NCBI RefSeq assembly: GCF_000725345.1
Contig: NZ_CP008852.1
Span: forward strand, 5,035,001-5,099,000
Length of the DNA stretch: 64,000 nucleotides
From: Pelosinus sp. UFO1
GTDB taxonomy: Bacteria > Bacillota > Negativicutes > DSM-13327
Direction of reading: 5' to 3'
Position 1 is the stretch's first letter, and each line of letters begins with the position of its first letter. Of the stretch, positions 1 through 64,000 are shown in pieces. The translations under genes were made by a program, and so were the position numbers. The notes below the pieces were generated by a model. That model had not been told where the DNA came from and did not search any database. It saw only the letters and a list, made by a program, of their open reading frames with translations.

Positions 1-2
1 GT

Positions 3-1118
3 CATAAGCTTATTATGGAGACCAAAGCAGAGGAATTACGTATTCTTTATGTAGCTTTAACAAGAGCAAGAGAAAAGCTGATTCTTGTAGGCTCTGTAAG
101 TAAATTGGCTAAAAAGGCGGCTGGGTGGTGCCAATATACAGATCGCTCGCAACCTACATTGCCCGACGCACTCATTGCAGGGGCTAGTAACTATTTGGAT
201 TGGTTGTGTCCTGCTGTGGCTCGGCATGAGGGTGGCACTGCTCTTCGGGTATATGGAGAGTGCGAGCAAGAACTGAGGCCAATTTTTTCTAAAGATCCGT
301 CAAAATGGCAAGTAGATGTTTATTCTCGTAGTCAATTACTGGAGGTAGATGAGGAGCAATCTGAAGCTGCCACGCTGCTAGAGAATATTCGCAACTTGCA
401 ACCCGTAGATGGTGGAGAAGATTATGCCTGGGTAGAGAAAACGCTAGGCTGGCAATATGGCTATCAGCATATTGTAGGAAAACCTGCTAAGTTGTCGGTG
501 ACGGAAATCAAACGGCGTTTTGATACGCAAGTAGTTGAAAGTAGTCAGCAAAACTTTGCTAAAAAATCGATTGCTTTACGCCCACGGTTTATTCAACAGT
601 CCGTGGGGTTAACTGGTGCAGAACGAGGCACATTAATGCATAGTATCATGCAACAGATGGATTTACAGGGGGATTTGTCTGAGGTTGGTATTAAAGAACA
701 AATCGCCAATATGGTTGCTAAGGAAATGATCTTACCTGAACACGCTGACATTGTAGATAGTGCAGGTGTGGTAGCCTTTTTTCAAAGCAGCTTAGGTCAG
801 CGGTTATGTTCTTCACCTAAGGTAAGGCGAGAATTACCTTTCAGCCTAGTTCTTCCCGCGGAAAAGTTCTATGATGATATGGCAGGTGCGGGTGAAGGAA
901 TCTTCATTCAAGGGGTTATCGATGCCTTGTTTGATGAGGATGGTGGCTTAGTATTATTGGATTATAAGACCGACTGGGTCACAGATAGCAAAGATCTCAT
1001 TGAGCGCTATACTATACAGCTTAATCTATATGCTGATGCAGTAGAACGGATTTTCAAACAGCCAGTAAAAGAAAAATATTTATATGTATTTAGTACAAAA
1101 GAAGCTGTCAAGTTATAA
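3..1118 (+). CDS. addA: ATP-dependent helicase/nuclease subunit A, C-terminal part (5' end outside window)
   Basis: The frame is open to the left edge, so this is the last ~370 residues of a protein of about 1200 residues. It begins just before the UvrD-type motif VI (EELRILYVALTRAREKL), which closes the helicase. The C-terminal RecB-type nuclease domain shows the residues GVIDALFDEDGGLVLLDYKT, the Asp...Asp-Tyr-Lys metal site that cuts DNA. AddA works with AddB as the Firmicute equivalent of RecBCD, resecting double-strand breaks to Chi. addB would be expected upstream. The downstream terminator overlaps its stop codon. Confidence 0.95.
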   Translation, partial: HKLIMETKAEELRILYVALTRAREKLILVGSVSKLAKKAAGWCQYTDRSQPTLPDALIAGASNYLDWLCPAVARHEGGTALRVYGECEQELRPIFSKDPSKWQVDVYSRSQLLEVDEEQSEAATLLENIRNLQPVDGGEDYAWVEKTLGWQYGYQHIVGKPAKLSVTEIKRRFDTQVVESSQQNFAKKSIALRPRFIQQSVGLTGAERGTLMHSIMQQMDLQGDLSEVGIKEQIANMVAKEMILPEHADIVDSAGVVAFFQSSLGQRLCSSPKVRRELPFSLVLPAEKFYDDMAGAGEGIFIQGVIDALFDEDGGLVLLDYKTDWVTDSKDLIERYTIQLNLYADAVERIFKQPVKEKYLYVFSTKEAVKL

Positions 1119-1136
1119 CTGGCAGCTTCTTTTTCT
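1099..1136 (+). terminator. Intrinsic terminator overlapping the addA stop codon
   Basis: GAAGCTGTCA (1101-1110) pairs with TGGCAGCTTC (1120-1129) with one G-U pair, followed by a run of T. The addA stop codon (1116-1118) lies in the loop, so the left arm is coding sequence. Confidence 0.85.
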
Positions 1137-1233
1137 TAATTTATCAAGATTTATAATTAAAAATATACCTGCTATCTATAGTTAGGATAGTTTTCATGTT
1201 ATTAACGCTACTTTTGAAATGTAACCCTACCTA

Positions 1234-1295
1234 TATTTTCTCTGTGTCCTCTGTATCTCTGCGGTTAAAAAAGATGCATCAAAGCCTTTCTTCAT
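1234..1295 (+). repeat. Half copy of the palindromic AACCRCARAG repeat
   Basis: The right arm (TCTCTGTGTCCTCTG then CTCTGCGGTTAAAAAAG) and the A-rich tail resemble the right halves of the copies at 6098-6211 and 34342-34466. No matching left arm is present, so this looks like a truncated copy. Confidence 0.6.
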
Positions 1296-1311
1296 AATAT
1301 TGCTAAATCTA

Positions 1312-1638
1312 TCACCTAGGCCAGTACATAATAATTATTACGCCTACAAGGGAAATAAGCCCTCCGATCATATCAAACTTATCTGGGGCGATTTTATCAA
1401 TGCCCCAACCCCACAAGATAGAAAGGACGATAAAAATTCCTCCATATGCGGCATAAACTCGTCCAAAATTAGCAGGTTGTAATGTAGGGATGAATCCATA
1501 TGCTACTAAGATCATAGCGCCAAAGATTGCATAGCTAATACCTTTATCATCTCGAACCCAAAGCCAAATTAAGTAACCGCCACCAATTTCAAATAAGCCA
1601 GCTAAAACAAAAAAAATGATTGATTTTAAAACGTCCAT
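1312..1638 (-). CDS. ynfA: YnfA/UPF0060-family small membrane protein
   Basis: The 108-residue product is almost entirely hydrophobic, with four predicted membrane helices. It matches the UPF0060/YnfA family: an N-terminal [19 protein letters not shown] segment, a central [20 protein letters not shown] and a C-terminal [17 protein letters not shown]. The family is related to small multidrug resistance transporters, but its substrate is not established. It is a lone minus-strand gene between addA and the dismutase gene. The start is supported by an upstream GGATGG. Confidence 0.88.
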
Positions 1639-1870
1639 TCGTATCCATCCTTTAAATCTTTATTGATAATTATTTTCATTATAACACGTAAAAAAAAGTA
1701 TACTGTATAAATGCTGTATTGATGAAGCAATGACAGCTGTAACGTGATATAATACAAAAACAATATCATATAATATAAAAAAGCGGATATGCTAGTAATT
1801 AATTACAAACATATCCATATAAAAAGAACGATTGCTTAGTGCAGAAATACTTAACGTGGAGGGAAGGCAG

Positions 1871-2452
1871 ATGTCATATCAAGCGCAGGACTATAGTGAT
1901 CTTTTGGGGATTCAGGGTTTTAGTGACACGCTCTTAATAAATCATTTTAACTTATACAATGGATATGTTAAAAACGCGAATGAAATTGTAGCGCATATTG
2001 AAAACACCTTAGCAGAAGGACAGGCAGACCCCATAGAATATGCAGGGCTTAAGCAACGAATCGATCAGGAAGTTGCTGGTATGCGTTTGCATGAATTGTA
2101 TTTTGAAAATTTGGGTGGACGAAATGAGATTCACCTTAGCTCCTCATTATTAAAACTATTGAAGGAAAACTTCGGCAGTTATGAAGCATGGGAAGAAGAC
2201 TTTAAGACTACAGCTAGTATGCAAGGCGTTGGTTGGGCTATGCTATGCCAAGATAACAACAATGGAAAATTAAATAATCTTTGGCTAGATGAACATCATA
2301 GCGGGCATCCTGTAGACCGTACCCCCTTATTGGTGTTAGATGCTTGGGAACATTCTTATATGTTAGACTATGGTTTAAAAAGACCTCAATATATAGCAAA
2401 TTTTTTCAAAAGTATTAATTGGAATGTAGTAGATAGTAGAATCAAAATATAA
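1871..2452 (+). CDS. Superoxide dismutase, Fe/Mn family
   Basis: The start chosen is ATG 1871, preceded by GGAGGGAAGG; an in-frame TTG at 1832 is less likely. The 193-residue product has the two-domain Fe/Mn SOD layout. The four metal ligands are all apparent: His in INHFNLYNGYV, His in LHELYFENLGG, and Asp and His in DAWEHSYMLDYG. The N-terminal motif is unusual, since the common HHxKHHxxYV stretch is reduced to one His. It would convert superoxide to oxygen and peroxide, useful to an anaerobe. A strong terminator follows. Confidence 0.88.
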   Translation: MSYQAQDYSDLLGIQGFSDTLLINHFNLYNGYVKNANEIVAHIENTLAEGQADPIEYAGLKQRIDQEVAGMRLHELYFENLGGRNEIHLSSSLLKLLKENFGSYEAWEEDFKTTASMQGVGWAMLCQDNNNGKLNNLWLDEHHSGHPVDRTPLLVLDAWEHSYMLDYGLKRPQYIANFFKSINWNVVDSRIKI

Positions 2453-2462
2453 GAACAAGTAG

Positions 2463-2497
2463 AAAAAGCTCAAGGATTATATTCCTTGAGCTTTTTT
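2463..2497 (+). terminator. Intrinsic terminator after the superoxide dismutase gene
   Basis: AAAAAGCTCAAGGA (2463-2476) pairs with TCCTTGAGCTTTTT (2483-2496). The pairing is perfect and the right arm doubles as the U-tract. Confidence 0.93.
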
Positions 2498-2554
2498 ATG
2501 TTTAAAATCCTTTTCCCCTTTTCAGTTAAAAAATAAAGATTTACCTGACTAAAT

Positions 2555-3271
2555 TTATTTCTTTCCTAAATGTACAGTTGCGATACCTCCAGTTAGTTGG
2601 TGGTAGGTAACCTGTTGTAGACCTACTTGGCTGAACATATCTGCAATAACGGATTGGTGGGGAAGGGTTTTCAAAGAAGCAGGAAGATTGTAGTAAGGGC
2701 GATTTTTTGTAAAACCTAAATTCCCTAAAAAGGGGAGTAAGTTCTCAAAATAAAGGTAATAGAGTTGTTTAAAGATAGGTGCACTAGGCTTAGATAAATC
2801 TAAGGATAATACAGTGCCACCAGGTTTTGTCACGCGATACATTTCTTCTAAGGTGCTCTTTATATCGGATACATTTCGAAGGCCGAAACCAATGGTAGTA
2901 CAGTCGAAACAATTTTCAGCAAAGGGTAATTTAAGGGCATTGCCCTGTATGAGGGTGATATTTTGTTGATAAGGGGATTTTTGAATATTTTGCTTGGCCT
3001 CAAGTAACATACTTTCTGAAAAATCTAGGCCGATGATTTTCCCACTGGATCCTAGGTATCTTGCTAAGGAAAGGGATAACTTTCCTGTGCCGCAACATAC
3101 ATCAAGGACGGAATTGTCTTCTTTTAGACCAGCTTTCGCTGCGGCGAAATTTCGCCAATAAGTATCTTGGTTTAGAGTAAAGAGTGCATTTAATATATCA
3201 TACCGCTTAGCAATGCTGGAAAATAATTGTTGTACAAAAGCTTCCTGTCGGTGCTGGTCAAGTTGTTTCAT
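2555..3271 (-). CDS. menG: Demethylmenaquinone methyltransferase, UbiE/MenG type
   Basis: This 238-residue class I methyltransferase has UbiE signatures: YDILNALFTLNQDTYWR near residues 24-40, the SAM-binding VLDVCCGTGKLSLSLARYLG at 55-74, and GFGLRNVSDIKSTLEEMYRV later on. It methylates demethylmenaquinone with SAM in the last step of menaquinone synthesis at the membrane. It stands alone, convergent with the dismutase gene. A glycine-rich GKIIGLDFSESML strand contributes the ribose-binding acidic residue. Family assignment is firm; the exact quinone is inferred from the phylum. Confidence 0.9.
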   Translation of the reverse strand: MKQLDQHRQEAFVQQLFSSIAKRYDILNALFTLNQDTYWRNFAAAKAGLKEDNSVLDVCCGTGKLSLSLARYLGSSGKIIGLDFSESMLLEAKQNIQKSPYQQNITLIQGNALKLPFAENCFDCTTIGFGLRNVSDIKSTLEEMYRVTKPGGTVLSLDLSKPSAPIFKQLYYLYFENLLPFLGNLGFTKNRPYYNLPASLKTLPHQSVIADMFSQVGLQQVTYHQLTGGIATVHLGKK

Positions 3272-3440
3272 TACGAATCCTGCCTTTCTGCTTAAGGATG
3301 GAGAATATAGTCATCATTATAATGGCTATACAAATATTTAGCGAGACGTAGGTTAGTAAGTTAAATTTGTGATCTATGTCATAGGCAAAGGAAGTGCAGT
3401 AGCGTATACTAAAAGCAAAAGCGAGAGGAGGGGTTCTACT

Positions 3441-3662
3441 TTGAAGTTGTGGCAGTGGTTCTGTAAACTAGGAGATAAACGGACTGGTTATAAAATAAAG
3501 AGAGGGCGAGCCCTTCAACCAGTGAAAGAAGTTTCAGAGCGGGTCAGCAAGTCGGGAGTGGACACGGTATGTTCTAGGGTATGTGGTCATGAAAATTGCC
3601 AGTGTGGTGGTACTCTGAAAGGTCTACATTGTGTATGGTCTTACTATCGATTGGACCAATAA
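3441..3662 (+). CDS. Small Cys-rich hypothetical protein
   Basis: The frame is open from 3369, but TTG 3441 is preceded by GAGAGGAGGGG at a good distance and gives 73 residues. The N-terminal half is basic (KIKRGRALQPVKEV). The C-terminal half has Cys residues in VCSRVCGHENCQCGG, which could bind a metal. There is no signal peptide or membrane helix. I do not recognise the family. It lies between the divergently oriented menG and the polysaccharide deacetylase gene. The ribosome binding site is the best evidence that it is real. Confidence 0.5.
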   Translation: MKLWQWFCKLGDKRTGYKIKRGRALQPVKEVSERVSKSGVDTVCSRVCGHENCQCGGTLKGLHCVWSYYRLDQ

Positions 3663-3784
3663 GAAAATTCTACAAAAAAGAATAAAAAATATGGGAAAAA
3701 AATATAGATAATGATACAATAACCTTAAGAGGAATGTATACAGTATATTAAAATTAGGTTCCTTGGTGGAAAGGGGTCATAGTG

Positions 3785-4552
3785 ATGATTTCACGTCGTA
3801 GCTTCTTAAAAGTGTGCTTTAGTACACTGGTCGGTGTAAGTACCTCGGAATTACTATTTCAGGTCGCTGTTAGTGGTGGATCTGGTTATCGTAAAATTCC
3901 TGTTTTGGCATATCATCGAGTAGGATATACGACAGATAATCTGACTGTTACTCCAGAACGATTTTCTAATGATTTAGACAGTTTGCAGCAAAGAGGTTAT
4001 TGCAGTATTACCTTAGGAGAATTCCAAAACTTTATGAGTGACCGCAATGTGGAGTTGCCAGAAAAACCTGTCTTGATTACTTTCGATGATGGTTATTTGG
4101 ACAATTTTCAAAATGCCTATCCGATATTAAAAAGGCATGGAATGGTGGGAACTTTTTTTATTATTACGGATATGTTATGGACGCAAGATCGGCTTACTCC
4201 TGAGAATATTGTGGAAATGGAACAAGGCGGCATGTCCTTTGGCTCCCATTCAGTAACACACAGAGCCTTAGGAGAGCTTGATCAAACTGCTGTTTATGAT
4301 GAATTAGTTAATTCAAAAGCCATATTAGAGAGTGTTTTAGGAAAAAAAGTGGATGCGATTGCTTATCCGCGGGGAAGCTATAATGAGGCAGTTGTACAAA
4401 TAGCCAAAAATGTGGGTTATAATACAGGGTTTACTGTACGGGAAGGCATTTGTCTCAAAGAGTCTCCTGAATTTGAATTGCGGCGTATCCCCATTTTCAA
4501 GTATGATAGTGGTGTTATTAATGTGATTGCCAATCGTGGTCACTTACTATAA
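3785..4552 (+). CDS. Polysaccharide deacetylase (NodB domain) with twin-arginine signal
   Basis: The N-terminus MISRRSFLKVCFSTLVGVS carries a full Tat consensus (S-R-R-S-F-L-K) and a hydrophobic stretch, so export in folded form is likely. The NodB fold shows motif 1 (TFDDGYLDNF, ~residues 99-108, with catalytic Asp and metal Asp), motif 2 (SHSVTH, ~154-159, two metal His) and motif 3 (YPRGSYNE). Such enzymes remove N- or O-acetyl groups from peptidoglycan or exopolysaccharide. AAGGGG precedes the ATG; an in-frame GTG sits one codon upstream. No terminator is seen before the downstream tRNA promoter. Confidence 0.88.
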   Translation: MISRRSFLKVCFSTLVGVSTSELLFQVAVSGGSGYRKIPVLAYHRVGYTTDNLTVTPERFSNDLDSLQQRGYCSITLGEFQNFMSDRNVELPEKPVLITFDDGYLDNFQNAYPILKRHGMVGTFFIITDMLWTQDRLTPENIVEMEQGGMSFGSHSVTHRALGELDQTAVYDELVNSKAILESVLGKKVDAIAYPRGSYNEAVVQIAKNVGYNTGFTVREGICLKESPEFELRRIPIFKYDSGVINVIANRGHLL

Positions 4553-4582
4553 AAATATTTATAAATTTTATGTCTACTGCTG

Positions 4583-4611
4583 TTGACATGGAAACGATAT
4601 GCTGTTATAAT
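4583..4611 (+). promoter_or_regulatory. Sigma-A promoter of the tRNA-Ser pair
   Basis: TTGACA (4583-4588), 17 nt, TATAAT (4606-4611): both hexamers match consensus. It lies about 20 nt upstream of tRNA-Ser(TGA). Confidence 0.9.
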
Positions 4612-4632
4612 CATAAATGTGTTACCGAGCCC

Positions 4633-4722
4633 GGAGGGGTGTCCGAGCGGTTCAAGGAACTGGTCTTGAAAACCAGCGATCTCGTAAGGGGTCCGTGGGT
4701 TCGAATCCCACCCCCTCCGCCA
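4633..4722 (+). tRNA. tRNA-Ser (anticodon TGA)
   Basis: The 7-bp acceptor stem GGAGGGG/CCCCTCC is followed by discriminator G and an encoded CCA. The anticodon loop is CTTGAAA. A long variable arm, as in serine tRNAs, and a GTTCGAATC T loop are present. Confidence 0.97.
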
Positions 4723-4734
4723 TTCAAATAACAT

Positions 4735-4825
4735 GGAGCGATACTCAAGCGGCTCAAGAGGACGGTTTGCTAAATCGTTAGAGGTCGTAAGGCCTGCCAG
4801 GGTTCGAATCCCTGTCGCTCCGCCA
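4735..4825 (+). tRNA. tRNA-Ser (anticodon GCT)
   Basis: Acceptor GGAGCGA/TCGCTCC, discriminator G and encoded CCA. The anticodon arm is ACGGT-TTGCTAA-ATCGT, giving anticodon GCT. It has a long variable arm. It starts 12 nt after the TGA tRNA and shares its promoter. Confidence 0.97.
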
Positions 4826-4926
4826 TTTTAAAATAGTTAACGCCTTTATCTTGGGAACAAGATGAAGGCGTTTGTTGTATAGTCAGAAAGAGTATTATCA
4901 CAAGTGAATTAAAAGTTGGTGAAATA

Positions 4927-6087
4927 ATGGAGCGCTGGATTATACACATTGACATGGATGCTTTTTTTGCAGCAGTGGAACAACGAGATAATGAGGAATT
5001 AAAAGGGAAACCTGTGATTGTTGGAGGTATGGGAAATCGAGGGGTAGTGGCTACTGCTTCTTATGAAGCCCGCCGTTTTGGTGTACACTCCGCTATGTCC
5101 ATGGTGGAAGCGAGACGTCGCTGCCGGGAAGGAGTCTTTTTACCTTGTGACCACGAAAAGTATAGCCGAGTCTCTGTTCACCTAAACCGAATTTTTTCTG
5201 AATTTTCCCCCCTCGTTGAGCCCTTGTCATTAGATGAAGCATTCTTAGATGTTTCAGGAATGGATCAACTTTATGATAGTCCAAAAGCAATCGCCCAATG
5301 TATTAAAGAACGTATTAAGAGTGAACTAGGGCTTACAGCTTCCGCTGGGGTAGCCCCTAATAAGTTTTTAGCTAAATTGGCTTCCGATTTGCAAAAGCCA
5401 GATGGGCTTGTAGTGGTTGCTCCAGGAGAAGAAAAAGCTATGCTTCATGATTTACCCATTACTCGGATGTGGGGGGTAGGAGAGGCTACAGCGCAGATTT
5501 TGAAAAATTTGGGGATTTACACCATTGGTCAATTGGGGAAAACGGACGTAGTTCAGTTGGCAAAACATTGTGGACAAATGGCTTATACCATACATAACTT
5601 AGCCAATGGACAAGATGATAGACCCGTCATTCCTGAACTTGAGCCTAAGACGATTGGTAATGAACTAACTTTTCCTGTTGACCTTAGGCAAATAGGACAA
5701 ATTGAAACCGAACTCTTGGCATTAGCTGAGAAGGTTGGCTGGCGGCTTAGGCAACATGGATACAAGGGCAGGACCATTACTGTTAAATTGCGTTTTGCAT
5801 CTTTTAAAACCATTACTCGTAGTAAAACCCTATCGGAACCTACTCATTTTGATGAAACGCTCTATGAGACGGCAATCCATATTTGTCGTCAAATACCTTT
5901 GCAAGAAGGGGTTCGGTTACTAGGTATTACTGTATCGAACTTGCAAGCAGGAGATAGCCAACTTTCCCTATTTGATGAACAAGATCATAAACGAACGGCT
6001 GTGTATGAAGCGCTTGATAAACTGAAAAATAAATTTGGTGAAGGTATCGTAACAAAGGGAAGATTGATAAGTTTTACCAAGAAGTGA
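4927..6087 (+). CDS. dinB: DNA polymerase IV, Y family
   Basis: This 386-residue protein has the full Y-family architecture. The palm metal site is IHIDMDAFFAAVE (Asp9) and SLDEAFLDV (Asp103, Glu104). It then has a thumb, a HhH region (GVAPNKFLAKLASDLQKPDG) and a little-finger domain. A C-terminal QLSLF (about residue 345) is a beta-clamp binding motif. It is an error-prone translesion polymerase acting at stalled forks. No LexA box was identified upstream. The palindromic repeat directly downstream may act as its transcription end. Confidence 0.95.
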   Translation: MERWIIHIDMDAFFAAVEQRDNEELKGKPVIVGGMGNRGVVATASYEARRFGVHSAMSMVEARRRCREGVFLPCDHEKYSRVSVHLNRIFSEFSPLVEPLSLDEAFLDVSGMDQLYDSPKAIAQCIKERIKSELGLTASAGVAPNKFLAKLASDLQKPDGLVVVAPGEEKAMLHDLPITRMWGVGEATAQILKNLGIYTIGQLGKTDVVQLAKHCGQMAYTIHNLANGQDDRPVIPELEPKTIGNELTFPVDLRQIGQIETELLALAEKVGWRLRQHGYKGRTITVKLRFASFKTITRSKTLSEPTHFDETLYETAIHICRQIPLQEGVRLLGITVSNLQAGDSQLSLFDEQDHKRTAVYEALDKLKNKFGEGIVTKGRLISFTKK

Positions 6088-6097
6088 GAAAGATGAT

Positions 6098-6211
6098 GAA
6101 CCGCAGAGGCGCAGAGAACGCTGAGGGGGGGATTTTATAACTCTATCTATCTTTTCTCTGCGGTCCTCTGCGCCTCTGTGGTTCAAAAAGGACGTGTAGC
6201 GTTTTTCTTAT
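6098..6211 (+). repeat. Palindromic dispersed repeat, complete copy after dinB
   Basis: The left arm (6098-6116, GAACCGCAGAGGCGCAGAG) pairs with the right arm (6166-6184, CTCTGCGCCTCTGTGGTTC) over 19 bp with one G-U pair. A tail AAAAAGGACGTGTAGCG and a T-run follow; the same tail ends the copy at 34342-34466. The end of the tail supplies the stop codon of the minus-strand gene at 6208. Confidence 0.85.
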
Positions 6212-6504
6212 AGTCTTCGCCCTAATATTAGCAGCACTTGTTCCGGCTGTAGGCCTGAAATATTTAGCATAAGGGTGGTCGGTAAGGGGTCTATTTCCCC
6301 TTCGTTTTCTAGGATAATATCTGTTGGTTCGGCTACACTATGATAAGCAGTTAAGGCATCTGGATGATAGGTGGTATAGAGATAAGCATCAACAAGCTCT
6401 CGATTGCGGTGAGCTTCATACATATCGATAACAGTGTAGCCTTGCTCATGCAATAGATCAATTAGTGTTGGATCAGTAGATTGTAGAGCAATAATTTTAG
6501 GCAT
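6208..6504 (-). CDS. YkuS-like (UPF0180) small protein
   Basis: The 98-residue protein starts MPKIIALQSTDPTLIDLLHE and ends with LNISGLQPEQVLLILGRRL. The order beta-strand, Leu-rich helix, second strand, then a conserved Gly-Leu-x-x-(D/E) turn resembles B. subtilis YkuS, though similarity is modest and the usual Cys pair is missing. Function is unknown in the family. There is no signal or membrane segment. AAAAGGAAG precedes the start. Its stop codon lies in the tail of the adjacent palindromic repeat. Confidence 0.6.
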   Translation of the reverse strand: MPKIIALQSTDPTLIDLLHEQGYTVIDMYEAHRNRELVDAYLYTTYHPDALTAYHSVAEPTDIILENEGEIDPLPTTLMLNISGLQPEQVLLILGRRL

Positions 6505-6698
6505 AGTGTATAATCTTCCTTTTCTCGATGAGTACTTTACTCTAGTATGTCTGCTAAAATTAAAAAATATCGAGAAAAAACTATATTTTTACATTCCCTA
6601 GGCAGGAATATTATTTTGCTGTAAGAATGTTATAAAAGTAAGATAGTGTTTTTCTACGGAGTACAAAATTATTGGTTATATTGTAGGGAGGTCGTAGA

Positions 6699-7826
6699 AT
6701 GATTAATAAACAAAGAGTGTTAGAAGAATTTTTTGAACTAGTAAGAATCAAATGTTCCACTAGGGATGAACGTGAAGTCGCCGATTTACTTAAGGCACGT
6801 CTCAAGGATTTAGGACTTGAAGTTACCGAAGACAATGTAGGCGAAAAAATTGGCGGTAATTGTGGTAATGTACTTGCTTATAGCAAAGGGACCTTGCAGG
6901 ATGCGCCCACTTTAATGTTAAGCGCTCATATGGACTGTGTGGAACCTTGTGGTGGCATAGAACCTCAACTTAAGGACGGAGTGATCACTTCTGTTGGCGA
7001 TACGATTCTTGGTGCAGATGATAAAGCCGGGATCGTAGCTATCTTAGAAGCCTTGCGTGTTATTAAGGAAGAAAATATTTCTCATGGCCCGATTCAAGTT
7101 GTGTTTACGGTGGCTGAAGAGGGGGGCTTAAATGGAGCAAAGAATATTGATCCAAGCTTGTTGAAAGCTGATTTTGGTTATGCCCTTGACTCTAGTGGTG
7201 CACCTGGTGAAGTAATTACTATGGCACCTGGGCAAAATAGTATTATGGCAGTAGTTCATGGCAAAAAGGCCCATGCAGGTGTTGCTCCAGAAGAAGGCAT
7301 TAATGCCATTGTGGTAGCTGGTAAGGCATTAGCCCAAATGCAGGTTGGACGTATTGATTTTGAAACTACTTCCAATATAGGTATAATTAGTGGCGGTATT
7401 GCGACTAATATTGTACCCGATGTGGTAGAGTTAAAGTGCGAAGCCCGCAGCCGTAACATGGAAAAATTGGAAAAGCAAACCCTTCATATGAAGGAAACCT
7501 TTGAAAAAGTGGCAGTGGATAACGGTGCACGTGCTGAGGTAAAGGTAAATAAAGCTTATGGTCCTTATGTATTATCAGAAGATGCCCCAGTAGTAAAACT
7601 TGCGGTGAATGCAACCGAAAGTATTGGCTTAACTCCAGAAATTAAAGCGACAGGTGGCGGCAGTGATGCTAATTTCTTTAATAATTATGGAGTACCTACA
7701 GCTGTATTGGGAGTAGGGATGAATAAAGTACATACAACAGATGAATACATTAAGGAAATTGATTTATATAATAGTGCTGAATTGGTGACGGCTCTAATAA
7801 AAACTGCCGGAACCATGAAAAAATAA
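6699..7826 (+). CDS. M20 metallopeptidase, PepT-like tripeptidase
   Basis: The 375-residue enzyme has the di-zinc ligands of the M20 family: LSAHMDCVEP (His77, Asp79 activator), LGADDKAG (bridging Asp), AEEGG (general base Glu), ALDSSG (Asp) and NKVHTTDEYI (His near the C-terminus). The lid domain contains GKKAHAGVAPEEGINAI, the dimerisation and substrate-binding region. It resembles the PepT-like subgroup that trims short peptides in the cytoplasm. The ribosome binding site is GGGAGG. A strong terminator and copy A of the structured repeat follow. Confidence 0.9.
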   Translation: MINKQRVLEEFFELVRIKCSTRDEREVADLLKARLKDLGLEVTEDNVGEKIGGNCGNVLAYSKGTLQDAPTLMLSAHMDCVEPCGGIEPQLKDGVITSVGDTILGADDKAGIVAILEALRVIKEENISHGPIQVVFTVAEEGGLNGAKNIDPSLLKADFGYALDSSGAPGEVITMAPGQNSIMAVVHGKKAHAGVAPEEGINAIVVAGKALAQMQVGRIDFETTSNIGIISGGIATNIVPDVVELKCEARSRNMEKLEKQTLHMKETFEKVAVDNGARAEVKVNKAYGPYVLSEDAPVVKLAVNATESIGLTPEIKATGGGSDANFFNNYGVPTAVLGVGMNKVHTTDEYIKEIDLYNSAELVTALIKTAGTMKK

Positions 7827-7827
7827 T

Positions 7828-7866
7828 AAAAAATGCTGAGTGCTCGAATTGCGCTCAGCATTTTTT
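7828..7866 (+). terminator. Intrinsic terminator after the PepT-like gene
   Basis: TGCTGAGTGC pairs with GCGCTCAGCA (one G-U pair) around a 7-nt loop. It is flanked by A- and T-runs, so it could work in both directions. Confidence 0.92.
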
Positions 7867-7966
7867 ACGGAATCAGAAAGTATAGCACTTCCTTGATTCC
7901 AAGTAAGAACGACTAAGGCTTCTGCCTGCGTCTGAAGACTTGGCCTAAGCCAAGTCTTTTCTTATT
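7867..7966 (+). repeat. Structured ~97-nt dispersed repeat, copy A
   Basis: Hairpin 1 pairs GGAATCA with TGATTCC, hairpin 2 is AGGC-TTCT-GCCT, and hairpin 3 pairs GACTTGGC (7937-7944) with GCCAAGTC (7949-7956), then TTTTCTTAT. Near-identical copies are at 27144, 28761 and 55242. It begins directly after the U-tract of the previous terminator, between convergent genes. Confidence 0.92.
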
Positions 7967-7974
7967 ATTTCTTA

Positions 7975-9042
7975 TTAGAGTTTCTTTTTAAAGCGTAACA
8001 ATTTGCACAAATAATAAAGAAAACGAGTATATCCACCAGCAGTTTTTAAGAGAGACTTTCGTATTGATTGATCTTTTAATGTGGCGACCTTCGGATCGGA
8101 AAGATACATAGCGAGCAGCCCTTGTACGACTGTTTTGTGAAAAGATGGATTTGGCAAGGTGCTAGCCTGTAAAAAGGCTTGTTCGGTGAAAAGGGTTAAG
8201 CGAGAAAGTATCTGGGATGCGTTTCTGTAGTAGGATACAAAATTAAGATCACCGTTTGCCTGATCTTCCTCCATATCGATGAAGTAATCCAGTAGTATAT
8301 GTAAGCCGCTAATCCAAGGAAAATAAGCGGAATCGATTACTTTGACAGTATGAGGGTGGAGATTCTTGTCGCTAGCGGCAGCACAGAGCATGAACATTCC
8401 TAGTGTAGAACCTGTAGCGGCGGCAAATTCCCAAGGCGTAATCTGAGGATAGTCTCCAATATGATGGGTTATCCAATTTGTCATTTTTACTTCTCGTATA
8501 CTAGGGTCAAGGTGTTTATACGTCTGTAGTTCACTATAAAGGCAGGCTAATTTTTGAATTTCCGACTTTACAAGTTCATAGGACGGTAGGGCCCGTATTT
8601 GTTGCTGGCATGTGATAACTAACTGTTTGAGATACCCCCCATCCTCCTTGAAAGGATAATAAGCATAATAATCTTGGGGTAGTGCATCAGGGGTAAGAGC
8701 ATCTGTCATAGCTAAATGCAGCTGTTTGAAGGCTTGTTCATCCATGATATCGGCTCGGTCGCAAAGATTATCTAGGTAATCACTAATTGTTTGCAGGGAT
8801 ACTATCAGGGGGATGAATGTAGCTATATCTACAGTAGGATATAAACTATAAATGCTTCCTCCTTGACAGTGAAATTTTTTGTCCCTAATACTAGCCAATG
8901 CTTGTGTCCGAAGTTCTGAGGAAGCGTGGGAGGAGGCATAATTGGACCAATGTGTTAGTTCCTTCGTAATTAAGGGGAATACCTTGCTCACAAAGGTGAA
9001 AATCAAAGTTAGGTTGCCGAATGGATTTAAAAAGGTATTCAT
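7975..9042 (-). CDS. ytpB: Tetraprenyl-beta-curcumene synthase family protein (YtpB, DUF2600)
   Basis: The 355-residue protein shows the YtpB/DUF2600 hallmarks: RTQALASIRDKKFHCQGGS near residues 45-63, then LQTISDYLDNLCDRAD, an Asp-rich motif probably binding Mg-diphosphate, and FIDMEEDQANGDLNF. In B. subtilis YtpB cyclises a long linear prenyl diphosphate (C35) to a sesquarterpene precursor; the substrate here is not known. It is helical and cytoplasmic or membrane-associated. No cyclase partner gene lies nearby. It converges with the PepT-like gene. Confidence 0.85.
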   Translation of the reverse strand: MNTFLNPFGNLTLIFTFVSKVFPLITKELTHWSNYASSHASSELRTQALASIRDKKFHCQGGSIYSLYPTVDIATFIPLIVSLQTISDYLDNLCDRADIMDEQAFKQLHLAMTDALTPDALPQDYYAYYPFKEDGGYLKQLVITCQQQIRALPSYELVKSEIQKLACLYSELQTYKHLDPSIREVKMTNWITHHIGDYPQITPWEFAAATGSTLGMFMLCAAASDKNLHPHTVKVIDSAYFPWISGLHILLDYFIDMEEDQANGDLNFVSYYRNASQILSRLTLFTEQAFLQASTLPNPSFHKTVVQGLLAMYLSDPKVATLKDQSIRKSLLKTAGGYTRFLYYLCKLLRFKKKL

Positions 9043-9263
9043 GGGAGCCTCCAGTGAGGATTTTATAACTCATTTTATAATAGTTTGGATTTGAAAGTAA
9101 ATATGATGATATAAGTTAAATTAGGTTTCTTCTTCTCATATATTTGGAGTATCCCTAGCTACCTTCATGGTTATGCATTTATGCAACGAATTGGAATAAA
9201 AACAAGCGAAGTTTGGTTTGGGAGTGATATTTCAGTAGAACTAAAGGTGAATACAACTAAAAG

Positions 9264-9304
9264 GCAAAAGGCACAGCAGAGTGATCATCTGCTGTGCCTT
9301 TTAC
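9264..9304 (-). terminator. Intrinsic terminator of ppx
   Basis: AAAAGGCACAGCAGA (9266-9280) pairs perfectly with TCTGCTGTGCCTTTT (9288-9302). Located 16 nt after the ppx stop; symmetrical, so it may be bidirectional. Confidence 0.9.
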
Positions 9305-9319
9305 TATCTATGTTATTTT

Positions 9320-10837
9320 TTACTCAGTAATACTCAAATCAAAGCGAGTTTCTCTTTTTAACCATTTGCTATGTTTCTTTAGCGCTTGTAGTTCTAAAGG
9401 AATGGCTTCCTTAGTGGTTAATTTTAGTTGTGCTTGTTTATCTGAAAATACAGTGGTAACTTTTTCAACAAGGCCCATTTGGGTAGTATCTAAGGCTTCG
9501 GCGAAAGCAAGTAATAAAGCTAATTTTCGGGCTGTTTGCCAATTGCCTGCATCTAAAAACTCATTATAGATTCTGTTGTAAGAGTATTTTACCGAGGGGC
9601 TATGATGCCAGCCGGCAATGACAGCCGCCATAATTTGCTCCCGATGAGAAAGGCCAAATAGACGAGCATTTTCGATTAGATAGGCACTGTGCCTAGCGTG
9701 GTCATAGTAATTAACGCGAATACCAGTATCATGTAGCAAGGCAGCCACCTCTAAAAGGGGTTTATCATTGGGGTGTAGATCTAATGCTTCTTGCCAATCA
9801 TTAAACAATTGGTTGGCTAACTTGGCCACATGACAGGCATGGTTAGCGTTTACTTTGTAAAATAATAACATGTTGTGGGTGCTATGGACGAGGGGACTGG
9901 GGATAAGTTCAGTGTGCCCGGTTTGGGAAAGGTAATATTCAAAGAATAGTCCTTCTCGTACGCCGCAACTACTGATGATGAGTTGGGTGCTTGTGTTTTT
10001 ATCGAATAATTGTTTAACAATAGCCAGTCCGGCAATAATAATATCGGCGCGATCATTGCTGAGGCCAGCTACTTTGCGGCGCTGAGCACAGGTCATTTTT
10101 GTAACATCATCCCATAAGGAATGAAATGAGATAGAACTAGTACGGTAGTTATGTAATTTCAATAAAGGATAATTGTTACGCTTCTGTTCCATTTTACCAA
10201 TGCTACGAGCTGTTCCACCAATGCCAACGAGGGGAAGCTTAAGGTTCTTGAGCCAAGGGATTTTATCAATCTCTTGACTAATAAACTCATTGAGACTTGC
10301 TAGTTGCTCTTCGCTGGCTTTATTTTCGATATTGAATCGTTCTGTCAACGTGACGGCGCCAAAGGGTAAACTGATTACTTTTTCAGCCTTGCGATTTTTA
10401 ACTAATGTTAATTCTGTACTACCGCCGCCTAGATCAAATAAGATAGCATCTGTAACGTCTAGCGTATTAATAGCTCCTAGATAACCAAGTTTGGCTTCTA
10501 CTTCACCACTAATAATTTCTATGGTAACTCCTGTTTCTTTTTGAACCTCTTCAATAAATTCGCCACCGTTAACTGCATTACGGAGTGCTGCTGTGCCTAC
10601 AGCTAGAATTTTATCAGTTTTATGTATTTGACACATATGGGTGAAGCTTTTTAGTAAGTTCATAGCGCGAACCATGGCTTCAGGTTGTAATCTACGGTCT
10701 TTATCTGCAGCTTGGCTTAAACGGACGGCATCTTTTTGGTGGTAAATTAGATTATAAGCACCGTTTTCGTAGATTTCTACGATGATTAGGCGGGCAGAGT
10801 TTGATCCTAAATCAATAATAGCAATTCGTTGATTCAT
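9320..10837 (-). CDS. ppx: Exopolyphosphatase / guanosine pentaphosphatase with HD-like domain
   Basis: This 505-residue Ppx/GppA protein begins with the ASKHA phosphate-1 motif IAIIDLGSNSARLIIVE and has the phosphate-2 motif AILFDLGGGSTELTLV. The C-terminal ~190 residues hold an HD-like domain (ALLHDTGIRVNYYDH, then HREQIMAAVIAGWHH). It removes terminal phosphates from polyphosphate and may act on pppGpp. It is divergent from ppk, so the enzymes for making and degrading polyphosphate share one 259-bp control region. Confidence 0.93.
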   Translation of the reverse strand: MNQRIAIIDLGSNSARLIIVEIYENGAYNLIYHQKDAVRLSQAADKDRRLQPEAMVRAMNLLKSFTHMCQIHKTDKILAVGTAALRNAVNGGEFIEEVQKETGVTIEIISGEVEAKLGYLGAINTLDVTDAILFDLGGGSTELTLVKNRKAEKVISLPFGAVTLTERFNIENKASEEQLASLNEFISQEIDKIPWLKNLKLPLVGIGGTARSIGKMEQKRNNYPLLKLHNYRTSSISFHSLWDDVTKMTCAQRRKVAGLSNDRADIIIAGLAIVKQLFDKNTSTQLIISSCGVREGLFFEYYLSQTGHTELIPSPLVHSTHNMLLFYKVNANHACHVAKLANQLFNDWQEALDLHPNDKPLLEVAALLHDTGIRVNYYDHARHSAYLIENARLFGLSHREQIMAAVIAGWHHSPSVKYSYNRIYNEFLDAGNWQTARKLALLLAFAEALDTTQMGLVEKVTTVFSDKQAQLKLTTKEAIPLELQALKKHSKWLKRETRFDLSITE

Positions 10838-10965
10838 GAATTCATTTCTCCTTTATCGACTACAAATATTTATCTTCTTAAGTATTAGCATTATTTATTA
10901 AAAATCCTCTGCAAAATTAGCAAAATATTAAACGCGCAATATTAAGAAGATTACAATATTTAAAT

Positions 10966-10982
10966 TGTTAAGATATTGTTAA
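10966..10982 (-). promoter_or_regulatory. Candidate Pho box between ppx and ppk
   Basis: On the minus strand TTAACA occurs twice with starts 11 bp apart (10982-10977 and 10971-10966), the spacing of PhoP direct repeats in Bacillus. Only two units are seen and the surroundings are AT-rich, so this is tentative. It fits a phosphate-controlled ppx/ppk pair. Confidence 0.35.
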
Positions 10983-11096
10983 TTCCTGCAAAAGTCATCC
11001 TATGTTGTCCAAAAGTGCAGGAAATAAAAGGATTTATGTCGAAAGTGAAATTTTACATGAAATAATTGAAAATTTTAATATAGGCAGGGTGGAGCC

Positions 11097-13151
11097 ATGT
11101 TTGATAAAGAGCAGAATTTCTTAAATAGAGAATTAAGCTGGCTGAAGTTTAATGAACGGGTAATGCAAGAAGCCAATGACTCTGGAAAGCCTTTGCTAGA
11201 AAGATTAAAATTTGTGGCGATTGCTAGTTCTAATTTAGATGAGTTTTTTATGATTCGAGTTGCTGGATTAAAACAGCAAGTTGAGAGTGGTATTCTTAAG
11301 AAAGATGCAGCAGGGTTTAACGCACAAGAGCAGCTTCTATTGATTGGGCAGTCTGTGCGGGAAATGGTACGATTACAGTATTTGTATCTAAAGAAAATTC
11401 TTGGTGGCATGCAAAACCACGATATTTATGTAAATGATGTACAAAGCTTATCTGGGAATGGGAAACAATGGGTAGAAAGTTATTTTTATAATACGATTTA
11501 TCCGATTCTTACGCCTTTAGCTGTGAATGCGAGTCACCCTTTTCCATTGCTGGCGAATCGGAGTCTGAATTTAGCGGTTCTGCTAAGTAAAGGGAAAGAG
11601 GAAATGCAAACGGCCATTCTTCCGGTACCAAGTGCTTTACCTCGAATGATTGAAGTACCAGATCAAGGGGTAGGCAAACTATTTGTATTCTTAGAGGACA
11701 TTATTAAGACCCATTGCTCCCAACTCTTTTGTGGGTATAACATTAAAGAGATTGTACCCTTCCGTATTACGCGAAATGCAGATTTATTAATTGATGGGGA
11801 AGGTGCTGAGGATCTCTTAGCAGAAGTAGAAAAATCTTTACGCCAGCGAAAACGCGGCGAAGCGGTGCGCCTAGAAACCAGTAAAATCAATAAACCTTTT
11901 TTAAAAGATTTTTTACTAGAAATGTTTAATATTGATGAGCAAGATTTATATGAAATTTCTGGACCGATTGATGTTTCTTGTTTTACAACCTTGGCAGATT
12001 TAACTGGTTACGATTATTTACGTTATGAACAAATTACACCGCAAATCCCTATAGAATTGAAAGATGCTCAATCTTTGTTTGACGTAATATGGAGTAAAGA
12101 TATTTTATTACATCATCCCTACGAATCTTTTGTGCCCGTCGTCAATTTCATTCGGCAGGCAGCGATTGATCCTAAGGTTTTAGCGATCAAGCAAACTTTA
12201 TATCGAGTAAGTGGTAATTCATCCATTGTTAAGGCCCTTGCTCAAGCTGCAGAAAATGGCAAACAGGTCACCGTTGTGGTGGAAGTTCGGGCCCGCTTTG
12301 ATGAAGAAAACAATATTCAATGGGCTAGGCGCCTAGAAGAGGCGGGATGTCATGTTATTTATGGTTTATTAGGTTTTAAAGTCCATGGGAAAATGGCTTT
12401 GATTATTAGGCAAGAAGGTTCGCAGATTAAAAGGTATGTGCATATGGGGACAGGTAATTATAATGACATTACTGCCCGAATGTACTCTGATATGAGTCTA
12501 TTTACCGCCAATGAGAAAATTGGCGCAGACGCGTCTGATTTTTTTAATATGTTACTAGGTTATTCTGAGCCACCCTCGTGGAAGAAATTAGTGGTCGCTC
12601 CCATCGGTTTAAGGGATAAATTGAAGGAAATGATTGATCGAGAAATTGCATTTGCCGAGTCTGGAAAAAGCGGACATATCATTGCCAAAATGAATTCTTT
12701 ACTAGATAAAGAAATTATTCTTAAATTATATGAGGCTTCCAGTAAGGGCGTTAAAATTGAACTTATTATTCGTGGTATTTGCGCTTTAATCCCAGGTCTC
12801 CCCAAGGTGAGTGAGAATATTACTGTGCGAAGCATCGTGGGACGCTTCCTAGAACATCATCGTATTTTGTATTTCGCAAATGGTGGCAAAGAAAAGATAT
12901 ATCTATCTAGCGCCGACTGGATGCATCGCAATTTAAGTGAACGGGTAGAGTTATTATTCCCTGTGGACAAGCATGAAATTATGGAGCGTATTAAAGCTAC
13001 CTTGCATATTATGCTAAAAGATAATCGTAAAGCCTACATTATGAAAAGTGATGGAACGTACCGTCGAGCATACCGTCGAGGTAAAGTAGTAAATTGTCAG
13101 CAATATTTATATCAAGAGGCACAAGAAAAAGCTGGATCGATAGATTTCTAA
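11097..13151 (+). CDS. ppk: Polyphosphate kinase 1
   Basis: The 684-residue protein has the four PPK1 domains. The N-terminal domain has FLNRELSWLKFNERVMQEA. The two PLD-like catalytic domains carry the autophosphorylated His in LLGFKVHGKMALIIR and the second His in FLEHHRILYFANGG, followed by SSADWMHRNLSERVELLFPV. It makes polyphosphate reversibly from ATP, usually at the inner membrane face. The weak Shine-Dalgarno AGGGTGG lies close to ATG 11097. A terminator follows at 13172. Confidence 0.96.
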   Translation: MFDKEQNFLNRELSWLKFNERVMQEANDSGKPLLERLKFVAIASSNLDEFFMIRVAGLKQQVESGILKKDAAGFNAQEQLLLIGQSVREMVRLQYLYLKKILGGMQNHDIYVNDVQSLSGNGKQWVESYFYNTIYPILTPLAVNASHPFPLLANRSLNLAVLLSKGKEEMQTAILPVPSALPRMIEVPDQGVGKLFVFLEDIIKTHCSQLFCGYNIKEIVPFRITRNADLLIDGEGAEDLLAEVEKSLRQRKRGEAVRLETSKINKPFLKDFLLEMFNIDEQDLYEISGPIDVSCFTTLADLTGYDYLRYEQITPQIPIELKDAQSLFDVIWSKDILLHHPYESFVPVVNFIRQAAIDPKVLAIKQTLYRVSGNSSIVKALAQAAENGKQVTVVVEVRARFDEENNIQWARRLEEAGCHVIYGLLGFKVHGKMALIIRQEGSQIKRYVHMGTGNYNDITARMYSDMSLFTANEKIGADASDFFNMLLGYSEPPSWKKLVVAPIGLRDKLKEMIDREIAFAESGKSGHIIAKMNSLLDKEIILKLYEASSKGVKIELIIRGICALIPGLPKVSENITVRSIVGRFLEHHRILYFANGGKEKIYLSSADWMHRNLSERVELLFPVDKHEIMERIKATLHIMLKDNRKAYIMKSDGTYRRAYRRGKVVNCQQYLYQEAQEKAGSIDF

Positions 13152-13171
13152 AAAAATAAATTTCAAAATTT

Positions 13172-13218
13172 AATGCAGTAGCAACTTGCCAGAGAAATCA
13201 AGTCGCTACTGCATTTTG
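13172..13218 (+). terminator. Intrinsic terminator after ppk
   Basis: AATGCAGTAGC pairs with GCTACTGCATT across a 22-nt loop and is followed by a short T-run ending TTTTGC. Confidence 0.75.
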
Positions 13219-13234
13219 CACAGTAATTATAGAG

Positions 13235-13392
13235 TTATCCACAAAATTATCAACAAAAGGTGTGTAAATGTGGATAACTATGTGGAAATATAATGACGAA
13301 CCTTGAAAAATTAAGGATATTTATGGCCTTGGTGGGTAAAAAGTTGTGGATAAAGTAATGTGGATAAAGTTATCCACATTACTTTATCCACT
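13235..13392. promoter_or_regulatory. DnaA-box cluster with a 22-bp perfect palindrome
   Basis: Five exact DnaA boxes TTATCCACA lie at 13235, 13269 (reverse), 13345 (reverse), 13359 (reverse) and 13370. Near matches are TTATCAACA at 13247 and TTATCCACT at 13384. The last four are arranged as a perfect inverted repeat: 13346-13367 is the reverse complement of 13370-13391 with a 2-nt centre. No dnaA or dnaN is in the window. It could be part of oriC, a DnaA-titrating or reactivating site, or a DnaA-controlled promoter region for the following tRNA-tadA unit. Confidence 0.85.
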
Positions 13393-13451
13393 GATTTAGT
13401 GAAAGAGAAGTAGAATATGATCCTTAAAACAATATTCATAATAAATAAATG

Positions 13452-13481
13452 TTGACTTTATATTGCTATCTGTGGTAAGAT
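13452..13481 (+). promoter_or_regulatory. Sigma-A promoter of the tRNA-Arg/tadA unit
   Basis: TTGACT (13452-13457), 18 nt, TAAGAT (13476-13481), about 40 nt upstream of tRNA-Arg(ACG) and 60 nt downstream of the last DnaA box. Confidence 0.7.
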
Positions 13482-13520
13482 ATTTTTTGTCGACGGGACA
13501 AGGGTTCCATCGAGGGACGT

Positions 13521-13597
13521 GACTCCGTAGCCCAGCTGGATAGAGCGTTTGACTACGAATCAAAAGGCCGCAGGTTCGAATCCTGCCGGGGTCACCA
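13521..13597 (+). tRNA. tRNA-Arg (anticodon ACG)
   Basis: Acceptor GACTCCG/CGGGGTC (one G-U pair), discriminator A, encoded CCA. The anticodon stem TTTGA/TCAAA encloses CTACGAA, anticodon ACG. Its A34 is the known substrate of TadA, whose gene starts 115 nt downstream. Confidence 0.96.
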
Positions 13598-13614
13598 TTT
13601 TTACTACTGTATTT

Positions 13615-13691
13615 GCGCCCGTAGCTCAGGCGGATAGAGCAACGGTTTCCTAAACCGTGTGCCGGTGGTTCGAGTCCCCCCGGGCGCACCA
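13615..13691 (+). tRNA. tRNA-Arg (anticodon CCT)
   Basis: Acceptor GCGCCCG/CGGGCGC, discriminator A, encoded CCA. The anticodon arm ACGGT-TTCCTAA-ACCGT gives CCT. It lies between tRNA-Arg(ACG) and tadA. Confidence 0.96.
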
Positions 13692-13711
13692 ATTTTTTGT
13701 GTGGTGACCGG

Positions 13712-14191
13712 ATGTTGGATGATAACTATTTTATGGGATTAGCTTTGTCGGAAGCACAAAAGGCTTATGACATTGGTGAAGTTCCAATTGGATCTGTACT
13801 TGTTCTGGATGGTCAGGTAGTGGCCACTGGGCATAATATGCGAGAAATTTGGCATGATGCAACGGCCCATGCAGAAATGATAGCGATTCGTGAAGCTTGT
13901 GAAAAGCTAGGGCGATGGCGTTTGACTGGACTTACATTATACGCTACGATAGAACCTTGTCCTATGTGTGCTGGTGCCTTAGTCATGAGCCGCGTTGACC
14001 GCTTGGTATATGGCAGTGTGGATGTAAAAGCAGGGGCAATTGATTCGATATTTAATATAGCTCAGAATGAAGCACTAAACCACCGAATGGTAGTTACATC
14101 AGGTGTAAGAGCAGATGAATGTGCTGAAATTATGAAAAAGTTTTTTAGAGAACGCAGAAGAAAGAGTAACACTAGTAAGATAGATACCTGA
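13712..14191 (+). CDS. tadA: tRNA-specific adenosine deaminase
   Basis: The 159-residue protein is a full-length TadA. The zinc and proton-shuttle motif is TAHAEMIAI (His53, Glu55); the second zinc motif is PCPMCAGAL (Cys83, Cys86). It converts A34 to inosine in tRNA-Arg(ACG), allowing CGU/CGC/CGA reading. ATG 13712 is preferred to the in-frame TTG at 13697, though the ribosome binding site is weak. It is 20 nt after tRNA-Arg(CCT), with no terminator between, and 29 nt before tRNA-Ser(CGA), so enzyme and substrate appear cotranscribed. Confidence 0.94.
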   Translation: MLDDNYFMGLALSEAQKAYDIGEVPIGSVLVLDGQVVATGHNMREIWHDATAHAEMIAIREACEKLGRWRLTGLTLYATIEPCPMCAGALVMSRVDRLVYGSVDVKAGAIDSIFNIAQNEALNHRMVVTSGVRADECAEIMKKFFRERRRKSNTSKIDT

Positions 14192-14220
14192 GACATGAGT
14201 ATTCAAGTAGATCAGGTCAC

Positions 14221-14311
14221 GGAGAGGTGGCTGAGCTGGTCGAAGGCGCTCGACTCGAAATCGAGTAGGCGGGAAACTGTCTCGTGGGTTCGAATCCCAC
14301 CCTCTCCGCCA
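14221..14311 (+). tRNA. tRNA-Ser (anticodon CGA)
   Basis: Acceptor GGAGAGG/CCTCTCC, discriminator G, encoded CCA. The anticodon arm CTCGA-CTCGAAA-TCGAG gives CGA. It has the long variable arm of serine tRNAs. Confidence 0.97.
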
Positions 14312-14323
14312 TGAAGTCAATAA

Positions 14324-14369
14324 TACCAGAAGTTGTAGCTGCTTGCAGTGAAGACTTCTGGTTTTTTTA
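14324..14369 (+). terminator. Intrinsic terminator of the tRNA-Arg/tadA/tRNA-Ser unit
   Basis: ACCAGAAGT (14325-14333) pairs with ACTTCTGGT (14354-14362), followed by seven T. Confidence 0.88.
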
Positions 14370-14542
14370 TTTGTGTAGAAGATGCAAGACTTGACCTCCC
14401 TTGATCAAATAGAGCCATTCCTATATATGAGCCTGTTTATCTAGCACGTTTCGTATTTTTATAATGATAATCTCCACGTATAATTATCATTAATAGGCAT
14501 AGAATAATCATGTTTCTATTCATATACAAGGAGGAAATAAGT

Positions 14543-14701
14543 ATGAACCATAATTCAAGCATAGGTTGCGTAGTAGCAGAATGTGAGTTTCACTGTAAAG
14601 ATGATGATTACTGTACTTTAGACAAGATTCAGGTAGTAAGACATGGTCATAAGGCAGTTAGTGTTGAATGCACAGACTGTGGGAGTTTTAAGAAAGGCTA
14701 A
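14543..14701 (+). CDS. DUF1540 domain protein
   Basis: AAGGAGGAAATAAGT precedes ATG 14543, giving 52 residues; an in-frame upstream ATG at 14510 lacks such a site. The sequence has the DUF1540 pattern of Cys residues: C10 and C15 (CVVAEC), C19 (FHC), C24 (YC), then the C-terminal CTDCGSF. Such small proteins are common in spore-forming Firmicutes and probably bind a metal; their role is not known. A terminator follows directly. Confidence 0.85.
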   Translation: MNHNSSIGCVVAECEFHCKDDDYCTLDKIQVVRHGHKAVSVECTDCGSFKKG

Positions 14702-14705
14702 TTTA

Positions 14706-14742
14706 AGAAATCCCGACCTGTTTAACAGGTCGGGATTATTTA
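14706..14742 (+). terminator. Intrinsic terminator between DUF1540 gene and the M20 gene
   Basis: AATCCCGACCTGTT and AACAGGTCGGGATT form a near-perfect hairpin followed by ATTTATT. The symmetry suggests it also serves the minus-strand operon ending at 14750. Confidence 0.85.
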
Positions 14743-14749
14743 TTAACTC

Positions 14750-15874
14750 TTACTCTTCCAAAAGATCAATGGCGGTCATTACCATTGCCTTAGCGCCGAC
14801 TAACAACCTTTCTTGGGCATAGTCAGATCCTGTCGCTATTGCAAATTCTGGAGTATGAGCGGACAAGTTGTTTCCGATGTTAATATCGGGATGGATAGTA
14901 GGGGCCTGGTGGCTAACATTTCCCACATCGGTAGAACCGCCTGCGTCCATTGGGTCAAGGATAGTTACTGTTTCGCCAAGCAGTGTCATGTTATCTTGGA
15001 ATAAATCCATAAGTTGCGGAGCATTAATCAATTCTTTATATAAAGGTTCATAATGCACAGTTTCTACTGTTGTTCCAGTGGCTAGGGCCACACCTGTTGC
15101 CAATTGGTTTACTGCTGGAATTACTGTTTCTTCTAGGTAATGAGAAGATAGAGCCCTTATGGTAAACTTTGCTTCGGCCTCTTCAGGTACGATGTTAGGC
15201 GCCGCCCCGCCTTTTGTAATGATACCAGCTAAAATTGTTTCCTGGGTAAAAGTTTGGCGCAATGGCTTTATTCCTTGATAAAACATAATAAGGGCATCCA
15301 GTGCATTTACACCCTTGTTGGTTTTGCTTGCAACATGGGCTGGGCGACCGCGAAAGGTGATCCGTAGCGGATGGGTTGCATAGGAGGTACCGCCTATGTT
15401 ATTACGGTCCGCAGGGTGAATAATAAGAGCAGCCTTTAAGCCGTCGAAAACTCCATCGGAGGCCATCCTTACTTTTGCTCCACTGGTTTCTTCTGCTGGG
15501 CAACCGATTAAATAGGAAACGGCTTGATCACCTGCGACGGCTGCAAATGCGGCAGCCGCTCCCCAACTCATGGCGGCAATTAAGTTGTGTCCACAGGCAT
15601 GACCTAGTTCTGGCAGGGCATCATATTCTGCTAGAAAAGCAATTTTGGGACCACCGCTTCCTTTTGTAGCAATAAAAGCCGTTTCATAGCCGCTAATGTT
15701 CTGTTCTACCTTAAATCCTTGGTGCTCTGCGGCTGTACGAAGCAGCTTAGCGGCTTGGTGCTCCTGTTCGCCTAGCTCAGGGTGATTGTGCAAAAACAGA
15801 CTGATTTCTCTAAGTTCTGGAGCCATGGCATCAATTAGGGCTATCGCTTGCTCTTTCAAGGTTTTTTTATCCAC
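14750..15874 (-). CDS. M20 family amidohydrolase (AbgB-like)
   Basis: This 374-residue M20D-type enzyme shows HNHPELGEQEH near the N-terminus, the metal motif GHACGHNLIAAMSWG, the general-base region CPAEETSGAK, and a dimerisation domain starting HPLRITFRGRPAHVASKTNKG. Related enzymes cleave N-acyl or aminobenzoyl amino acids. It is the last gene of the minus-strand peptide-import operon, 25 nt after the LD-carboxypeptidase gene, which suggests a role in trimming imported cell-wall or acylated peptides. The substrate is inferred only from context. Confidence 0.85.
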   Translation of the reverse strand: MDKKTLKEQAIALIDAMAPELREISLFLHNHPELGEQEHQAAKLLRTAAEHQGFKVEQNISGYETAFIATKGSGGPKIAFLAEYDALPELGHACGHNLIAAMSWGAAAAFAAVAGDQAVSYLIGCPAEETSGAKVRMASDGVFDGLKAALIIHPADRNNIGGTSYATHPLRITFRGRPAHVASKTNKGVNALDALIMFYQGIKPLRQTFTQETILAGIITKGGAAPNIVPEEAEAKFTIRALSSHYLEETVIPAVNQLATGVALATGTTVETVHYEPLYKELINAPQLMDLFQDNMTLLGETVTILDPMDAGGSTDVGNVSHQAPTIHPDINIGNNLSAHTPEFAIATGSDYAQERLLVGAKAMVMTAIDLLEE

Positions 15875-15899
15875 GTTTTGTCTCCTTTTTTCCTAAAGT

Positions 15900-16844
15900 T
15901 TAGTCTGTGGTGGCCGTTTCAATTACTTCAAGTCCGTTAACACCTAGCATTGCCATAGCTCCCAATGGGAGAGTGGCCTTATCCGCAGTATGGCCGAAAT
16001 ATAGATGATAAAGGACAGGTTTTCCTAAGTCTCCTAAACGATCCTGCAGTACCTCTTGTAGAGTGAAATTAGGTGGATCATCCTCGGTTTCGCAATCTGC
16101 GCAGACTGCAAAAACGATGCCTGCTGCATCTTGCAGTTTTCCAGCTAGTCTTAGGTGAGTTAACATACGATCAATGCGGTAGGGTTCTTCACCGATTTCT
16201 TCCAGGCAAAGAATTTTTCCACGGGTATCAATTTCGTATGGAGTTCCAAGAGTGGCAACTACAAGGCTTAGGTTTCCCCCAGTTAAGTATCCTTGTGCTG
16301 TTCCTGACACGAGAAATTGGGGTGGAGGAGAAAGGGGTGGATTTGTAATGGAGCCAATAGGCCATGGACTAGTGAGTGCTCGGTAAAAAGAATCCCTAGT
16401 GTAATCCGGCAAGTTTTTACCCATATCGGAAGCGATCATAGGGCCGTGAAAAGTGACAAGACCTGTTCGTTGACCAATCGTGGTATGTAAGGCGGTAATG
16501 TCACTGTAGCCAACAAAAATCTTAGGATGAGACCGAATGAGAGGATAATCTAAAAGCTCTAATAGCCTCATAGTTCCGTAGCCTCCACGAAGGCAAATAA
16601 TAGCATTAATACTAGGGGAGGCAAACATGGTGTTAATATCTGCTGCACGATCGGCATCCGATCCCGACAAATAGCCCCAGATCTGCTCAACGGTTTTACC
16701 TAATTCGATACGAAAGCCTTGCTCTTCTAGCCATTTCATGCCTGCCTTATTCATTTCCACATCACCAGGGCTTGCGGGAGCCACGATACCGATCGTGTCT
16801 CCTGGATAGAGCCGTTTTGGTTTTACTTGAGGAATTGTATCCAT
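15900..16844 (-). CDS. LD-carboxypeptidase, S66 family
   Basis: The 314-residue protein matches LdcA/YkfA/MccF. It opens with GDTIGIVAPASPG. The Ser-Glu-His triad is visible: Ser114 in VGYSDITALH, Glu215 or Glu216 in CLEEIGEEPYRIDRML, and His285 in YFGHTADKATLPLG. Members cut the L,D bond before the terminal D-Ala of murein tetrapeptides in the cytoplasm. No signal peptide is present, consistent with acting after import. It is between the solute-binding-protein gene (80 nt upstream) and the M20 gene. Confidence 0.9.
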   Translation of the reverse strand: MDTIPQVKPKRLYPGDTIGIVAPASPGDVEMNKAGMKWLEEQGFRIELGKTVEQIWGYLSGSDADRAADINTMFASPSINAIICLRGGYGTMRLLELLDYPLIRSHPKIFVGYSDITALHTTIGQRTGLVTFHGPMIASDMGKNLPDYTRDSFYRALTSPWPIGSITNPPLSPPPQFLVSGTAQGYLTGGNLSLVVATLGTPYEIDTRGKILCLEEIGEEPYRIDRMLTHLRLAGKLQDAAGIVFAVCADCETEDDPPNFTLQEVLQDRLGDLGKPVLYHLYFGHTADKATLPLGAMAMLGVNGLEVIETATTD

Positions 16845-16924
16845 AGAATCACCTCTAGAAGTAAGATATTCAGCCTGGGATTGAAAGTCTACTGTTTTAC
16901 CAGCTAAACTCTTTAGTGAGCCAA

Positions 16925-18520
16925 TTACTTTTCAATAAAAGCTGTCTTAAAATCAGCGAGGCCGAGAACTGACCAGAAATAGCCTTTTACGTAAGGTTTA
17001 GTGACAAAGGGCTGGGTTGTATAGTAAATGGGAAGGATGACTCCATCATCAAAAAGAATTTTCTCCCCATCATGCATAGCTTGCATACGAACCTTTTGAT
17101 CCATAGTCGACTGTGCTTGTTCTATCACACGATTATAGACGGGATTGTTATATTTAGCATCATTAGTAGGATCTTTAAATACATCCATAAAGGTCATGGG
17201 ATCCGCATAATCTCCTACCCAGGAGGCACGAGCAATTTGGAATTCACCTTGATGTCGCGATTCTAAGAAAACTTTAGATTCTTGATTTGTTAAGGTAACG
17301 GAAATACCTAGGTTTTGTTTCCACATTTCTTGAATGGCTTCGGCAATTGATTTATGCATTTCACCTGTATTGAATAAAAGCGTGATTGGTGGTAGTCCTT
17401 TGCCCTCAGGATATCCAGCTTCTGCTAGCATTTTTTTTGCTAAGGCTACATCTTCTACCTCATAATTGCCTCCTTCCTCGCGGAAGTCTTTATTGGTGGC
17501 AGGATTGATCAGCCCAGGCGCAACCCAAGAATAGGCTGGTTTTTTACTTCCTTTAATAACGTTTTTAACAAGTGATTCACGGCTAATTGCTAAAGCAAGG
17601 GCTTTGCGAACCTTAGGATTATCCAAAGGGGCCTTTTGCGTATTAAATACATAGTAGTAGGTGCCGAGATAAGGTGATATTTTGAGGAGACCAGCTTGAT
17701 TTAAGCGGTCATGTTCTACCACGGGTGGCTCTACCATCATATCTGCTTGGTTATTTTCAACGAGTGCCAGCCGAGTTGATTGGGAATCGCTGATTGGCCA
17801 TTCCATCTTTGACAATTTTACGGCTGCTACATCCCAATATTGATCGTTTTTAGCAAATTGAAGCTGCCCACTATGAACCCAATTGGTAATTTTGAAGGGG
17901 CCATTTCCGATTAATGTTGTAACATCGTTAGCCCAATTGTCAGGATTAGCCGCCACCGTCTTTTGATTAACGGGGTAGAAAGCATGAAATGCTGTTAAAT
18001 TCAAGAAATAGGCAGTGGGCTTTTCTAACGTTACTTCCAAGGTGTGATCATTGAGAACTTTTATTCCAAGGGCGTCGGCCCCTAGTTTTTTTTCGTTATA
18101 GGCCTGGGCATTTTTAATAGGAAATAACATGTAAGCATTTTCGAAAGCTAATTCTGGATTTAAAGCGCGTTTCCAAGCAAATTCAAAATCTGCGGCGGTG
18201 ACAGGGTCACCATTAGACCATTTGGCATTAGAGCGCAAGTAAAAAGTATATGTAAGCCCATCACTAGAAACATCCCATTTTTCTGCTGCACCTAGTGTAG
18301 GCTGGTCTTTGGCATCAAGACGGGTCAACCCTTCAAAGAGTTGTAGCTCTACCAAGGATTCTGGAATGGCTGTGGATTTAGCTGGATCTAAAGTGGCTGG
18401 TTCCGCTTCTAAGGCGTAGCGAAGCACCTGTTCATTATTGCTCGTTTTACTACACCCCACTCCGAGGAGAAGGATCATTACCATCATTAGCATTAATCCA
18501 ATGAGTTTTTTATACGACAT
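16925..18520 (-). CDS. oppA: Oligopeptide/dipeptide ABC transporter substrate-binding lipoprotein
   Basis: A 531-residue SBP_bac_5 protein. The N-terminal signal ends in the lipobox LGVGC with Cys23 as lipidation site. The family signature (EPATLDPAKSTAIPESLVELQLFEGL region, NAKWSNGDPVTAADFEFAWKR region) is clear. It captures peptides outside the inner membrane and delivers them to the OppB/OppC channel. It lies after the transporter and serine hydrolase genes in the same operon. Whether it prefers murein tripeptides is inferred from the neighbours. Confidence 0.92.
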   Translation of the reverse strand: MSYKKLIGLMLMMVMILLLGVGCSKTSNNEQVLRYALEAEPATLDPAKSTAIPESLVELQLFEGLTRLDAKDQPTLGAAEKWDVSSDGLTYTFYLRSNAKWSNGDPVTAADFEFAWKRALNPELAFENAYMLFPIKNAQAYNEKKLGADALGIKVLNDHTLEVTLEKPTAYFLNLTAFHAFYPVNQKTVAANPDNWANDVTTLIGNGPFKITNWVHSGQLQFAKNDQYWDVAAVKLSKMEWPISDSQSTRLALVENNQADMMVEPPVVEHDRLNQAGLLKISPYLGTYYYVFNTQKAPLDNPKVRKALALAISRESLVKNVIKGSKKPAYSWVAPGLINPATNKDFREEGGNYEVEDVALAKKMLAEAGYPEGKGLPPITLLFNTGEMHKSIAEAIQEMWKQNLGISVTLTNQESKVFLESRHQGEFQIARASWVGDYADPMTFMDVFKDPTNDAKYNNPVYNRVIEQAQSTMDQKVRMQAMHDGEKILFDDGVILPIYYTTQPFVTKPYVKGYFWSVLGLADFKTAFIEK

Positions 18521-18543
18521 TGTTATTCCTCCTAATAATTTAC

Positions 18544-19338
18544 TTACCTATCTTCTGGAAGGTGAAAGTAGTCATAGATTTCTTTGCCAAGAGAAGCTAC
18601 CAACTGAAGTCCTTGGAAATTAACGGTAAGGTCAGCCGTCAAAATACAAATAATATAGGGGCCACCGGGCAGGAATAAGATCCCTCCATCATGTTCTACC
18701 CCAGATAAGGTTCCCGTTTTATGAGCGATTACCGTTTCTTCTGGTAAATAAAAAGGTAACTTATCTTGGACTTGCTGCCTAGTTAGGATATCTAGCATTA
18801 ATTCACTATATTCAGTAGGTAGTTTTGAATTGCCATAAATAATAGAGAACAAATGGGCTAAATCAGCTGCTGAGGTATCATTTTCTTTTCCTGCTAAGGC
18901 AGCCTCGAAATCCATCATGCGCCGTCTAAGTACAGTTTGCCCTAATCCAAGGTCCTTCATAGTTTTATTAACTGAGTCCATCCCAACGAGGTCAATCAGC
19001 ATATTGGTAGCCGTATTGTCACTAAGGATAATCATTAAGGTAAGAAGTTCGCGAACCGTCATACTAATATTTGGGCGCAACTCCTTAAGAATACCGGCAC
19101 CACCTGTACGGAAATGATCCGTTACGACAAGAGATTCATCTAGGGATATGAGGCCTGATGCAGTTTGGCGCACCACTTCATAGAGAATAGGGACCTTAAT
19201 CATACTTGCAGAAGGGAATATCATTTCTGGATTTATTTCAACGCTTTCTCCAGTAGTGTGGCTCTGAATAACGATACCCCAGCGCCCCGTATATCTTGCT
19301 AAAACATGTTCTATTTTCTTACGTAATTCTTCCATCAT
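18544..19338 (-). CDS. Class-A beta-lactamase-like serine hydrolase
   Basis: The 264-residue protein keeps the three penicillin-recognising motifs: SxxK (Ser45-Met-Ile-Lys48), SDN (106-108) and KTG (207-209). It has no signal peptide, and the omega-loop (around Glu145, FEAALAGKEND) lacks the Glu-x-x-x-Asn pair of true class A enzymes. It is therefore more likely a peptidase or esterase-type member acting in the cytoplasm on D-amino-acid peptides than a resistance enzyme. It is embedded between oppF and oppA. Two adjacent ATG codons could serve as start. Confidence 0.82.
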   Translation of the reverse strand: MMEELRKKIEHVLARYTGRWGIVIQSHTTGESVEINPEMIFPSASMIKVPILYEVVRQTASGLISLDESLVVTDHFRTGGAGILKELRPNISMTVRELLTLMIILSDNTATNMLIDLVGMDSVNKTMKDLGLGQTVLRRRMMDFEAALAGKENDTSAADLAHLFSIIYGNSKLPTEYSELMLDILTRQQVQDKLPFYLPEETVIAHKTGTLSGVEHDGGILFLPGGPYIICILTADLTVNFQGLQLVASLGKEIYDYFHLPEDR

Positions 19339-19347
19339 TCTCTTCCT

Positions 19348-20325
19348 TTACAATTTATGTAGTAAATGACATGCTGCCATATGACCAGCGCCTATATCAA
19401 CAAAAGCTGGTTCTAGCTCCGAGCATAGGGACATAGCGTGGGGGCAACGAGTGGAAAATCGGCAGCCAGAGGGCGGATTAATGGGACTTGGTATATCACC
19501 TACTAGGTGAATTCGCTTTCTCTTCCCTTCTACCAAGGGATCTGGAATCGGGATAGAGGAAAGTAACGCTTGGGTATAGGGATGCTGCGGGTTGCTATAG
19601 AGTTCTATGCTATCCGCTAATTCAACAATTTTGCCTAAGTACATGACAGCGACACGATTGCTAATATGCTTCACCATGGCTAAATCGTGAGCAATGAATA
19701 AATAGGTTAAGCCTAATTCTTTTTGCAGACGTTCCAAAAGATTCACGACTTGAGCCTGGATAGATACATCTAAAGCAGAGATTGGCTCATCGCAAATAAT
19801 AAAGCTTGGCTCTACGGCCAAAGCTCGAGCAATACCGATTCTCTGCTGCTGGCCACCGCTAAATTCATGAGGAAAACGACTCATGTGTTCAGAATGCATT
19901 CCTACCAGTTGCAAGAGATCAATAATACGCTCCTTACGTTCTTTGGGTGAAACAAGCTTATGAATGTCCAGGGGTTCCCCGATTATATCACCTGCAGTCA
20001 TACGAGGATTTAAGGACGCATAAGGATCTTGGAAGATCATCTGCATGTCACGTCGTAACTTTTTTTTATCTGTGGAGCTATCGATGTTCTTTCCATTGAA
20101 TAAGATTTCACCAGCAGTGGGCTTATATAATTGAATAATCGTTCGTCCCGTGGTAGATTTGCCACAACCGCTTTCTCCTACGAGTCCGAGGGTTTCTCCT
20201 CTATCAATAGAAAAACTTACGTCATCAACTGCTTTCAAATAGGAAGTGGGGCGACCAAAGAAATTATTTTGTGTAACAAAATATTTTTTTAGATTGCGTA
20301 CTTCTAGAATCGCTGTTTCTTTCAT
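19348..20325 (-). CDS. oppF: Oligopeptide ABC transporter ATP-binding protein, OppF/DppF type
   Basis: The 325-residue ATPase has Walker A GLVGESGCGKSTTGR, signature SGGQQQRIGIARAL, Walker B FIICDEPISALD and the H-loop AHDL. The C-terminal oligo_HPY extension with CRFSTRCPHAMSLC holds the cysteines of an Fe-S cluster seen in Dpp/Opp ATPases. It pairs with OppD to power uptake. It starts 7 nt after the oppD stop and ends 9 nt before the serine hydrolase gene. Confidence 0.94.
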   Translation of the reverse strand: MKETAILEVRNLKKYFVTQNNFFGRPTSYLKAVDDVSFSIDRGETLGLVGESGCGKSTTGRTIIQLYKPTAGEILFNGKNIDSSTDKKKLRRDMQMIFQDPYASLNPRMTAGDIIGEPLDIHKLVSPKERKERIIDLLQLVGMHSEHMSRFPHEFSGGQQQRIGIARALAVEPSFIICDEPISALDVSIQAQVVNLLERLQKELGLTYLFIAHDLAMVKHISNRVAVMYLGKIVELADSIELYSNPQHPYTQALLSSIPIPDPLVEGKRKRIHLVGDIPSPINPPSGCRFSTRCPHAMSLCSELEPAFVDIGAGHMAACHLLHKL

Positions 20326-20332
20326 GAACCAA

Positions 20333-21331
20333 TTACCTCCCCTTTGCCCCTGGTGCGTCAGGATGTTGTAACCAACATCTCACACTGTGGTTTTGGCTAA
20401 TATGTGTAGTTTCAGGAGCATGCTCTAGGCAAATATGCATCGTATGGGGGCAACGAGGGTGGAAGAGACAGCCTCGCGGTGGTTGTAAAAGATCAGGTGG
20501 CTGCCCGTCAACGGTAGATAGAACTTGTTTATCCATATCCATGCGCGGCACCGATTGTAAAAGCCCTTGGGTATAGGGGTGCTGGGGGTTATGAAAGATG
20601 TCCATGGCTGTTCCCGCCTCAGCAATTTTACCTGCATACATTACAAGAATTCGGCTGCAGAGTCCAGCAATGGCCCCAAGATCGTGGGAAATCAAGATAA
20701 TGGCAGTATTAAATCTTTCTTGTAGATCTTTCATAAGATCAAGAATTTGCGCTTGGATCGTTACATCGAGGGCAGTAGTCGGTTCGTCAGCGATCAAGAG
20801 TTTAGGGTTACAAGAGAGTGCCATAGCGATCATGGCACGCTGCCTCATGCCACCACTAAATTGGTGGGGATAATCTTTTATACGCTGTTCTGGTGAAGGG
20901 ATGCCTACCAAACGTAGTAATTCTACGGCTCGAGTGTAAGCGTCTTTCTTGTTCATTCCCTGATGTAGTTGAAGAGCTTCCACGATTTGCATCCCTACAG
21001 TAAGCACTGGGTTAAGGGCCGTCATAGCATCTTGAAAAATCATGCTAATTTCATTGCCACGAATTTTTGCCATAGCGGTTTCTGACATCTTTAGTAAATC
21101 AGAGTTCTCAAATAGTATTTTCCCATTGCCATAACGACCAGGTGGCGTTGGGATCAGCTGCATAATCGAATGGGCCGTTACACTTTTGCCGCAGCCTGAC
21201 TCGCCGACAATCCCGAGGGCCTCTCCAGGAAAGACTTGAAAACTAATATGGTCAACGGCTTTCACCTCGCCGGCATAGGTATCAAAGGATACGGATAGTT
21301 CTTGGACATCTAATAAAGGATTATTTTTCAT
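20333..21331 (-). CDS. oppD: Oligopeptide ABC transporter ATP-binding protein, OppD/DppD type
   Basis: The 332-residue ATPase carries Walker A GIVGESGCGKSVTAHS, signature FSGGMRQRAMIAMALS, Walker B LLIADEPTTALD, H-loop SHDL and the C-terminal CLFHPRCPHTMHIC cysteine motif. It is the second ATPase subunit of the importer, forming a heterodimer with OppF. Spacing to oppC (8 nt) indicates tight translational coupling. Confidence 0.94.
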   Translation of the reverse strand: MKNNPLLDVQELSVSFDTYAGEVKAVDHISFQVFPGEALGIVGESGCGKSVTAHSIMQLIPTPPGRYGNGKILFENSDLLKMSETAMAKIRGNEISMIFQDAMTALNPVLTVGMQIVEALQLHQGMNKKDAYTRAVELLRLVGIPSPEQRIKDYPHQFSGGMRQRAMIAMALSCNPKLLIADEPTTALDVTIQAQILDLMKDLQERFNTAIILISHDLGAIAGLCSRILVMYAGKIAEAGTAMDIFHNPQHPYTQGLLQSVPRMDMDKQVLSTVDGQPPDLLQPPRGCLFHPRCPHTMHICLEHAPETTHISQNHSVRCWLQHPDAPGAKGR

Positions 21332-21339
21332 TTTACCTC

Positions 21340-22251
21340 CTAACGCCGAACGCGGGGATCTAATGCATCTCGCAAACCATCCCCTAAGAAATTGAAGGCC
21401 AACATAGTAATACTGATGGCCATAGCGGGAAAGAACAATTGGAAGGGGTAGGATCTTAGACTGGTAATTCCCTCAGAAGCTAGTACTCCCCAGCTTGCCA
21501 TGGGCGCTGCCACGCCAAGACCAATAAAGCTTAAAAACGCTTCGGTAAAAATTGCTTCGGGAATCGCCAGAGTCATAGTGATAATAATAGGGCCCATACT
21601 ATTGGGAAGCAGATGATGAACAAGAATGCGCCAGTTGCTCGCCCCAATGGTACGAGCGGCAATCACATATTCTTGTTCTTTTAAGCTTAAAATTTGCCCA
21701 CGAACAATTCGTGCCATGTTTAGCCAATAAGCAATACCTAAGGCGATAAAAATATTCGTCAGTCCTGGCTGTAAGACGACCATCAGCAAGATTACATAGA
21801 GCAAAACAGGTATACCATATAAAATATCAACAATATTCATCATAACTCGGTCAACACGGCCACCGAAAAAACCCGCGATCCCACCGTAAAAAACTCCGAT
21901 AGTAAGGTTGAGAAAACTGGCGACCACTCCGATAGACAATGAGATTCGTGCACCATACAAGACACGGATAAATAAGTCTCGCCCAAGGCTGTCAGTACCG
22001 AACCAGTGCTCGGCACTAGGAGGTTTATTGGTCTGCATAAGATTCTGATCGGAGTAACTCCCTGAAGATAATAAGGGTCCAATAAGGGCAAGTAGGAAAA
22101 TCAATAGAATTGTACATAGGCCTATCATCGCCAACTTATTTTTTTTCAGGCGCCGCCAAGCAGCTTGGCTAAAAGTGGTACTAGGGCGGGCGGGAGTAGC
22201 AAGGGTACCTTTTTGTAAGATGGGCTCAAAGGATTGATTATTTAGCTGCAT
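21340..22251 (-). CDS. oppC: Oligopeptide ABC transporter permease, OppC/DppC type
   Basis: The 303-residue protein has an N-terminal cytoplasmic arm, then an OppC_N segment with a first helix (LAMIGLCTILLIFLLALIGP), and five further helices. The EAA loop is EYVIAARTIGASNWRILVHHLLPN, which docks on the ATPases. It forms the translocation channel together with OppB, 3 nt upstream. Confidence 0.93.
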   Translation of the reverse strand: MQLNNQSFEPILQKGTLATPARPSTTFSQAAWRRLKKNKLAMIGLCTILLIFLLALIGPLLSSGSYSDQNLMQTNKPPSAEHWFGTDSLGRDLFIRVLYGARISLSIGVVASFLNLTIGVFYGGIAGFFGGRVDRVMMNIVDILYGIPVLLYVILLMVVLQPGLTNIFIALGIAYWLNMARIVRGQILSLKEQEYVIAARTIGASNWRILVHHLLPNSMGPIIITMTLAIPEAIFTEAFLSFIGLGVAAPMASWGVLASEGITSLRSYPFQLFFPAMAISITMLAFNFLGDGLRDALDPRVRR

Positions 22252-22254
22252 TCA

Positions 22255-23187
22255 TTATTCCCCCTGTTCCCCATCAATTTTTATCCGAGGATTGAGCAGT
22301 GGATAGATAAGATCCACAAATAAATTTAAACCGATTACGAGCACACTATAAAAGATTGTTACACCAAGAATGACTGTATAATCTCGGTTATAAATGCTAG
22401 TAACAAAATGTCGCCCAAGGCCTGGAATCGCAAAGATGGTTTCAATAATAAAGCTTCCTGTCAATATTGAAGCAGACATAGGTCCGATATAGGTAACGAC
22501 GGGAATTAAAGCATTTTTTAGTGCATGCCGATATAAGATAACAGACTGGGATAAGCCCTTTGCCCGGGCTGTCTTAATGTAATCCTGAGCAAGAACTTCC
22601 AGCATACTCGAACGAGTAAGGCGAGCTATGAAGGCCGTGGGATGTGCGGCTAAGGCAATGGCCGGCAAGATCGCATAAGTAAATCCACCCCACATGGCTG
22701 CTGGCAATAAGGCGAGCTTAATAGCAAAAACGTAAATTAGTAAGGTAGCAAGTACAAAACTGGGGACAGAAACACCTAGAGTTGCAAAGAGCATTGTGGT
22801 ATAATCTTGCCATTTGTTTTGGCGAAGAGCTGCTATGGCCCCAGCAGGAATTCCCATTAAAATGGATAAGCCAATGCTGAATGCCCCTAATTGTAAAGAT
22901 ACAGGAAAGCTTTCACGGATTAGATCATTAACAGTACGTCCCCCATACTTAAAGGAAGGACCCAAATCAAATCGAATCAGATTGCCCAAATAGTCAATAT
23001 ACTGTTTCCACAAAGGATCATGAAGCCGATAACGTTCCTCGATATTTTTTAGTACAGCAGCGGGGATATTTTTTTCGCTAGTAAAAGGGCCACCAGGAAT
23101 GGCATGCATTAAAAAAAAGGTGATGGTAATAATGGCCAATAATACAAGAAGAGAATTAAAAGTGCGGTTTAGCATATAACGGAACAA
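22255..23187 (-). CDS. oppB: Oligopeptide ABC transporter permease, OppB/DppB type
   Basis: The 310-residue permease has the DppB start (RYMLNRTFNSLLVLLAIITI), six membrane helices and the EAA loop DYIKTARAKGLSQSVILYRHALKNA in its C-terminal half. It is the first gene of the minus-strand peptide operon. TTG 23187 is used, with AAAGGAG 11 nt upstream; an in-frame ATG four codons later is an alternative. A terminator-like hairpin sits in the leader 26 nt before the start, so expression may be attenuated. Confidence 0.92.
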   Translation of the reverse strand: MFRYMLNRTFNSLLVLLAIITITFFLMHAIPGGPFTSEKNIPAAVLKNIEERYRLHDPLWKQYIDYLGNLIRFDLGPSFKYGGRTVNDLIRESFPVSLQLGAFSIGLSILMGIPAGAIAALRQNKWQDYTTMLFATLGVSVPSFVLATLLIYVFAIKLALLPAAMWGGFTYAILPAIALAAHPTAFIARLTRSSMLEVLAQDYIKTARAKGLSQSVILYRHALKNALIPVVTYIGPMSASILTGSFIIETIFAIPGLGRHFVTSIYNRDYTVILGVTIFYSVLVIGLNLFVDLIYPLLNPRIKIDGEQGE

Positions 23188-23211
23188 AAGCGGTACACTC
23201 CTTTCTTAAGC

Positions 23212-23244
23212 AGAAAAAGGCATACTTACTGTATGCCTTTTTGA
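23212..23244 (-). promoter_or_regulatory. Terminator-like hairpin in the oppB leader
   Basis: AAAAAGGCATAC (23214-23225) pairs perfectly with GTATGCCTTTTT (23231-23242). Read on the minus strand it ends in five T immediately upstream of oppB, as in an attenuator. No plus-strand gene ends nearby. The rest of the 23245-23559 gap shows a possible minus-strand TATAAT near 23410 but no riboswitch that I recognise. Confidence 0.6.
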
Positions 23245-23559
23245 GGATCATTCTTATCTATAGACTCCCTTAATGTTGTGGGACTTATACAATACCCTAG
23301 TTGGATCGGCTTATGTTGTAATTTAAGGTAAACATTCTATGAAAAGACAGCAAAGTCCTTCTCTTGTCCGGAACTAAATGGTTTCTGCGAGGAGATGTCA
23401 TTATAAAATAAGCAAATTTTATTGCAGGGTTTTACATTTTCATAGCAAATAGTGAATGAGTGGGATTAATGCAGCAGAGCCCAATATCCATTTCTGATGG
23501 TTGCGAGCTATAATGCTTAATTCAGCTTAAATAACAAGTACACTATGGAGGTAGTTGTC

Positions 23560-24369
23560 GTGGGTCGAAGAGTTTTGTCATTAGTGCTCCTCATTACTTT
23601 CCTATGGAGCGGGCTTGTCTTTGGGGCTGCCAAGCAACCAGATGTGGAGGCTGAAGCTGCCATTTTAATGGTAGCGGATACAAAAGAAATTTTATTTGAT
23701 AAAAATTCCAAAGGTATTATGTACCCGGCTAGTACGACTAAGATTATGACTCTGATTACTGCTCTAGAAAAAGGTAACCCAAATAGTGTCGTAACGGTTA
23801 GCCCCAAAGCTGCTGCCTGCGAAGAATCCAGGCTAGAGCTAAATGCAGGCGACAAATTGACACTAAATGAAGCAATGACAGGTATGATGCTGGTCTCAGG
23901 CAATGATGCCGCTGAGGCAATTGCTGAGAATGTAGGTGGTTCCATACCCAAATTTGTATACATGATGAATCAGATGGCAGATAAGATTGGTGTGGAAAAT
24001 ACGCATTTTACCAACCCTCATGGCTTGCCTGACCCAATTAATCACTATACGACAGCATATGATCTTGCATTGATTACTGCATATGGTATGAAAATACCAA
24101 GCTTTGAAAAAATCGTATCGACCCCTACATACGAAGTTAAATTTCTCAATCGAGATAGTATTTATGCGACGAATACAAACAAACTACTAAAAACCTATCC
24201 AGGGATGAATGGTGTTAAGACAGGTTACACCAACGATGCTGGTGAATGTTTAGTAGCAAGTGCTAAAAGGGGTAATGTAGAACTTATTGCTGTCATCCTT
24301 AACAGCGATTATCGCTGGCGTGATGCGACTAAATTATTGGATTACGGTTTTGCTCAGCTTGGCCTGTAA
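23560..24369 (+). CDS. D-alanyl-D-alanine carboxypeptidase, DacF-like, short form
   Basis: GTG 23560 is preferred over ATG 23545 because GGAGGT (23547-23552) lies just upstream of it. The 269-residue protein starts with a signal peptide (VLSLVLLITFLWSGLVFGAA). It has the active-site motifs PASTTK (SxxK), SGN in LVSGNDAAEAIAE, and KTG in GVKTGYTNDAG. Family members trim the terminal D-Ala of murein pentapeptides. It stops right after the catalytic domain, without the PBP5_C domain and membrane anchor, so it would be soluble in the periplasm. Confidence 0.9.
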   Translation: MGRRVLSLVLLITFLWSGLVFGAAKQPDVEAEAAILMVADTKEILFDKNSKGIMYPASTTKIMTLITALEKGNPNSVVTVSPKAAACEESRLELNAGDKLTLNEAMTGMMLVSGNDAAEAIAENVGGSIPKFVYMMNQMADKIGVENTHFTNPHGLPDPINHYTTAYDLALITAYGMKIPSFEKIVSTPTYEVKFLNRDSIYATNTNKLLKTYPGMNGVKTGYTNDAGECLVASAKRGNVELIAVILNSDYRWRDATKLLDYGFAQLGL

Positions 24370-24450
24370 AGGTATGTAACCTGGCGTTCTCTAGTTTAAA
24401 AATCTAGACTCTGTCGAATACTACTAGCAAAAACGATAGAGGATAACAGA

Positions 24451-26157
24451 ATGCAAATAATTATAAATAATTATCAATGGTTATATATATTGCTATTTTT
24501 ATTAGTTCTTTTGTTACTAGGAGCAATTTTTTTGGCGAAGCCGATTATGCGTTATATCATCAAAAGAGTGACAAATGATGCATTAGGCAAACTGCTTACC
24601 GATGATTATACGCAAAATATTGCGGAGCTGCTGCCATCACTAACTCGATTTTCTTTATTAAATTTAGTGGAAATGAGTTTGCGTGCCCAAACGGGAAAAG
24701 CCTTAGCACGGCCATTAGGATCACCTAAACACTTTATTGGGTATGATAATTTAATGTTTTCTCCACGGCAGATGACCTCCTTATCTTTGCCTGAAAGTGC
24801 TAAGATTAATATGAGTGTAACGATCGGCTCTAGTGCAAAAAAACCTCTTAGAATAAAGATTCCTTTGATGATCGGGGGTATGGCCTATGGACTTGCGATG
24901 AGTGAAGAGTCTAAGGTTGCATTGGCTAGAGCTTCAAAAAAACTGGGAACTGCAGCCAATTCGGGGGAAGGTCCTTTTTTACCTGAAGAACCAGGAGAAT
25001 CAGGCAAGTTTGTTCTACAAATCTGCTGTTGGTCATGGGGGGCAAGAACGAATAAACAAATTGCCGTTGCTGATATGTTAGAGGTTAAGATGGGACAAGG
25101 AGCAGATGTCGGGGTATCCCGCATAGAGGCTGCGGAGTTTGCTGGCAGAGCACGCGTTTTGGGAGGCTTAGCCCCCGATGAGCCAGCAATAGTCCTTAAT
25201 GCCCCTCCGGGGATTGAAAAGCCGGAGGATTGGCCTAGATTCATTGAAGAATTGCGACAAAGAGCGAACGGCATTCCCATAGGGCTCAAAATTATGGCGA
25301 CGGATCACCTAGAAGAGGAATTAGCTATGGCGGTAGCATTAGGGTTTGATGCAATTGTTATTGATGGATGCGAAGGTGGTTCCCATGCAACTGCCCCTAT
25401 TAAACAAGATGATTTTGGCATACCTAGCCTGCATGCGCTGGTAAGAGCAAAACGTTTTTTACAAGATAGCCAAATGAGCCTGATTATATCAGGGGGTTAT
25501 TTTACACCCGGTCAATGTCTAAAAGCGTTGGCTTTAGGAGCAGATGCTATTTACTTGGCAACTGTACCTCTTTTTGCCCTTGGACATAATCAAATCGCAA
25601 AGGTGGCCCCATGGGAACCACCTACTACGTTGATCTACTACAATTCTCCAACCAAAACACAGCTTGATGTTGATCAGGCAGCCACTAGCGTAGCCAATGT
25701 ATTGACAGCCATGGTTTTGGAAATGAAGGAAGCAATGCGCGCCTTAGGGAAAAAATCACTAAAAGAACTTAGTGCTAAAGATCTTGTAGCACTTGATGAT
25801 ATAACAGCCCAAATTACAGGCGTAAAAAGCGTGTTTGATAAACCTATTGTGCCAGCGGTAATAACGAAAAATAATAATCAAGGGAAAGGGCAGCAAGCAA
25901 AACAAAAGAGTGAGCAGCTTAGTCTTCAAGAACTAAAGGATGAGATTGGAATTCAAGAGTTTACTAAGGCCATTGAACTGAATCCAAAGTATATTCTTGC
26001 CCACTTCGGCCTGGGACTAGCTTACGAGAAAAAAGGTTTATACCAAGACGCGATTCGTGCATATGGTAAGGTTATTGAAAATGCCAATCTGCCACAAGAT
26101 AAAAGTTGGGTGGAATCAGCCCAAGATCGTATTAAAGAGCTCGGCGAAAAGATATGA
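24451..26157 (+). CDS. Membrane-anchored glutamate-synthase-like FMN domain protein with C-terminal TPR
   Basis: Residues 1-30 form one membrane helix. Residues ~80-430 match the FMN-binding TIM barrel of the glutamate synthase central domain: PLMIGGMAYGLAMSEESKVAL, AANSGEGPF, GLKIMATDHLEEEL, VIDGCEGGSHATAP and IISGGYFTPGQCLKALALGA. Residues ~500-560 form a TPR unit (FTKAIELNPKYILAHFGLGL). The glutaminase domain is absent, so it is not a normal glutamate synthase. The true substrate is unknown. The TPR tail suggests a protein partner. It may be in an operon with the FliG-N-like gene 57 nt downstream. Confidence 0.82.
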   Translation: MQIIINNYQWLYILLFLLVLLLLGAIFLAKPIMRYIIKRVTNDALGKLLTDDYTQNIAELLPSLTRFSLLNLVEMSLRAQTGKALARPLGSPKHFIGYDNLMFSPRQMTSLSLPESAKINMSVTIGSSAKKPLRIKIPLMIGGMAYGLAMSEESKVALARASKKLGTAANSGEGPFLPEEPGESGKFVLQICCWSWGARTNKQIAVADMLEVKMGQGADVGVSRIEAAEFAGRARVLGGLAPDEPAIVLNAPPGIEKPEDWPRFIEELRQRANGIPIGLKIMATDHLEEELAMAVALGFDAIVIDGCEGGSHATAPIKQDDFGIPSLHALVRAKRFLQDSQMSLIISGGYFTPGQCLKALALGADAIYLATVPLFALGHNQIAKVAPWEPPTTLIYYNSPTKTQLDVDQAATSVANVLTAMVLEMKEAMRALGKKSLKELSAKDLVALDDITAQITGVKSVFDKPIVPAVITKNNNQGKGQQAKQKSEQLSLQELKDEIGIQEFTKAIELNPKYILAHFGLGLAYEKKGLYQDAIRAYGKVIENANLPQDKSWVESAQDRIKELGEKI

Positions 26158-26213
26158 ATGATCTTAACACGTTCATACAAGCGTCCTGGTTTCTGCTAAG
26201 GAGGTAAAATATA

Positions 26214-26489
26214 TTGAAACCATTGGAAAAAGCAGCTATTTTTCTTGTTATAGTAGGTCTAGAACGGGGAAGAAACATTATTGAATTAATGGACAATGGG
26301 GAAATACATGCGATTGTTCCTGAAATTCGTAAGCTGACGGAGCTTTCTGCACAAGTTCAAGAAACTGTATGGACCGAGTTTGAGCAATTAGGTTATGATG
26401 ACAAGATGAAACCATCAGAAGTTTTATATCTGATTCGATTATTGTTTAACGGTAGTAAAATAAGTAACACCGTTAAAATAAAATCATAG
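26214..26489 (+). CDS. Stand-alone FliG N-terminal-like domain protein
   Basis: TTG 26214 follows AAGGAGGTAAAATATA. The 91-residue product KAAIFLVIVGLERGRNIIE...IRKLTELSAQVQETVWTEF matches the pattern of the FliG N-terminal domain (kAAxxLxxxG, ExxxIxxxI, VxxEF), which contacts FliF in flagellar motors. No middle or C-terminal FliG domain follows, and no flagellar gene is near. It may be a domain reused for protein contacts, perhaps with the TPR protein upstream. Similarity is by eye only. Confidence 0.6.
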   Translation: MKPLEKAAIFLVIVGLERGRNIIELMDNGEIHAIVPEIRKLTELSAQVQETVWTEFEQLGYDDKMKPSEVLYLIRLLFNGSKISNTVKIKS

Positions 26490-26527
26490 AAAAGTGGATG
26501 CAATTATTATATAAAAGGAGAATCATT

Positions 26528-26998
26528 ATGCCGCAAAAACAACTTTCTAATGAAGAGATTATTACATTTATTTCAGAGGAGAGGGTAGGCCACCTAGCAA
26601 CCTATGATTTGGGGAATACGCCTTATATTACGCCTCTTAATTATATATATTATCAAGGTAAAATTTATTTTCATTGTGCAAATGAAGGTCGTAAATTAGA
26701 TAATATCGCTGCCAATCATCAAGTGTGCTTTGAGGTCAGTCGCGTCAATAAATCTGTATTTGGCTCGGTAGCTTGTCAATGTTCTACCCGCTATACTTCT
26801 GTGTTGGTATTTGGTAAAGCCTATACAATAGAAGATATAGCCGCAAAAACAGACCTTCTGAATATCTTTACTGAGCAGTTTGCTGAAGGGCGTTCTTATC
26901 CTCACATTTCTGCTGAGGCCGCTTCACGTGTTACTGTTGTTGAGATAGCTGTTGACTCTATGCAAGGTAAAGCCAATGTAGATCCTGGAGAACTATAG
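26528..26998 (+). CDS. Pyridoxamine 5'-phosphate oxidase-like flavin protein (NimA-type)
   Basis: ATG 26528 follows AAAAGGAGAATCATT; the in-frame ATG at 26498 has no such site. The 156-residue protein has the split-barrel pattern: RVGHLATYDLGNTPYITPLNYIYYQGKIYFHCANEGRK region, then KLDNIAANHQVCFEVSR and YTSVLVFGKA. Members bind FMN or F420/heme and act as small reductases; members named NimA reduce nitroimidazoles. The substrate cannot be told from sequence. A terminator and structured repeat copy B follow. Confidence 0.83.
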   Translation: MPQKQLSNEEIITFISEERVGHLATYDLGNTPYITPLNYIYYQGKIYFHCANEGRKLDNIAANHQVCFEVSRVNKSVFGSVACQCSTRYTSVLVFGKAYTIEDIAAKTDLLNIFTEQFAEGRSYPHISAEAASRVTVVEIAVDSMQGKANVDPGEL

Positions 26999-27102
26999 GT
27001 CTTTATTGAAAATTTATCTAAAAATAAAGTTTAAAGACTTGAAAAGTTTATCAATTCTACATACATATAGGTATGTTGGTTGGATTTCAAGTTATTTATA
27101 TA

Positions 27103-27140
27103 GGAACTGTTTAAGAATACTTTTCTTAAGCAGTTCTTTG
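27103..27140 (+). terminator. Intrinsic terminator after the flavin protein gene
   Basis: GAACTG-TTTAAGAA pairs with TTCTTAA-GCAGTTC with one mismatch and is followed by TTTG. Structured repeat copy B begins within 5 nt. Confidence 0.75.
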
Positions 27141-27143
27141 TTA

Positions 27144-27240
27144 CGGAATCAAAAAGTATAATACTTTCTGATTCCAAGTAAGAACGACTAAGGCTTCTAC
27201 CTGCGTCCGTGAACTTGGCACAAGCCAAGTCTTTTCTTAT
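27144..27240 (+). repeat. Structured ~97-nt dispersed repeat, copy B
   Basis: Same layout as copy A. Hairpin 1 lacks the bulged T, hairpin 2 has one pair broken (GCCT to ACCT) and hairpin 3 has lost its outermost G-C. It is the most diverged of the four full copies. Beyond it, 27241-27456 holds no gene I can support. Confidence 0.9.
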
Positions 27241-27456
27241 TTTGCTTAACATTAAAATCTTCTTTGAGGGAAATACTATAAAGATATGGGGGTGAAATTG
27301 ATAAAACAGAGAAAGCAGGATTTCTTTATAACATGTGTAGTCGTAACAAAAAGTTTATAAATCTATACCTTATGGTGGAAGTATTTAATTTAAAAATAAA
27401 GTATGATAAATCTATCGTTAGGATATAAATAAGTAGTTGAAAAGGAGGTATGAATA

Positions 27457-27564
27457 TTGCTAATTCATATTCAATGCGGGAAGATAGTAAATATTGATAG
27501 TTATGGTAACGGAGTATGTTCTGGATGTGGTAAAAAAGTAAATATAAGAGTATCAAAAAAGTAA
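27457..27564 (+). CDS. 35-residue zinc-ribbon-like small protein
   Basis: TTG 27457 is preceded by AAAAGGAGGT with an 8-nt gap, a strong site. The short product begins MLIHIQCGKIVNID, has CSGCGKKVN in the middle and ends VSKK. Cys7 plus the CxxC pair look like half of a zinc ribbon; a basic tail suggests nucleic acid or ribosome contact. A terminator begins 3 nt after the stop, so this is an independent short transcript. I do not recognise the family. Confidence 0.55.
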   Translation: MLIHIQCGKIVNIDSYGNGVCSGCGKKVNIRVSKK

Positions 27565-27566
27565 AC

Positions 27567-27598
27567 AAGACGTCGCCAAAAGGTTGGCGGCCTTTTTA
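27567..27598 (+). terminator. Intrinsic terminator after the 35-residue ORF
   Basis: GTCGCCAA pairs with TTGGCGGC (one G-U) around AAGG and is followed by CTTTTT. The rest of the gap to dapA (27599-27864) is AT-rich. It contains only a weak hairpin GGAAA-N7-TTTCC with a T-run near 27770-27795. Confidence 0.85.
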
Positions 27599-27864
27599 AA
27601 TTTATGCTATTTTCATAACTATAAAAATATTAATTAGCAAATAGTTCATAGAATGATGGTTGTACGATTCCAGTAGAAGGGTATATAATAAAATTAATTG
27701 TTTGATTATAAATGGCTGAAACTAAAGTATCAAGTTTGAATAGGATCCTTTTTAGAAAAGAGCATGGAGGAAACTCACAATTTCCTTTTTTATAAATTAT
27801 AAGCTAAAAATTATAATATTAATGATTTTTTGATTTATAAATAGAAATGAAAGGCGGCTAATCA

Positions 27865-28743
27865 ATGAAAAAACCTTTATTTATCGGGTCTGCTGTAGCT
27901 ATTGTAACTCCCTTTACTGAAAATGGTGTGGATTATGAAACATTAGAAAAATTAATTGAGTTTCAAATTGCAGGTGGATCAGACGCTATTGTAGTCTGTG
28001 GTACCACAGGAGAAGCTTCTACTATGCCAGATGATGAACATATTGCCGTTATCAAGTTTGCAGTAGAAAAAATCAATAAACGTGTACCGGTTATTGCTGG
28101 TACTGGCAGTAATGATACCCGTCATGCAATCGAATTATCCAAAGCAGCCCAAGATGTAGGTGCTGATGCAATCTTATCAGTCACTCCCTATTATAATAAA
28201 GCGACACAAAAAGGTTTATATGAACATTTTAAATTGATTGCGAATAATATTAAGATTCCAATCATTCTGTATAACGTGCCAAGTAGAACCAATCTGAACT
28301 TAAATCCTGAGACGATAAAAGCATTATCGGAAATTGATAATATTGTTGCCCTTAAGGAATGCAACCTTGGACAAGTTGGTGATGTAGTAAATCTATGTGG
28401 CGAAGAGTTTGCAGTGTATTCTGGTGATGATAATACAGTATTACCTCTTTTGTCACTGGGCGGGAAAGGTGTAATTTCCACAATGGCAAATATTATTCCA
28501 AGAGATACCCATGACATGGTTGCGAAATTTTTCCAGGGTGATGTGAATGGTGCTATCAAGATGCAGCTTCAGACACTAAATCTCATAAAAGCATTATTTA
28601 GCGAAGTAAATCCTATTCCAATTAAAGCAGCGGTAAACCTATTAGGTTTTAAAACTGGTTTATGCCGTATGCCTTTAACGGAACTTAGTGAAGATAATCT
28701 TGAGATTCTTCGCGCTGAAATGAAAGCTTATGGGTTAATCTGA
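27865..28743 (+). CDS. dapA: 4-hydroxy-tetrahydrodipicolinate synthase
   Basis: The 292-residue TIM-barrel lyase has all expected active-site residues: Schiff-base Lys164 in NIVALKEC, Thr47 in CGTTGEAST, Tyr136 in ILYNVPSRTN, and Arg141. It condenses pyruvate with aspartate semialdehyde, the first committed step to diaminopimelate and lysine. AAAGGCGG precedes ATG 27865. It is a lone gene, away from other lysine genes, and repeat copy C starts 17 nt after its stop. No lysine riboswitch is visible upstream. Confidence 0.95.
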   Translation: MKKPLFIGSAVAIVTPFTENGVDYETLEKLIEFQIAGGSDAIVVCGTTGEASTMPDDEHIAVIKFAVEKINKRVPVIAGTGSNDTRHAIELSKAAQDVGADAILSVTPYYNKATQKGLYEHFKLIANNIKIPIILYNVPSRTNLNLNPETIKALSEIDNIVALKECNLGQVGDVVNLCGEEFAVYSGDDNTVLPLLSLGGKGVISTMANIIPRDTHDMVAKFFQGDVNGAIKMQLQTLNLIKALFSEVNPIPIKAAVNLLGFKTGLCRMPLTELSEDNLEILRAEMKAYGLI

Positions 28744-28760
28744 TTCCGTTTTATCTTTTT

Positions 28761-28858
28761 CGGAATCAGAAAGTATAACACTTTCTTGATTCCAAGTAAG
28801 AACGACTAAGGCTTCTGCCTGCGTCCGAGGACTTGGCACAAGCCAAGTCTTTTCTTAT
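28761..28858 (+). repeat. Structured ~97-nt dispersed repeat, copy C
   Basis: Nearly identical to copy D. Hairpin 1: GGAATCA-GAAAGT pairs with ACTTTC-T-TGATTCC with one bulged T. Hairpin 2: AGGC-TTCT-GCCT. Hairpin 3: GACTTGGC-ACAA-GCCAAGTC then TTTTCTTAT. It directly follows dapA, where it may serve as the first terminator. Confidence 0.93.
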
Positions 28859-28885
28859 AAGGTTACTATTTTAAAATTCATAAAG

Positions 28886-28926
28886 AAATCCTGCAAGGTG
28901 ATTAATAACCTTGCAGGATTTTATTT
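28886..28926 (+). terminator. Intrinsic terminator between dapA and the HD-GYP gene
   Basis: AAATCCTGCAAGGT (28886-28899) pairs with ACCTTGCAGGATTT (28908-28921), then TTATTTT. The remaining 28927-29109 gap shows no clear promoter or other element. Confidence 0.9.
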
Positions 28927-29109
28927 TACGTGATAGTAGGCAATTATTTGGTTTATTAGTGGTGTTCCCTTGGATTATTATAGCCATAACAGCCAGACGA
29001 CAATACAGGCACAAATTACGTTCTTGATTTTTTAAGTATTTTGGCTAATGTTTCGATATACATAGTAAGAATTAGTGGTTAACACGTTGATCCTAGGAGG
29101 GAACTTTTT

Positions 29110-30246
29110 ATGCGCAGTATAACTTTAGATGAAATAGAGCCGGGCATGTATTTATCGAAGCCACTCATTACCGCTGATGGTACGGTTTTGCTTCATGAGG
29201 GCATAGTAATGAAGGAAAGGTACATTGAGTATCTTCGCAATAAAGGTTTTACAACGCTGTTTGTTGGAGATCTAGAAATCGAAGAAAAGGCTAAAGTTGA
29301 AGAAGACTTTTATAGTCCACAAAAAAAGCAAGAGGCCTTAGGCGCTGCACGGGAAGTAATTAATAACTTTAATGTTGGTAAAGGACTAAAACTAGATAAC
29401 GTGAAAAATCTTGTTAGTGAATGGATTCATCATCTGGGACAGAAGCCAGAAAGTATGGTTAACCTTCTAGACATACGACGTAAGGAAGGGTATATGTTTT
29501 CTCATGCCATCAATACTTGCATTTTGTCAATTATGACTGGTATTGCTATGGGATATGATGCTAAGCAGTTAGATGAATTGGGATTGGCAGCGATACTTCA
29601 CGATGTCGGTAAAATTAAATTTTCACAGAACGTAGCACAGCAATTTCCTAACTACTTAACGAAGAAGGAAAAGGACGAGTATAGGCGGCATCCATTTTAC
29701 TCCTTAGAAATCTTACGTGAAAATTACTCCTTATCAGTTAATGTTCTTAATGCCTGTTTTCAGCATCATGAGCGCTGGAATGGTAGTGGTTATCCTATGG
29801 GCCTTAAGGGAAATGATATCTGTGAATATGCCCAGATTATTAGTGTCGCCGATGTCTACGAGCGTTTGATTGTAGGAATGCCTCATCGCTTGCCTACACC
29901 TGTATATTATGCAGTTGCCATTTTAAACAAAGCGGCAGGGGAATACTTTAACCCGGCTATTATTGAAAAATTTAACCAGAACGTTGCGATCTACCCTATT
30001 GGAAAAACAGTGAGACTTAGTAACCAGCAAAGTGGTGTGATTCTTGGTGTTGATATAAAAAACAAAACTACCCCCATAGTTCGTATTACTTCTAGCCAAG
30101 ATAAAAATGATATCGATCAGGTTGTGGCCCTTGATTTGATGAAGACTCCTGGACTCTTTATCGTAGATTTTGAAGAAGTATCTAGTTATTCACAAACATA
30201 TGCTGACCGTGCCTATATTTCTCATATAAAAGAGCAGGAGGTATAA
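29110..30246 (+). CDS. HD-GYP domain cyclic-di-GMP phosphodiesterase
   Basis: The 378-residue protein starts with a DUF3391-like segment (SITLDEIEPGMYLSKPLI). The HD-GYP domain follows: LHDVGKIKF with His164-Asp165, HH at 219-220 and GSGYP at 225-229. A small C-terminal beta-domain is last. HD-GYP proteins hydrolyse c-di-GMP to GMP and regulate motility or biofilm. There is no membrane segment. CTAGGAGGG precedes the start. Confidence 0.92.
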   Translation: MRSITLDEIEPGMYLSKPLITADGTVLLHEGIVMKERYIEYLRNKGFTTLFVGDLEIEEKAKVEEDFYSPQKKQEALGAAREVINNFNVGKGLKLDNVKNLVSEWIHHLGQKPESMVNLLDIRRKEGYMFSHAINTCILSIMTGIAMGYDAKQLDELGLAAILHDVGKIKFSQNVAQQFPNYLTKKEKDEYRRHPFYSLEILRENYSLSVNVLNACFQHHERWNGSGYPMGLKGNDICEYAQIISVADVYERLIVGMPHRLPTPVYYAVAILNKAAGEYFNPAIIEKFNQNVAIYPIGKTVRLSNQQSGVILGVDIKNKTTPIVRITSSQDKNDIDQVVALDLMKTPGLFIVDFEEVSSYSQTYADRAYISHIKEQEV

Positions 30247-30364
30247 TAGGAAGGATAATGTATATTACTTCTAGAAGATTTTCCTACTATTTTTGTTCTG
30301 ATATGAAAAAGAACTGTAAATATTGGGAAAACTATAGAGTAAGAAAAGGTATGCGAGGGTAACC

Positions 30365-30724
30365 ATGTATTGTGATTCTTGTGGTAAAAAACTTTCTTAT
30401 AATGCAAGATATTGCCGCCATTGCGGTGGGAGGCTAAAAGATCCCTTAGACGATACCCAGCCTTTGCCGATCATCAATGAAACAAAGTTTTTTGCTGTTA
30501 AACCAAAAAGGGAGAGCTTTGAGCCATGGTATAAAGCAATTGTACCGAAGAAACCTATTGCAGATCGGTCTAAAATATGGCAAATCCTATATGATTTATT
30601 TTATATAGTAGTATGTATAGCTTTGCTATATGTTTTTGCTACATTTTCATCGATTAAGGAGTATCAGATCTTAACGGGATTGTGGAGTGGCTTATTGGTT
30701 ATTTATCTTTGGTGGAAACGTTGA
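30365..30724 (+). CDS. Zinc-ribbon membrane protein of unknown function
   Basis: The 119-residue protein opens with a zinc ribbon: CDSCGKKLSYNARYCRHCGG (Cys3, Cys6, and a second CxxC). A linker with KPKRESFEPWYKAIVPKKP follows, then one or two membrane helices (residues ~78-115). The ribbon would face the cytoplasm. It follows the HD-GYP gene by 118 nt and may be cotranscribed. A strong terminator lies downstream. Function unknown. Confidence 0.75.
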   Translation: MYCDSCGKKLSYNARYCRHCGGRLKDPLDDTQPLPIINETKFFAVKPKRESFEPWYKAIVPKKPIADRSKIWQILYDLFYIVVCIALLYVFATFSSIKEYQILTGLWSGLLVIYLWWKR

Positions 30725-30809
30725 TCCGTCGATAACGGCAAATATGAAGGCTTGTAAGTTAAGTAAAATAAGGCTTAGAACGTTATTAAAAACGAATAGT
30801 CCCCAAAAA

Positions 30810-30848
30810 GCTCAACTGGTAGAATCAACTACCAGTTGAGTTTTTTTG
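30810..30848 (+). terminator. Intrinsic terminator after the zinc-ribbon membrane protein gene
   Basis: CTCAACTGGTAG pairs perfectly with CTACCAGTTGAG around AATCAA and is followed by seven T. Confidence 0.95.
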
Positions 30849-31115
30849 TATCCCATATTTCACAACAATATAAGGTTTAGTAGTAGTAAATATTGTATCA
30901 ACATAAAAGCAATACACTACATTCCACTTATTGGACAAACGCATAAAAAAAGGATACACATTACAAGGTATGAGATACACGTTACTGTACCTTCTTAGGT
31001 TACCAACTTTTAAAGCTGAAAAGTGACCTTTCGCATAACACGCAAATATTGATATTGCTGGAAGTAGAGGAATGGAAGCCTTTTTATAGTAAAATAGCAA
31101 ACTGCTATGAAAATA

Positions 31116-31133
31116 TTGGCATGGGACTTGCAA
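31116..31133 (+). promoter_or_regulatory. Sigma-54 promoter upstream of the SLH porin gene
   Basis: TTGGCATGGGACTTGCAA: GG (31118-31119) and GC (31130-31131) are separated by exactly 10 nt, as in the -24/-12 consensus. Predicted start is near 31143, leaving a ~210-nt leader with a CTCAGGT/ACCTGAG hairpin. Upstream, GATACAC-(A/G)TTAC occurs twice (around 30952 and 30974) and may be the activator site. Confidence 0.75.
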
Positions 31134-31355
31134 AGTATAGGAGTAAGAATACTTTAGATCTTCTATTACATAATACGGCTCAGGTGAGGGGGGTGCCAGA
31201 TATTAGGTACCTGAGTACAGTATATGGCGTAATAGTAGATATGGGCTTGTTGGTTAGGGAATATGTAAGGAAATGTAGACACTTAGATAGGTCCCTCTCA
31301 AATTAGGCTCAGTAGTACAAGAAAAAACGAAAAAACCTAAGGAGAGATTTTAATT

Positions 31356-32705
31356 ATGAAAAAAAAGTTAATTGCAACTCTGGCAGCTTCTATGGTGTTA
31401 GGTATAGCCGGAACTTCCTTTGCAGCAGTAGTAAATCCTTTCTCTGATGTCCCTGCGAAACACTGGTCCTACGGCGCTGTTACCAAATTGGCTAACGACG
31501 GTATTCTTGAAGGATATGGTGATAGTACATTCCGTGGTGATACAACCATTAGTCGTTATGAGATGGCAATCATTGTAGCAAAAGCAATGTCAAAGGTGGA
31601 TAAAGCTGACGCAAGCAATAAGGCCCTTATTGAAAAATTATCCCAGGAATACGCTAGTGAACTTACCAAACTGGATGTTCGTATGACTACAGTAGAAAAT
31701 AAGGTGGATAATGTAAAATGGAGCGGTTTTATCCGCGGTAAATATGATAGTGATACCAGTGACGGACATAATATTAACGGGGGTAACAAACATTACTTCA
31801 TGGCCATTGAAGGAGCTGGTAAGATAAACGATAAATGGGAAGGGCATTGGGCAAGTGAGACAAGACACGATTACACTAGTAGTGGATGGAGTAATTTAGG
31901 TACTAAACAAGATAATACGAATGATGGTGATGGTACTTGGTTCAGAATTTGGGCTACAGGTTCAGTTGGCGATGTCGGTGTAACTGCCGGTAGAAAATGG
32001 TTTGGATTTACGGACAATGCAGTGTGGGGCCATGAAGCTACAGGTTTATGGTTAGATATTCCCACAGGAAAATTAAAAACAACTGTATTTGCGGCTAAGC
32101 CTACTCAAGGTAATGGAGCTATTAGTCTTGTTGATGCTACGAATACAAATATTTATGGCGTTAACTTTAATACCGACATTTCAAAGAAGCTAAATATTAA
32201 CTTGCTAGTTGGTGGCAATCAAAAAAATGAGCGGACAATTACTACAGCAGGTCATTACGAAGATGTAAACGGTCTGCCAAGCTGGGTTGCTCCAACTACT
32301 TCCGTGAAAAAACAGCAAATGAGCAGCTGGGGTGGAGTCACTCTTACCAGCAAATTGACTCAGGATTTGAAATTGACAGGTACTTATGCGAAAACCAATG
32401 CAGATGATTTTAACAATACACAGCATGTTAGATTAGATTACAAGGCTTGTGATCTTAATAATCCAGGTTCCTATGGATTATATGCTAGATACTTCAAATT
32501 TGGCTTAAATGGAGATCCTTCCCACGATGACGAGTGGGATTCATTGCGACAAGATTCTAAAGGTTGGGTGTTAGGTGTTGATTATGCAATTGCCAAAAAT
32601 GTGCAATGGACAACTCTTTACTCCGATCAAAAGGTAGGAATATCTAACTCAGCGTCGGAATACAACAGAAAGCTAATTCGTACTCAGTTTGACTTGCACT
32701 TCTAA
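31356..32705 (+). CDS. Outer-membrane porin with N-terminal SLH domain (OmpM type)
   Basis: The 449-residue protein has a signal peptide (KKKLIATLAASMVLGIAGTSFA). An SLH domain follows at ~27-75 (NPFSDVPAKHWSYGAVTKLA, then GYGDSTFRGDTTISRYEMA), then a short coiled coil to ~118. The rest is a beta-barrel rich in aromatic strands, ending in the aromatic-terminated LIRTQFDLHF. In Negativicutes, OmpM-type proteins bind polyaminated peptidoglycan through SLH and form outer-membrane pores. CTAAGGAGAG precedes ATG. A sigma-54 promoter upstream and the adjacent phospho-beta-glucosidase suggest sugar uptake. Confidence 0.92.
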   Translation: MKKKLIATLAASMVLGIAGTSFAAVVNPFSDVPAKHWSYGAVTKLANDGILEGYGDSTFRGDTTISRYEMAIIVAKAMSKVDKADASNKALIEKLSQEYASELTKLDVRMTTVENKVDNVKWSGFIRGKYDSDTSDGHNINGGNKHYFMAIEGAGKINDKWEGHWASETRHDYTSSGWSNLGTKQDNTNDGDGTWFRIWATGSVGDVGVTAGRKWFGFTDNAVWGHEATGLWLDIPTGKLKTTVFAAKPTQGNGAISLVDATNTNIYGVNFNTDISKKLNINLLVGGNQKNERTITTAGHYEDVNGLPSWVAPTTSVKKQQMSSWGGVTLTSKLTQDLKLTGTYAKTNADDFNNTQHVRLDYKACDLNNPGSYGLYARYFKFGLNGDPSHDDEWDSLRQDSKGWVLGVDYAIAKNVQWTTLYSDQKVGISNSASEYNRKLIRTQFDLHF

Positions 32706-32714
32706 TCAAATAAT

Positions 32715-32752
32715 TGAAAAAGACCGCTAACAATTTGTTATCGGTCTTTTTC
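32715..32752 (+). terminator. Intrinsic terminator after the SLH porin gene
   Basis: GAAAAAGACCG and CGGTCTTTTTC form the outer stem with an inner TAACAA/TTGTTA extension. The right arm is T-rich. Confidence 0.88.
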
Positions 32753-32762
32753 AGACTTCTGA

Positions 32763-34232
<1,470 letters not shown>

Positions 34233-34274
34233 GCGGAAAGCTGAGCATCCACCCCATTTAGATAGAACAATCTT

Positions 34275-34306
34275 GGGGACTGCCTATTTAGGGCAGTCCT
34301 TTTTGA
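34275..34306 (+). terminator. Intrinsic terminator after the 6-phospho-beta-glucosidase gene
   Basis: GGACTGCC pairs with GGCAGTCC around a TATTTAG loop, followed by TTTTT. Confidence 0.92.
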
Positions 34307-34341
34307 TGGTATCAGAATTTATAAGTTTCTAGTTAAAAAGA

Positions 34342-34466
34342 TTGAACCACAAAGACACAATGCCGCTATCGCGGCACACAAAGAAGATGGGAATGAAATG
34401 GATAGAACCTCTTTGTGACCTTTGTGTCTTTGTGGTTCAAAAAGGACGCGTAGCGTTTTTCTTATT
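34342..34466 (+). repeat. Palindromic dispersed repeat, three-way-junction copy
   Basis: The outer arms are a perfect 19-bp inverted repeat: TTGAACCACAAAGACACAA (34342-34360) and its complement (34422-34440). Inside are the hairpin TGCCGC-TATC-GCGGCA and a second hairpin CACAAAGA/TCTTTGTG. The tail AAAAAGGACGCGTAGCG plus T-run matches the copy after dinB. Arm sequences differ from that copy, but pairing is kept. Confidence 0.85.
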
Positions 34467-34716
34467 TTTAGCATTACTTTGGGAAAAAAATACACTTGTA
34501 TTTAGAAAATGATGTATATATGGCAAAAAATAATACAGATCCCAGGAGATAGAATACACATTCTAGTACAAGGATACGCAAGCTTTATCACTTACCTATC
34601 TATGCCAGTCTGCAGTGGTAAGAAGCCTATAAATAGAGCCTTCAGAGCAGAGTCCTATAAGAGAAGTCCGAACTGTAAAGTGACCCCTAAATGGCATGAA
34701 AAGCTCTTGTTACGTA

Positions 34717-34734
34717 TTGGCATGCATCTTGCAA
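34717..34734 (+). promoter_or_regulatory. Sigma-54 promoter of the first PTS operon
   Basis: TTGGCATGCATCTTGCAA: GG (34719-34720) and GC (34731-34732) are 10 nt apart. Predicted start near 34744 gives a ~33-nt leader before EIIC. Upstream at ~34553-34580 the sequence ATACACATT is shared with the porin promoter region, and a CTTACC/GGTAAG inverted repeat lies near 34590-34622. Confidence 0.8.
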
Positions 34735-34776
34735 TATCTAGTAGCAGGTAAGTAAAAGAAAAAGGAGTGTTGCTTT

Positions 34777-36066
34777 ATGGACAAATTTATCAAATGGCTC
34801 GAAGAATATTATGCACCTGTTGCGACTCGCATTGGTGACCAGAGGCACTTAAAAGCAATTCGAGATGGTGTCGTATCCTTAATACCTCTATTATTAATGG
34901 GCTCGTTCTTTTTAATTATTGCCTTTCCTCCTGTTGCTGGATTGGCAAAAATGGTGGAACCCTATGTTGGTAGTTTATGTTCCGTTAACAATGCTACAAT
35001 GGGTCTCATGGGATTAATGGCATCATTTTCTATTGCATATTCATTGGCTGGCTCTTATAAAATGGATCCATTAGGAAATGCTTTGATTAGTGTGGCAACC
35101 TTTATGTTAGCGACTCCTTTTACCAAAGATGGTAATATTGCTTCCGCTTGGATGGGGAGTAAAGGGTTGTTCGTAGCTATGCTGATAGCGATCTTTGTAG
35201 TGGAAGTACAGCGCTATATGATTAAGAAAAATCTTGTTATCAGAATGCCAGAGGGCGTACCTCCTGCGGTTGCTCGTTCCTTTATGTCATTGATTCCTGG
35301 GTTTATCTCAATAAGTGTCGTGTGGTTTATTAACAGCATGTTATCTATGAGTGCAACCAATTTGCAAGATATTATTTACAAGATTCTTGCTGCACCACTA
35401 CTTAGCCTTGGTGGCAGTTTGCCAGCCTTCCTGCTTGCTATATTTTTTGCCCAGTTGCTATGGAGTGTTGGTATTCATGGGGCTGCCTTAGTTGGTGGTG
35501 TAATGAGTCCAGTATACTTAACATTAGCCCAACAAAATGCCGCCGCAAAAGCTGCTGGCCTACCTATTCCCAATATTATATGTCAGCAATTATGGGATGT
35601 TTATGGTAATATTGGCGGATCCGGTGCCACCTTTGCACTGGCAATCATGCTACTTACCATTGCCAGATCCAAACAGTTAAAAGCTTTAGGTAAGTCAGCA
35701 ATAGGCCCTGCGTTTTTCGCTATCAATGAACCGATTCTTTTTGGTATGCCAATTGTAATGAACCCTGTACTGATGATTCCCTTTATTTTCGCACCGCTTA
35801 TTTCTATTACGATTGCGTACTTTGCTATGGATGCAGGTTTAGTAGATAAGTTATTTGTCATGGCGCCATGGACTACTCCTCCTATTATCAATGCGTTTTT
35901 AGATACGGGTGATATAAGAGCGGCAGTATTGCAGATATTTTGCTTCTTTATTACTGGTGCGGTTTACTACCCCTTCTTTAAAATGTGGGATGCAGCGAAA
36001 ACAAAAGAAGAATTTGGTGCTGCACAGGATGCTAAGGCTAAATCAAACCTAACGATTGGAGTTTAA
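34777..36066 (+). CDS. celB: PTS EIIC, lactose/cellobiose family (set 1)
   Basis: The 429-residue membrane protein begins MDKFIKWLEEYYAPVATRIG and has about ten hydrophobic segments. The conserved QLLWSVGIHGA and INEPILFGMPIVMNP loops hold the His and Glu that bind sugar in Lac/Cel EIIC. It transports and phosphorylates a beta-glucoside such as cellobiose with the EIIB and EIIA encoded downstream. AAAGGAGTG precedes ATG. A sigma-54 promoter lies directly upstream. It is paralogous to the EIIC at 41477. Confidence 0.92.
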   Translation: MDKFIKWLEEYYAPVATRIGDQRHLKAIRDGVVSLIPLLLMGSFFLIIAFPPVAGLAKMVEPYVGSLCSVNNATMGLMGLMASFSIAYSLAGSYKMDPLGNALISVATFMLATPFTKDGNIASAWMGSKGLFVAMLIAIFVVEVQRYMIKKNLVIRMPEGVPPAVARSFMSLIPGFISISVVWFINSMLSMSATNLQDIIYKILAAPLLSLGGSLPAFLLAIFFAQLLWSVGIHGAALVGGVMSPVYLTLAQQNAAAKAAGLPIPNIICQQLWDVYGNIGGSGATFALAIMLLTIARSKQLKALGKSAIGPAFFAINEPILFGMPIVMNPVLMIPFIFAPLISITIAYFAMDAGLVDKLFVMAPWTTPPIINAFLDTGDIRAAVLQIFCFFITGAVYYPFFKMWDAAKTKEEFGAAQDAKAKSNLTIGV

Positions 36067-36073
36067 GTAATAA

Positions 36074-36118
36074 GATCTCGATGCTATGGATCCATAAGAG
36101 GTCTATAGCATCGAGATT
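36074..36118 (+). other. Intercistronic hairpin between EIIC and EIIB genes
   Basis: ATCTCGATGCTAT (36075-36087) pairs with ATAGCATCGAGAT (36105-36117), all 13 bp perfect, with no real T-run. Probably a processing or stabilising stem that lets EIIB/EIIA be expressed differently from EIIC. Confidence 0.75.
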
Positions 36119-36158
36119 ATAAAATTAGGATTAAAGATGAGAAGAGAGGTATGTTATT

Positions 36159-36461
36159 ATGAATATTTTATTAGTTTGCAATGCAGGAATGTCTACTAGT
36201 CTTTTGGTAACTAAAATGCAAAATGAAAGTGAAGCCAATGGGAATCAGGATACTATCTTTGCTTGCTCAGTGGATGAGTTAGAGCTGCATATTGATAACT
36301 GTGAAGTGGTGCTTATCGGACCACAAATAAGATACAAATTAAAGAGTATTAGTGAAATTGCTACAGCAAAGGGGAAAGGATATGCTGTCATTGATTCTGT
36401 AAGTTATGGTATGGTCGATGGCAAGAAAGTCCTTGCTCAAGCATATCAATTAAAGAAATAG
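36159..36461 (+). CDS. celA: PTS EIIB, lactose/cellobiose family (set 1)
   Basis: The 100-residue cytosolic domain has the phosphocysteine Cys7 in ILLVCNAGMSTSLLV followed by the P-loop-like turn of EIIB-Cel. The later VVLIGPQIRYKL strand is also typical. It passes phosphate from EIIA to the sugar in EIIC. AAGAGAGG precedes ATG. Operon order EIIC-EIIB-EIIA is repeated in set 2. Confidence 0.93.
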   Translation: MNILLVCNAGMSTSLLVTKMQNESEANGNQDTIFACSVDELELHIDNCEVVLIGPQIRYKLKSISEIATAKGKGYAVIDSVSYGMVDGKKVLAQAYQLKK

Positions 36462-36489
36462 TTATTTTTTAAAAAAAAGGAGACACCAG

Positions 36490-36789
36490 ATGGAGACTGA
36501 ACAAGTTGCTTTTTCAATCATACTACATGCAGGCGATGCTCGTAGCCACGCCTTAGAGGCGCTACGTTATGCACGCGATCATAAGTTTACGGAAGCAGAC
36601 GAAAGTATGGCCCAGGCAAAAATACAGCTTATTGCTGCCCATCAAATTCAAACGGAGTTGTTACAAGCGGAAGCGCGGGGAGGAAAACAGGAAATAAACC
36701 TCTTATTGATACATGCCCAAGATCATTTGATGACTGCTATTTTAGCAAAAGATTTAATAGAAGAAATGATTTTAATGTTTAAAAAGTAG
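36490..36789 (+). CDS. celC: PTS EIIA, lactose/cellobiose family (set 1)
   Basis: The 99-residue helical protein carries phosphohistidine His75 in LLLIHAQDHLMT, and Asp78, which binds the central metal of the EIIA-Lac trimer. The N-terminal FSIILHAGDARSHALEAL is also typical. It receives phosphate from HPr. AAAAAAGGAGACACC precedes ATG. A terminator lies 190 nt downstream. Confidence 0.93.
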   Translation: METEQVAFSIILHAGDARSHALEALRYARDHKFTEADESMAQAKIQLIAAHQIQTELLQAEARGGKQEINLLLIHAQDHLMTAILAKDLIEEMILMFKK

Positions 36790-36977
36790 ATTAGATAAAA
36801 AGATTTATTAAATTCTATATGAAAAATGAAAACTGCAAGCTTAAATGCCGTCCATATTGTGGCGATGATTATATTGTAAAACCTAGTTGTTTTCAAACAT
36901 AGACGGAACAAGCCGATAAATATAGCTTATCTTATAACTTTTTACGAATACCCTAAAGACAACTATTCTTATAAAAA

Positions 36978-37017
36978 TGACGCCAGATCAGTTGAATAGA
37001 TCAGGCGTCGTTTTTCT
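36978..37017 (+). terminator. Intrinsic terminator after PTS set 1
   Basis: GACGCC-A-GATC pairs with GATC-A-GGCGTC around AGTTGAATA and is followed by GTTTTT. The 36790-36977 stretch before it shows no gene. Confidence 0.88.
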
Positions 37018-37171
37018 ATGAGTTATTCCTATTTCGTAGTTAAGGAAAGATAGGCCTTACACTGAGGTAGGTTACAACCTTTAAAACATTCATGAGCAGG
37101 GACCTCCCCTGACGCTAAATTATATTTCCATAAATTAGTGGCAAGGGAAGGGGAGCAATCATGATGAGTAG

Positions 37172-37189
37172 AACTGTATTAGTACAGTT
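37172..37189 (+). promoter_or_regulatory. Palindromic operator candidate upstream of the MocR gene
   Basis: ACTGTA and TACAGT form an inverted repeat with a 4-nt centre (extended to AACTGTA/TACAGTT), 4 nt before the GGGGGG ribosome binding site. Position suggests autoregulation; not tested. Confidence 0.45.
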
Positions 37190-37209
37190 GAAGGGGGGTA
37201 ACGGAAGAT

Positions 37210-38547
37210 ATGTATCAAAATATCGTAGAAGATTTAGAAAAAAATATCTTACAAGGTACTTACAAAAAGAAAAAATTGCCATCGGTTCGAGAGTTGGCTA
37301 AAAGCTATCATTGCAGTCAAAGCACGGTTGTTAAGGCATATGAGTCATTAAAAATGAAACACATTGTATATTCTGTACCCCAAAGTGGCTACTACGTGTT
37401 GGAGAATTTACTGAAGAATGAAGTAGTAGATAATTCTGTTATCGATTTTTCAACAGGTAATCCGCTAATCGGTAAAATACATATTCCTGACCTAAAACAT
37501 TGTCTTAATAGAGCGGTTGATAGCAGCAATAATTATTCTGCTCTGAGGGATTTACATGGAACAGAGTCGCTGCGAAACATTATGTCGAAATACCTTGCCA
37601 ATTTTCAGGTTTTCACTTCTCCCAAGAGCATATTTGTTAACTTAGGGGTTCAACAAGCCCTAAGTATGTTAACCCAAATGCCTTTTCCTAATGGAAAGGA
37701 TGTAATTTTGATAGAGCAGCCGACCTATCGATTTTTCACTGATTTTTTAAAACACATTGGTGCTAAGGTAAAAGGCATAAAACGATCTGAAGAAGGTATA
37801 GATTTAAATCTACTTGAAGCTATTTTTCGAGAAGAGAAAATTAAGTTCTTTTATACAGTACCTCGTAATCATAATCCATTAGGAACGTCATATAGCAAAG
37901 CTGAAAGAAAAGGAATAGCGGCATTAGCAGCAAAATATGATGTGTATGTTGTTGAAGATGATTATTTTGGTGATGTTTCTTCTATAGACCATAAATACGA
38001 TACAATTTATACGTTGGGCGACCACTGTCATCATATTTACTTAAAAAGTTTTTCTAAAATAATACCCTGGTTTAGAATTGGACTCGTTGTGATTCCTATT
38101 CATTTAGTGCCAATTTTTGAAGAGTATGCCTGGTATTCTTATTATCATTCTTACTTTTCCGCTTCTTTGGTTTCCCAGGCAACATTAGATATCTACATTC
38201 GCAGTAAATTACTAGAAAAACATGTAAGTTCAATTAGAAAAGAATTAGGGCAGCGACTTAAAGCATTACGGAGTGGTTTTCGTGATATAGAAAAATACCC
38301 GATAAAGTGCATTGGCGGGGAAAGCGGGTTCTATTCTTATATGAAACTTCCCGAGTATATAAATGAAAATCTTTTTATTAATGAATTAAGGAAACAGCAT
38401 GTTCTTGTGACTTCAGGTAGATTGTATTATATTGATGATTCTTTTTATGAAAAGGGTATACGGTTAAGCGTTTCCCGTAGCAATAATAGGGAAATTGAAA
38501 AAGGACTTCAAGTCATTTGTGGGATTCTCGAAAAGTATATAAAGTAA
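37210..38547 (+). CDS. MocR-type GntR/aminotransferase fusion regulator
   Basis: The 445-residue protein has an N-terminal GntR winged helix (LPSVRELAKSYHCSQSTVVKAYESL, ~23-47). A fold-type I aminotransferase domain follows with NLGVQQALSM, EQPTYRFF, PRNHNPLGTSYS, VVEDDYFGD and PLP-lysine Lys283 in YLKSFSKIIPWFRIG. Such proteins bind PLP and regulate genes of amine, vitamin B6 or sugar metabolism. The target is not evident. It stands between PTS set 1 and the sigma-54 activator. Confidence 0.9.
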   Translation: MYQNIVEDLEKNILQGTYKKKKLPSVRELAKSYHCSQSTVVKAYESLKMKHIVYSVPQSGYYVLENLLKNEVVDNSVIDFSTGNPLIGKIHIPDLKHCLNRAVDSSNNYSALRDLHGTESLRNIMSKYLANFQVFTSPKSIFVNLGVQQALSMLTQMPFPNGKDVILIEQPTYRFFTDFLKHIGAKVKGIKRSEEGIDLNLLEAIFREEKIKFFYTVPRNHNPLGTSYSKAERKGIAALAAKYDVYVVEDDYFGDVSSIDHKYDTIYTLGDHCHHIYLKSFSKIIPWFRIGLVVIPIHLVPIFEEYAWYSYYHSYFSASLVSQATLDIYIRSKLLEKHVSSIRKELGQRLKALRSGFRDIEKYPIKCIGGESGFYSYMKLPEYINENLFINELRKQHVLVTSGRLYYIDDSFYEKGIRLSVSRSNNREIEKGLQVICGILEKYIK

Positions 38548-38665
38548 AGATTTTGCAGGATAATGTGTATAAAACCACGAAGTGAAGTGGAAATATTTAG
38601 ACAATAGTTGGAGATGTGTATTGATATAAATTTGGATTTAATGTGGTAAAAGGTCGGAGGTAGGG

Positions 38666-41449
38666 ATGAAACGAATCGAAAATGTATTCACAATCGTTAA
38701 AAGGTTATGCGAAGAACAATCCAATACAGAAGGGATAGTAACGGGTGTATCCACTGAGCAGGTGGCTATTAGACTTGGCATTCAGAGATCCAATGCTTCT
38801 TGCGATTTAAATGCGTTAGTAAAGGCTGGGAGATTGGAGAAAATAGAAGGTAAACCAGTTTTATATCAAAGTATTGATAGCTCGCAAAGTGAAGACGAGG
38901 ATCAAATGGAACGATCAGCCTTAGATGCTATCATTGGTGCGGACAAAAGTTTGAAAAATGCCGTTAAGCAAGCTAAAGCCGCTGTGAGATACCCACCGCT
39001 TGGCTTACATACTTTGTTACTAGGCGAGACTGGAGTCGGCAAATCCATGTTTGCTGAAACCATTTTTCGTTATGCCCAGGAAATTGGGAAGCTGCAGGCT
39101 GACGCTCCCTTCATCGCCTTTAATTGTGCGGACTATGCCCATAATCCACAGCTTCTGTTAGCCCAATTATTTGGTGCAAAAAAGGGGAGTTATACCGGTG
39201 CAGATCGTGACCGAGTAGGCTTAGTGGAAAAAGCGAATGGTGGTATTTTATTTTTGGACGAGGTCCATCGTTTGTCGCCAGAAGGGCAAGAAATGCTATT
39301 TTATCTAATTGATAAGGGATTATTCCGCAGTATGGGAGAAGTAGAGTCCTATAGAAAGGTAGAGGTTTTAATTATTTGTGCCACAACGGAAAACGTTGAT
39401 TCCTCGTTACTTAAAACTTTTACCCGGCGTATTCCTATGATTATTAAGCTGCCAGTTATCAGAGAGCGAACGATAAGCGAACGCTGGGAATTAATTAAAA
39501 GTTTTTTCAAGCAAGAGGTACAATGTCTCAATGTTCCTATCAGTGTATCACCGAATGCCTTAAAAGCGTTTTTATTATATGATTGTCCTAATAATATTGG
39601 TCAACTAAAAAGTGATATCAAACTTAGTTGTGCTAGGGCGTTTTTAGATTATGTAGGCAGCAAGGATGAAATTATCAAAGTCAGTAGTGAGGAATTACCA
39701 GAATACATTCTGAAAGGCTTCGTGAAATACAAGGAACATCGAGAGGATCTTGATACGATTGGCCTAACAGAAGATATTATTTTTCAAGTTTCTCATGGGA
39801 AAAAAATTCAGATTAAATATAGGGATACAGTAAGTATTTATGAAGTACTCGAACAAAAGATAAAAAGCCTCAGAACGAAAGGGATGAGCGAAAAAAATAT
39901 TCAGCTCATTATGGGCTTGGATATTGATACCTATATTAAGCAATATATGGCTAAGTTTCGTAAAGATAACTTGGAAGCATTGTACAAAATAGTGGATAGA
40001 AAAGTGGTAGATGTAACGCAAAAGTTTTTGCGGTTTGCATCTAATAAAATTGGTAAGCAATTTAATGATAAGATCCTATTTGGGATGTCGATACATATAT
40101 CCAGCACCCTGGAGAGGATTCGTGAAGGGAAGGAAATTTCAAATCCTCATTTAACTGAGATACAGAAATCCTATTCTAAAGAGTTTTCGGCAGCGGTTCA
40201 TTTTGGAGTATTGTTAAAAGAAACTTTTGGCATACAGATACCACTTGATGAAATAGGATTTATCACCATGTTTATCGTATTAGATGAGTATATTGGCAAG
40301 GAATATCATGGGCGGGTTGGTGTAGTTGTTGCCATGCATGGGACAAGTACTGCCAGCTCCATGGCCGAAGTTGCCAATCGACTGCTCGGTGAACAACATG
40401 CCATTGGATATGATATGCCTCTTGAAAAAAAGACGGAAACCGCATTAGCGGAAATTACGCAACTAGTGAAAGAACGAAATGAAGGGCAAGGCGTCATCAT
40501 GCTAGTTGATATGGGATCTTTAGTGATGTTTGGCCATATGATTTATGAGAATACATCCATTCCGATAAAAACCATTGAGATGACCAGCACGCCTATGGTA
40601 TTAGAAGCTGTTAGAAAATCGCTAATGCGAGTTCCTTTAGATGATATATATTATGCTGTAACTAACTTGAGTCCCTACATTGGTCGGATATATTCAAATC
40701 CACCTGAAATTAGTAATCGCCTAAAGAATGATGTGATTGTAGTAGCTTGTATCACTGGTAAAGGTACAGCCATTAAGCTGAAAACTATGATCGAAAGTTT
40801 ATTAACCGCCCAAGAGAGAAGGGTTGATATCATTCCTATGGAAATTTCTAGTATGAAGGATTTTGACGCTAAGCTAACTAAGATAAAAAAAGAAAAAAAT
40901 TTAATCGCCGTAGTTAGTAGTATTCGGCCAAAGGATAGTGTTGTACACTATATTTCTCCAAAACAATTACTCGAAGGCAAACTAGACATTTTATTAGCAA
41001 ACGTATTTTGTGATGGGAAAGAAACTTTACCTTGTAACATATCTTTAGACGTAGACGAAGAGCAAAACATTTCGGAAGGAAAAACTGTATTCTCGTTAGA
41101 TAGACTAAGTTTTATGCAAAAGATTATTAGTGAGCATGTCAGTATTGATAGTGAAAAGTTTATGGAATCTTTCCGCTTGTTTTACTTGGAACTAGCTAGA
41201 AATGGTTTTTTCATTAGTGAGGATGCCAGTATTGGCTTAATTCTTCATTTGGCCTGTGCCATTGAAAAATTGCTTACAGGTGAAGTTATTGCTCCTTCCA
41301 ATTCCTGCGAATTAATAGATATGGAGATAGATAAAGAGATCTACGTTATTGTAGAGGCGGCCCTACAGTCTATCGAAGAAAATTTGCGTATCAAGTTACC
41401 TATCAGCGAATATTGCAATATTGTGAAATTAATTCATTATACATACTAG
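38666..41449 (+). CDS. levR: LevR/CelR-type sigma-54 activator with PRD and PTS domains
   Basis: The 927-residue protein begins with a winged helix-turn-helix (residues ~28-65). The AAA+ domain follows: Walker A GETGVGKS at 120-127, the sigma-54 contact loop GSYTGA at 174-179 (a variant of GAFTGA), and Walker B GGILFLDEVH. The C-terminal half holds PRD1, an EIIA-Man-like domain (VGVVVAMHGTSTASSMAE), an EIIB-Gat-like segment (CITGKGTAIKLK) and PRD2. PTS phosphorylation sets its activity. It probably activates the sigma-54 promoters at 31116 and 34717. EIIC of set 2 follows within 28 nt. Confidence 0.93.
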   Translation: MKRIENVFTIVKRLCEEQSNTEGIVTGVSTEQVAIRLGIQRSNASCDLNALVKAGRLEKIEGKPVLYQSIDSSQSEDEDQMERSALDAIIGADKSLKNAVKQAKAAVRYPPLGLHTLLLGETGVGKSMFAETIFRYAQEIGKLQADAPFIAFNCADYAHNPQLLLAQLFGAKKGSYTGADRDRVGLVEKANGGILFLDEVHRLSPEGQEMLFYLIDKGLFRSMGEVESYRKVEVLIICATTENVDSSLLKTFTRRIPMIIKLPVIRERTISERWELIKSFFKQEVQCLNVPISVSPNALKAFLLYDCPNNIGQLKSDIKLSCARAFLDYVGSKDEIIKVSSEELPEYILKGFVKYKEHREDLDTIGLTEDIIFQVSHGKKIQIKYRDTVSIYEVLEQKIKSLRTKGMSEKNIQLIMGLDIDTYIKQYMAKFRKDNLEALYKIVDRKVVDVTQKFLRFASNKIGKQFNDKILFGMSIHISSTLERIREGKEISNPHLTEIQKSYSKEFSAAVHFGVLLKETFGIQIPLDEIGFITMFIVLDEYIGKEYHGRVGVVVAMHGTSTASSMAEVANRLLGEQHAIGYDMPLEKKTETALAEITQLVKERNEGQGVIMLVDMGSLVMFGHMIYENTSIPIKTIEMTSTPMVLEAVRKSLMRVPLDDIYYAVTNLSPYIGRIYSNPPEISNRLKNDVIVVACITGKGTAIKLKTMIESLLTAQERRVDIIPMEISSMKDFDAKLTKIKKEKNLIAVVSSIRPKDSVVHYISPKQLLEGKLDILLANVFCDGKETLPCNISLDVDEEQNISEGKTVFSLDRLSFMQKIISEHVSIDSEKFMESFRLFYLELARNGFFISEDASIGLILHLACAIEKLLTGEVIAPSNSCELIDMEIDKEIYVIVEAALQSIEENLRIKLPISEYCNIVKLIHYTY

Positions 41450-41476
41450 TTAAAATGGGATAGGAGGTGTTTTTTA

Positions 41477-42745
41477 CTGGATAAGATAATTAGATTTCTT
41501 GAAAAATATTTCCTGCCGATTGTAGGTGAAATTTCGGAACACAGGCATTTGCAAGCGATCAGGGATGGTGTAGTTGCTACCATTCCCCTATTATTAATTG
41601 GATCATTTTTTTTGGTTTTTGCCTTTCCGCCAATTGAATTCTTTGCTAAAATAGTGGCCCCCTATAGTACTGCTTTGCTTGCAGTAGTGAGTGCTACTTT
41701 TGGTATTATGGGGCTGGTAGCAGCATTTTCCGTGGCATATGCTTTAGCTGCTTCCTATCAAATAGATACCTTGTCTTCGGGTCTTTTGAGCGTTTCTGCG
41801 TTTCTCCTGGCCTCCCCTTTAACCAAGGAGGGCAATATTGCCTCCAGATTAATGGGGAGTGAAGGATTATTTGTTGCTATGACTATTGGGATATTTGTAG
41901 TGGAAGTACAGCGGTTTATGATTAATAAGAATATTATCATTACCATGCCAAAAGGAGTTCCTGTTTCCGTAGGAAGATCCTTTGCAGCCTTACTGCCTGG
42001 TTTCGTTATTCTAACTATTATATTACTAGTTAATGTATCGTTAGCAGATGGGGGAGGGTTATCCATTCCTAGCGTTATTAATAAAGTAGTTACGGCCCCC
42101 CTTTTAAATCTAGGTGGTACGCTCCCAGCGACATTATTCGCTGTGTTTGCTATTCAACTTTTATGGGCCTTTGGAATACATGGGCAAGCTTTAGTCGGGA
42201 CGGGAATTATGGGACCTATTTGGTTGGCTTTTACCCAACAAAATGCTGCGGCTAAAATTGTCGGTGAAGTAATTCCCAATGTTATCTGTCAACAATTTAT
42301 CGATGCTTTTATCCTTATTGGTGGTTCTGGTACTACTCTAGCACTAGCAGTATTGTTATTGACTACCGTAAAATCCAGCCAATTAAAAGCATTGGGCAAA
42401 ACTTCAATTTTGCCAGGCTTTTTTAATATCAATGAACCGATTACGTTTGGTATGCCGATCGTAATGAACCCAATTATGATGATTCCCTTTATTATTGCTC
42501 CCTTGGTTTGTGTAATGACTACTTTTGTATTTATGAATTCGGGAATCGTTGCCAAGCCCTATGCTTTGGCTCCTTGGACGACTCCTGCTTTTGTGAGTGG
42601 CTTTTTGGTAACGGGAGACTGGAAAGGGATAGCGCTGCAAGGTTTAAATTTTGTTATTGCTGGGATCATTTATTATCCCTTTCTAAAAATATGGGATAAT
42701 GCCAAAGTTAAGGAAGAACAAGAGCAATCTATCTGTGGAAAGTAG
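41477..42745 (+). CDS. celB: PTS EIIC, lactose/cellobiose family (set 2), probable CTG start
   Basis: The reading frame extends upstream of the first canonical start. A perfect TAGGAGGTG (41461-41469) precedes CTG 41477; starting there gives DKIIRFLEKYFLPIVGEI, which aligns residue for residue with the start of the set 1 EIIC (DKFIKWLEEYYAPVATRI). Starting at the internal TTG 41549 would delete the conserved N-terminus. The 422-residue protein has QLLWAFGIHGQ and INEPITFGMPIVMNP sugar-site loops. It lies 27 nt after levR, so it may be cotranscribed with the regulator. Confidence 0.9.
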   Translation: MDKIIRFLEKYFLPIVGEISEHRHLQAIRDGVVATIPLLLIGSFFLVFAFPPIEFFAKIVAPYSTALLAVVSATFGIMGLVAAFSVAYALAASYQIDTLSSGLLSVSAFLLASPLTKEGNIASRLMGSEGLFVAMTIGIFVVEVQRFMINKNIIITMPKGVPVSVGRSFAALLPGFVILTIILLVNVSLADGGGLSIPSVINKVVTAPLLNLGGTLPATLFAVFAIQLLWAFGIHGQALVGTGIMGPIWLAFTQQNAAAKIVGEVIPNVICQQFIDAFILIGGSGTTLALAVLLLTTVKSSQLKALGKTSILPGFFNINEPITFGMPIVMNPIMMIPFIIAPLVCVMTTFVFMNSGIVAKPYALAPWTTPAFVSGFLVTGDWKGIALQGLNFVIAGIIYYPFLKIWDNAKVKEEQEQSICGK

Positions 42746-42784
42746 TTAGCAATTAAGAAATGTTAAACTAAAGGAGAACCTAGC

Positions 42785-43114
42785 ATGAATATTCTATTAG
42801 TATGTGCATCAGGCATGTCAACAGGACTTTTAATGAGTAAAATGAAGGCAGAGAGAGAAAAACAACAGATAAAAAATATGGATATTTTTGCTTGCTCTGT
42901 TGATGAAATGGAGAAGTATATAAACAACTATGATGTAGTGCTCATTGCACCACAGATTTGTTACAAAGAAAAATATATTAAGGCATTAGCTACGTCAAGG
43001 AAAAAGGGATGTGCCGTAATCAATGGGATTAACTACGGTCGTGTTGATGCTATCGGTGTTTTAGAACAAGCCTTTAGCCTGGCGAAACAGGAACAGGATC
43101 TGAGGGAGGTATAA
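42785..43114 (+). CDS. celA: PTS EIIB, lactose/cellobiose family (set 2)
   Basis: The 109-residue EIIB has phosphocysteine Cys7 in ILLVCASGMSTGLLMSKM and VVLIAPQICYKEKYIK later. A short charged C-terminal tail (KQEQDLREV) is extra relative to set 1. AAAGGAGAACCTAGC precedes ATG. It is one base apart from the next gene, so translation is coupled. Confidence 0.92.
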   Translation: MNILLVCASGMSTGLLMSKMKAEREKQQIKNMDIFACSVDEMEKYINNYDVVLIAPQICYKEKYIKALATSRKKGCAVINGINYGRVDAIGVLEQAFSLAKQEQDLREV

Positions 43115-43115
43115 G

Positions 43116-43418
43116 GTGGAAAGAGAACAAGTTATTTTTACCATCATTTTGCATGCGGGCAATGCGCGTAGTTATTGTTTTGAGGCATTAGCGGCGGCGC
43201 GTTCGGGTAAACATAAAGACGCAGCAGAACGGCTTGATGAAGCCACCAAGGAATTACAAAAAGCACATGCTATGCAGACAAATCTATTACAATTGGAGGC
43301 ACAGGGGGAAAAACAAGAGGTCAGTCTATTATTAGTGCATGCCCAGGACCACTTAATGAATGCTTTGCTAGCAAAAGATTTAATTAAAGAAATGATTGGT
43401 ATGTTGCAAGATAAATAA
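43116..43418 (+). CDS. celC: PTS EIIA, lactose/cellobiose family (set 2)
   Basis: The 100-residue EIIA has His75 in LLLVHAQDHLMN and metal-binding Asp78, like set 1. GTG 43116 is the start, with GGGAGG upstream inside EIIB. The divergence from set 1 suggests related but different sugars for the two systems. Confidence 0.92.
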   Translation: MEREQVIFTIILHAGNARSYCFEALAAARSGKHKDAAERLDEATKELQKAHAMQTNLLQLEAQGEKQEVSLLLVHAQDHLMNALLAKDLIKEMIGMLQDK

Positions 43419-43485
43419 TCTTAGCACCTTACGTTAGTTAGCGTTAACATAGTTTTCGCATATGCTAAAGAGGAGGTGGATAGAT

Positions 43486-43821
43486 GTGGCGTATTCAATT
43501 GTTGTAAACTTGTCAGCCAAACAATTAGTGCTTTATCAAGGCGGTTCAGCTGTTAAGTATTATCCAGTGGGTATTGGTAAAATGGTTACCCCAACGCCGA
43601 CTGGTACCTATTCTATTATTAATAAAGCACCGAATCCAGGCGGTCCCTTTGGTGCAATGTGGATGGGGTTGAGTAAACCTCACTATGGCATTCATGGAAC
43701 CAATGACCCATCTTCAATTGGCCGTATTGTTTCTCATGGCTGTATTCGAATGTATAATAAAGATGTATTGGAACTATCTCGAATCGTTCCATTAGGTACA
43801 CCAGTGAGAATCTTAAATTAA
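43486..43821 (+). CDS. LD-transpeptidase (YkuD domain), minimal form
   Basis: GTG 43486 follows AGGAGGTGGATAGAT; the upstream in-frame ATG 43462 lies before this site. The 111-residue protein is a bare YkuD domain: [42 protein letters not shown] and the catalytic SHGCIRM (His and nucleophile Cys). Such enzymes make 3-3 peptidoglycan cross-links or attach proteins to murein. No signal peptide or LysM is present, which is odd for an exported enzyme. A strong terminator follows. Confidence 0.88.
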
Positions 43822-43833
43822 CTAGAGCTTATA

Positions 43834-43876
43834 GAAAAACCAGCTAACTAAGCTTTCCTTTGGTTAGCTGGTTTTT
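43834..43876 (+). terminator. Intrinsic terminator after the LD-transpeptidase gene
   Basis: AAAACCAGCTAAC pairs with GTTAGCTGGTTTT, then TT. Directly after it, 43879-43915 looks like a decayed copy of hairpin 1 of the structured repeat. Confidence 0.92.
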
Positions 43877-44001
43877 TGCGAACCAGAAAAAACATAACAT
43901 TTTCTGGTGTTAAAGCTGTTAAACGGAAGGCCCTTTTCTCTTTATAAAAAGGAAAAAAATATCTTTTGAAAAGCAGGAAATAGCGATATTGCTGAAGAAG
44001 T

Positions 44002-44026
44002 TTAGTTTGTATATCCAACAAACTAA
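44002..44026 (+). promoter_or_regulatory. XylR operator upstream of xylR
   Basis: TTAGTTTG-TATATCCAA-CAAACTAA: palindromic half-sites equal to the Bacillus XylR operator, 60 nt before xylR, indicating autoregulation. Confidence 0.85.
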
Positions 44027-44085
44027 ATATTAGATTTTATGCTGAGAACAAGAAATAACAATAAAAAGACAGGGTAGAGTGAAAT

Positions 44086-45255
44086 ATGATAACTGCTGAT
44101 CAAATTTTAGTAAAACAAATTAATAAAGCCATAGCCCTAAATACTATATATAAAAAGAAACCAATTTCTAGAGCGGAGATAGCAAAAGTGACTGGTCTGA
44201 ATAAATCCACCGTTTCGGCTTTAGTAGATGAATTGTTAGCAGAAGAACTAATTATGGAAACCGGAACGGGAGAATCACAGGGCGGACGCAAGCCAGTACA
44301 TCTTTCTATTAATAAAGAGGTAGGAAATATTATAGGTATAGACCTTGGCGTAAACTATATCTTGAGCGTACTAACGAATTTCGCGGGAGAAATAATTTGG
44401 GAAAGACGTATTAGTGTAAAGAAGAATGGTAATTCCTCTTTACAGAGAATTGATGATCTCTTTCAATTAATAGAAGAAGCTATTAAAAATGCACCACCTT
44501 CTGTGCGTGGCGTTATTGGTATAGGGATTGGTGTTCCTGGTATTGTAAATTATGAACAGGGTCATATTCTGTCAGCACCTAATTTATGCTGGACGGACGT
44601 TAAGCTTAAAGAGATTGTTGAAACTAGATTCCAAGTCCCCGTATTTATTGATAATGAAGCAAATGCAGGGGCGATTGGTGAGAAATGGTTTGGTTCAGGC
44701 AAAAAAGCGACAGATCTGTTATATGTTAGCGCTGGAACTGGTATTGGAGCGGGAATTGTCATTAATAACGAAGTGTATCGGGGTTCACAAGGATTGGCTG
44801 GTGAAATTGGTCATATGACAGTTGAGCTAAATGGCATTGCTTGTTCCTGTGGAAATCACGGTTGCTGGGAAGAGTATGCATCAGAAAAAGCATTATTTCG
44901 ATACATGCAAAAGAAGACCTCCGTTGAATCGTTAAGCGTTTTCGATTTGATTGATTTAGCAACAAAAGGGGATCACGCTGCTCAAGAAGGTTTTAAATAT
45001 GTGGGAAAGTACTTGGGAATTGGTGTAGCCAATCTAATTAATGCTTTTAATCCCGAAATCGTGATAATTGGAAATACGTTGCCTTTAGTAGGTGATATAC
45101 TTATGGATGAACTTCGCAAAGAAGTTGGGCTCCGCTGTTTTGCTTCCAAATATTATTCTGTAAAAATACTCTCTTCTGAGCTTAATATGCACGCTTGTGC
45201 TATGGGGGCCGCAGCGCTGGTAATATCTAGACTTTATGCTTCGCCTGTAGTGTAG
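44086..45255 (+). CDS. xylR: Xylose repressor, ROK family
   Basis: The 389-residue regulator has an N-terminal winged helix (SRAEIAKVTGLNKSTVSALVDELL), then a ROK domain: NIIGIDLGVNYILSVL, GIGIGVPGIVN, FIDNEANAGAIGEKWFG, and the zinc motif GIACSCGNHGCWEEYAS. It represses xylose genes until xylose binds. One XylR operator precedes the gene and two precede xylB. A 17-bp perfect hairpin follows. Confidence 0.93.
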   Translation: MITADQILVKQINKAIALNTIYKKKPISRAEIAKVTGLNKSTVSALVDELLAEELIMETGTGESQGGRKPVHLSINKEVGNIIGIDLGVNYILSVLTNFAGEIIWERRISVKKNGNSSLQRIDDLFQLIEEAIKNAPPSVRGVIGIGIGVPGIVNYEQGHILSAPNLCWTDVKLKEIVETRFQVPVFIDNEANAGAIGEKWFGSGKKATDLLYVSAGTGIGAGIVINNEVYRGSQGLAGEIGHMTVELNGIACSCGNHGCWEEYASEKALFRYMQKKTSVESLSVFDLIDLATKGDHAAQEGFKYVGKYLGIGVANLINAFNPEIVIIGNTLPLVGDILMDELRKEVGLRCFASKYYSVKILSSELNMHACAMGAAALVISRLYASPVV

Positions 45256-45267
45256 TAATGTTTTCCG

Positions 45268-45309
45268 TTTATAGATCCTTACTAAAAATAGGTAGTAAGG
45301 ATCTATAAA
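45268..45309 (+). terminator. 17-bp perfect hairpin after xylR
   Basis: TTTATAGATCCTTACTA (45268-45284) pairs perfectly with 45293-45309 around 8 nt. The T-run is missing, so it may stop or process the xylR mRNA rather than being a standard terminator. Confidence 0.7.
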
Positions 45310-45377
45310 GAGTGTCTATGAAAAAAAATAAGTTATAAAAAGATAATTCTTGCAGGAATTTTTTAACTAATGTTGAA

Positions 45378-45402
45378 ATAGTTTATCCATACAACAAACT
45401 AT
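45378..45402 (+). promoter_or_regulatory. XylR operator 1 upstream of xylB
   Basis: ATAGTTTATCCATAC-AACAAACTAT resembles the XylR palindrome with a less perfect left half-site. Confidence 0.75.
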
Positions 45403-45415
45403 TTTTTTAATCTAA

Positions 45416-45442
45416 CTTAGTTTGTGCAAACAACAAATTAAG
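45416..45442 (+). promoter_or_regulatory. XylR operator 2 upstream of xylB
   Basis: CTTAGTTTGTGCAA-ACAACAAATTAAG, palindromic and 38 bp downstream of operator 1. The tandem pair suggests cooperative repression of xylBAFGH. Confidence 0.8.
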
Positions 45443-45489
45443 TCGAAAAATGTATACGGAATTATATAAAGGAAGAATGGAGGAGTAAT

Positions 45490-46986
45490 ATGGATGCTTT
45501 CTTAGGTATTGATCTTGGAACATCTTCTGTCAAATTATTGTTGATGAGTGAAGAGGGGAAAGTGATTCAAACCGTGTCCAAGGACTACCCTGTGTACTAT
45601 CCTAAACCTGGCTGGGCTGAGCAAAATCCTGAAGACTGGTGGCAAGCTACTAAAGAAGGTATTAAAGAAATCGTAGAAAAATCGGGTGCTGCTGGAGAAA
45701 GAATAGGTAGCATTGGCCTCAGTGGGCAAATGCACGGGTTAGTACTTTTAGGGGAAGAGGATCAGATTCTCATGCCTGCATTGTTATGGTGTGATCAAAG
45801 GACTTATGCTGAGTGCGATACTCTTACCGAACAATTAGGTGAAAAATTATCCGAATATACTGGCAATAAGGCACTGACAGGCTTTACAGCTCCTAAAGTG
45901 TTATGGGTCAAAAAAAATTGTCCCGATGTATATGAAAAAATAAGACACGTTTTGCTGCCGAAGGATTATATACGTTTTCAGTTAACAGGAGAATATGCAA
46001 CAGATGTATCCGATGCTTCAGGTACATTGTTTTTTGATGTTGCCAATCGGCGTTGGTCCCCAGAAATGCTGCAAGTACTAGGTTTACGTGAAGACGTGTT
46101 GCCGAAGTGCTATGAATCAGATCAAGTAACTGGCAAGATAAACTCTCGGGCTGCTTTAGAAACCAGGTTACGCCCAGGAACGCCTGTAGTTGGCGGCGGT
46201 GGAGATCAAGCTTGTGGCGCAGTTGGAGCTGGCGTTGTGTCGGCAGGTGTTGCGTCTGTGGCTCTGGGAACCTCAGGGGTGGTATTCGCTTGTCAAGAGA
46301 ATTACGCAGTGGATGCTCAGAACCGTCTTCACTCCTTTTGTCATGCTAATGGGAAATGGCATGTTATGGGCGTTATGCTGTCAGCTGCCTCTTGTCTTAA
46401 ATGGTGGGTTGAAGAGGTTTGTCAGTTAGGAGAAGGTAGTTTTAAAACACTGTTGGAAGAGGCAAAGATGGTTTCACCAGGTAGTGAAGGTCTATTATTT
46501 CTTCCTTATTTAATGGGCGAACGTACACCTTATAGTGATCCTTATGCTAAGGGGACATTTATCGGACTGAGTATGTCTCATAAACGAGGACATATGACGC
46601 GAGCAATCTTAGAAGGGGTTGCTTTTGGATTAAGGGACTCTTTAGAAATTACGCGGGAACAAAACATTTCCATTCAAGCTGTTAGGGTGAGCGGAGGGGG
46701 AGCAAACAGTATTCTATGGCGCCAAATATTAGCAGATATTCTTAATTTGCGCGTCGATGTTGTGAACTCGGTTGAGGGGCCTGCCTTTGGTGCGGCTATT
46801 TTAGCGGCAGTAGGTGCAGGGGTGTTTACAAATGTAGAAAATGCCTGCCACGCTACCATTAAAACTTTAGATAGTATGGAGCCTATCTTAGAACATGTGG
46901 AAAAATATAATGCTATTTACCCTGTATATCGTGGACTGTATAAAACACTGAAAGATACTTTTGAAGTATTGCATACAACGATTTAG
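45490..46986 (+). CDS. xylB: Xylulokinase
   Basis: The 498-residue FGGY kinase starts with the phosphate motif [18 protein letters not shown] and has ISGQMHG-like [35 protein letters not shown] and [20 protein letters not shown]. It phosphorylates D-xylulose to xylulose 5-phosphate. Aligned with xylA directly downstream it belongs to the xylose operon. GGAGG precedes ATG, and two XylR operators lie just upstream. Confidence 0.94.
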
Positions 46987-47002
46987 AAATGGAGGATATA
47001 AC

Positions 47003-48316
47003 ATGACTTATTTTGCAAATGTACAAAAGATTGCCTATGAAGGTGCTAAATCAAAAAATCCATTGGCGTTTAAATACTATAATCCAGAAGAAATAGTGGC
47101 TGGGAAAACCATGGAGGAACAATTAAGGTTTTCTGTTGCTTATTGGCATACCTTTACCGCGGAGGGTTCAGATCCCTTTGGAGCAGCGACTATGACCAGA
47201 CCATGGGATCAATATACGGGTATGGATAAGGCGAAAGTAAGAGTCGAGGCAGCTTTTGAATTATTTGAAAAGTTAAATGTCCCTTTTTTTGCCTTTCATG
47301 ATCGAGATATAGCTCCTGAGGGAAGTACCTTACAAGAGACAAATAAAAATTTAGATACAATGGTAACTATGATCAAGGAATATATGAAAACAAGTAAAAC
47401 AAAATTGCTTTGGAATACTGCCAATCTTTTTTCCCACCCTCGGTTTGTCCATGGGGCAGCTACGAGTTGCAATGCTGATGTTTTTGCTTATAGTGCGGCA
47501 CAGGTGAAAAAGGGCTTAGAAGTTGGGAAGGAGTTAGGGGCAGAGAATTATGTGTTTTGGGGTGGTAGAGAAGGCTATGAGACTCTGCTTAATACTGATC
47601 TGCAACTAGAATTAGATAATTTGGCTAAATTCTTTCATATGGCTGTTGCTTATGCCAAGGAAATTGGCTTTACAGGACAGTTTTTAATTGAGCCAAAGCC
47701 AAAAGAGCCGACCAAACATCAATATGATTTTGATGCAGCTGCAGCGGTGGCATTCTTAGGAAGATATGGTTTACTGGAACACTTTAAGATGAATATTGAG
47801 GCCAATCATGCTACGCTTGCAGGTCATAACTTCCAGCATGAACTTAGATGGTGCAGAATTAATGGTATTCTTGGATCAGTGGATGCTAACCAGGGAGATT
47901 TATTACTAGGTTGGGATACAGACGAGTTTCCGACAGATATGTACGAAACAACCTTAGCAATGTATGAAATTTTAAAGAATGGCGGTTTAGGCAAAGGGGG
48001 ACTTAATTTCGATGCCAAGCCAAGACGAGGTTCGATTGATACGGATGATTTGTTTTATGCCCATATCGCTGGAATGGATAGTTTTGCTAGAGGGTTAAAA
48101 GTCGCGCAGAAACTCATTGAAGATAGAGTTTTTGAAGATGTTCTTGCTGATCGCTATCATAGTTTTACAGAGGGCATAGGTCTTGCTATCGTTTCAGGGA
48201 ATGCTGATTTTCATACGTTAGAAAAGTATGCAATGGAAAATCAAGGGATAAACAATCAATCAGGGCGACAAGAAAAAATAAAATCGATTCTGAATCAATA
48301 TCTTTTAGAAGCCTAG
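47003..48316 (+). CDS. xylA: Xylose isomerase
   Basis: ATG 47003 follows GGAGGATATAAC; the frame reaches upstream into xylB but that is not coding. The 437-residue protein is a class II enzyme: [13 protein letters not shown] (catalytic His and Asp), [29 protein letters not shown] (metal Glu), [18 protein letters not shown] and GSVDANQGD. It converts D-xylose to D-xylulose. It starts 16 nt after xylB. Confidence 0.96.
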
Positions 48317-48340
48317 AAGTCTAGAAGTCTAGAAGTCTAA
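48313..48340 (+). repeat. Tandem CTAGAAGT repeat after xylA
   Basis: The 9-nt unit CTAGAAGTC-type sequence occurs three times in a row, with a fourth decayed unit (CTAAAAGG). The first copy includes the xylA stop codon. Confidence 0.8.
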
Positions 48341-48477
48341 AAGGCTAATGGAATCAACGGCTGCCGGGATGCTATATTTAGCGTCGCAGCGCCTTAGGTA
48401 AAAATGATTCACATAGGAGGCGATATAAAATCCATCTCATTATTTTTAGAATCATAAAATAGTTGGAGGGAAGCACT

Positions 48478-49557
48478 GTGTTTAAAGGTAAAAATGTAAG
48501 ATTAGTTCTTTTGGTAGCGATTTGTATTATTTCCTTACTAGGGGTAGTTGGATGTACCAAACAGGAGACGACTACTTCTAAAGAGGCTCCAAAAAGTAAA
48601 ACGATTAAAATCGGTGTTAGTATGGATGACTTGAGGCTAGAAAGATGGCAGCATGATCGTGATCTTTTTGTACAAAAAGCCAAAGAATTAGGTGCGGAAG
48701 TTGTTGTTCAGTCTGCGAATGGTGATGACCAAACGCAATTTTCTCAATGTGAAAATCTAATATCTCAAGGTATTAATGTGTTAGTTATTATTCCTCACAA
48801 TGGGGAGGCTATTGCACCAATTATTGAACAGGCTCATAAAGCTGGTGTTAAGGTATTAGCTTATGATCGTCTCATAACTAAGTCCGATGTTGATTACTAT
48901 ATATCCTTTGATAATATCAAAGTTGGCGAATTACAGGCCCAAGCAGTCATAAAGGAAGCTCCTAAAGGAAATTACTTTTTGATGGGGGGATCACCTACCG
49001 ATAATAACGCTAAGATGTTTCGTCAAGGACAAATGAATATTCTAAAACCCTTAATTGACAAAGGTGATATTACAGTGGTCGGAGACCAATGGGCCAAGGA
49101 TTGGCTGCCAGAAGAAGCATTGAAGATTATGGAGAATGCTTTGACTGCGAATAACAACAAGATTGATGCTGTTGTTGCTTCAAATGATAGTACGGCAGGT
49201 GGCGCTATCCAAGCATTATCAGCGCAAGGTTTAGGTGGAAAAGTTCCCATCTCCGGTCAAGATGCTGAGTTAGCAGCTTGTCAAAGAATCGTGGAAGGCA
49301 AACAAACCATGACTGTCTATAAACCTATCAAGAATCTAGCAACCTCTGCAGCAGATCTCGCTGTAAAGCTTGCCAAAGGTGACTCAATTAAAACAGATGG
49401 CGTAGTGAATAACGGTACGAAAGATGTTCCAGCTATTTTACTTACTCCTATTGCAGTGGATTCTAAGAATATAGTAGAAACTGTAATTAAGGACGGTTAC
49501 AACAAATTGGAAGATATCTTTAAAAATGTATCAAAGGATAAATGGCCAAAAGGATAG
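48478..49557 (+). CDS. xylF: Xylose ABC transporter substrate-binding lipoprotein
   Basis: GTG 48478 follows TTGGAGGGAAGCACT; the TTG at 48463 overlaps this site. The 359-residue protein has a lipoprotein signal ending LLGVVGC (Cys26). The periplasmic-binding fold of the XylF/ChvE group shows IGVSMDDLRLERWQHDRDLF and VLAYDRLITKSDVDYYISFDN. It captures xylose for XylG/XylH. A hairpin separates it from xylG. Confidence 0.92.
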   Translation: MFKGKNVRLVLLVAICIISLLGVVGCTKQETTTSKEAPKSKTIKIGVSMDDLRLERWQHDRDLFVQKAKELGAEVVVQSANGDDQTQFSQCENLISQGINVLVIIPHNGEAIAPIIEQAHKAGVKVLAYDRLITKSDVDYYISFDNIKVGELQAQAVIKEAPKGNYFLMGGSPTDNNAKMFRQGQMNILKPLIDKGDITVVGDQWAKDWLPEEALKIMENALTANNNKIDAVVASNDSTAGGAIQALSAQGLGGKVPISGQDAELAACQRIVEGKQTMTVYKPIKNLATSAADLAVKLAKGDSIKTDGVVNNGTKDVPAILLTPIAVDSKNIVETVIKDGYNKLEDIFKNVSKDKWPKG

Positions 49558-49565
49558 TCTATTAA

Positions 49566-49594
49566 AAGGTGGGGAAAAGAGTTTTCCCCGCCTT
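49566..49594 (+). other. Intercistronic hairpin between xylF and xylG
   Basis: AAGGTGGGGAAAA (49566-49578) pairs with TTTTCCCCGCCTT (49582-49594), one G-U pair and a 3-nt loop, no T-run. It probably stabilises the xylF transcript end, so that binding protein exceeds transporter. Confidence 0.75.
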
Positions 49595-49620
49595 CCCAAT
49601 TATGATTTGAGGGGATAAAA

Positions 49621-51147
49621 ATGAATGATTTTATTTTAGAAATGAAGGATATCGTCAAAGAATTTTCTGGAGTAAAAGCACTAAAAAATGTTTCATTTAA
49701 GGTAAAACGAGGAGAAATTCACGCTTTATGTGGTGAAAATGGCGCTGGCAAGTCAACTTTAATGAAAGTACTAAGTGGGGTGTATCCTCATGACACTTAC
49801 CAAGGAAAGATATTTTTTAACAATGAGAATCTTATCATCAAAAATATTAGAGATGCAGAGCAAGCTGGCATAGCTATTATTCATCAGGAATTGGCCCTAT
49901 TTAAAGAACTTGCCGTGTATGAGAATATTTTTATGGGCAATGAATGCAGTAGAAAAGGTTTTATTAATACTCCTGCAATGCTAGCCCAAACCCAGGATTT
50001 ATTAAAAGAAATGAAATTAGACATTAACCCCGATACTCTTGTTAAACATTTAGGAACAGGTCAGCAACAATTAGTTGAAATCGCGAAGGCTTTGGCGAAG
50101 AATGCTACGTTACTGATACTGGATGAACCTACAGCTTCTCAATCAGAAGGAGAAGTAGAGATTTTAATGGATATTTTAGGGCGACTTAAGGCTAAGGGCG
50201 TTACTTGTATTTATATATCTCACAAATTAGATGAGGTATTTCGTTTAGCAGATACAGTTACCGTTATTCGTGACGGTCAATCCATTGGCACAAATCCTAC
50301 GAATGAACTCTGTCGAGATGATATTGTAAGAATGATGGTAGGGCGGGAAATTACTGATTTATATCCTAAAGTAGCTCACGTAACTGAGCAAGAGATTTTT
50401 GCTGTTAAAAATTACACCGTATATGATCCCAACGAAGCGAATAAGAAATTAGTGGATAATGTAAGTTTTCACCTAAAACAAGGTGAGGTTTTAGGATTTG
50501 CAGGTTTAGTAGGAGCTGGTCGGACAGAATTGGTTTCTGCTATTTATGGTTTTCATTCTGGTAAACAGTATGGCGAAGTTTTTCTGAATAAAAAGAAGAT
50601 AAACATTAATCATCCTAATGATGCATTGCAATACGGCATCGCTATGGTGCCGGAAGATCGTAAACGTCATGGCATTATAGAGCAAATGTCTGTTAAGCAA
50701 AACATGACACTGGCGAATATTGAAAATTATCGATTGAACTTAGACTGCATAGATGATTGTAAAGAATTAACGGATACGAATCATTTTATCGATAAGTTAA
50801 AAATAAAAACACCAGGCTTGGATGCCCTCATTAAGAATCTAAGTGGTGGCAACCAGCAGAAAGTTATCCTAGCGAAATATTTACTGCGAAAATTAAAGGT
50901 ATTAATACTAGATGAGCCTACTAGAGGGATTGATGTTGGTGCTAAATATGAGATATATAATCTAATTAACAATTTAACGGCGGAAGGTATAGCGATTATT
51001 ATGATATCATCAGATTTACCGGAAATTCTTGGTATGGCTGATCGTATTGTAATAATGAATGAAGGCAAAATTAAAGGCGAGTTTATTAATAAGGATTTAG
51101 ACCAGGAACAAATCATGCATTGTGCTGTAGGAGGGACTAGAGTGTGA
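49621..51147 (+). CDS. xylG: Xylose ABC transporter ATP-binding protein
   Basis: The 508-residue protein has two fused ABC domains, as in sugar importers of the RbsA/XylG group. Domain 1: GENGAGKSTLMKVLSG, LGTGQQQLVEIAKAL, LLILDEPTAS. Domain 2: degenerate Walker A GLVGAGRTELVSA, LSGGNQQKVILAKYL, LILDEPTRGIDVG. It powers XylH. The stop overlaps the xylH start. Confidence 0.94.
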   Translation: MNDFILEMKDIVKEFSGVKALKNVSFKVKRGEIHALCGENGAGKSTLMKVLSGVYPHDTYQGKIFFNNENLIIKNIRDAEQAGIAIIHQELALFKELAVYENIFMGNECSRKGFINTPAMLAQTQDLLKEMKLDINPDTLVKHLGTGQQQLVEIAKALAKNATLLILDEPTASQSEGEVEILMDILGRLKAKGVTCIYISHKLDEVFRLADTVTVIRDGQSIGTNPTNELCRDDIVRMMVGREITDLYPKVAHVTEQEIFAVKNYTVYDPNEANKKLVDNVSFHLKQGEVLGFAGLVGAGRTELVSAIYGFHSGKQYGEVFLNKKKININHPNDALQYGIAMVPEDRKRHGIIEQMSVKQNMTLANIENYRLNLDCIDDCKELTDTNHFIDKLKIKTPGLDALIKNLSGGNQQKVILAKYLLRKLKVLILDEPTRGIDVGAKYEIYNLINNLTAEGIAIIMISSDLPEILGMADRIVIMNEGKIKGEFINKDLDQEQIMHCAVGGTRV

Positions 51148-52328
51148 CGACGAAGATAGAGCAAACGAATGCAAAAGTGAATAAGTGGAATCAAAGTCCA
51201 TTGAAATCAATGTTTAATTTTAATGTTAAAACCTATACTATGGTATTTGCATTGGTATCCATATGGCTAATCTTTACGTTTGCTACAAATGGAGATTTCT
51301 TGAGTGCAAGGAATTTATCCAATTTGTTTAGACAGATGTCGATAACTGGGATTCTTTCCATTGGTATGGTTTTTGTAATTATAGCTGGACACATTGACCT
51401 TTCGGTAGGCTCATTAATGGGTTTACTAGGTGGTATAGCAGCAATAACGAATGTGTGGTTTAAAGTAGATGGTATTCTGGCTATGGGAATTACATTATTA
51501 GTAGGTTTGCTTATTGGATTGTTTAATGGGTGGTTAATTGCTTATAAAAAAATTCCTTCCTTTATTGTGACACTTGGCGGGCTACTGGTATTTCGGGGAA
51601 TTCTTGTGGGAGCAACGAAAGGCACTACCGTAGCATCCTTGAGCCCAGAAATTAGGTTTTTAGGTAATGCCTATTTAGTAGAAGGAATTGGAATATTTTT
51701 AGGGCTATTGGCTATTGCAACAATCATTTATACTTCGATAAGCAGCCGAAAATTGCGAGTTCAATATAACTTGGCCCTTCGCCCTTTATCGGTTGAAACC
51801 TTAAAAATTGTTTTCAGTGCGGCTTTGATATTATTGCTTGTAACTGTCTTAAATTCCTATCAAGGATTTCCTGTTCCTGTATTTATTCTCGCTGTATTGG
51901 CCGTTATTTTTACTTATGTATTAAACAAAACTGTATTCGGACGCCGAATTTATGCAATAGGTGGAAATATAGAAGCAGCTAAGTTATCCGGAATTAATGT
52001 TAATAAGATGACATTAAGTATATTTGCAATTAATGGATTCTTGGTTTCGATTGCAGGAATATTGCTCTGTTCAAGACTTAATGCTGCTTCCGTCGCTGCA
52101 GGACAAAATGCGGAGATGGACGCGATCGCTGCCTGTGTTATAGGTGGTGCCAGTTTAATGGGCGGTGTAGGAAGTATTGGTGGTGCTATCGTCGGTGCTT
52201 TGGTTATGGCTAGCTTGGACAACGGTATGAGTATGCTTAACATTGAAACCTTTTGGCAGTATATTGTAAAGGGAAGTATTTTAGTTTTAGCAGTTTGGGT
52301 GGATATTGCTACTAAAAATAAAAAGTAA
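51144..52328 (+). CDS. xylH: Xylose ABC transporter permease
   Basis: The 394-residue membrane protein has ~10-14 helices, with the BPD_transp_2 segments GHIDLSVGSLMGLLGGIAAI, PSFIVTLGGLLVFRGILVGA and GGNIEAAKLSGINVNKM. Its length of ~394 fits XylH rather than RbsC (about 320). It starts at GTG 51144, 4 bp inside xylG. Last gene of the xylose operon; the downstream 52329-52461 gap shows no terminator of strength. Confidence 0.93.
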   Translation: MTTKIEQTNAKVNKWNQSPLKSMFNFNVKTYTMVFALVSIWLIFTFATNGDFLSARNLSNLFRQMSITGILSIGMVFVIIAGHIDLSVGSLMGLLGGIAAITNVWFKVDGILAMGITLLVGLLIGLFNGWLIAYKKIPSFIVTLGGLLVFRGILVGATKGTTVASLSPEIRFLGNAYLVEGIGIFLGLLAIATIIYTSISSRKLRVQYNLALRPLSVETLKIVFSAALILLLVTVLNSYQGFPVPVFILAVLAVIFTYVLNKTVFGRRIYAIGGNIEAAKLSGINVNKMTLSIFAINGFLVSIAGILLCSRLNAASVAAGQNAEMDAIAACVIGGASLMGGVGSIGGAIVGALVMASLDNGMSMLNIETFWQYIVKGSILVLAVWVDIATKNKK

Positions 52329-52461
52329 CAAGATTATCTACTCTTGTAGGTTTCTTATTTCATAATAGGTTAGTGTTCTGTCATTTACATGGTAATTTCT
52401 CCTGAAATAGGTATAATAATAGGTAAAGAAGTAATTGTTATATCATTATGGGAGAAAAATG

Positions 52462-53790
52462 ATGAATAAGATAAGAGTGGCGATTGTAGGGCCAGCTGAT
52501 TCCATTGTATTAGCAAATAAAGTGGCAATGGAACGGGCCGATATTTTAATACCAATTCCTATCGTGTATCAAGATGCGCTTGAGGTAGGAGATATAATAG
52601 CAGAACGTTCTAATGATGTAGATATATGGGTATTTTCAGGAATTGTTCCTTATGAACATGCTCTACAATTAAAGGTTGCAAAACCAATTTTTTATATTCC
52701 TCATGCAGGGTCTAGCTTGTGGCGTGCCTTACTACAAATTACGTATATTGAAAAACTGAATCTTAGTAGCATAAGTTTTGATACTTTCAGCGAAGAAGAA
52801 ATTGAAGAGACATTTACTGATATAAATTTGCCCTTGCCGCAAATTTATGTAAATCATTATAGCGGAGTTACTTCTGCACGGGATATAACAGAATATCATT
52901 ATCAGCTATGGAAAGATGGTAAAACCAATATTGCGGTTACGTGCCTTTTAGCAACCTATGAAAAATTAAAGGAAATGGGCGTCCCTGCTTTTCGCATATG
53001 GCCAACGCGTAGTAATATTCGTACAACACTTGATATTGCGATTAGTGCATTTGAAGCCCAGCGGTTTAAGGGGGGGCAAATCGCCATTCAGCATATAGCA
53101 ATTGATGATTATGAAGATATCGTCCGTGCCAGCTCTAGTTACGGGGTAAAGCGAATTGAACTGAGATTATATGAAATACTGGTTGGCTATGCCGAAAGAA
53201 TTAAAGGCTCCATCGTTGTTCGGGGAGAGGGGCAGTATACCTTATATTCTACTCGGGGGATACTTGAGGAAGTTACTGCCGATTTTACCATTATGCCAAT
53301 TTTAGAAGAAATTACCCGTAGTGTAGCTGCTAAGGTAAGTGGTGGTATTGGTTTTGGATCAACTGCTTACGCTGCCGAGGAAAATGCGTATAATGCGCTT
53401 GGTCTTGCAAAACAAAGGGGAAAAGGTCTTTGGATGGTAGTAACAGATAATAGGGAGGCAATTGGGCCACTCAGTTCAGCTACCCATCTTAAGTATTCAA
53501 TTCGTGTCGATGACGCTATTCTTAGACAATTTGCGGATACATTAAATATAAGTAACACAACAGTGAATAAGCTGTTAGCTGCGATTAACAAATTAGATAA
53601 GGATACAATTGCGGCTGATGATTTGGCCCTATATTTGGCAATTACTCCACGTAGTGCTAGGCGCCTTCTATCTACCCTAGTTGACCAAGGTCTTGCCGAA
53701 GTAATTGGGGCAGAGATGCTGGCGAAAGGGCGTCCACGAAAATTGTATAAGGTGCTATTGAATTCTTTGTTAAAAAAGGCAGTTGATTAG
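52462..53790 (+). CDS. Unrecognised regulator with GGDEF-like core and C-terminal HTH
   Basis: Start ATG 52462 is chosen, 7 nt after GGGAG; ATG 52459 is adjacent. The 443-residue protein has three parts. Residues 1-200 resemble a ligand-sensing alpha/beta domain (RVAIVGPADSIVLANKVAME). Residues ~225-350 look like a degenerate GGDEF or cyclohydrolase-III-like fold, with GGIGFGSTAYAAEENAYNAL near 300 but no GGDEF residues. Residues ~365-440 are a helix-turn-helix region (DLALYLAITPRSARRLLSTL). I cannot name the family. It is followed by a terminator and then an M20 hydrolase gene it may regulate. Confidence 0.75.
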   Translation: MNKIRVAIVGPADSIVLANKVAMERADILIPIPIVYQDALEVGDIIAERSNDVDIWVFSGIVPYEHALQLKVAKPIFYIPHAGSSLWRALLQITYIEKLNLSSISFDTFSEEEIEETFTDINLPLPQIYVNHYSGVTSARDITEYHYQLWKDGKTNIAVTCLLATYEKLKEMGVPAFRIWPTRSNIRTTLDIAISAFEAQRFKGGQIAIQHIAIDDYEDIVRASSSYGVKRIELRLYEILVGYAERIKGSIVVRGEGQYTLYSTRGILEEVTADFTIMPILEEITRSVAAKVSGGIGFGSTAYAAEENAYNALGLAKQRGKGLWMVVTDNREAIGPLSSATHLKYSIRVDDAILRQFADTLNISNTTVNKLLAAINKLDKDTIAADDLALYLAITPRSARRLLSTLVDQGLAEVIGAEMLAKGRPRKLYKVLLNSLLKKAVD

Positions 53791-53825
53791 CGGGATGATA
53801 CTAGCATCGGAGTTTCTTAGAATTA

Positions 53826-53862
53826 GAAAGCTCTCATAAAAATATGGGGGCTTTTTTTGTTG
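53826..53862 (+). terminator. Intrinsic terminator after the unrecognised regulator gene
   Basis: AAAGCTCTCAT pairs with ATGGGGGCTTT through two G-U pairs and is followed by a T-run of seven. Confidence 0.82.
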
Positions 53863-53977
53863 AATAAATAAAGGAATTTAAGGAAATGTCTTTAAAAAGT
53901 CCTAAAACATATGATATAATACAAATATAGTTCTGGTAAATCGTATTGTGATTTATCATAAAAGGTGGTTTTAAAAA

Positions 53978-55168
53978 ATGTGGGATGAGAGGAATGCACT
54001 AGATCTTGAGAAGCAGCTAGTTTCTTGGAGACGTTTGTTTCATAGCAATCCGGAAGTAAGTCGAGAAGAAGAAGAAACATCTAGAGAGATCGCTGCTATT
54101 TTGCAGAGCATGGGCATTGAAGTTTTAACATTTAAGGATCACTTTGGAGTTTGTGGTGTTATCCAAGGTAAATATCCTGGTCCTACAGTTGCCCTTCGGA
54201 GTGATATGGATGCTCTTCCTATTACAGAAACAAACGATGTTCCTTATCGTTCTAAGCGTCCAGGGGTTATGCATGCTTGTGGTCATGATGGCCATATGGC
54301 GATTTTGTTAGGCGTAGCCAAAGAGTTTTCTTTGTGTCATGGAGAATTTGCAGGGACGATAAAATTCGTTTTTCAACCTGCAGAGGAAGCAGCTCCAATT
54401 GGCGGTGCTGGTCTATTGATAGCAGATGGTGTCTTAGAGGATGTGGATGTAATTTTTGGTTTACATTTATGGCCAGATCTTCCTTGCGGCCATATTGGAA
54501 CTCGTCAAGGTCCCTTAATGGCAGCCTCAGATCGAATTGGTATCAAAATACTAGGTCAGGCAGCTCATGCTGGCCAACCCCAGCATGGGGTTGATGCGAT
54601 TACGATGGCTGCTGATGTGATACAAGGTTTGGGCCATATAATGAACCGTCAAATTGATCCTTTGGAAGCCGCAACACTTTCCATTGGCAATATACAGGGG
54701 GGCGAGAGGTATAACGTGATTGCCAGGGAAGTCCTATTAGATGGAACGGTACGGACTCTTAGTGAAAAAATACGTAGACAGATAGCTAAAAAGGTAGAAC
54801 GTACAATAACTGGTATCACAGCTGCCCAGGGTGGAAGTTATGCTTTGGATTATCAATATGGTTATCCTGTACTAAGTAATTGGGCAGAGCCTACGGATTT
54901 GATTATACTTGCAGCCCAGCAAGTGCTCGATAATGAGCAAATACACTCGGATGTTCAACCTGTCTTAGCTGCAGAGGACTTTGGCAGATATCTAGAAAAA
55001 GTTCCAGGAGCATTTTTTTGGTTAGGGTGTGGTAAAGAGGGAGAAGAAAATTACCACTTGCACAGTTCTTATTTTGATATAGATGAGAAGGCGCTGCTAA
55101 TAGGTTCTACTATTATGTATAAAGCAGTCTTATTAGCATTAACTCATTATAATAAAGAAAAGGTATAG
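53978..55168 (+). CDS. M20 family amidohydrolase, N-acyl amino acid hydrolase type
   Basis: The 396-residue M20D enzyme shows HSNPEVSREEEETS, the metal motif MHACGHDGHMAIL, QPAEEAAPIGGAG with catalytic Glu, LHLWPDLPCG, and a dimerisation domain with GQAAHAGQPQHGVDAI; a C-terminal HLHSSYFDIDEKAL supplies the last His. Relatives release amino acids from N-acetyl or acyl amino acids, including N-acetyl-diaminopimelate. It is distinct from the M20 protein at 14750. AAAGGTGG precedes ATG. A terminator and repeat copy D follow. Confidence 0.88.
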   Translation: MWDERNALDLEKQLVSWRRLFHSNPEVSREEEETSREIAAILQSMGIEVLTFKDHFGVCGVIQGKYPGPTVALRSDMDALPITETNDVPYRSKRPGVMHACGHDGHMAILLGVAKEFSLCHGEFAGTIKFVFQPAEEAAPIGGAGLLIADGVLEDVDVIFGLHLWPDLPCGHIGTRQGPLMAASDRIGIKILGQAAHAGQPQHGVDAITMAADVIQGLGHIMNRQIDPLEAATLSIGNIQGGERYNVIAREVLLDGTVRTLSEKIRRQIAKKVERTITGITAAQGGSYALDYQYGYPVLSNWAEPTDLIILAAQQVLDNEQIHSDVQPVLAAEDFGRYLEKVPGAFFWLGCGKEGEENYHLHSSYFDIDEKALLIGSTIMYKAVLLALTHYNKEKV

Positions 55169-55199
55169 GCAAGCTGATTTTTTTATTGTGGTAAAACTA

Positions 55200-55239
55200 G
55201 AAAAAGGTTATTAACTCAATGAGCTAATAACCTTTTTCT
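55200..55239 (+). terminator. Intrinsic terminator after the second M20 gene
   Basis: AAAAAGGTTATTA (55201-55213) pairs perfectly with TAATAACCTTTTT (55225-55237). Repeat copy D begins right after it. Confidence 0.93.
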
Positions 55240-55241
55240 TA

Positions 55242-55340
55242 CGGAATCAGAAAGTATAACACTTTCTTGATTCCAAGTAAGAACGACTAAGGCTTCTGCC
55301 TACGTCCGAGGACTTGGCACAAGCCAAGTCTTTTCTTATA
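55242..55340 (+). repeat. Structured ~97-nt dispersed repeat, copy D
   Basis: Differs from copy C at only one or two positions (GCCTGCG to GCCTACG), with all three hairpins intact. It sits between convergent genes; its last bases form the stop codon of the minus-strand RpiR gene. Confidence 0.93.
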
Positions 55341-56199
55341 TTTTCCGTTTAGCAATGGACTTACGAACCCTTTTCATGTTTTCGATGATTTTATCTTGTT
55401 GGCGAAGCAGTGATCCAACGTATAAGACGTCGACAATAGCTAGATGAATCAATCGAGAAGCCATGGCTTCCGAGCGGTATGTGACTTCCCTACCCATGCC
55501 GTGGAGTGCAATATCTACTGCTTGGCTGAGGGGGGAACGTAGATAACTTGTAATAGCAATGGTAGTAACTTGGTTGCTTTTGGCCATTTCTACAGCCTCT
55601 AATACATCCCGATTTGCACCTGTATGAGATACTGCAATGACTAAATCGCCTGGCTGAAGTAGGGTCGCTGATGCTATTTGGAGATGTGGGTCGGAATAAG
55701 ACCTTACCGAGATACCAAAACGCATAAACCGATGTTCTATGTCAGAAGCTATGATAGCCGAGCCCCCTGAACCATAAACATCAATACGCCGCGTGGTAGT
55801 GATGGCTTGAATTGCCCTTTCAATAGCATCTTCATCGATAATTTTGAGGGTGTCTTGCAGCCCTTCGTTGATCCCTAAAAATATTTTACTCGCCATTGTG
55901 CGAATCGAGTCTGTAGGATCTACTTCTTTGTAAACAGATTCTAAAGGGGTATATAAATCGCCAGCTAAGGCAATCTTTAACTCTTGATATCCAGAAAATC
56001 CTAGTTTTTTGCACAGGCGAAAAACCGTTGCTTCGGCATTTTGAGCTGCTTCAGCCAATTCTGTAATGGTCATGTGAATGACTTCCGATGGATTTTCCAA
56101 AATATAAGTTGCAGTTTTTTGTTCTGTTTTGGTTAAATCATTAAAGCTGCTGCGTATCCGAGGCAAGCATGAGCTTACTATATTTTCATTACGTTCCAT
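55336..56199 (-). CDS. MurR/RpiR family transcriptional regulator
   Basis: The 287-residue protein has an N-terminal HTH_6 domain (LTKTEQKTATYILENPSEVI, then TITELAEAAQNAEATVFRLCKKLGF) and a C-terminal SIS sugar-phosphate-binding domain (RIDVYGSGGSAIIASDIEHR, LVIAVSHTGANRDVLEAVEMA). It is divergent from the gluconate-type operon. A TGAAA-N5-TTTCA palindrome in the shared 249-bp region lies just downstream of the operon promoter, so it probably represses that operon until a sugar phosphate binds. Confidence 0.92.
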   Translation of the reverse strand: MERNENIVSSCLPRIRSSFNDLTKTEQKTATYILENPSEVIHMTITELAEAAQNAEATVFRLCKKLGFSGYQELKIALAGDLYTPLESVYKEVDPTDSIRTMASKIFLGINEGLQDTLKIIDEDAIERAIQAITTTRRIDVYGSGGSAIIASDIEHRFMRFGISVRSYSDPHLQIASATLLQPGDLVIAVSHTGANRDVLEAVEMAKSNQVTTIAITSYLRSPLSQAVDIALHGMGREVTYRSEAMASRLIHLAIVDVLYVGSLLRQQDKIIENMKRVRKSIAKRKI

Positions 56200-56348
56200 T
56201 CAACGGCCTCCACCCTTTTGTGCTAAAAGGATCTTTTTTATGTAGGAATATTGTAACAGACACTTTGCTATCCTGCAAGAAGGTTGCTTGATATTTGGAA
56301 AATTAATATCTGTTTTTATCTTGAAAAAGAAATATTTTTTGCGCCCTA

Positions 56349-56377
56349 TTGCTTTTCCTAAAAAAGCAGTATATTAT
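56349..56377 (+). promoter_or_regulatory. Sigma-A promoter of the gluconate-type operon
   Basis: TTGCTT (56349-56354), 17 nt, TATTAT (56372-56377). Start near 56384, overlapping the operator region. Confidence 0.7.
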
Positions 56378-56389
56378 GATAATTAGTTG

Positions 56390-56404
56390 TGAAAAAATAT
56401 TTCA
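56390..56404 (+). promoter_or_regulatory. Candidate RpiR operator
   Basis: TGAAA-AAATA-TTTCA, a perfect 5-bp inverted repeat with a 5-nt spacer, typical of RpiR-family sites, located at about +7 of the predicted transcript. Confidence 0.6.
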
Positions 56405-56448
56405 TAATAAGAAATAAAATAGATATTTAATTTCAAAGGGGCATTAAA

Positions 56449-58095
56449 ATGAGTACAACTCTTAATAAATTGCCAGCTTATCAGCGGGCGATCGCCAAAG
56501 GTCACTTAGGATCATGTGGCGCAATTTATAAAAATTTGGATCGGCCGATTATTGCAGTGGTTAACTCTTGGAATGAAATTGTTCCTGGACATTGCCATCT
56601 TCGAGAACTTGCAGAAGATGTAAAGAGAGGGATAATAGAAGCTGGTGGTTATCCCTTGGAGTTTAATACGATAGCCATTTGTGATGGTATTGCTCAGGGA
56701 CATGATGGTATGAAATACGTATTACCTAGCAGAGAATTAATTGTTGACTCGATTGAGGTAATGATTCGGGCGCATGGGATTTTTGATGGCATGGTATTGC
56801 TGGGCTCTTGTGACAAAATTGTTCCTGCCATGCTGATGGCAGCTGCTCGTTTAAACATTCCAGCCGCCATGGTAACAGGTGGTCCTATGATTAATAAAAT
56901 AAAGCCTGCAGAATCAAAAGCTGCTAGGCAACAGTTTATCCGAGGAGAAATTGATGAGGAGAAGCTAGTCGAGGTTACGGTAGATTACTATCCTACAGCT
57001 GGCGTCTGTCCTTTTCTTGGCACTGCAAATACCATGTGTATTGTTGCTGAAACATTGGGCATGTCTCTTCCAGGATCAGCAGCAGTCCCTGCATTAAGTG
57101 AACTTAGACATAAGGTGGCATATGATACCGGTCTGGTAATTATGGACTTAGTACAAAAGGATATTAAGCCTCGAGATATTATGAGTAAAGCTGCTTTTGA
57201 TAATACGGTAGCAGTGGTCTTGGCAATGGGAGGGTCTTTGAATACGGTACTACACCTTCCAGCAATTGCTCATGAATGTGGACTTGCAGTAACTTATGAT
57301 GACTTTGACCGCATTAGCCGCTACGTTCCTCTCATTACTAGAGTTGTTCCGAATAGTCAGGAATATACGGTAGCTGATTTATATCCAGTAGGTGGTGTTC
57401 CTACGATTATGAATGAATTGCAGTCGGTACTGACGTTAGATACGTTAGCTATTAACGGTAAAAACTTAGAAGAAAATCTTAAAAATGCTAAGCCTGCAGA
57501 TGGTGCTATTATTCGCAATTTTGATAAGGCTTTTACAGCAGAAGGCGGCATTGCAGTGCTTCGTGGTAATTTGGCTCCAGAGGGAGCCGTCGTTAAAAGC
57601 TCAGCTGTGCCATCTGATATGTGGATCTTTTCTGGACCGGCCAAAGTATTTGATTCCGAAGAAGAATGTATGGATGCCATTGATAATGGGGGCATTGTAC
57701 CTGGTGATGTTGTAGTAATTCGCTATGAAGGACCTATCGGGGGCCCTGGTATGCGTGAGATGCATCGGGCTACAGAGGTAATTGGAAAAGTAGGTAATGT
57801 AGCAATTGTTACAGATGGTCGTTTTTCTGGGGCATCTGGAGGCTTATCAATAGGCTATCTTTCACCGGAAGCTGCCGAAGAAGGACCGATTGGAATCGTA
57901 CAAAACGGTGATCGAATTGATATAAATATTTTTGAAAGAAGTATTCACTTGGGGATTGATGACGAGGAGTTACACTACCGTCGTACAAATACTAGACCTA
58001 TCGCAAAACAAAAAGACGAAAGTGAATTTCTCAAACTATATGGACTTACGACCACGTCATCAGCAAAAGGCGCTGTACGCCGGAAAATAAAATGA
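56449..58095 (+). CDS. IlvD/Edd-family dehydratase, probable sugar-acid dehydratase
   Basis: The 548-residue protein has the three Fe-S cysteines: Cys49 in VPGHCHLREL, Cys121 in LGSCDKIVPA and Cys187 in TAGVCPFLGTANTM. C-terminal GGPGMREMHRAT and VTDGRFSGASGGLSIGYLSPEA are also typical. True IlvD makes branched-chain keto acids; here its partners are a gluconate-type permease and kinase, so a sugar acid such as gluconate or another aldonate is a more likely substrate. AAAGGGGC precedes ATG. It is the first gene of the operon. Confidence 0.85.
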   Translation: MSTTLNKLPAYQRAIAKGHLGSCGAIYKNLDRPIIAVVNSWNEIVPGHCHLRELAEDVKRGIIEAGGYPLEFNTIAICDGIAQGHDGMKYVLPSRELIVDSIEVMIRAHGIFDGMVLLGSCDKIVPAMLMAAARLNIPAAMVTGGPMINKIKPAESKAARQQFIRGEIDEEKLVEVTVDYYPTAGVCPFLGTANTMCIVAETLGMSLPGSAAVPALSELRHKVAYDTGLVIMDLVQKDIKPRDIMSKAAFDNTVAVVLAMGGSLNTVLHLPAIAHECGLAVTYDDFDRISRYVPLITRVVPNSQEYTVADLYPVGGVPTIMNELQSVLTLDTLAINGKNLEENLKNAKPADGAIIRNFDKAFTAEGGIAVLRGNLAPEGAVVKSSAVPSDMWIFSGPAKVFDSEEECMDAIDNGGIVPGDVVVIRYEGPIGGPGMREMHRATEVIGKVGNVAIVTDGRFSGASGGLSIGYLSPEAAEEGPIGIVQNGDRIDINIFERSIHLGIDDEELHYRRTNTRPIAKQKDESEFLKLYGLTTTSSAKGAVRRKIK

Positions 58096-58157
58096 GAGGA
58101 GTGTCTATGATTTAGGGATTTTGGTAAACTATTAAATGAGTGGAGGGGAATCATAAT

Positions 58158-59489
58158 ATGTTATTAGGAATCGTGTTTGTTGCTATTTTATTGTTACTAT
58201 TATTGATTACAAAATTAAAGGTAAACCCATTTATTGCCTTAATGATTGTTTCCTTTTTCGTGGGATTATCTACAGGTATGCCTCTTGACAAAATAGTGGG
58301 CTCCATTCAGGCAGGATTAGGTAATACGTTAGGTTTCATTGCTATTGTTTTAGGACTCGGCACTATGCTTGGTAAGTTAATGGAAGAATCAGGAGCGGCG
58401 GAGCGGGTAGCACGTACACTGATTAATCGTTTTGGTAAACAAAATGTACACTGGGCGATGATGTTTGTAGCATTCATTGTTGGTATTCCTGTATTTTTCC
58501 AAGTTGGTTTTGTTTTATTATTACCTCTAGTTTTTACTATTGCAAAAGAAACAGGAATTTCGCTGCTTAAAATTGGCCTCCCTCTTGTTGCAGGTTTATC
58601 CGTGGTACATGGACTAGTTCCACCTCATCCGGCAGCTATGGCAGCCGTAGGCATTTTTAAAGCAGATGTAGGTAAAACCATTCTTTATAGCATTATCGTA
58701 GGTTTACCGACGGCAATATTAGCAGGGCCAGTATTTGCATCTTTTATTAGTAAAAAAGTGAAGATAACTCCGCCAGAAAATATAGCTAATACAGTAAAAA
58801 TTGGACGCAAAGACGAAGAGTTACCTGGATTTGGTATCACAGTGATTACCATTTTATTCCCTGTGTTTTTGATGCTATTATCAACTTTCGCAGATATTTA
58901 TTTACCAAAGGATGCTTCTTCTCGGATGGTGCTCAATTTTATCGGTAATCCAATCACATCCTTGTTGATTTCTGTATTGCTTAGTTTATTTACCTTCGGA
59001 CTATGGCGTGGTTTCTCCATGGCTCAAATCGGCAAGTACTGTGACCAATCCTTACCAGCGGTTGCTAGTATATTAATGGTAATCGGTGGTGGCGGTGCTT
59101 TTAATAAAGTGTTGCTTGACAGTGGAGTAGGAGCAGAAATTGCCAAATTAGCAACGGCTGCACAGTTAAACCCGATTGTTCTTGGTTGGCTGGTTGCTGC
59201 ATTAATTCGTGTTGCAACAGGTTCAGCTACTGTAGCAATGTTGACTGCTGCGGGCATTGTAGCTCCAATTCTTGCGATGTCTCCTGGTGCTAGCCCTGAG
59301 TTAATGGTTTTGGCAACTGGAGCTGGATCTCTTGTTTTATCTCACGTGAATGATGCTGGATTTTGGATGATTAAAGAATACTTTGGTATGACTGTTCAGG
59401 AAACACTATCAACATGGACCGTATTAGAAACCATTATTGGTGTAGCAGGACTCGTCTTTACCTTATTGCTTAGCATGTTTATAGCTTAG
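58158..59489 (+). CDS. gntP: Gluconate:H+ symporter family permease
   Basis: ATG 58158 follows GGAGGGGAATCATAAT; the in-frame GTG 58140 overlaps that site. The 443-residue protein has ~12-14 membrane helices and GntP-family features: FIALMIVSFFVGLSTGMPL, HGLVPPHPAAMAAVG, and ATGAGSLVLSHVNDAGFWMIKEYFGM near the C-terminus. It imports gluconate or a related aldonate with protons. A highly structured RNA region lies between it and the kinase gene. Confidence 0.92.
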   Translation: MLLGIVFVAILLLLLLITKLKVNPFIALMIVSFFVGLSTGMPLDKIVGSIQAGLGNTLGFIAIVLGLGTMLGKLMEESGAAERVARTLINRFGKQNVHWAMMFVAFIVGIPVFFQVGFVLLLPLVFTIAKETGISLLKIGLPLVAGLSVVHGLVPPHPAAMAAVGIFKADVGKTILYSIIVGLPTAILAGPVFASFISKKVKITPPENIANTVKIGRKDEELPGFGITVITILFPVFLMLLSTFADIYLPKDASSRMVLNFIGNPITSLLISVLLSLFTFGLWRGFSMAQIGKYCDQSLPAVASILMVIGGGGAFNKVLLDSGVGAEIAKLATAAQLNPIVLGWLVAALIRVATGSATVAMLTAAGIVAPILAMSPGASPELMVLATGAGSLVLSHVNDAGFWMIKEYFGMTVQETLSTWTVLETIIGVAGLVFTLLLSMFIA

Positions 59490-59490
59490 T

Positions 59491-59618
59491 TTATCCGATG
59501 ACTAAACCGCTCTAAGATTCCCATCTTTTATAAGTGGGAGTTAAGAGCGGCTAAGTCCCTGGATAAGTGCGACTAAGATTCAGATGGAGTTAAAACTCCA
59601 ACTGAATCAAGTCTTCTT
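59491..59618 (+). ncRNA. Highly structured intergenic RNA element between gntP and gntK
   Basis: Nested stems: TTATCC (59491)/GGATAA (59561) encloses CCGCTCT (59507)/AGAGCGG (59544), which encloses CCCATCTT/AAGTGGG. A second domain, GACT-AA-GATTCAG-A-TGGAGTT (59571-59591), pairs with AACTCCA-A-CTGAATC-A-AGTC (59594-59613), then TTCTTTATTATTTT. Motifs GACTAAG and CAAGTCTT are shared with the structured repeat, suggesting relationship. Could be a terminator/readthrough control, a stabiliser, or a repeat insertion. Confidence 0.6.
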
Positions 59619-59644
59619 TATTATTTTCATTATGACTTAGACTC

Positions 59645-59684
59645 AGAAAGAAATGATCAAATGTTGGCTTGATCATTTCTTTCT
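59645..59684 (+). other. 16-bp perfect hairpin upstream of gntK
   Basis: AGAAAGAAATGATCAA (59645-59660) pairs perfectly with TTGATCATTTCTTTCT (59669-59684) around 8 nt. It lies 36 nt before the gntK start; the 3' arm is T-rich. Could be a terminator giving polarity, or an operator. Confidence 0.75.
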
Positions 59685-59719
59685 ACTAATAAAACTATGT
59701 GTTATAGGAGGTTTCCAAC

Positions 59720-61261
59720 ATGAGTGGGCAAAATATAATTGGTGTAGATATAGGTACAACAGGCTGCCGAGCTGTTATTTATCGGCCAGACGGTACGACA
59801 ATTGGCAGTAGGTCAATTGAATATCCTTTATATACACCACAAGCTGCCTGGGCGGAACAAGATCCTGAGGAAATCTTACAAGGTGTTTTGGAAGTGCTCG
59901 GCGGAGCAATTGCCGAAGCGAAATTGGCTCCCGAAGAAATTGCTGGATTATGTTTTAGTTCAGTTATGCATAGTGTGATCCCTGTAGATGAGCATGGCAA
60001 TGCTTTGGATCGTATGCAAACTTGGGCTGATTCCCGTGCTCAGGATTATATTGAAAAGGTAAAAGCATCCCCTGATGCAAGTACGATCTACTTTAAAACA
60101 GGTTGTCCAATTCATCCCATGTATCCTTTATTTAAAATAATTTGGTTTAAAAATGAACGGCCCGATATTTTCTCTCGCACTGCGAAGTTTATCGGCATTA
60201 AAGAGTATATCTGTCATCGGTTATTTGGTAAATATTTTGTGGATGAATCCATTGCCTCGGCTACTGCTTTGTACAACATTCATACTCGTACATGGGACGA
60301 GGATTTATTAGCAATGATAGGAATTACCGCGGAGCGGTTATCTGAGGTATTGCCTACGACTCATACGGAAAGAAGCCTCAAACCAGAGATTGCTGAAAAG
60401 CTTGGATTGGCATCTGATACTGCCATAGTATTAGGCGCGAGTGATGGCGTGTTATCTACATTAGGCTCCGGTGCTATCAATCCAGGCCAGGTGACAGCCA
60501 TGATTGGTACCAGCGGTGCTGTACGAATGATTACCAATAAGCCGCAGGCGGATGAAAAACAGCGAACTTGGTGCTATAATCTTGCAGGTGATACGTGGGT
60601 ATTAGGTGGAGCACTAAGTAATGGTGGTGTGGCATTTCGCTGGGCAAGAGATAAATTCGCTACCACAGAACAGCGGGTTGCAGCAAATCTAGGGCTTGAT
60701 ACCTATGATATTTTAGGCCGCTACGCAGAACAAAAACCTGCTGGCTGTGAAGGTTTAATTATGCTGCCCCTTTTCTCGGGAGAACGGGCGCCTTATTATA
60801 ATGCGAATGCTCGTGGAGTATTGTTTGGATTAAACCTCAATCATGGGAAACGCCACTTGGTTCGGGCGACACTAGAGGGTATTATTTATCGAATGTATAG
60901 TATCTTTAAGTCGTTAGAGGAAGTCGCGGGAGAAGTAAATGAAATCCGCGTTGGCGGTAGCTTTACTCGTTCAAAGGTTTGGGTTCAGATTATGGCAGAT
61001 GTATTTGGACGAGTAATTCATGTTCCAGGTGAACCTGAGGGCTCAGCCTTTGGCGCTGCTGTTTTAGGAATGTACGCCTTAGGCATGATTAGTGATCTTA
61101 AAGAGGTTGAAAAATTCATTACAATAAAAGAAATTTATTATCCAAATGAAGAAAATCGTGAGATATACCAACGTTTATTTGGAATTTATGAGCGAGTATA
61201 CTGGAATCTCCAAAGTGAATTTGAAGAAATTGCTGAAATTCAACGAACTTGGAAAAAATAG
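59720..61261 (+). CDS. gntK: Gluconokinase-type FGGY kinase
   Basis: The 513-residue FGGY kinase has the phosphate motif NIIGVDIGTTGCRAVIY, then FSSVMHSVIPVDEHG, QTWADSRAQDY, VLGASDGVLSTLGSGAI and EIRVGGSFTRSKVWVQIMADV. The A-D-S-R motif where other FGGY kinases have C-D-x-R is typical of gluconokinases. It makes 6-phosphogluconate from gluconate. AGGAGG precedes ATG. Last gene of the operon. Confidence 0.9.
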   Translation: MSGQNIIGVDIGTTGCRAVIYRPDGTTIGSRSIEYPLYTPQAAWAEQDPEEILQGVLEVLGGAIAEAKLAPEEIAGLCFSSVMHSVIPVDEHGNALDRMQTWADSRAQDYIEKVKASPDASTIYFKTGCPIHPMYPLFKIIWFKNERPDIFSRTAKFIGIKEYICHRLFGKYFVDESIASATALYNIHTRTWDEDLLAMIGITAERLSEVLPTTHTERSLKPEIAEKLGLASDTAIVLGASDGVLSTLGSGAINPGQVTAMIGTSGAVRMITNKPQADEKQRTWCYNLAGDTWVLGGALSNGGVAFRWARDKFATTEQRVAANLGLDTYDILGRYAEQKPAGCEGLIMLPLFSGERAPYYNANARGVLFGLNLNHGKRHLVRATLEGIIYRMYSIFKSLEEVAGEVNEIRVGGSFTRSKVWVQIMADVFGRVIHVPGEPEGSAFGAAVLGMYALGMISDLKEVEKFITIKEIYYPNEENREIYQRLFGIYERVYWNLQSEFEEIAEIQRTWKK

Positions 61262-61349
61262 AGGTCGAAGGCCACAAAAATTAAATATGGTTATAAACTC
61301 TGATTGATGCAGGGTGCCGATCAATATATGGAATATAGTTTACCGAAGT

Positions 61350-61386
61350 AACCCTATAGACTGGCTTTATAAGCTTCTATAGGGTT
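61350..61386 (+). terminator. Hairpin downstream of gntK
   Basis: AACCCTATAGA pairs perfectly with TCTATAGGGTT around a 15-nt loop, without a clear T-run. Possible end of the gluconate operon. Confidence 0.55.
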
Positions 61387-61429
61387 GGTAAGGTGGCTAA
61401 AATTGGATTTTGATTTGATTATATTCTTG

Positions 61430-61458
61430 TTGACAATATTCTTGAGAAATGATATTAT
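61430..61458 (+). promoter_or_regulatory. Sigma-A promoter of tRNA-Ser(GGA)
   Basis: TTGACA (61430-61435), 17 nt, TATTAT (61453-61458), about 49 nt before the tRNA. Confidence 0.88.
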
Positions 61459-61506
61459 ATTTCTTGCAGCCAGGTAAACAAGAGGGTTGCAAAAAGTATA
61501 CAACTT

Positions 61507-61596
61507 GGAGAGATGTCCGAGCGGTTGAAGGAGCACGCCTGGAAAGCGTGTGTACGGGCAACTGTACCGAGGGTTCGAATCCCTCTCTCTCCGCCA
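61507..61596 (+). tRNA. tRNA-Ser (anticodon GGA)
   Basis: Acceptor GGAGAGA/TCTCTCC, discriminator G, encoded CCA. The anticodon arm CACGC-CTGGAAA-GCGTG gives GGA. Long variable arm. It precedes the SRP RNA gene by ~90 nt. Confidence 0.97.
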
Positions 61597-61685
61597 TTTA
61601 TATTTTCATAGGGATGTCAGTTGATGAATTGTACTGATAATTGTTGGCGTAAAATTTAATATTTTAGCCATTTATTTATTTTAGA

Positions 61686-61814
61686 GTGGGGCCACGACAA
61701 AAGTTGGGTCTTACGCAATGGAAACTCATGAACCCCGTCAGGTCCGGAAGGAAGCAGCGGTAAGTGATAATTTTTATGTGCCGTGAGGTCGCCTGACTTT
61801 TGTTGTGGCCCGAC
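61686..61814 (+). ncRNA. ffs: Signal recognition particle RNA, bacterial type
   Basis: The conserved SRP helix 8 motif (GTCAGGTCCGGAAGGAAGCAGC region, 61737-61758) lies at the centre. The long closing stem pairs GGGGCCACGACAAAAGT at the 5' end with ACTTTTGTTGTGGCCC at the 3' end. Length is about 125 nt, so Alu-less or nearly so. It scaffolds Ffh for protein targeting. It has its own terminator at 61839 and lies just upstream of dnaX, as in Bacillus. Confidence 0.95.
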
Positions 61815-61838
61815 GCTAAAATGATAAATGCATATAGT

Positions 61839-61866
61839 AAGCAACCAGACTTCTGGTTGCTTTTTG
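61839..61866 (+). terminator. Intrinsic terminator after the SRP RNA
   Basis: AGCAACCAG pairs with CTGGTTGCT around ACTT and is followed by TTTT. Confidence 0.92.
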
Positions 61867-61956
61867 GCTATGATAGAGACTATAAGAGTAATTTAATTTA
61901 TAAACAGGAAACTGTATCTTAGTATGGAATAAATAAGGTAAGGAGGTGTTTGTTAG

Positions 61957-63681
61957 ATGGCTTACATCGCATTATATCGCCAGTGGCGTCCTCATGATTT
62001 TGAAAACTTAGTAGGGCAGGAGCATATTAGTATTACATTAAAGAATGCGATTGTATCAGGGAAGATAGCGCATGCCTATTTGTTTTCTGGTCCGAGAGGT
62101 ACGGGGAAAACCAGTACTGCGAAAATTCTAGCAAAATCTTTAAATTGTATCCATGGCCCAACGCATGAGCCGTGTAATGTCTGCTCCAATTGTGCCGGGA
62201 TTAATGCTGGCACTTCGATGGATGTGTTTGAAATAGATGCTGCCTCTAATCGGGGAATTGATGAGATTCGTGAACTTCGTGAGACTGTGAAGTTTGCTCC
62301 GGTAGATGGACGGTATAAAGTATATATTATTGATGAAGTACATATGTTAACGACGGAGGCATTTAATGCTTTACTAAAGACATTAGAAGAACCTCCTGCT
62401 CATGTAGTTTTTATTCTGGCTACAACGGAAGCACATAAAATTCCCGCTACGATTCACTCTCGATGTCAGCGCTATGATTTTAGACGTATTGCTGCAGGGG
62501 AAATTGAAGGACGGTTAGCTACCATTGTTGAACATAACGGCTTACATGTGGCGGAAGATGCATTAAAACTTATTGCATCCCATGCAGATGGCGGTCTACG
62601 AGATGCTCTTAGTATTTTAGATCAGTGTACCACTATGGAAGATGGTTTAATAACAGCAGATAAGGTGCGGAAGTTATTAGGGCTTATTGGCCATGAATGG
62701 GTATGGCGCATTACGGACTCATTGGTGGAGCGGGATTTTAAAACTATATTACTGGCTTTAAGTGAATTGATTTCATTGGGTAAGGAAGTTCGACAAATAT
62801 TATTAGAAGTAGCTTTGTATTTGAGAAGTATCATGTTATTTAAGGCTGCTCCTACAATTGATAGTATTGAGTTATATGGTGATGATCGGGTTATGTTGGC
62901 TAAACATGCTGAAGGGTTTACTCATGAAGAATTAATCGATATGATTAAAATAGTGAATGAGGGTGCCAATGAAGCGAAGTGGGCGCCGGAGCCGCGGATT
63001 ACGGCCGAAATGACCTTCTTGTCTCTCTGTCGCCCTGCGGCGAAGGGAGATATAGCCAATTTACTAGAAAGAATAGCAGCATTAGAGGCCAAATTGTCGA
63101 ATAATCCTATATATGTAGAACCTGAAATAGTAAGAACGGCAGAGCCAATTCGTTATAGTAATCCGGTTAAACCAGTAGTGGTAAAACCTGTGATAGCAGA
63201 GACAATCGTGGCGGAAGCTAAGGTTGAGCCACGGCAGGAATCACAACAAGAATCTGTAGCGGCGAACCCTTCCGTATCGGGAGATGTTAAGGCAGTTTGG
63301 GATCAAGTTCTCAAGGAATTGGTAACAACGGGTAAACGCTCGGTTCATGCTTGTGTTTCCCAAGGGAATTTGATAAGTCTAAATGACAAACAGGCTACAG
63401 TGCAATTTACGGCAGCTTTTCCTAAAGAACGTACTGAAAAAGATGATTATCGAGTAATGATTGAAAAAGTATTAGCTCAATTTTGTGGAAAAACAGTGCA
63501 GCTTTGTTGTATACTGGGAACTGGGGCAGTAAAGCCTAAAGAGGGGCCTGCTGCGCCACCTAAAAACAAGCCAGTTACTACAGTATTGCCGCCAGAGGGG
63601 GCAGAACACCCTGCTTTGCGTCAGGCTATACATATGTTTGGTGGTAAAGTTATAAAAAAAGAAGAATATAAGGGGGACTAA
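61957..63681 (+). CDS. dnaX: DNA polymerase III subunits gamma and tau
   Basis: The 574-residue clamp-loader ATPase has Walker A GPRGTGKTSTAKI, a zinc site with Cys in CIHGPTHEPCNVCSNC, Walker B VYIIDEVHMLT and the SRC motif HSRCQRYDFRR. Residues ~400-450 are a Pro/Glu-rich linker, followed by a C-terminal domain. It loads the beta clamp and tethers the polymerase. No clear internal A-rich frameshift signal like that of E. coli is seen, so tau is probably the sole product. AAGGAGGTG precedes ATG. Confidence 0.95.
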   Translation: MAYIALYRQWRPHDFENLVGQEHISITLKNAIVSGKIAHAYLFSGPRGTGKTSTAKILAKSLNCIHGPTHEPCNVCSNCAGINAGTSMDVFEIDAASNRGIDEIRELRETVKFAPVDGRYKVYIIDEVHMLTTEAFNALLKTLEEPPAHVVFILATTEAHKIPATIHSRCQRYDFRRIAAGEIEGRLATIVEHNGLHVAEDALKLIASHADGGLRDALSILDQCTTMEDGLITADKVRKLLGLIGHEWVWRITDSLVERDFKTILLALSELISLGKEVRQILLEVALYLRSIMLFKAAPTIDSIELYGDDRVMLAKHAEGFTHEELIDMIKIVNEGANEAKWAPEPRITAEMTFLSLCRPAAKGDIANLLERIAALEAKLSNNPIYVEPEIVRTAEPIRYSNPVKPVVVKPVIAETIVAEAKVEPRQESQQESVAANPSVSGDVKAVWDQVLKELVTTGKRSVHACVSQGNLISLNDKQATVQFTAAFPKERTEKDDYRVMIEKVLAQFCGKTVQLCCILGTGAVKPKEGPAAPPKNKPVTTVLPPEGAEHPALRQAIHMFGGKVIKKEEYKGD

Positions 63682-63685
63682 GATA

Positions 63686-64000
63686 ATGTTTGGAAATATG
63701 GGAAATATGGCTGGTATGATGAAAAAAATGCAAAAGTTGCAAGGTGAAATGGCGAAGATGCAGGACGAACTAAAAACCCGTACTTTAGAAGCAACTGCAG
63801 GCGGCGGCGCGATTAAAGTTGTAATTACTGGTGAAAAACAAATTCAATCTTTAAAAATTGATCCTACAGTAGTAGATGCGGATGATATGGAGATGTTGGA
63901 AGATTTAGTAGTTGCTGCTGTCAATGAAGCCATTAAAAAAGTGGATGACATGATGGCTCAAGAAATGGGTAAACTTACTGGCGGTATGAATCTGCCTTCT
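63686..64000 (+). CDS. ybaB: YbaB/EbfC-family nucleoid-associated protein (3' end outside window)
   Basis: The first 105 residues are present: MFGNMGNMAGMMKKMQKLQ, a helical start, then TLEATAGGGAIKVVITGEKQ and a helix VNEAIKKVDDMMAQEMGKLTGG. Only a few residues are missing. Members are small dimers that bind DNA. It starts 4 nt after the dnaX stop; recR is the expected next gene. Confidence 0.94.
   Translation, partial: MFGNMGNMAGMMKKMQKLQGEMAKMQDELKTRTLEATAGGGAIKVVITGEKQIQSLKIDPTVVDADDMEMLEDLVVAAVNEAIKKVDDMMAQEMGKLTGGMNLPS

Follow-up and report, generated by a model that had tools for sequence, protein, structure and literature searches.

Several described systems come close to the repeat studied here. 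Non-autonomous elements derived from IS200/IS605 include the PATE type, helitrons insert between A and T without target duplication and carry a 3' hairpin followed by CTTA, and elements of the IS110/IS1111 type have their targets chosen by RNA. Structure-guided insertion at terminators as a safe-harbour strategy is, to our knowledge, known mainly from group IIC introns. Their target is given, in the account drawn on here (PMC10190682), as a stem, a short spacer and CTTT^T, with AAAG as EBS1, and the repeat of REP/RAYT systems is defined (PMC3733652) as a GTAG- or CGTC-tagged palindrome of 20-40 bp. For the Y1 proteins of subclass 2.1 (TIRYT), PMC6006769 reports no REP found.

The 97-nt noncoding repeat described here (CGGAATCAG...TTTTCTTA, ends CGG...CTTA) resembles REP/REPIN with their RAYT (TnpA-REP) in being short, hairpin-forming, intergenic, mostly downstream of genes, non-autonomous and present in more than 100 copies, and in that most element-bearing genomes of our class sample hold a Y1 protein. 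Unlike those elements, it lacks a GTAG or CGTC tag at the end of a palindrome, is a three-hairpin unit of 97 nt, has tandems that run head-to-tail rather than alternating, does not sit beside the Y1 gene and has its insertion targeted to terminators. As with group IIC introns, insertion falls behind a DNA stem-loop and a T-rich spacer, but the element is 97 nt long, no ribozyme core was seen and its ends are different. It shares the absence of a target duplication and the hairpins near the ends with IS200/IS605-derived non-autonomous elements, but its target is structure plus T-tract and not a fixed tetranucleotide; no full-length IS with the element's ends was seen among the extracted loci. 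Small, non-autonomous and dispersed like MITEs, it nevertheless has neither terminal inverted repeats nor a target duplication.

Searches of Rfam at gathering score returned no match overlapping the element, and a known RNA family was rejected because the permissive matches lie far below gathering and were taken as chance (the best E-value in one permissive scan was Ncrwmel02, on the other strand, with E 0.0007 and 22.6 of 290.8 bits). A phage or plasmid element was set aside as far as tested, as an exact degenerate pattern found no match in viral contigs and blastn with one window copy found none in plasmids and phages. No description of the element was found in a literature search of articles without their supplements. 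The element is terminator-targeted, occurs across Firmicutes and has neither an Rfam entry nor a match in the literature searched.

A dispersed repeat with a conserved fold

The window analysed is a stretch of 64,000 nucleotides (C1:5035001-5099000) from genome G000, which is a single contig of 5,115,410 bases. The initial annotation had noticed four nearly identical copies in it, all pointing the same way, and all four were found again at the places given, though the covariance model trims their limits by up to 2 nt. The copies, and the parts of the one under study, are as follows.

28761..28857, + strand: element copy under study, 97 nt (covariance-model match, 122.6 bits; boundaries from the empty sites of other copies)
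7868..7964, + strand: element copy (covariance model, 114.8 bits)
27144..27239, + strand: element copy, 96 nt (covariance model, 101.1 bits; empty in sister genome G006)
55242..55338, + strand: element copy (covariance model, 121.3 bits)
28762..28793, + strand: hairpin 1, GGAATCAGAAAG / CTTTC-TTGATTCC (fold and covariation; diverges between lineages with compensatory changes)
28797..28802, + strand: TAAGAA, pairing with the element's own TTCTTA end (predicted fold)
28804..28825, + strand: hairpin 2, GAC-AGGC / GCCT-GTC (fold and covariation)
28830..28849, + strand: hairpin 3, GACTTGGC / GCCAAGTC, a terminator-like stem (fold and covariation)
28850..28857, + strand: TTTTCTTA, the conserved 3' end and the junction to the next element in tandems (copy comparison)

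Rather than these four copies only, the genome holds 116 occurrences of a 32-nt core at up to 3 mismatches, against 0 matches for the reversed pattern; as 60 lie forward and 56 reverse, the shared orientation holds for the window copies and not genome-wide. The full 98-base query is identical at 15 genomic places, the query itself counted. Of the 116 occurrences, 105 copies were retrieved (at least 11 being left out), and boundary counts use 102 copies, as 3/105 were dropped with one end not parsed.

Predicted folds contain the three hairpins and the outer pairing that had been proposed at the outset, with hairpin 1 followed by a TAAGAA/TTCTTA helix that closes hairpins 2 and 3. Folding z-scores of the four window copies were -7.6, -5.6, -7.6 and -4.9, and 0 of 200 shuffles were equally stable. 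Just upstream of the 28761 copy, at window positions 28740-28748, lies CTGATTCCG, which repeats the initial 9 nt of the element in inverted orientation and because of which the predicted fold of this copy is altered at hairpin 1 when longer upstream sequence is included. A terminator scan with a criterion of 5 T in 8 bases did not return hairpin 3 near 28761, so that "terminator-like" here refers to the fold and the T-rich tail, and a promoter scan around the same copy gave no promoter-like site, internal promoter included.

The covariance model was applied with strict filters and a ceiling of 13 or 10 matches per genome, and because of the filters genome counts are lower bounds: relatives occur in at least 30/300 class genomes and at least 19/398 phylum genomes, our own genome being counted in both. 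In distant copies the 3' half is retained and hairpin 1 has changed on both sides, as in the variant pairs GGAATCAG/TGATTCC, ATTATCAG/CTGATAAT, ATGATCAG/CTGATCAT, GTCTACCAGAATTT/AAATTCTGTTGAC and TCCAG/CTGGA, and hairpin 3 alone is matched at further places in relatives. Across 70 matches (67 distinct), both-side changes affect 17 pairs, 10 of them in hairpin 1, and the cells with both sides changed number 163, where shuffles give 40.8 and slid controls no more than 45, in an alignment that was fitted to the covariance model and leans towards it. A MAFFT alignment pointed in the same direction, with 16 cells against 4.1 shuffled and at most 6 slid. Pairing is thus conserved in relatives with compensatory changes, the opposite of what had been named as grounds for abandoning the initial reading.

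The landing site and the empty sites

Upstream of the four window copies we found the following target sequences.

28754..28760, + strand: T-tract TCTTTTT before the 28761 copy, without an ordinary terminator stem (sequence)
7833..7867, + strand: terminator stem-loop and T-tract, target of the 7868 copy (stem read by eye)
27104..27143, + strand: terminator stem-loop and TTTGTTA, target of the 27144 copy (stem read by eye)
55204..55241, + strand: terminator stem-loop and TTTCTTA, target of the 55242 copy (stem read by eye)

Genome-wide, T occupies four or more of the six positions from -7 to -2 in 101/102 copies (the sole exception being the copy at 4076565), with T at each of these positions in 89-101 of the 102. 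Position -1 is a purine in 99/102 copies (A in 76, G in 23) and position +1 is T or A in 101/102 (T in 88, A in 13); the insertion point thus has a purine before it and T or A after it, in the form TTTTTTR^T, with 69/102 copies being A^T insertions. The 50 nt upstream fold at -10 kcal/mol or below in 90/102 copies, compared with 23/163 other T5R^W sites (taken from the whole window, coding and noncoding) and 70/500 random positions, and the median upstream folding energy is -19 kcal/mol at copies against -5 at the other window sites. A looser count of stems only separates them less (96/102 copies, 93/163 sites and 310/510 shuffles), and in 12/102 copies the upstream hairpin falls short of the -10 criterion; some copies, such as the one at 1018563, have no hairpin. 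Relatives show the same layout, with a T-tract just upstream in 48/52 class and 36/38 phylum copies read and an upstream fold of -10 kcal/mol or below in 40/52 and 29/38, where about a quarter of shuffles (133/520 and 98/380) fold as well. The T-tract and upstream stem-loop together identify the usual target as an intrinsic terminator, insertion taking place where its T-tract ends and with a single orientation towards the target. The initial annotation, while right to think of a mobile element, had missed this combination of T-tract and stem-loop.

Script-predicted reading frames of at least 100 codons place an upstream frame in the same orientation at 42/48 copies with long flanks, the copy lying a median of 68 nt past the frame end, and only 1/48 copies lies inside a predicted frame. 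Orientation agrees with the G-rich strand of the replication arm in 85/105 copies (with the limits of the arms read off the skew by eye), a bias that gene orientation alone may explain.

Sister genome G006, with 95% identity in the initial 3.1 kb of the stretch compared, is without the copies at 27144 and 28761. Its empty site for the 27144 copy reads GTTCTTTGTTA^TTTTCC (GTTA^TTTT), which is ambiguous by itself as TTA is common to both junctions, and at the 28761 site its flank differs, without a clean junction. Two more empty sites, TTTTTTG^TTTACGG and TTTTAG^TACTATG, have G at -1 and thereby set the element limits at CGG...CTTA, with exact insertion and no duplication; a target duplication is ruled out by them. 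These exact empty sites, found in the sister species, together with the 116 dispersed core copies, bear out the early suggestion of a mobile noncoding element, and its stated lack of terminal inverted repeats (by sequence), of target duplications (by sequence and empty sites) and of a transposase (97 nt being too short to encode one) was likewise correct.

When 19 sites of G000 were queried in G006, 8 were filled in both and 6 differed (5 were left out), the latter comprising 4 that align contiguously (one with a TTCTTA scar), 1 deleted remnant and 1 second-family copy. Besides the scar, an internal deletion is seen at another of the sites in G006. Head-to-tail tandems were seen as a dimer in G000, a trimer in G110 and a dimer in G142, and since hairpin 3 plus TTTTCTTA, with which the element ends, has the layout of the target, a copy can itself serve as a target. 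We are close to certain that the element is mobile and terminator-targeted.

At one G000 element site (L168, around 1530), TTCTTA stands alone in G006, a scar for which element loss between two T-tracts is a possible origin.

A candidate driver and its competitors

We read the repeat as a small non-autonomous transposable element with intrinsic transcription terminators as its landing site. We lean, if only slightly, towards a single-strand Y1/HUH enzyme as what moves it: an HUH/Y1-type transposase (IS200/IS605- or RAYT-like), presumably supplied in trans, would recognise "hairpin + T-rich + R^T" in the target as well as at the 3' end of the element, cut there and join the element's 5' end to the terminator. 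More speculatively, TAAGAA inside the element could also pair with the target TTTTTR and so act as a guide. With wobble allowed, 74/102 targets pair with TAAGAA and 71-74 with every T-first scramble; this control gave no specific support for such a role, and TCCAG-type relatives are without TAAGAA.

The strongest candidate for the driver is a Y1 protein resembling REP transposases. The G000 genome has one full-length Y1 protein (253 aa, gene at C1:398012-398770, L091) that matches Pfam Y1_Tnp and reaches 74.7 of 80 bits against NCBIfam REP_Tyr_transpos, just under the cut-off, and a partial Y1 match lies at 3546063. The sequence GGGGACGG is found upstream of the gene at 398012, and this together with a C-terminal extension resembles subclass 2.1 (TIRYT) as PMC6006769 presents it. 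Downstream of the gene stands a weak hairpin and after it CTTTCTTA (CTCTTCTTA in G006), like the element's end, a likeness that is possibly due to chance.

Homologs of the Y1 protein encoded at 398012 (E<=1e-30) were found in 26/30 element-bearing compared with 20/270 element-free class genomes (14/15 at five or more element matches, 12/15 at 1-4 and 20/270 at none), where element- and Y1-bearing genomes were matched between searches assuming the same draw (300 class genomes; phylum likewise). Of our prior prediction, the excess over element-free genomes was present in the class sample, whereas the difference between high- and low-copy genomes was absent. The phylum genomes held Y1 in 8/8 at five or more matches, 0/11 at 1-4 and 98/379 element-free, a split at five that was noticed after the fact, and taken as one group the 19 phylum element genomes (8 with Y1) did not differ significantly from the element-free ones (p = 0.18). 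Genome size is a confounder here, as among the first 60 genomes those of at least 3.5 Mb gave 13/14 vs 8/13 (p = 0.08), and a published survey links Y1 genes to large genomes. One exception is G008, a MAG that is 89% complete, with at least 13 element matches and no Y1 found.

Only 1/59 Y1 loci, about 24 of which were informative as coming from genomes with element matches, had an element within 1.5 kb, and among 50 loci searched with G000-type motifs only, that same locus was the sole one with a copy nearby. A classical REP with flanking RAYT was rejected on this lack of flanking and on the missing tag. Given the outcome of the guide control and the half of the prediction that failed, we hold the case for a Y1/HUH enzyme slightly less firmly.

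Other drivers were weighed against this one. The target layout is close to that of group IIC introns as set out in PMC10190682, which would suit an RNA-mediated route in which the transcribed element is put into the terminator in trans, through reverse splicing or reverse transcription, in the way those introns insert at stem-loops; so would the RNA-like covariation and the element's own terminator-like 3' end. We nonetheless consider this route unlikely, because an RVT_1 search found no reverse transcriptase in the element's own genome, despite 15 query-identical places (query counted), and neither group II end sequences nor a domain-5-like hairpin nor an Rfam group II match was seen; a group II intron driver encoded in the same genome was rejected on the RVT_1 result. 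About equally unlikely, in our judgement, is another trans-acting recombinase, such as a bridge-RNA guided IS110/IS1111 enzyme, an integrase or a Y2/rolling-circle (helitron/IS91-like) protein. The lack of duplication speaks for it, and the frequent A^T insertion (69/102) together with a 3' hairpin and CTTA resembles helitrons, but the target is set by structure and T-tract rather than by a fixed sequence and no larger autonomous relative with the element's ends turned up among the extracted loci.

The structured 3'-end RNA that was initially offered beside the mobile element agrees with the position after genes and with the conserved pairing, while expression as RNA is putative. In its stronger form, a primarily functional RNA (a 3'-UTR or small RNA serving as regulator, stabiliser or back-up terminator) would be under selection and its copying incidental, for which one may cite the compensatory changes (163 cells vs 40.8 in shuffles), the 3' half conserved across Firmicutes, the location downstream of genes, an old 3'-half copy at one place in four genomes and the 8/19 sites filled in both sisters. 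Yet 6/19 sites differ between the sister species (5 left out), covariation is to be expected just as much of a structure that transposition requires, and there is no promoter-like site near the 28761 copy; we accord this explanation a low probability. Gene conversion or recombination among similar terminators, as a passive means of spread, could draw on the T-tracts that terminators have in common and on the hairpin 3-only matches elsewhere in relatives, but the target stems are mutually unrelated, the full 97-nt unit is exact at unrelated places and the empty sites largely refute it, leaving it very improbable.

A second family and sites in related genomes

A second repeat family in the window, type B, appears to share the kind of target just described.

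34307..34464, + strand: second family "type B", TGGTATCAG...GTTTTTCTTA, 158 nt (limits inferred from copy comparison)

This copy is preceded by a terminator-like stem and TTTTTGA, and the 158-nt repeat has a TTTTTCTTA 3' end and a long internal GAACCACAAAGACACAA / TTGTGTCTTTGTGGTTC hairpin. Fifteen copies were read, 12 of them in G006, and most start at a T-tract or a few bases past it; 6/15 lie directly behind the 97-nt element's end, a number biased by the search route. One site holds the 97-nt element in G000 and a 158-nt type B copy in G006, with the same right junction. The likeness of the two families in target and 3' end suggests a shared insertion machinery.

Returning to an element moved by a Y1/HUH enzyme, we tentatively raise a broader reading, possible but rather doubtful: a transposable-element class that has two or more families with unrelated bodies (97 nt, 158 nt) in G000 and relatives across Firmicutes, with the folded intrinsic terminator as its target and an own 3' terminator-like hairpin that renews the target at each insertion, would supply the substrates so far lacking for those TnpA-Y1 proteins that are REP-less and extended at the C terminus (subclass 2.1 in PMC6006769). 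Landing behind terminators keeps genes free of insertions while the element adds its own terminator-like 3' end, and here such safe-harbour insertion is achieved by a tiny element without ribozyme or reverse transcriptase. The element offers a testable substrate for a large Y1 protein family without known REPs; it also marks terminators naturally and may have contributed additional 3'-end hairpins to the genomes of Firmicutes.

Several sites in other genomes deserve mention. In the distant genome G408 (L358:88-199 and 201-290), a PyrR binding site (Rfam RF00515, 55.3 bits, gathering 54) is followed directly by an element relative; the site is the element's neighbour and not the element, and regulatory attenuators may therefore also be targets. 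An old 3'-half copy is common to four genomes of the same genus (L042:1252-2977, also L040, L041 and L043), where it sits between the gene of a 46-aa cysteine-rich peptide, which we take to be SCIFF (scfA), and a 451-aa gene, presumably that of its radical SAM maturase; G006 carries a different repeat at its SCIFF-like locus (L181). In genomes G017 and G034 (L039:1349-1711, L058 and L059), a repeat of ~363 bp contains the element, and this host repeat itself seems to lie behind a T-tract.
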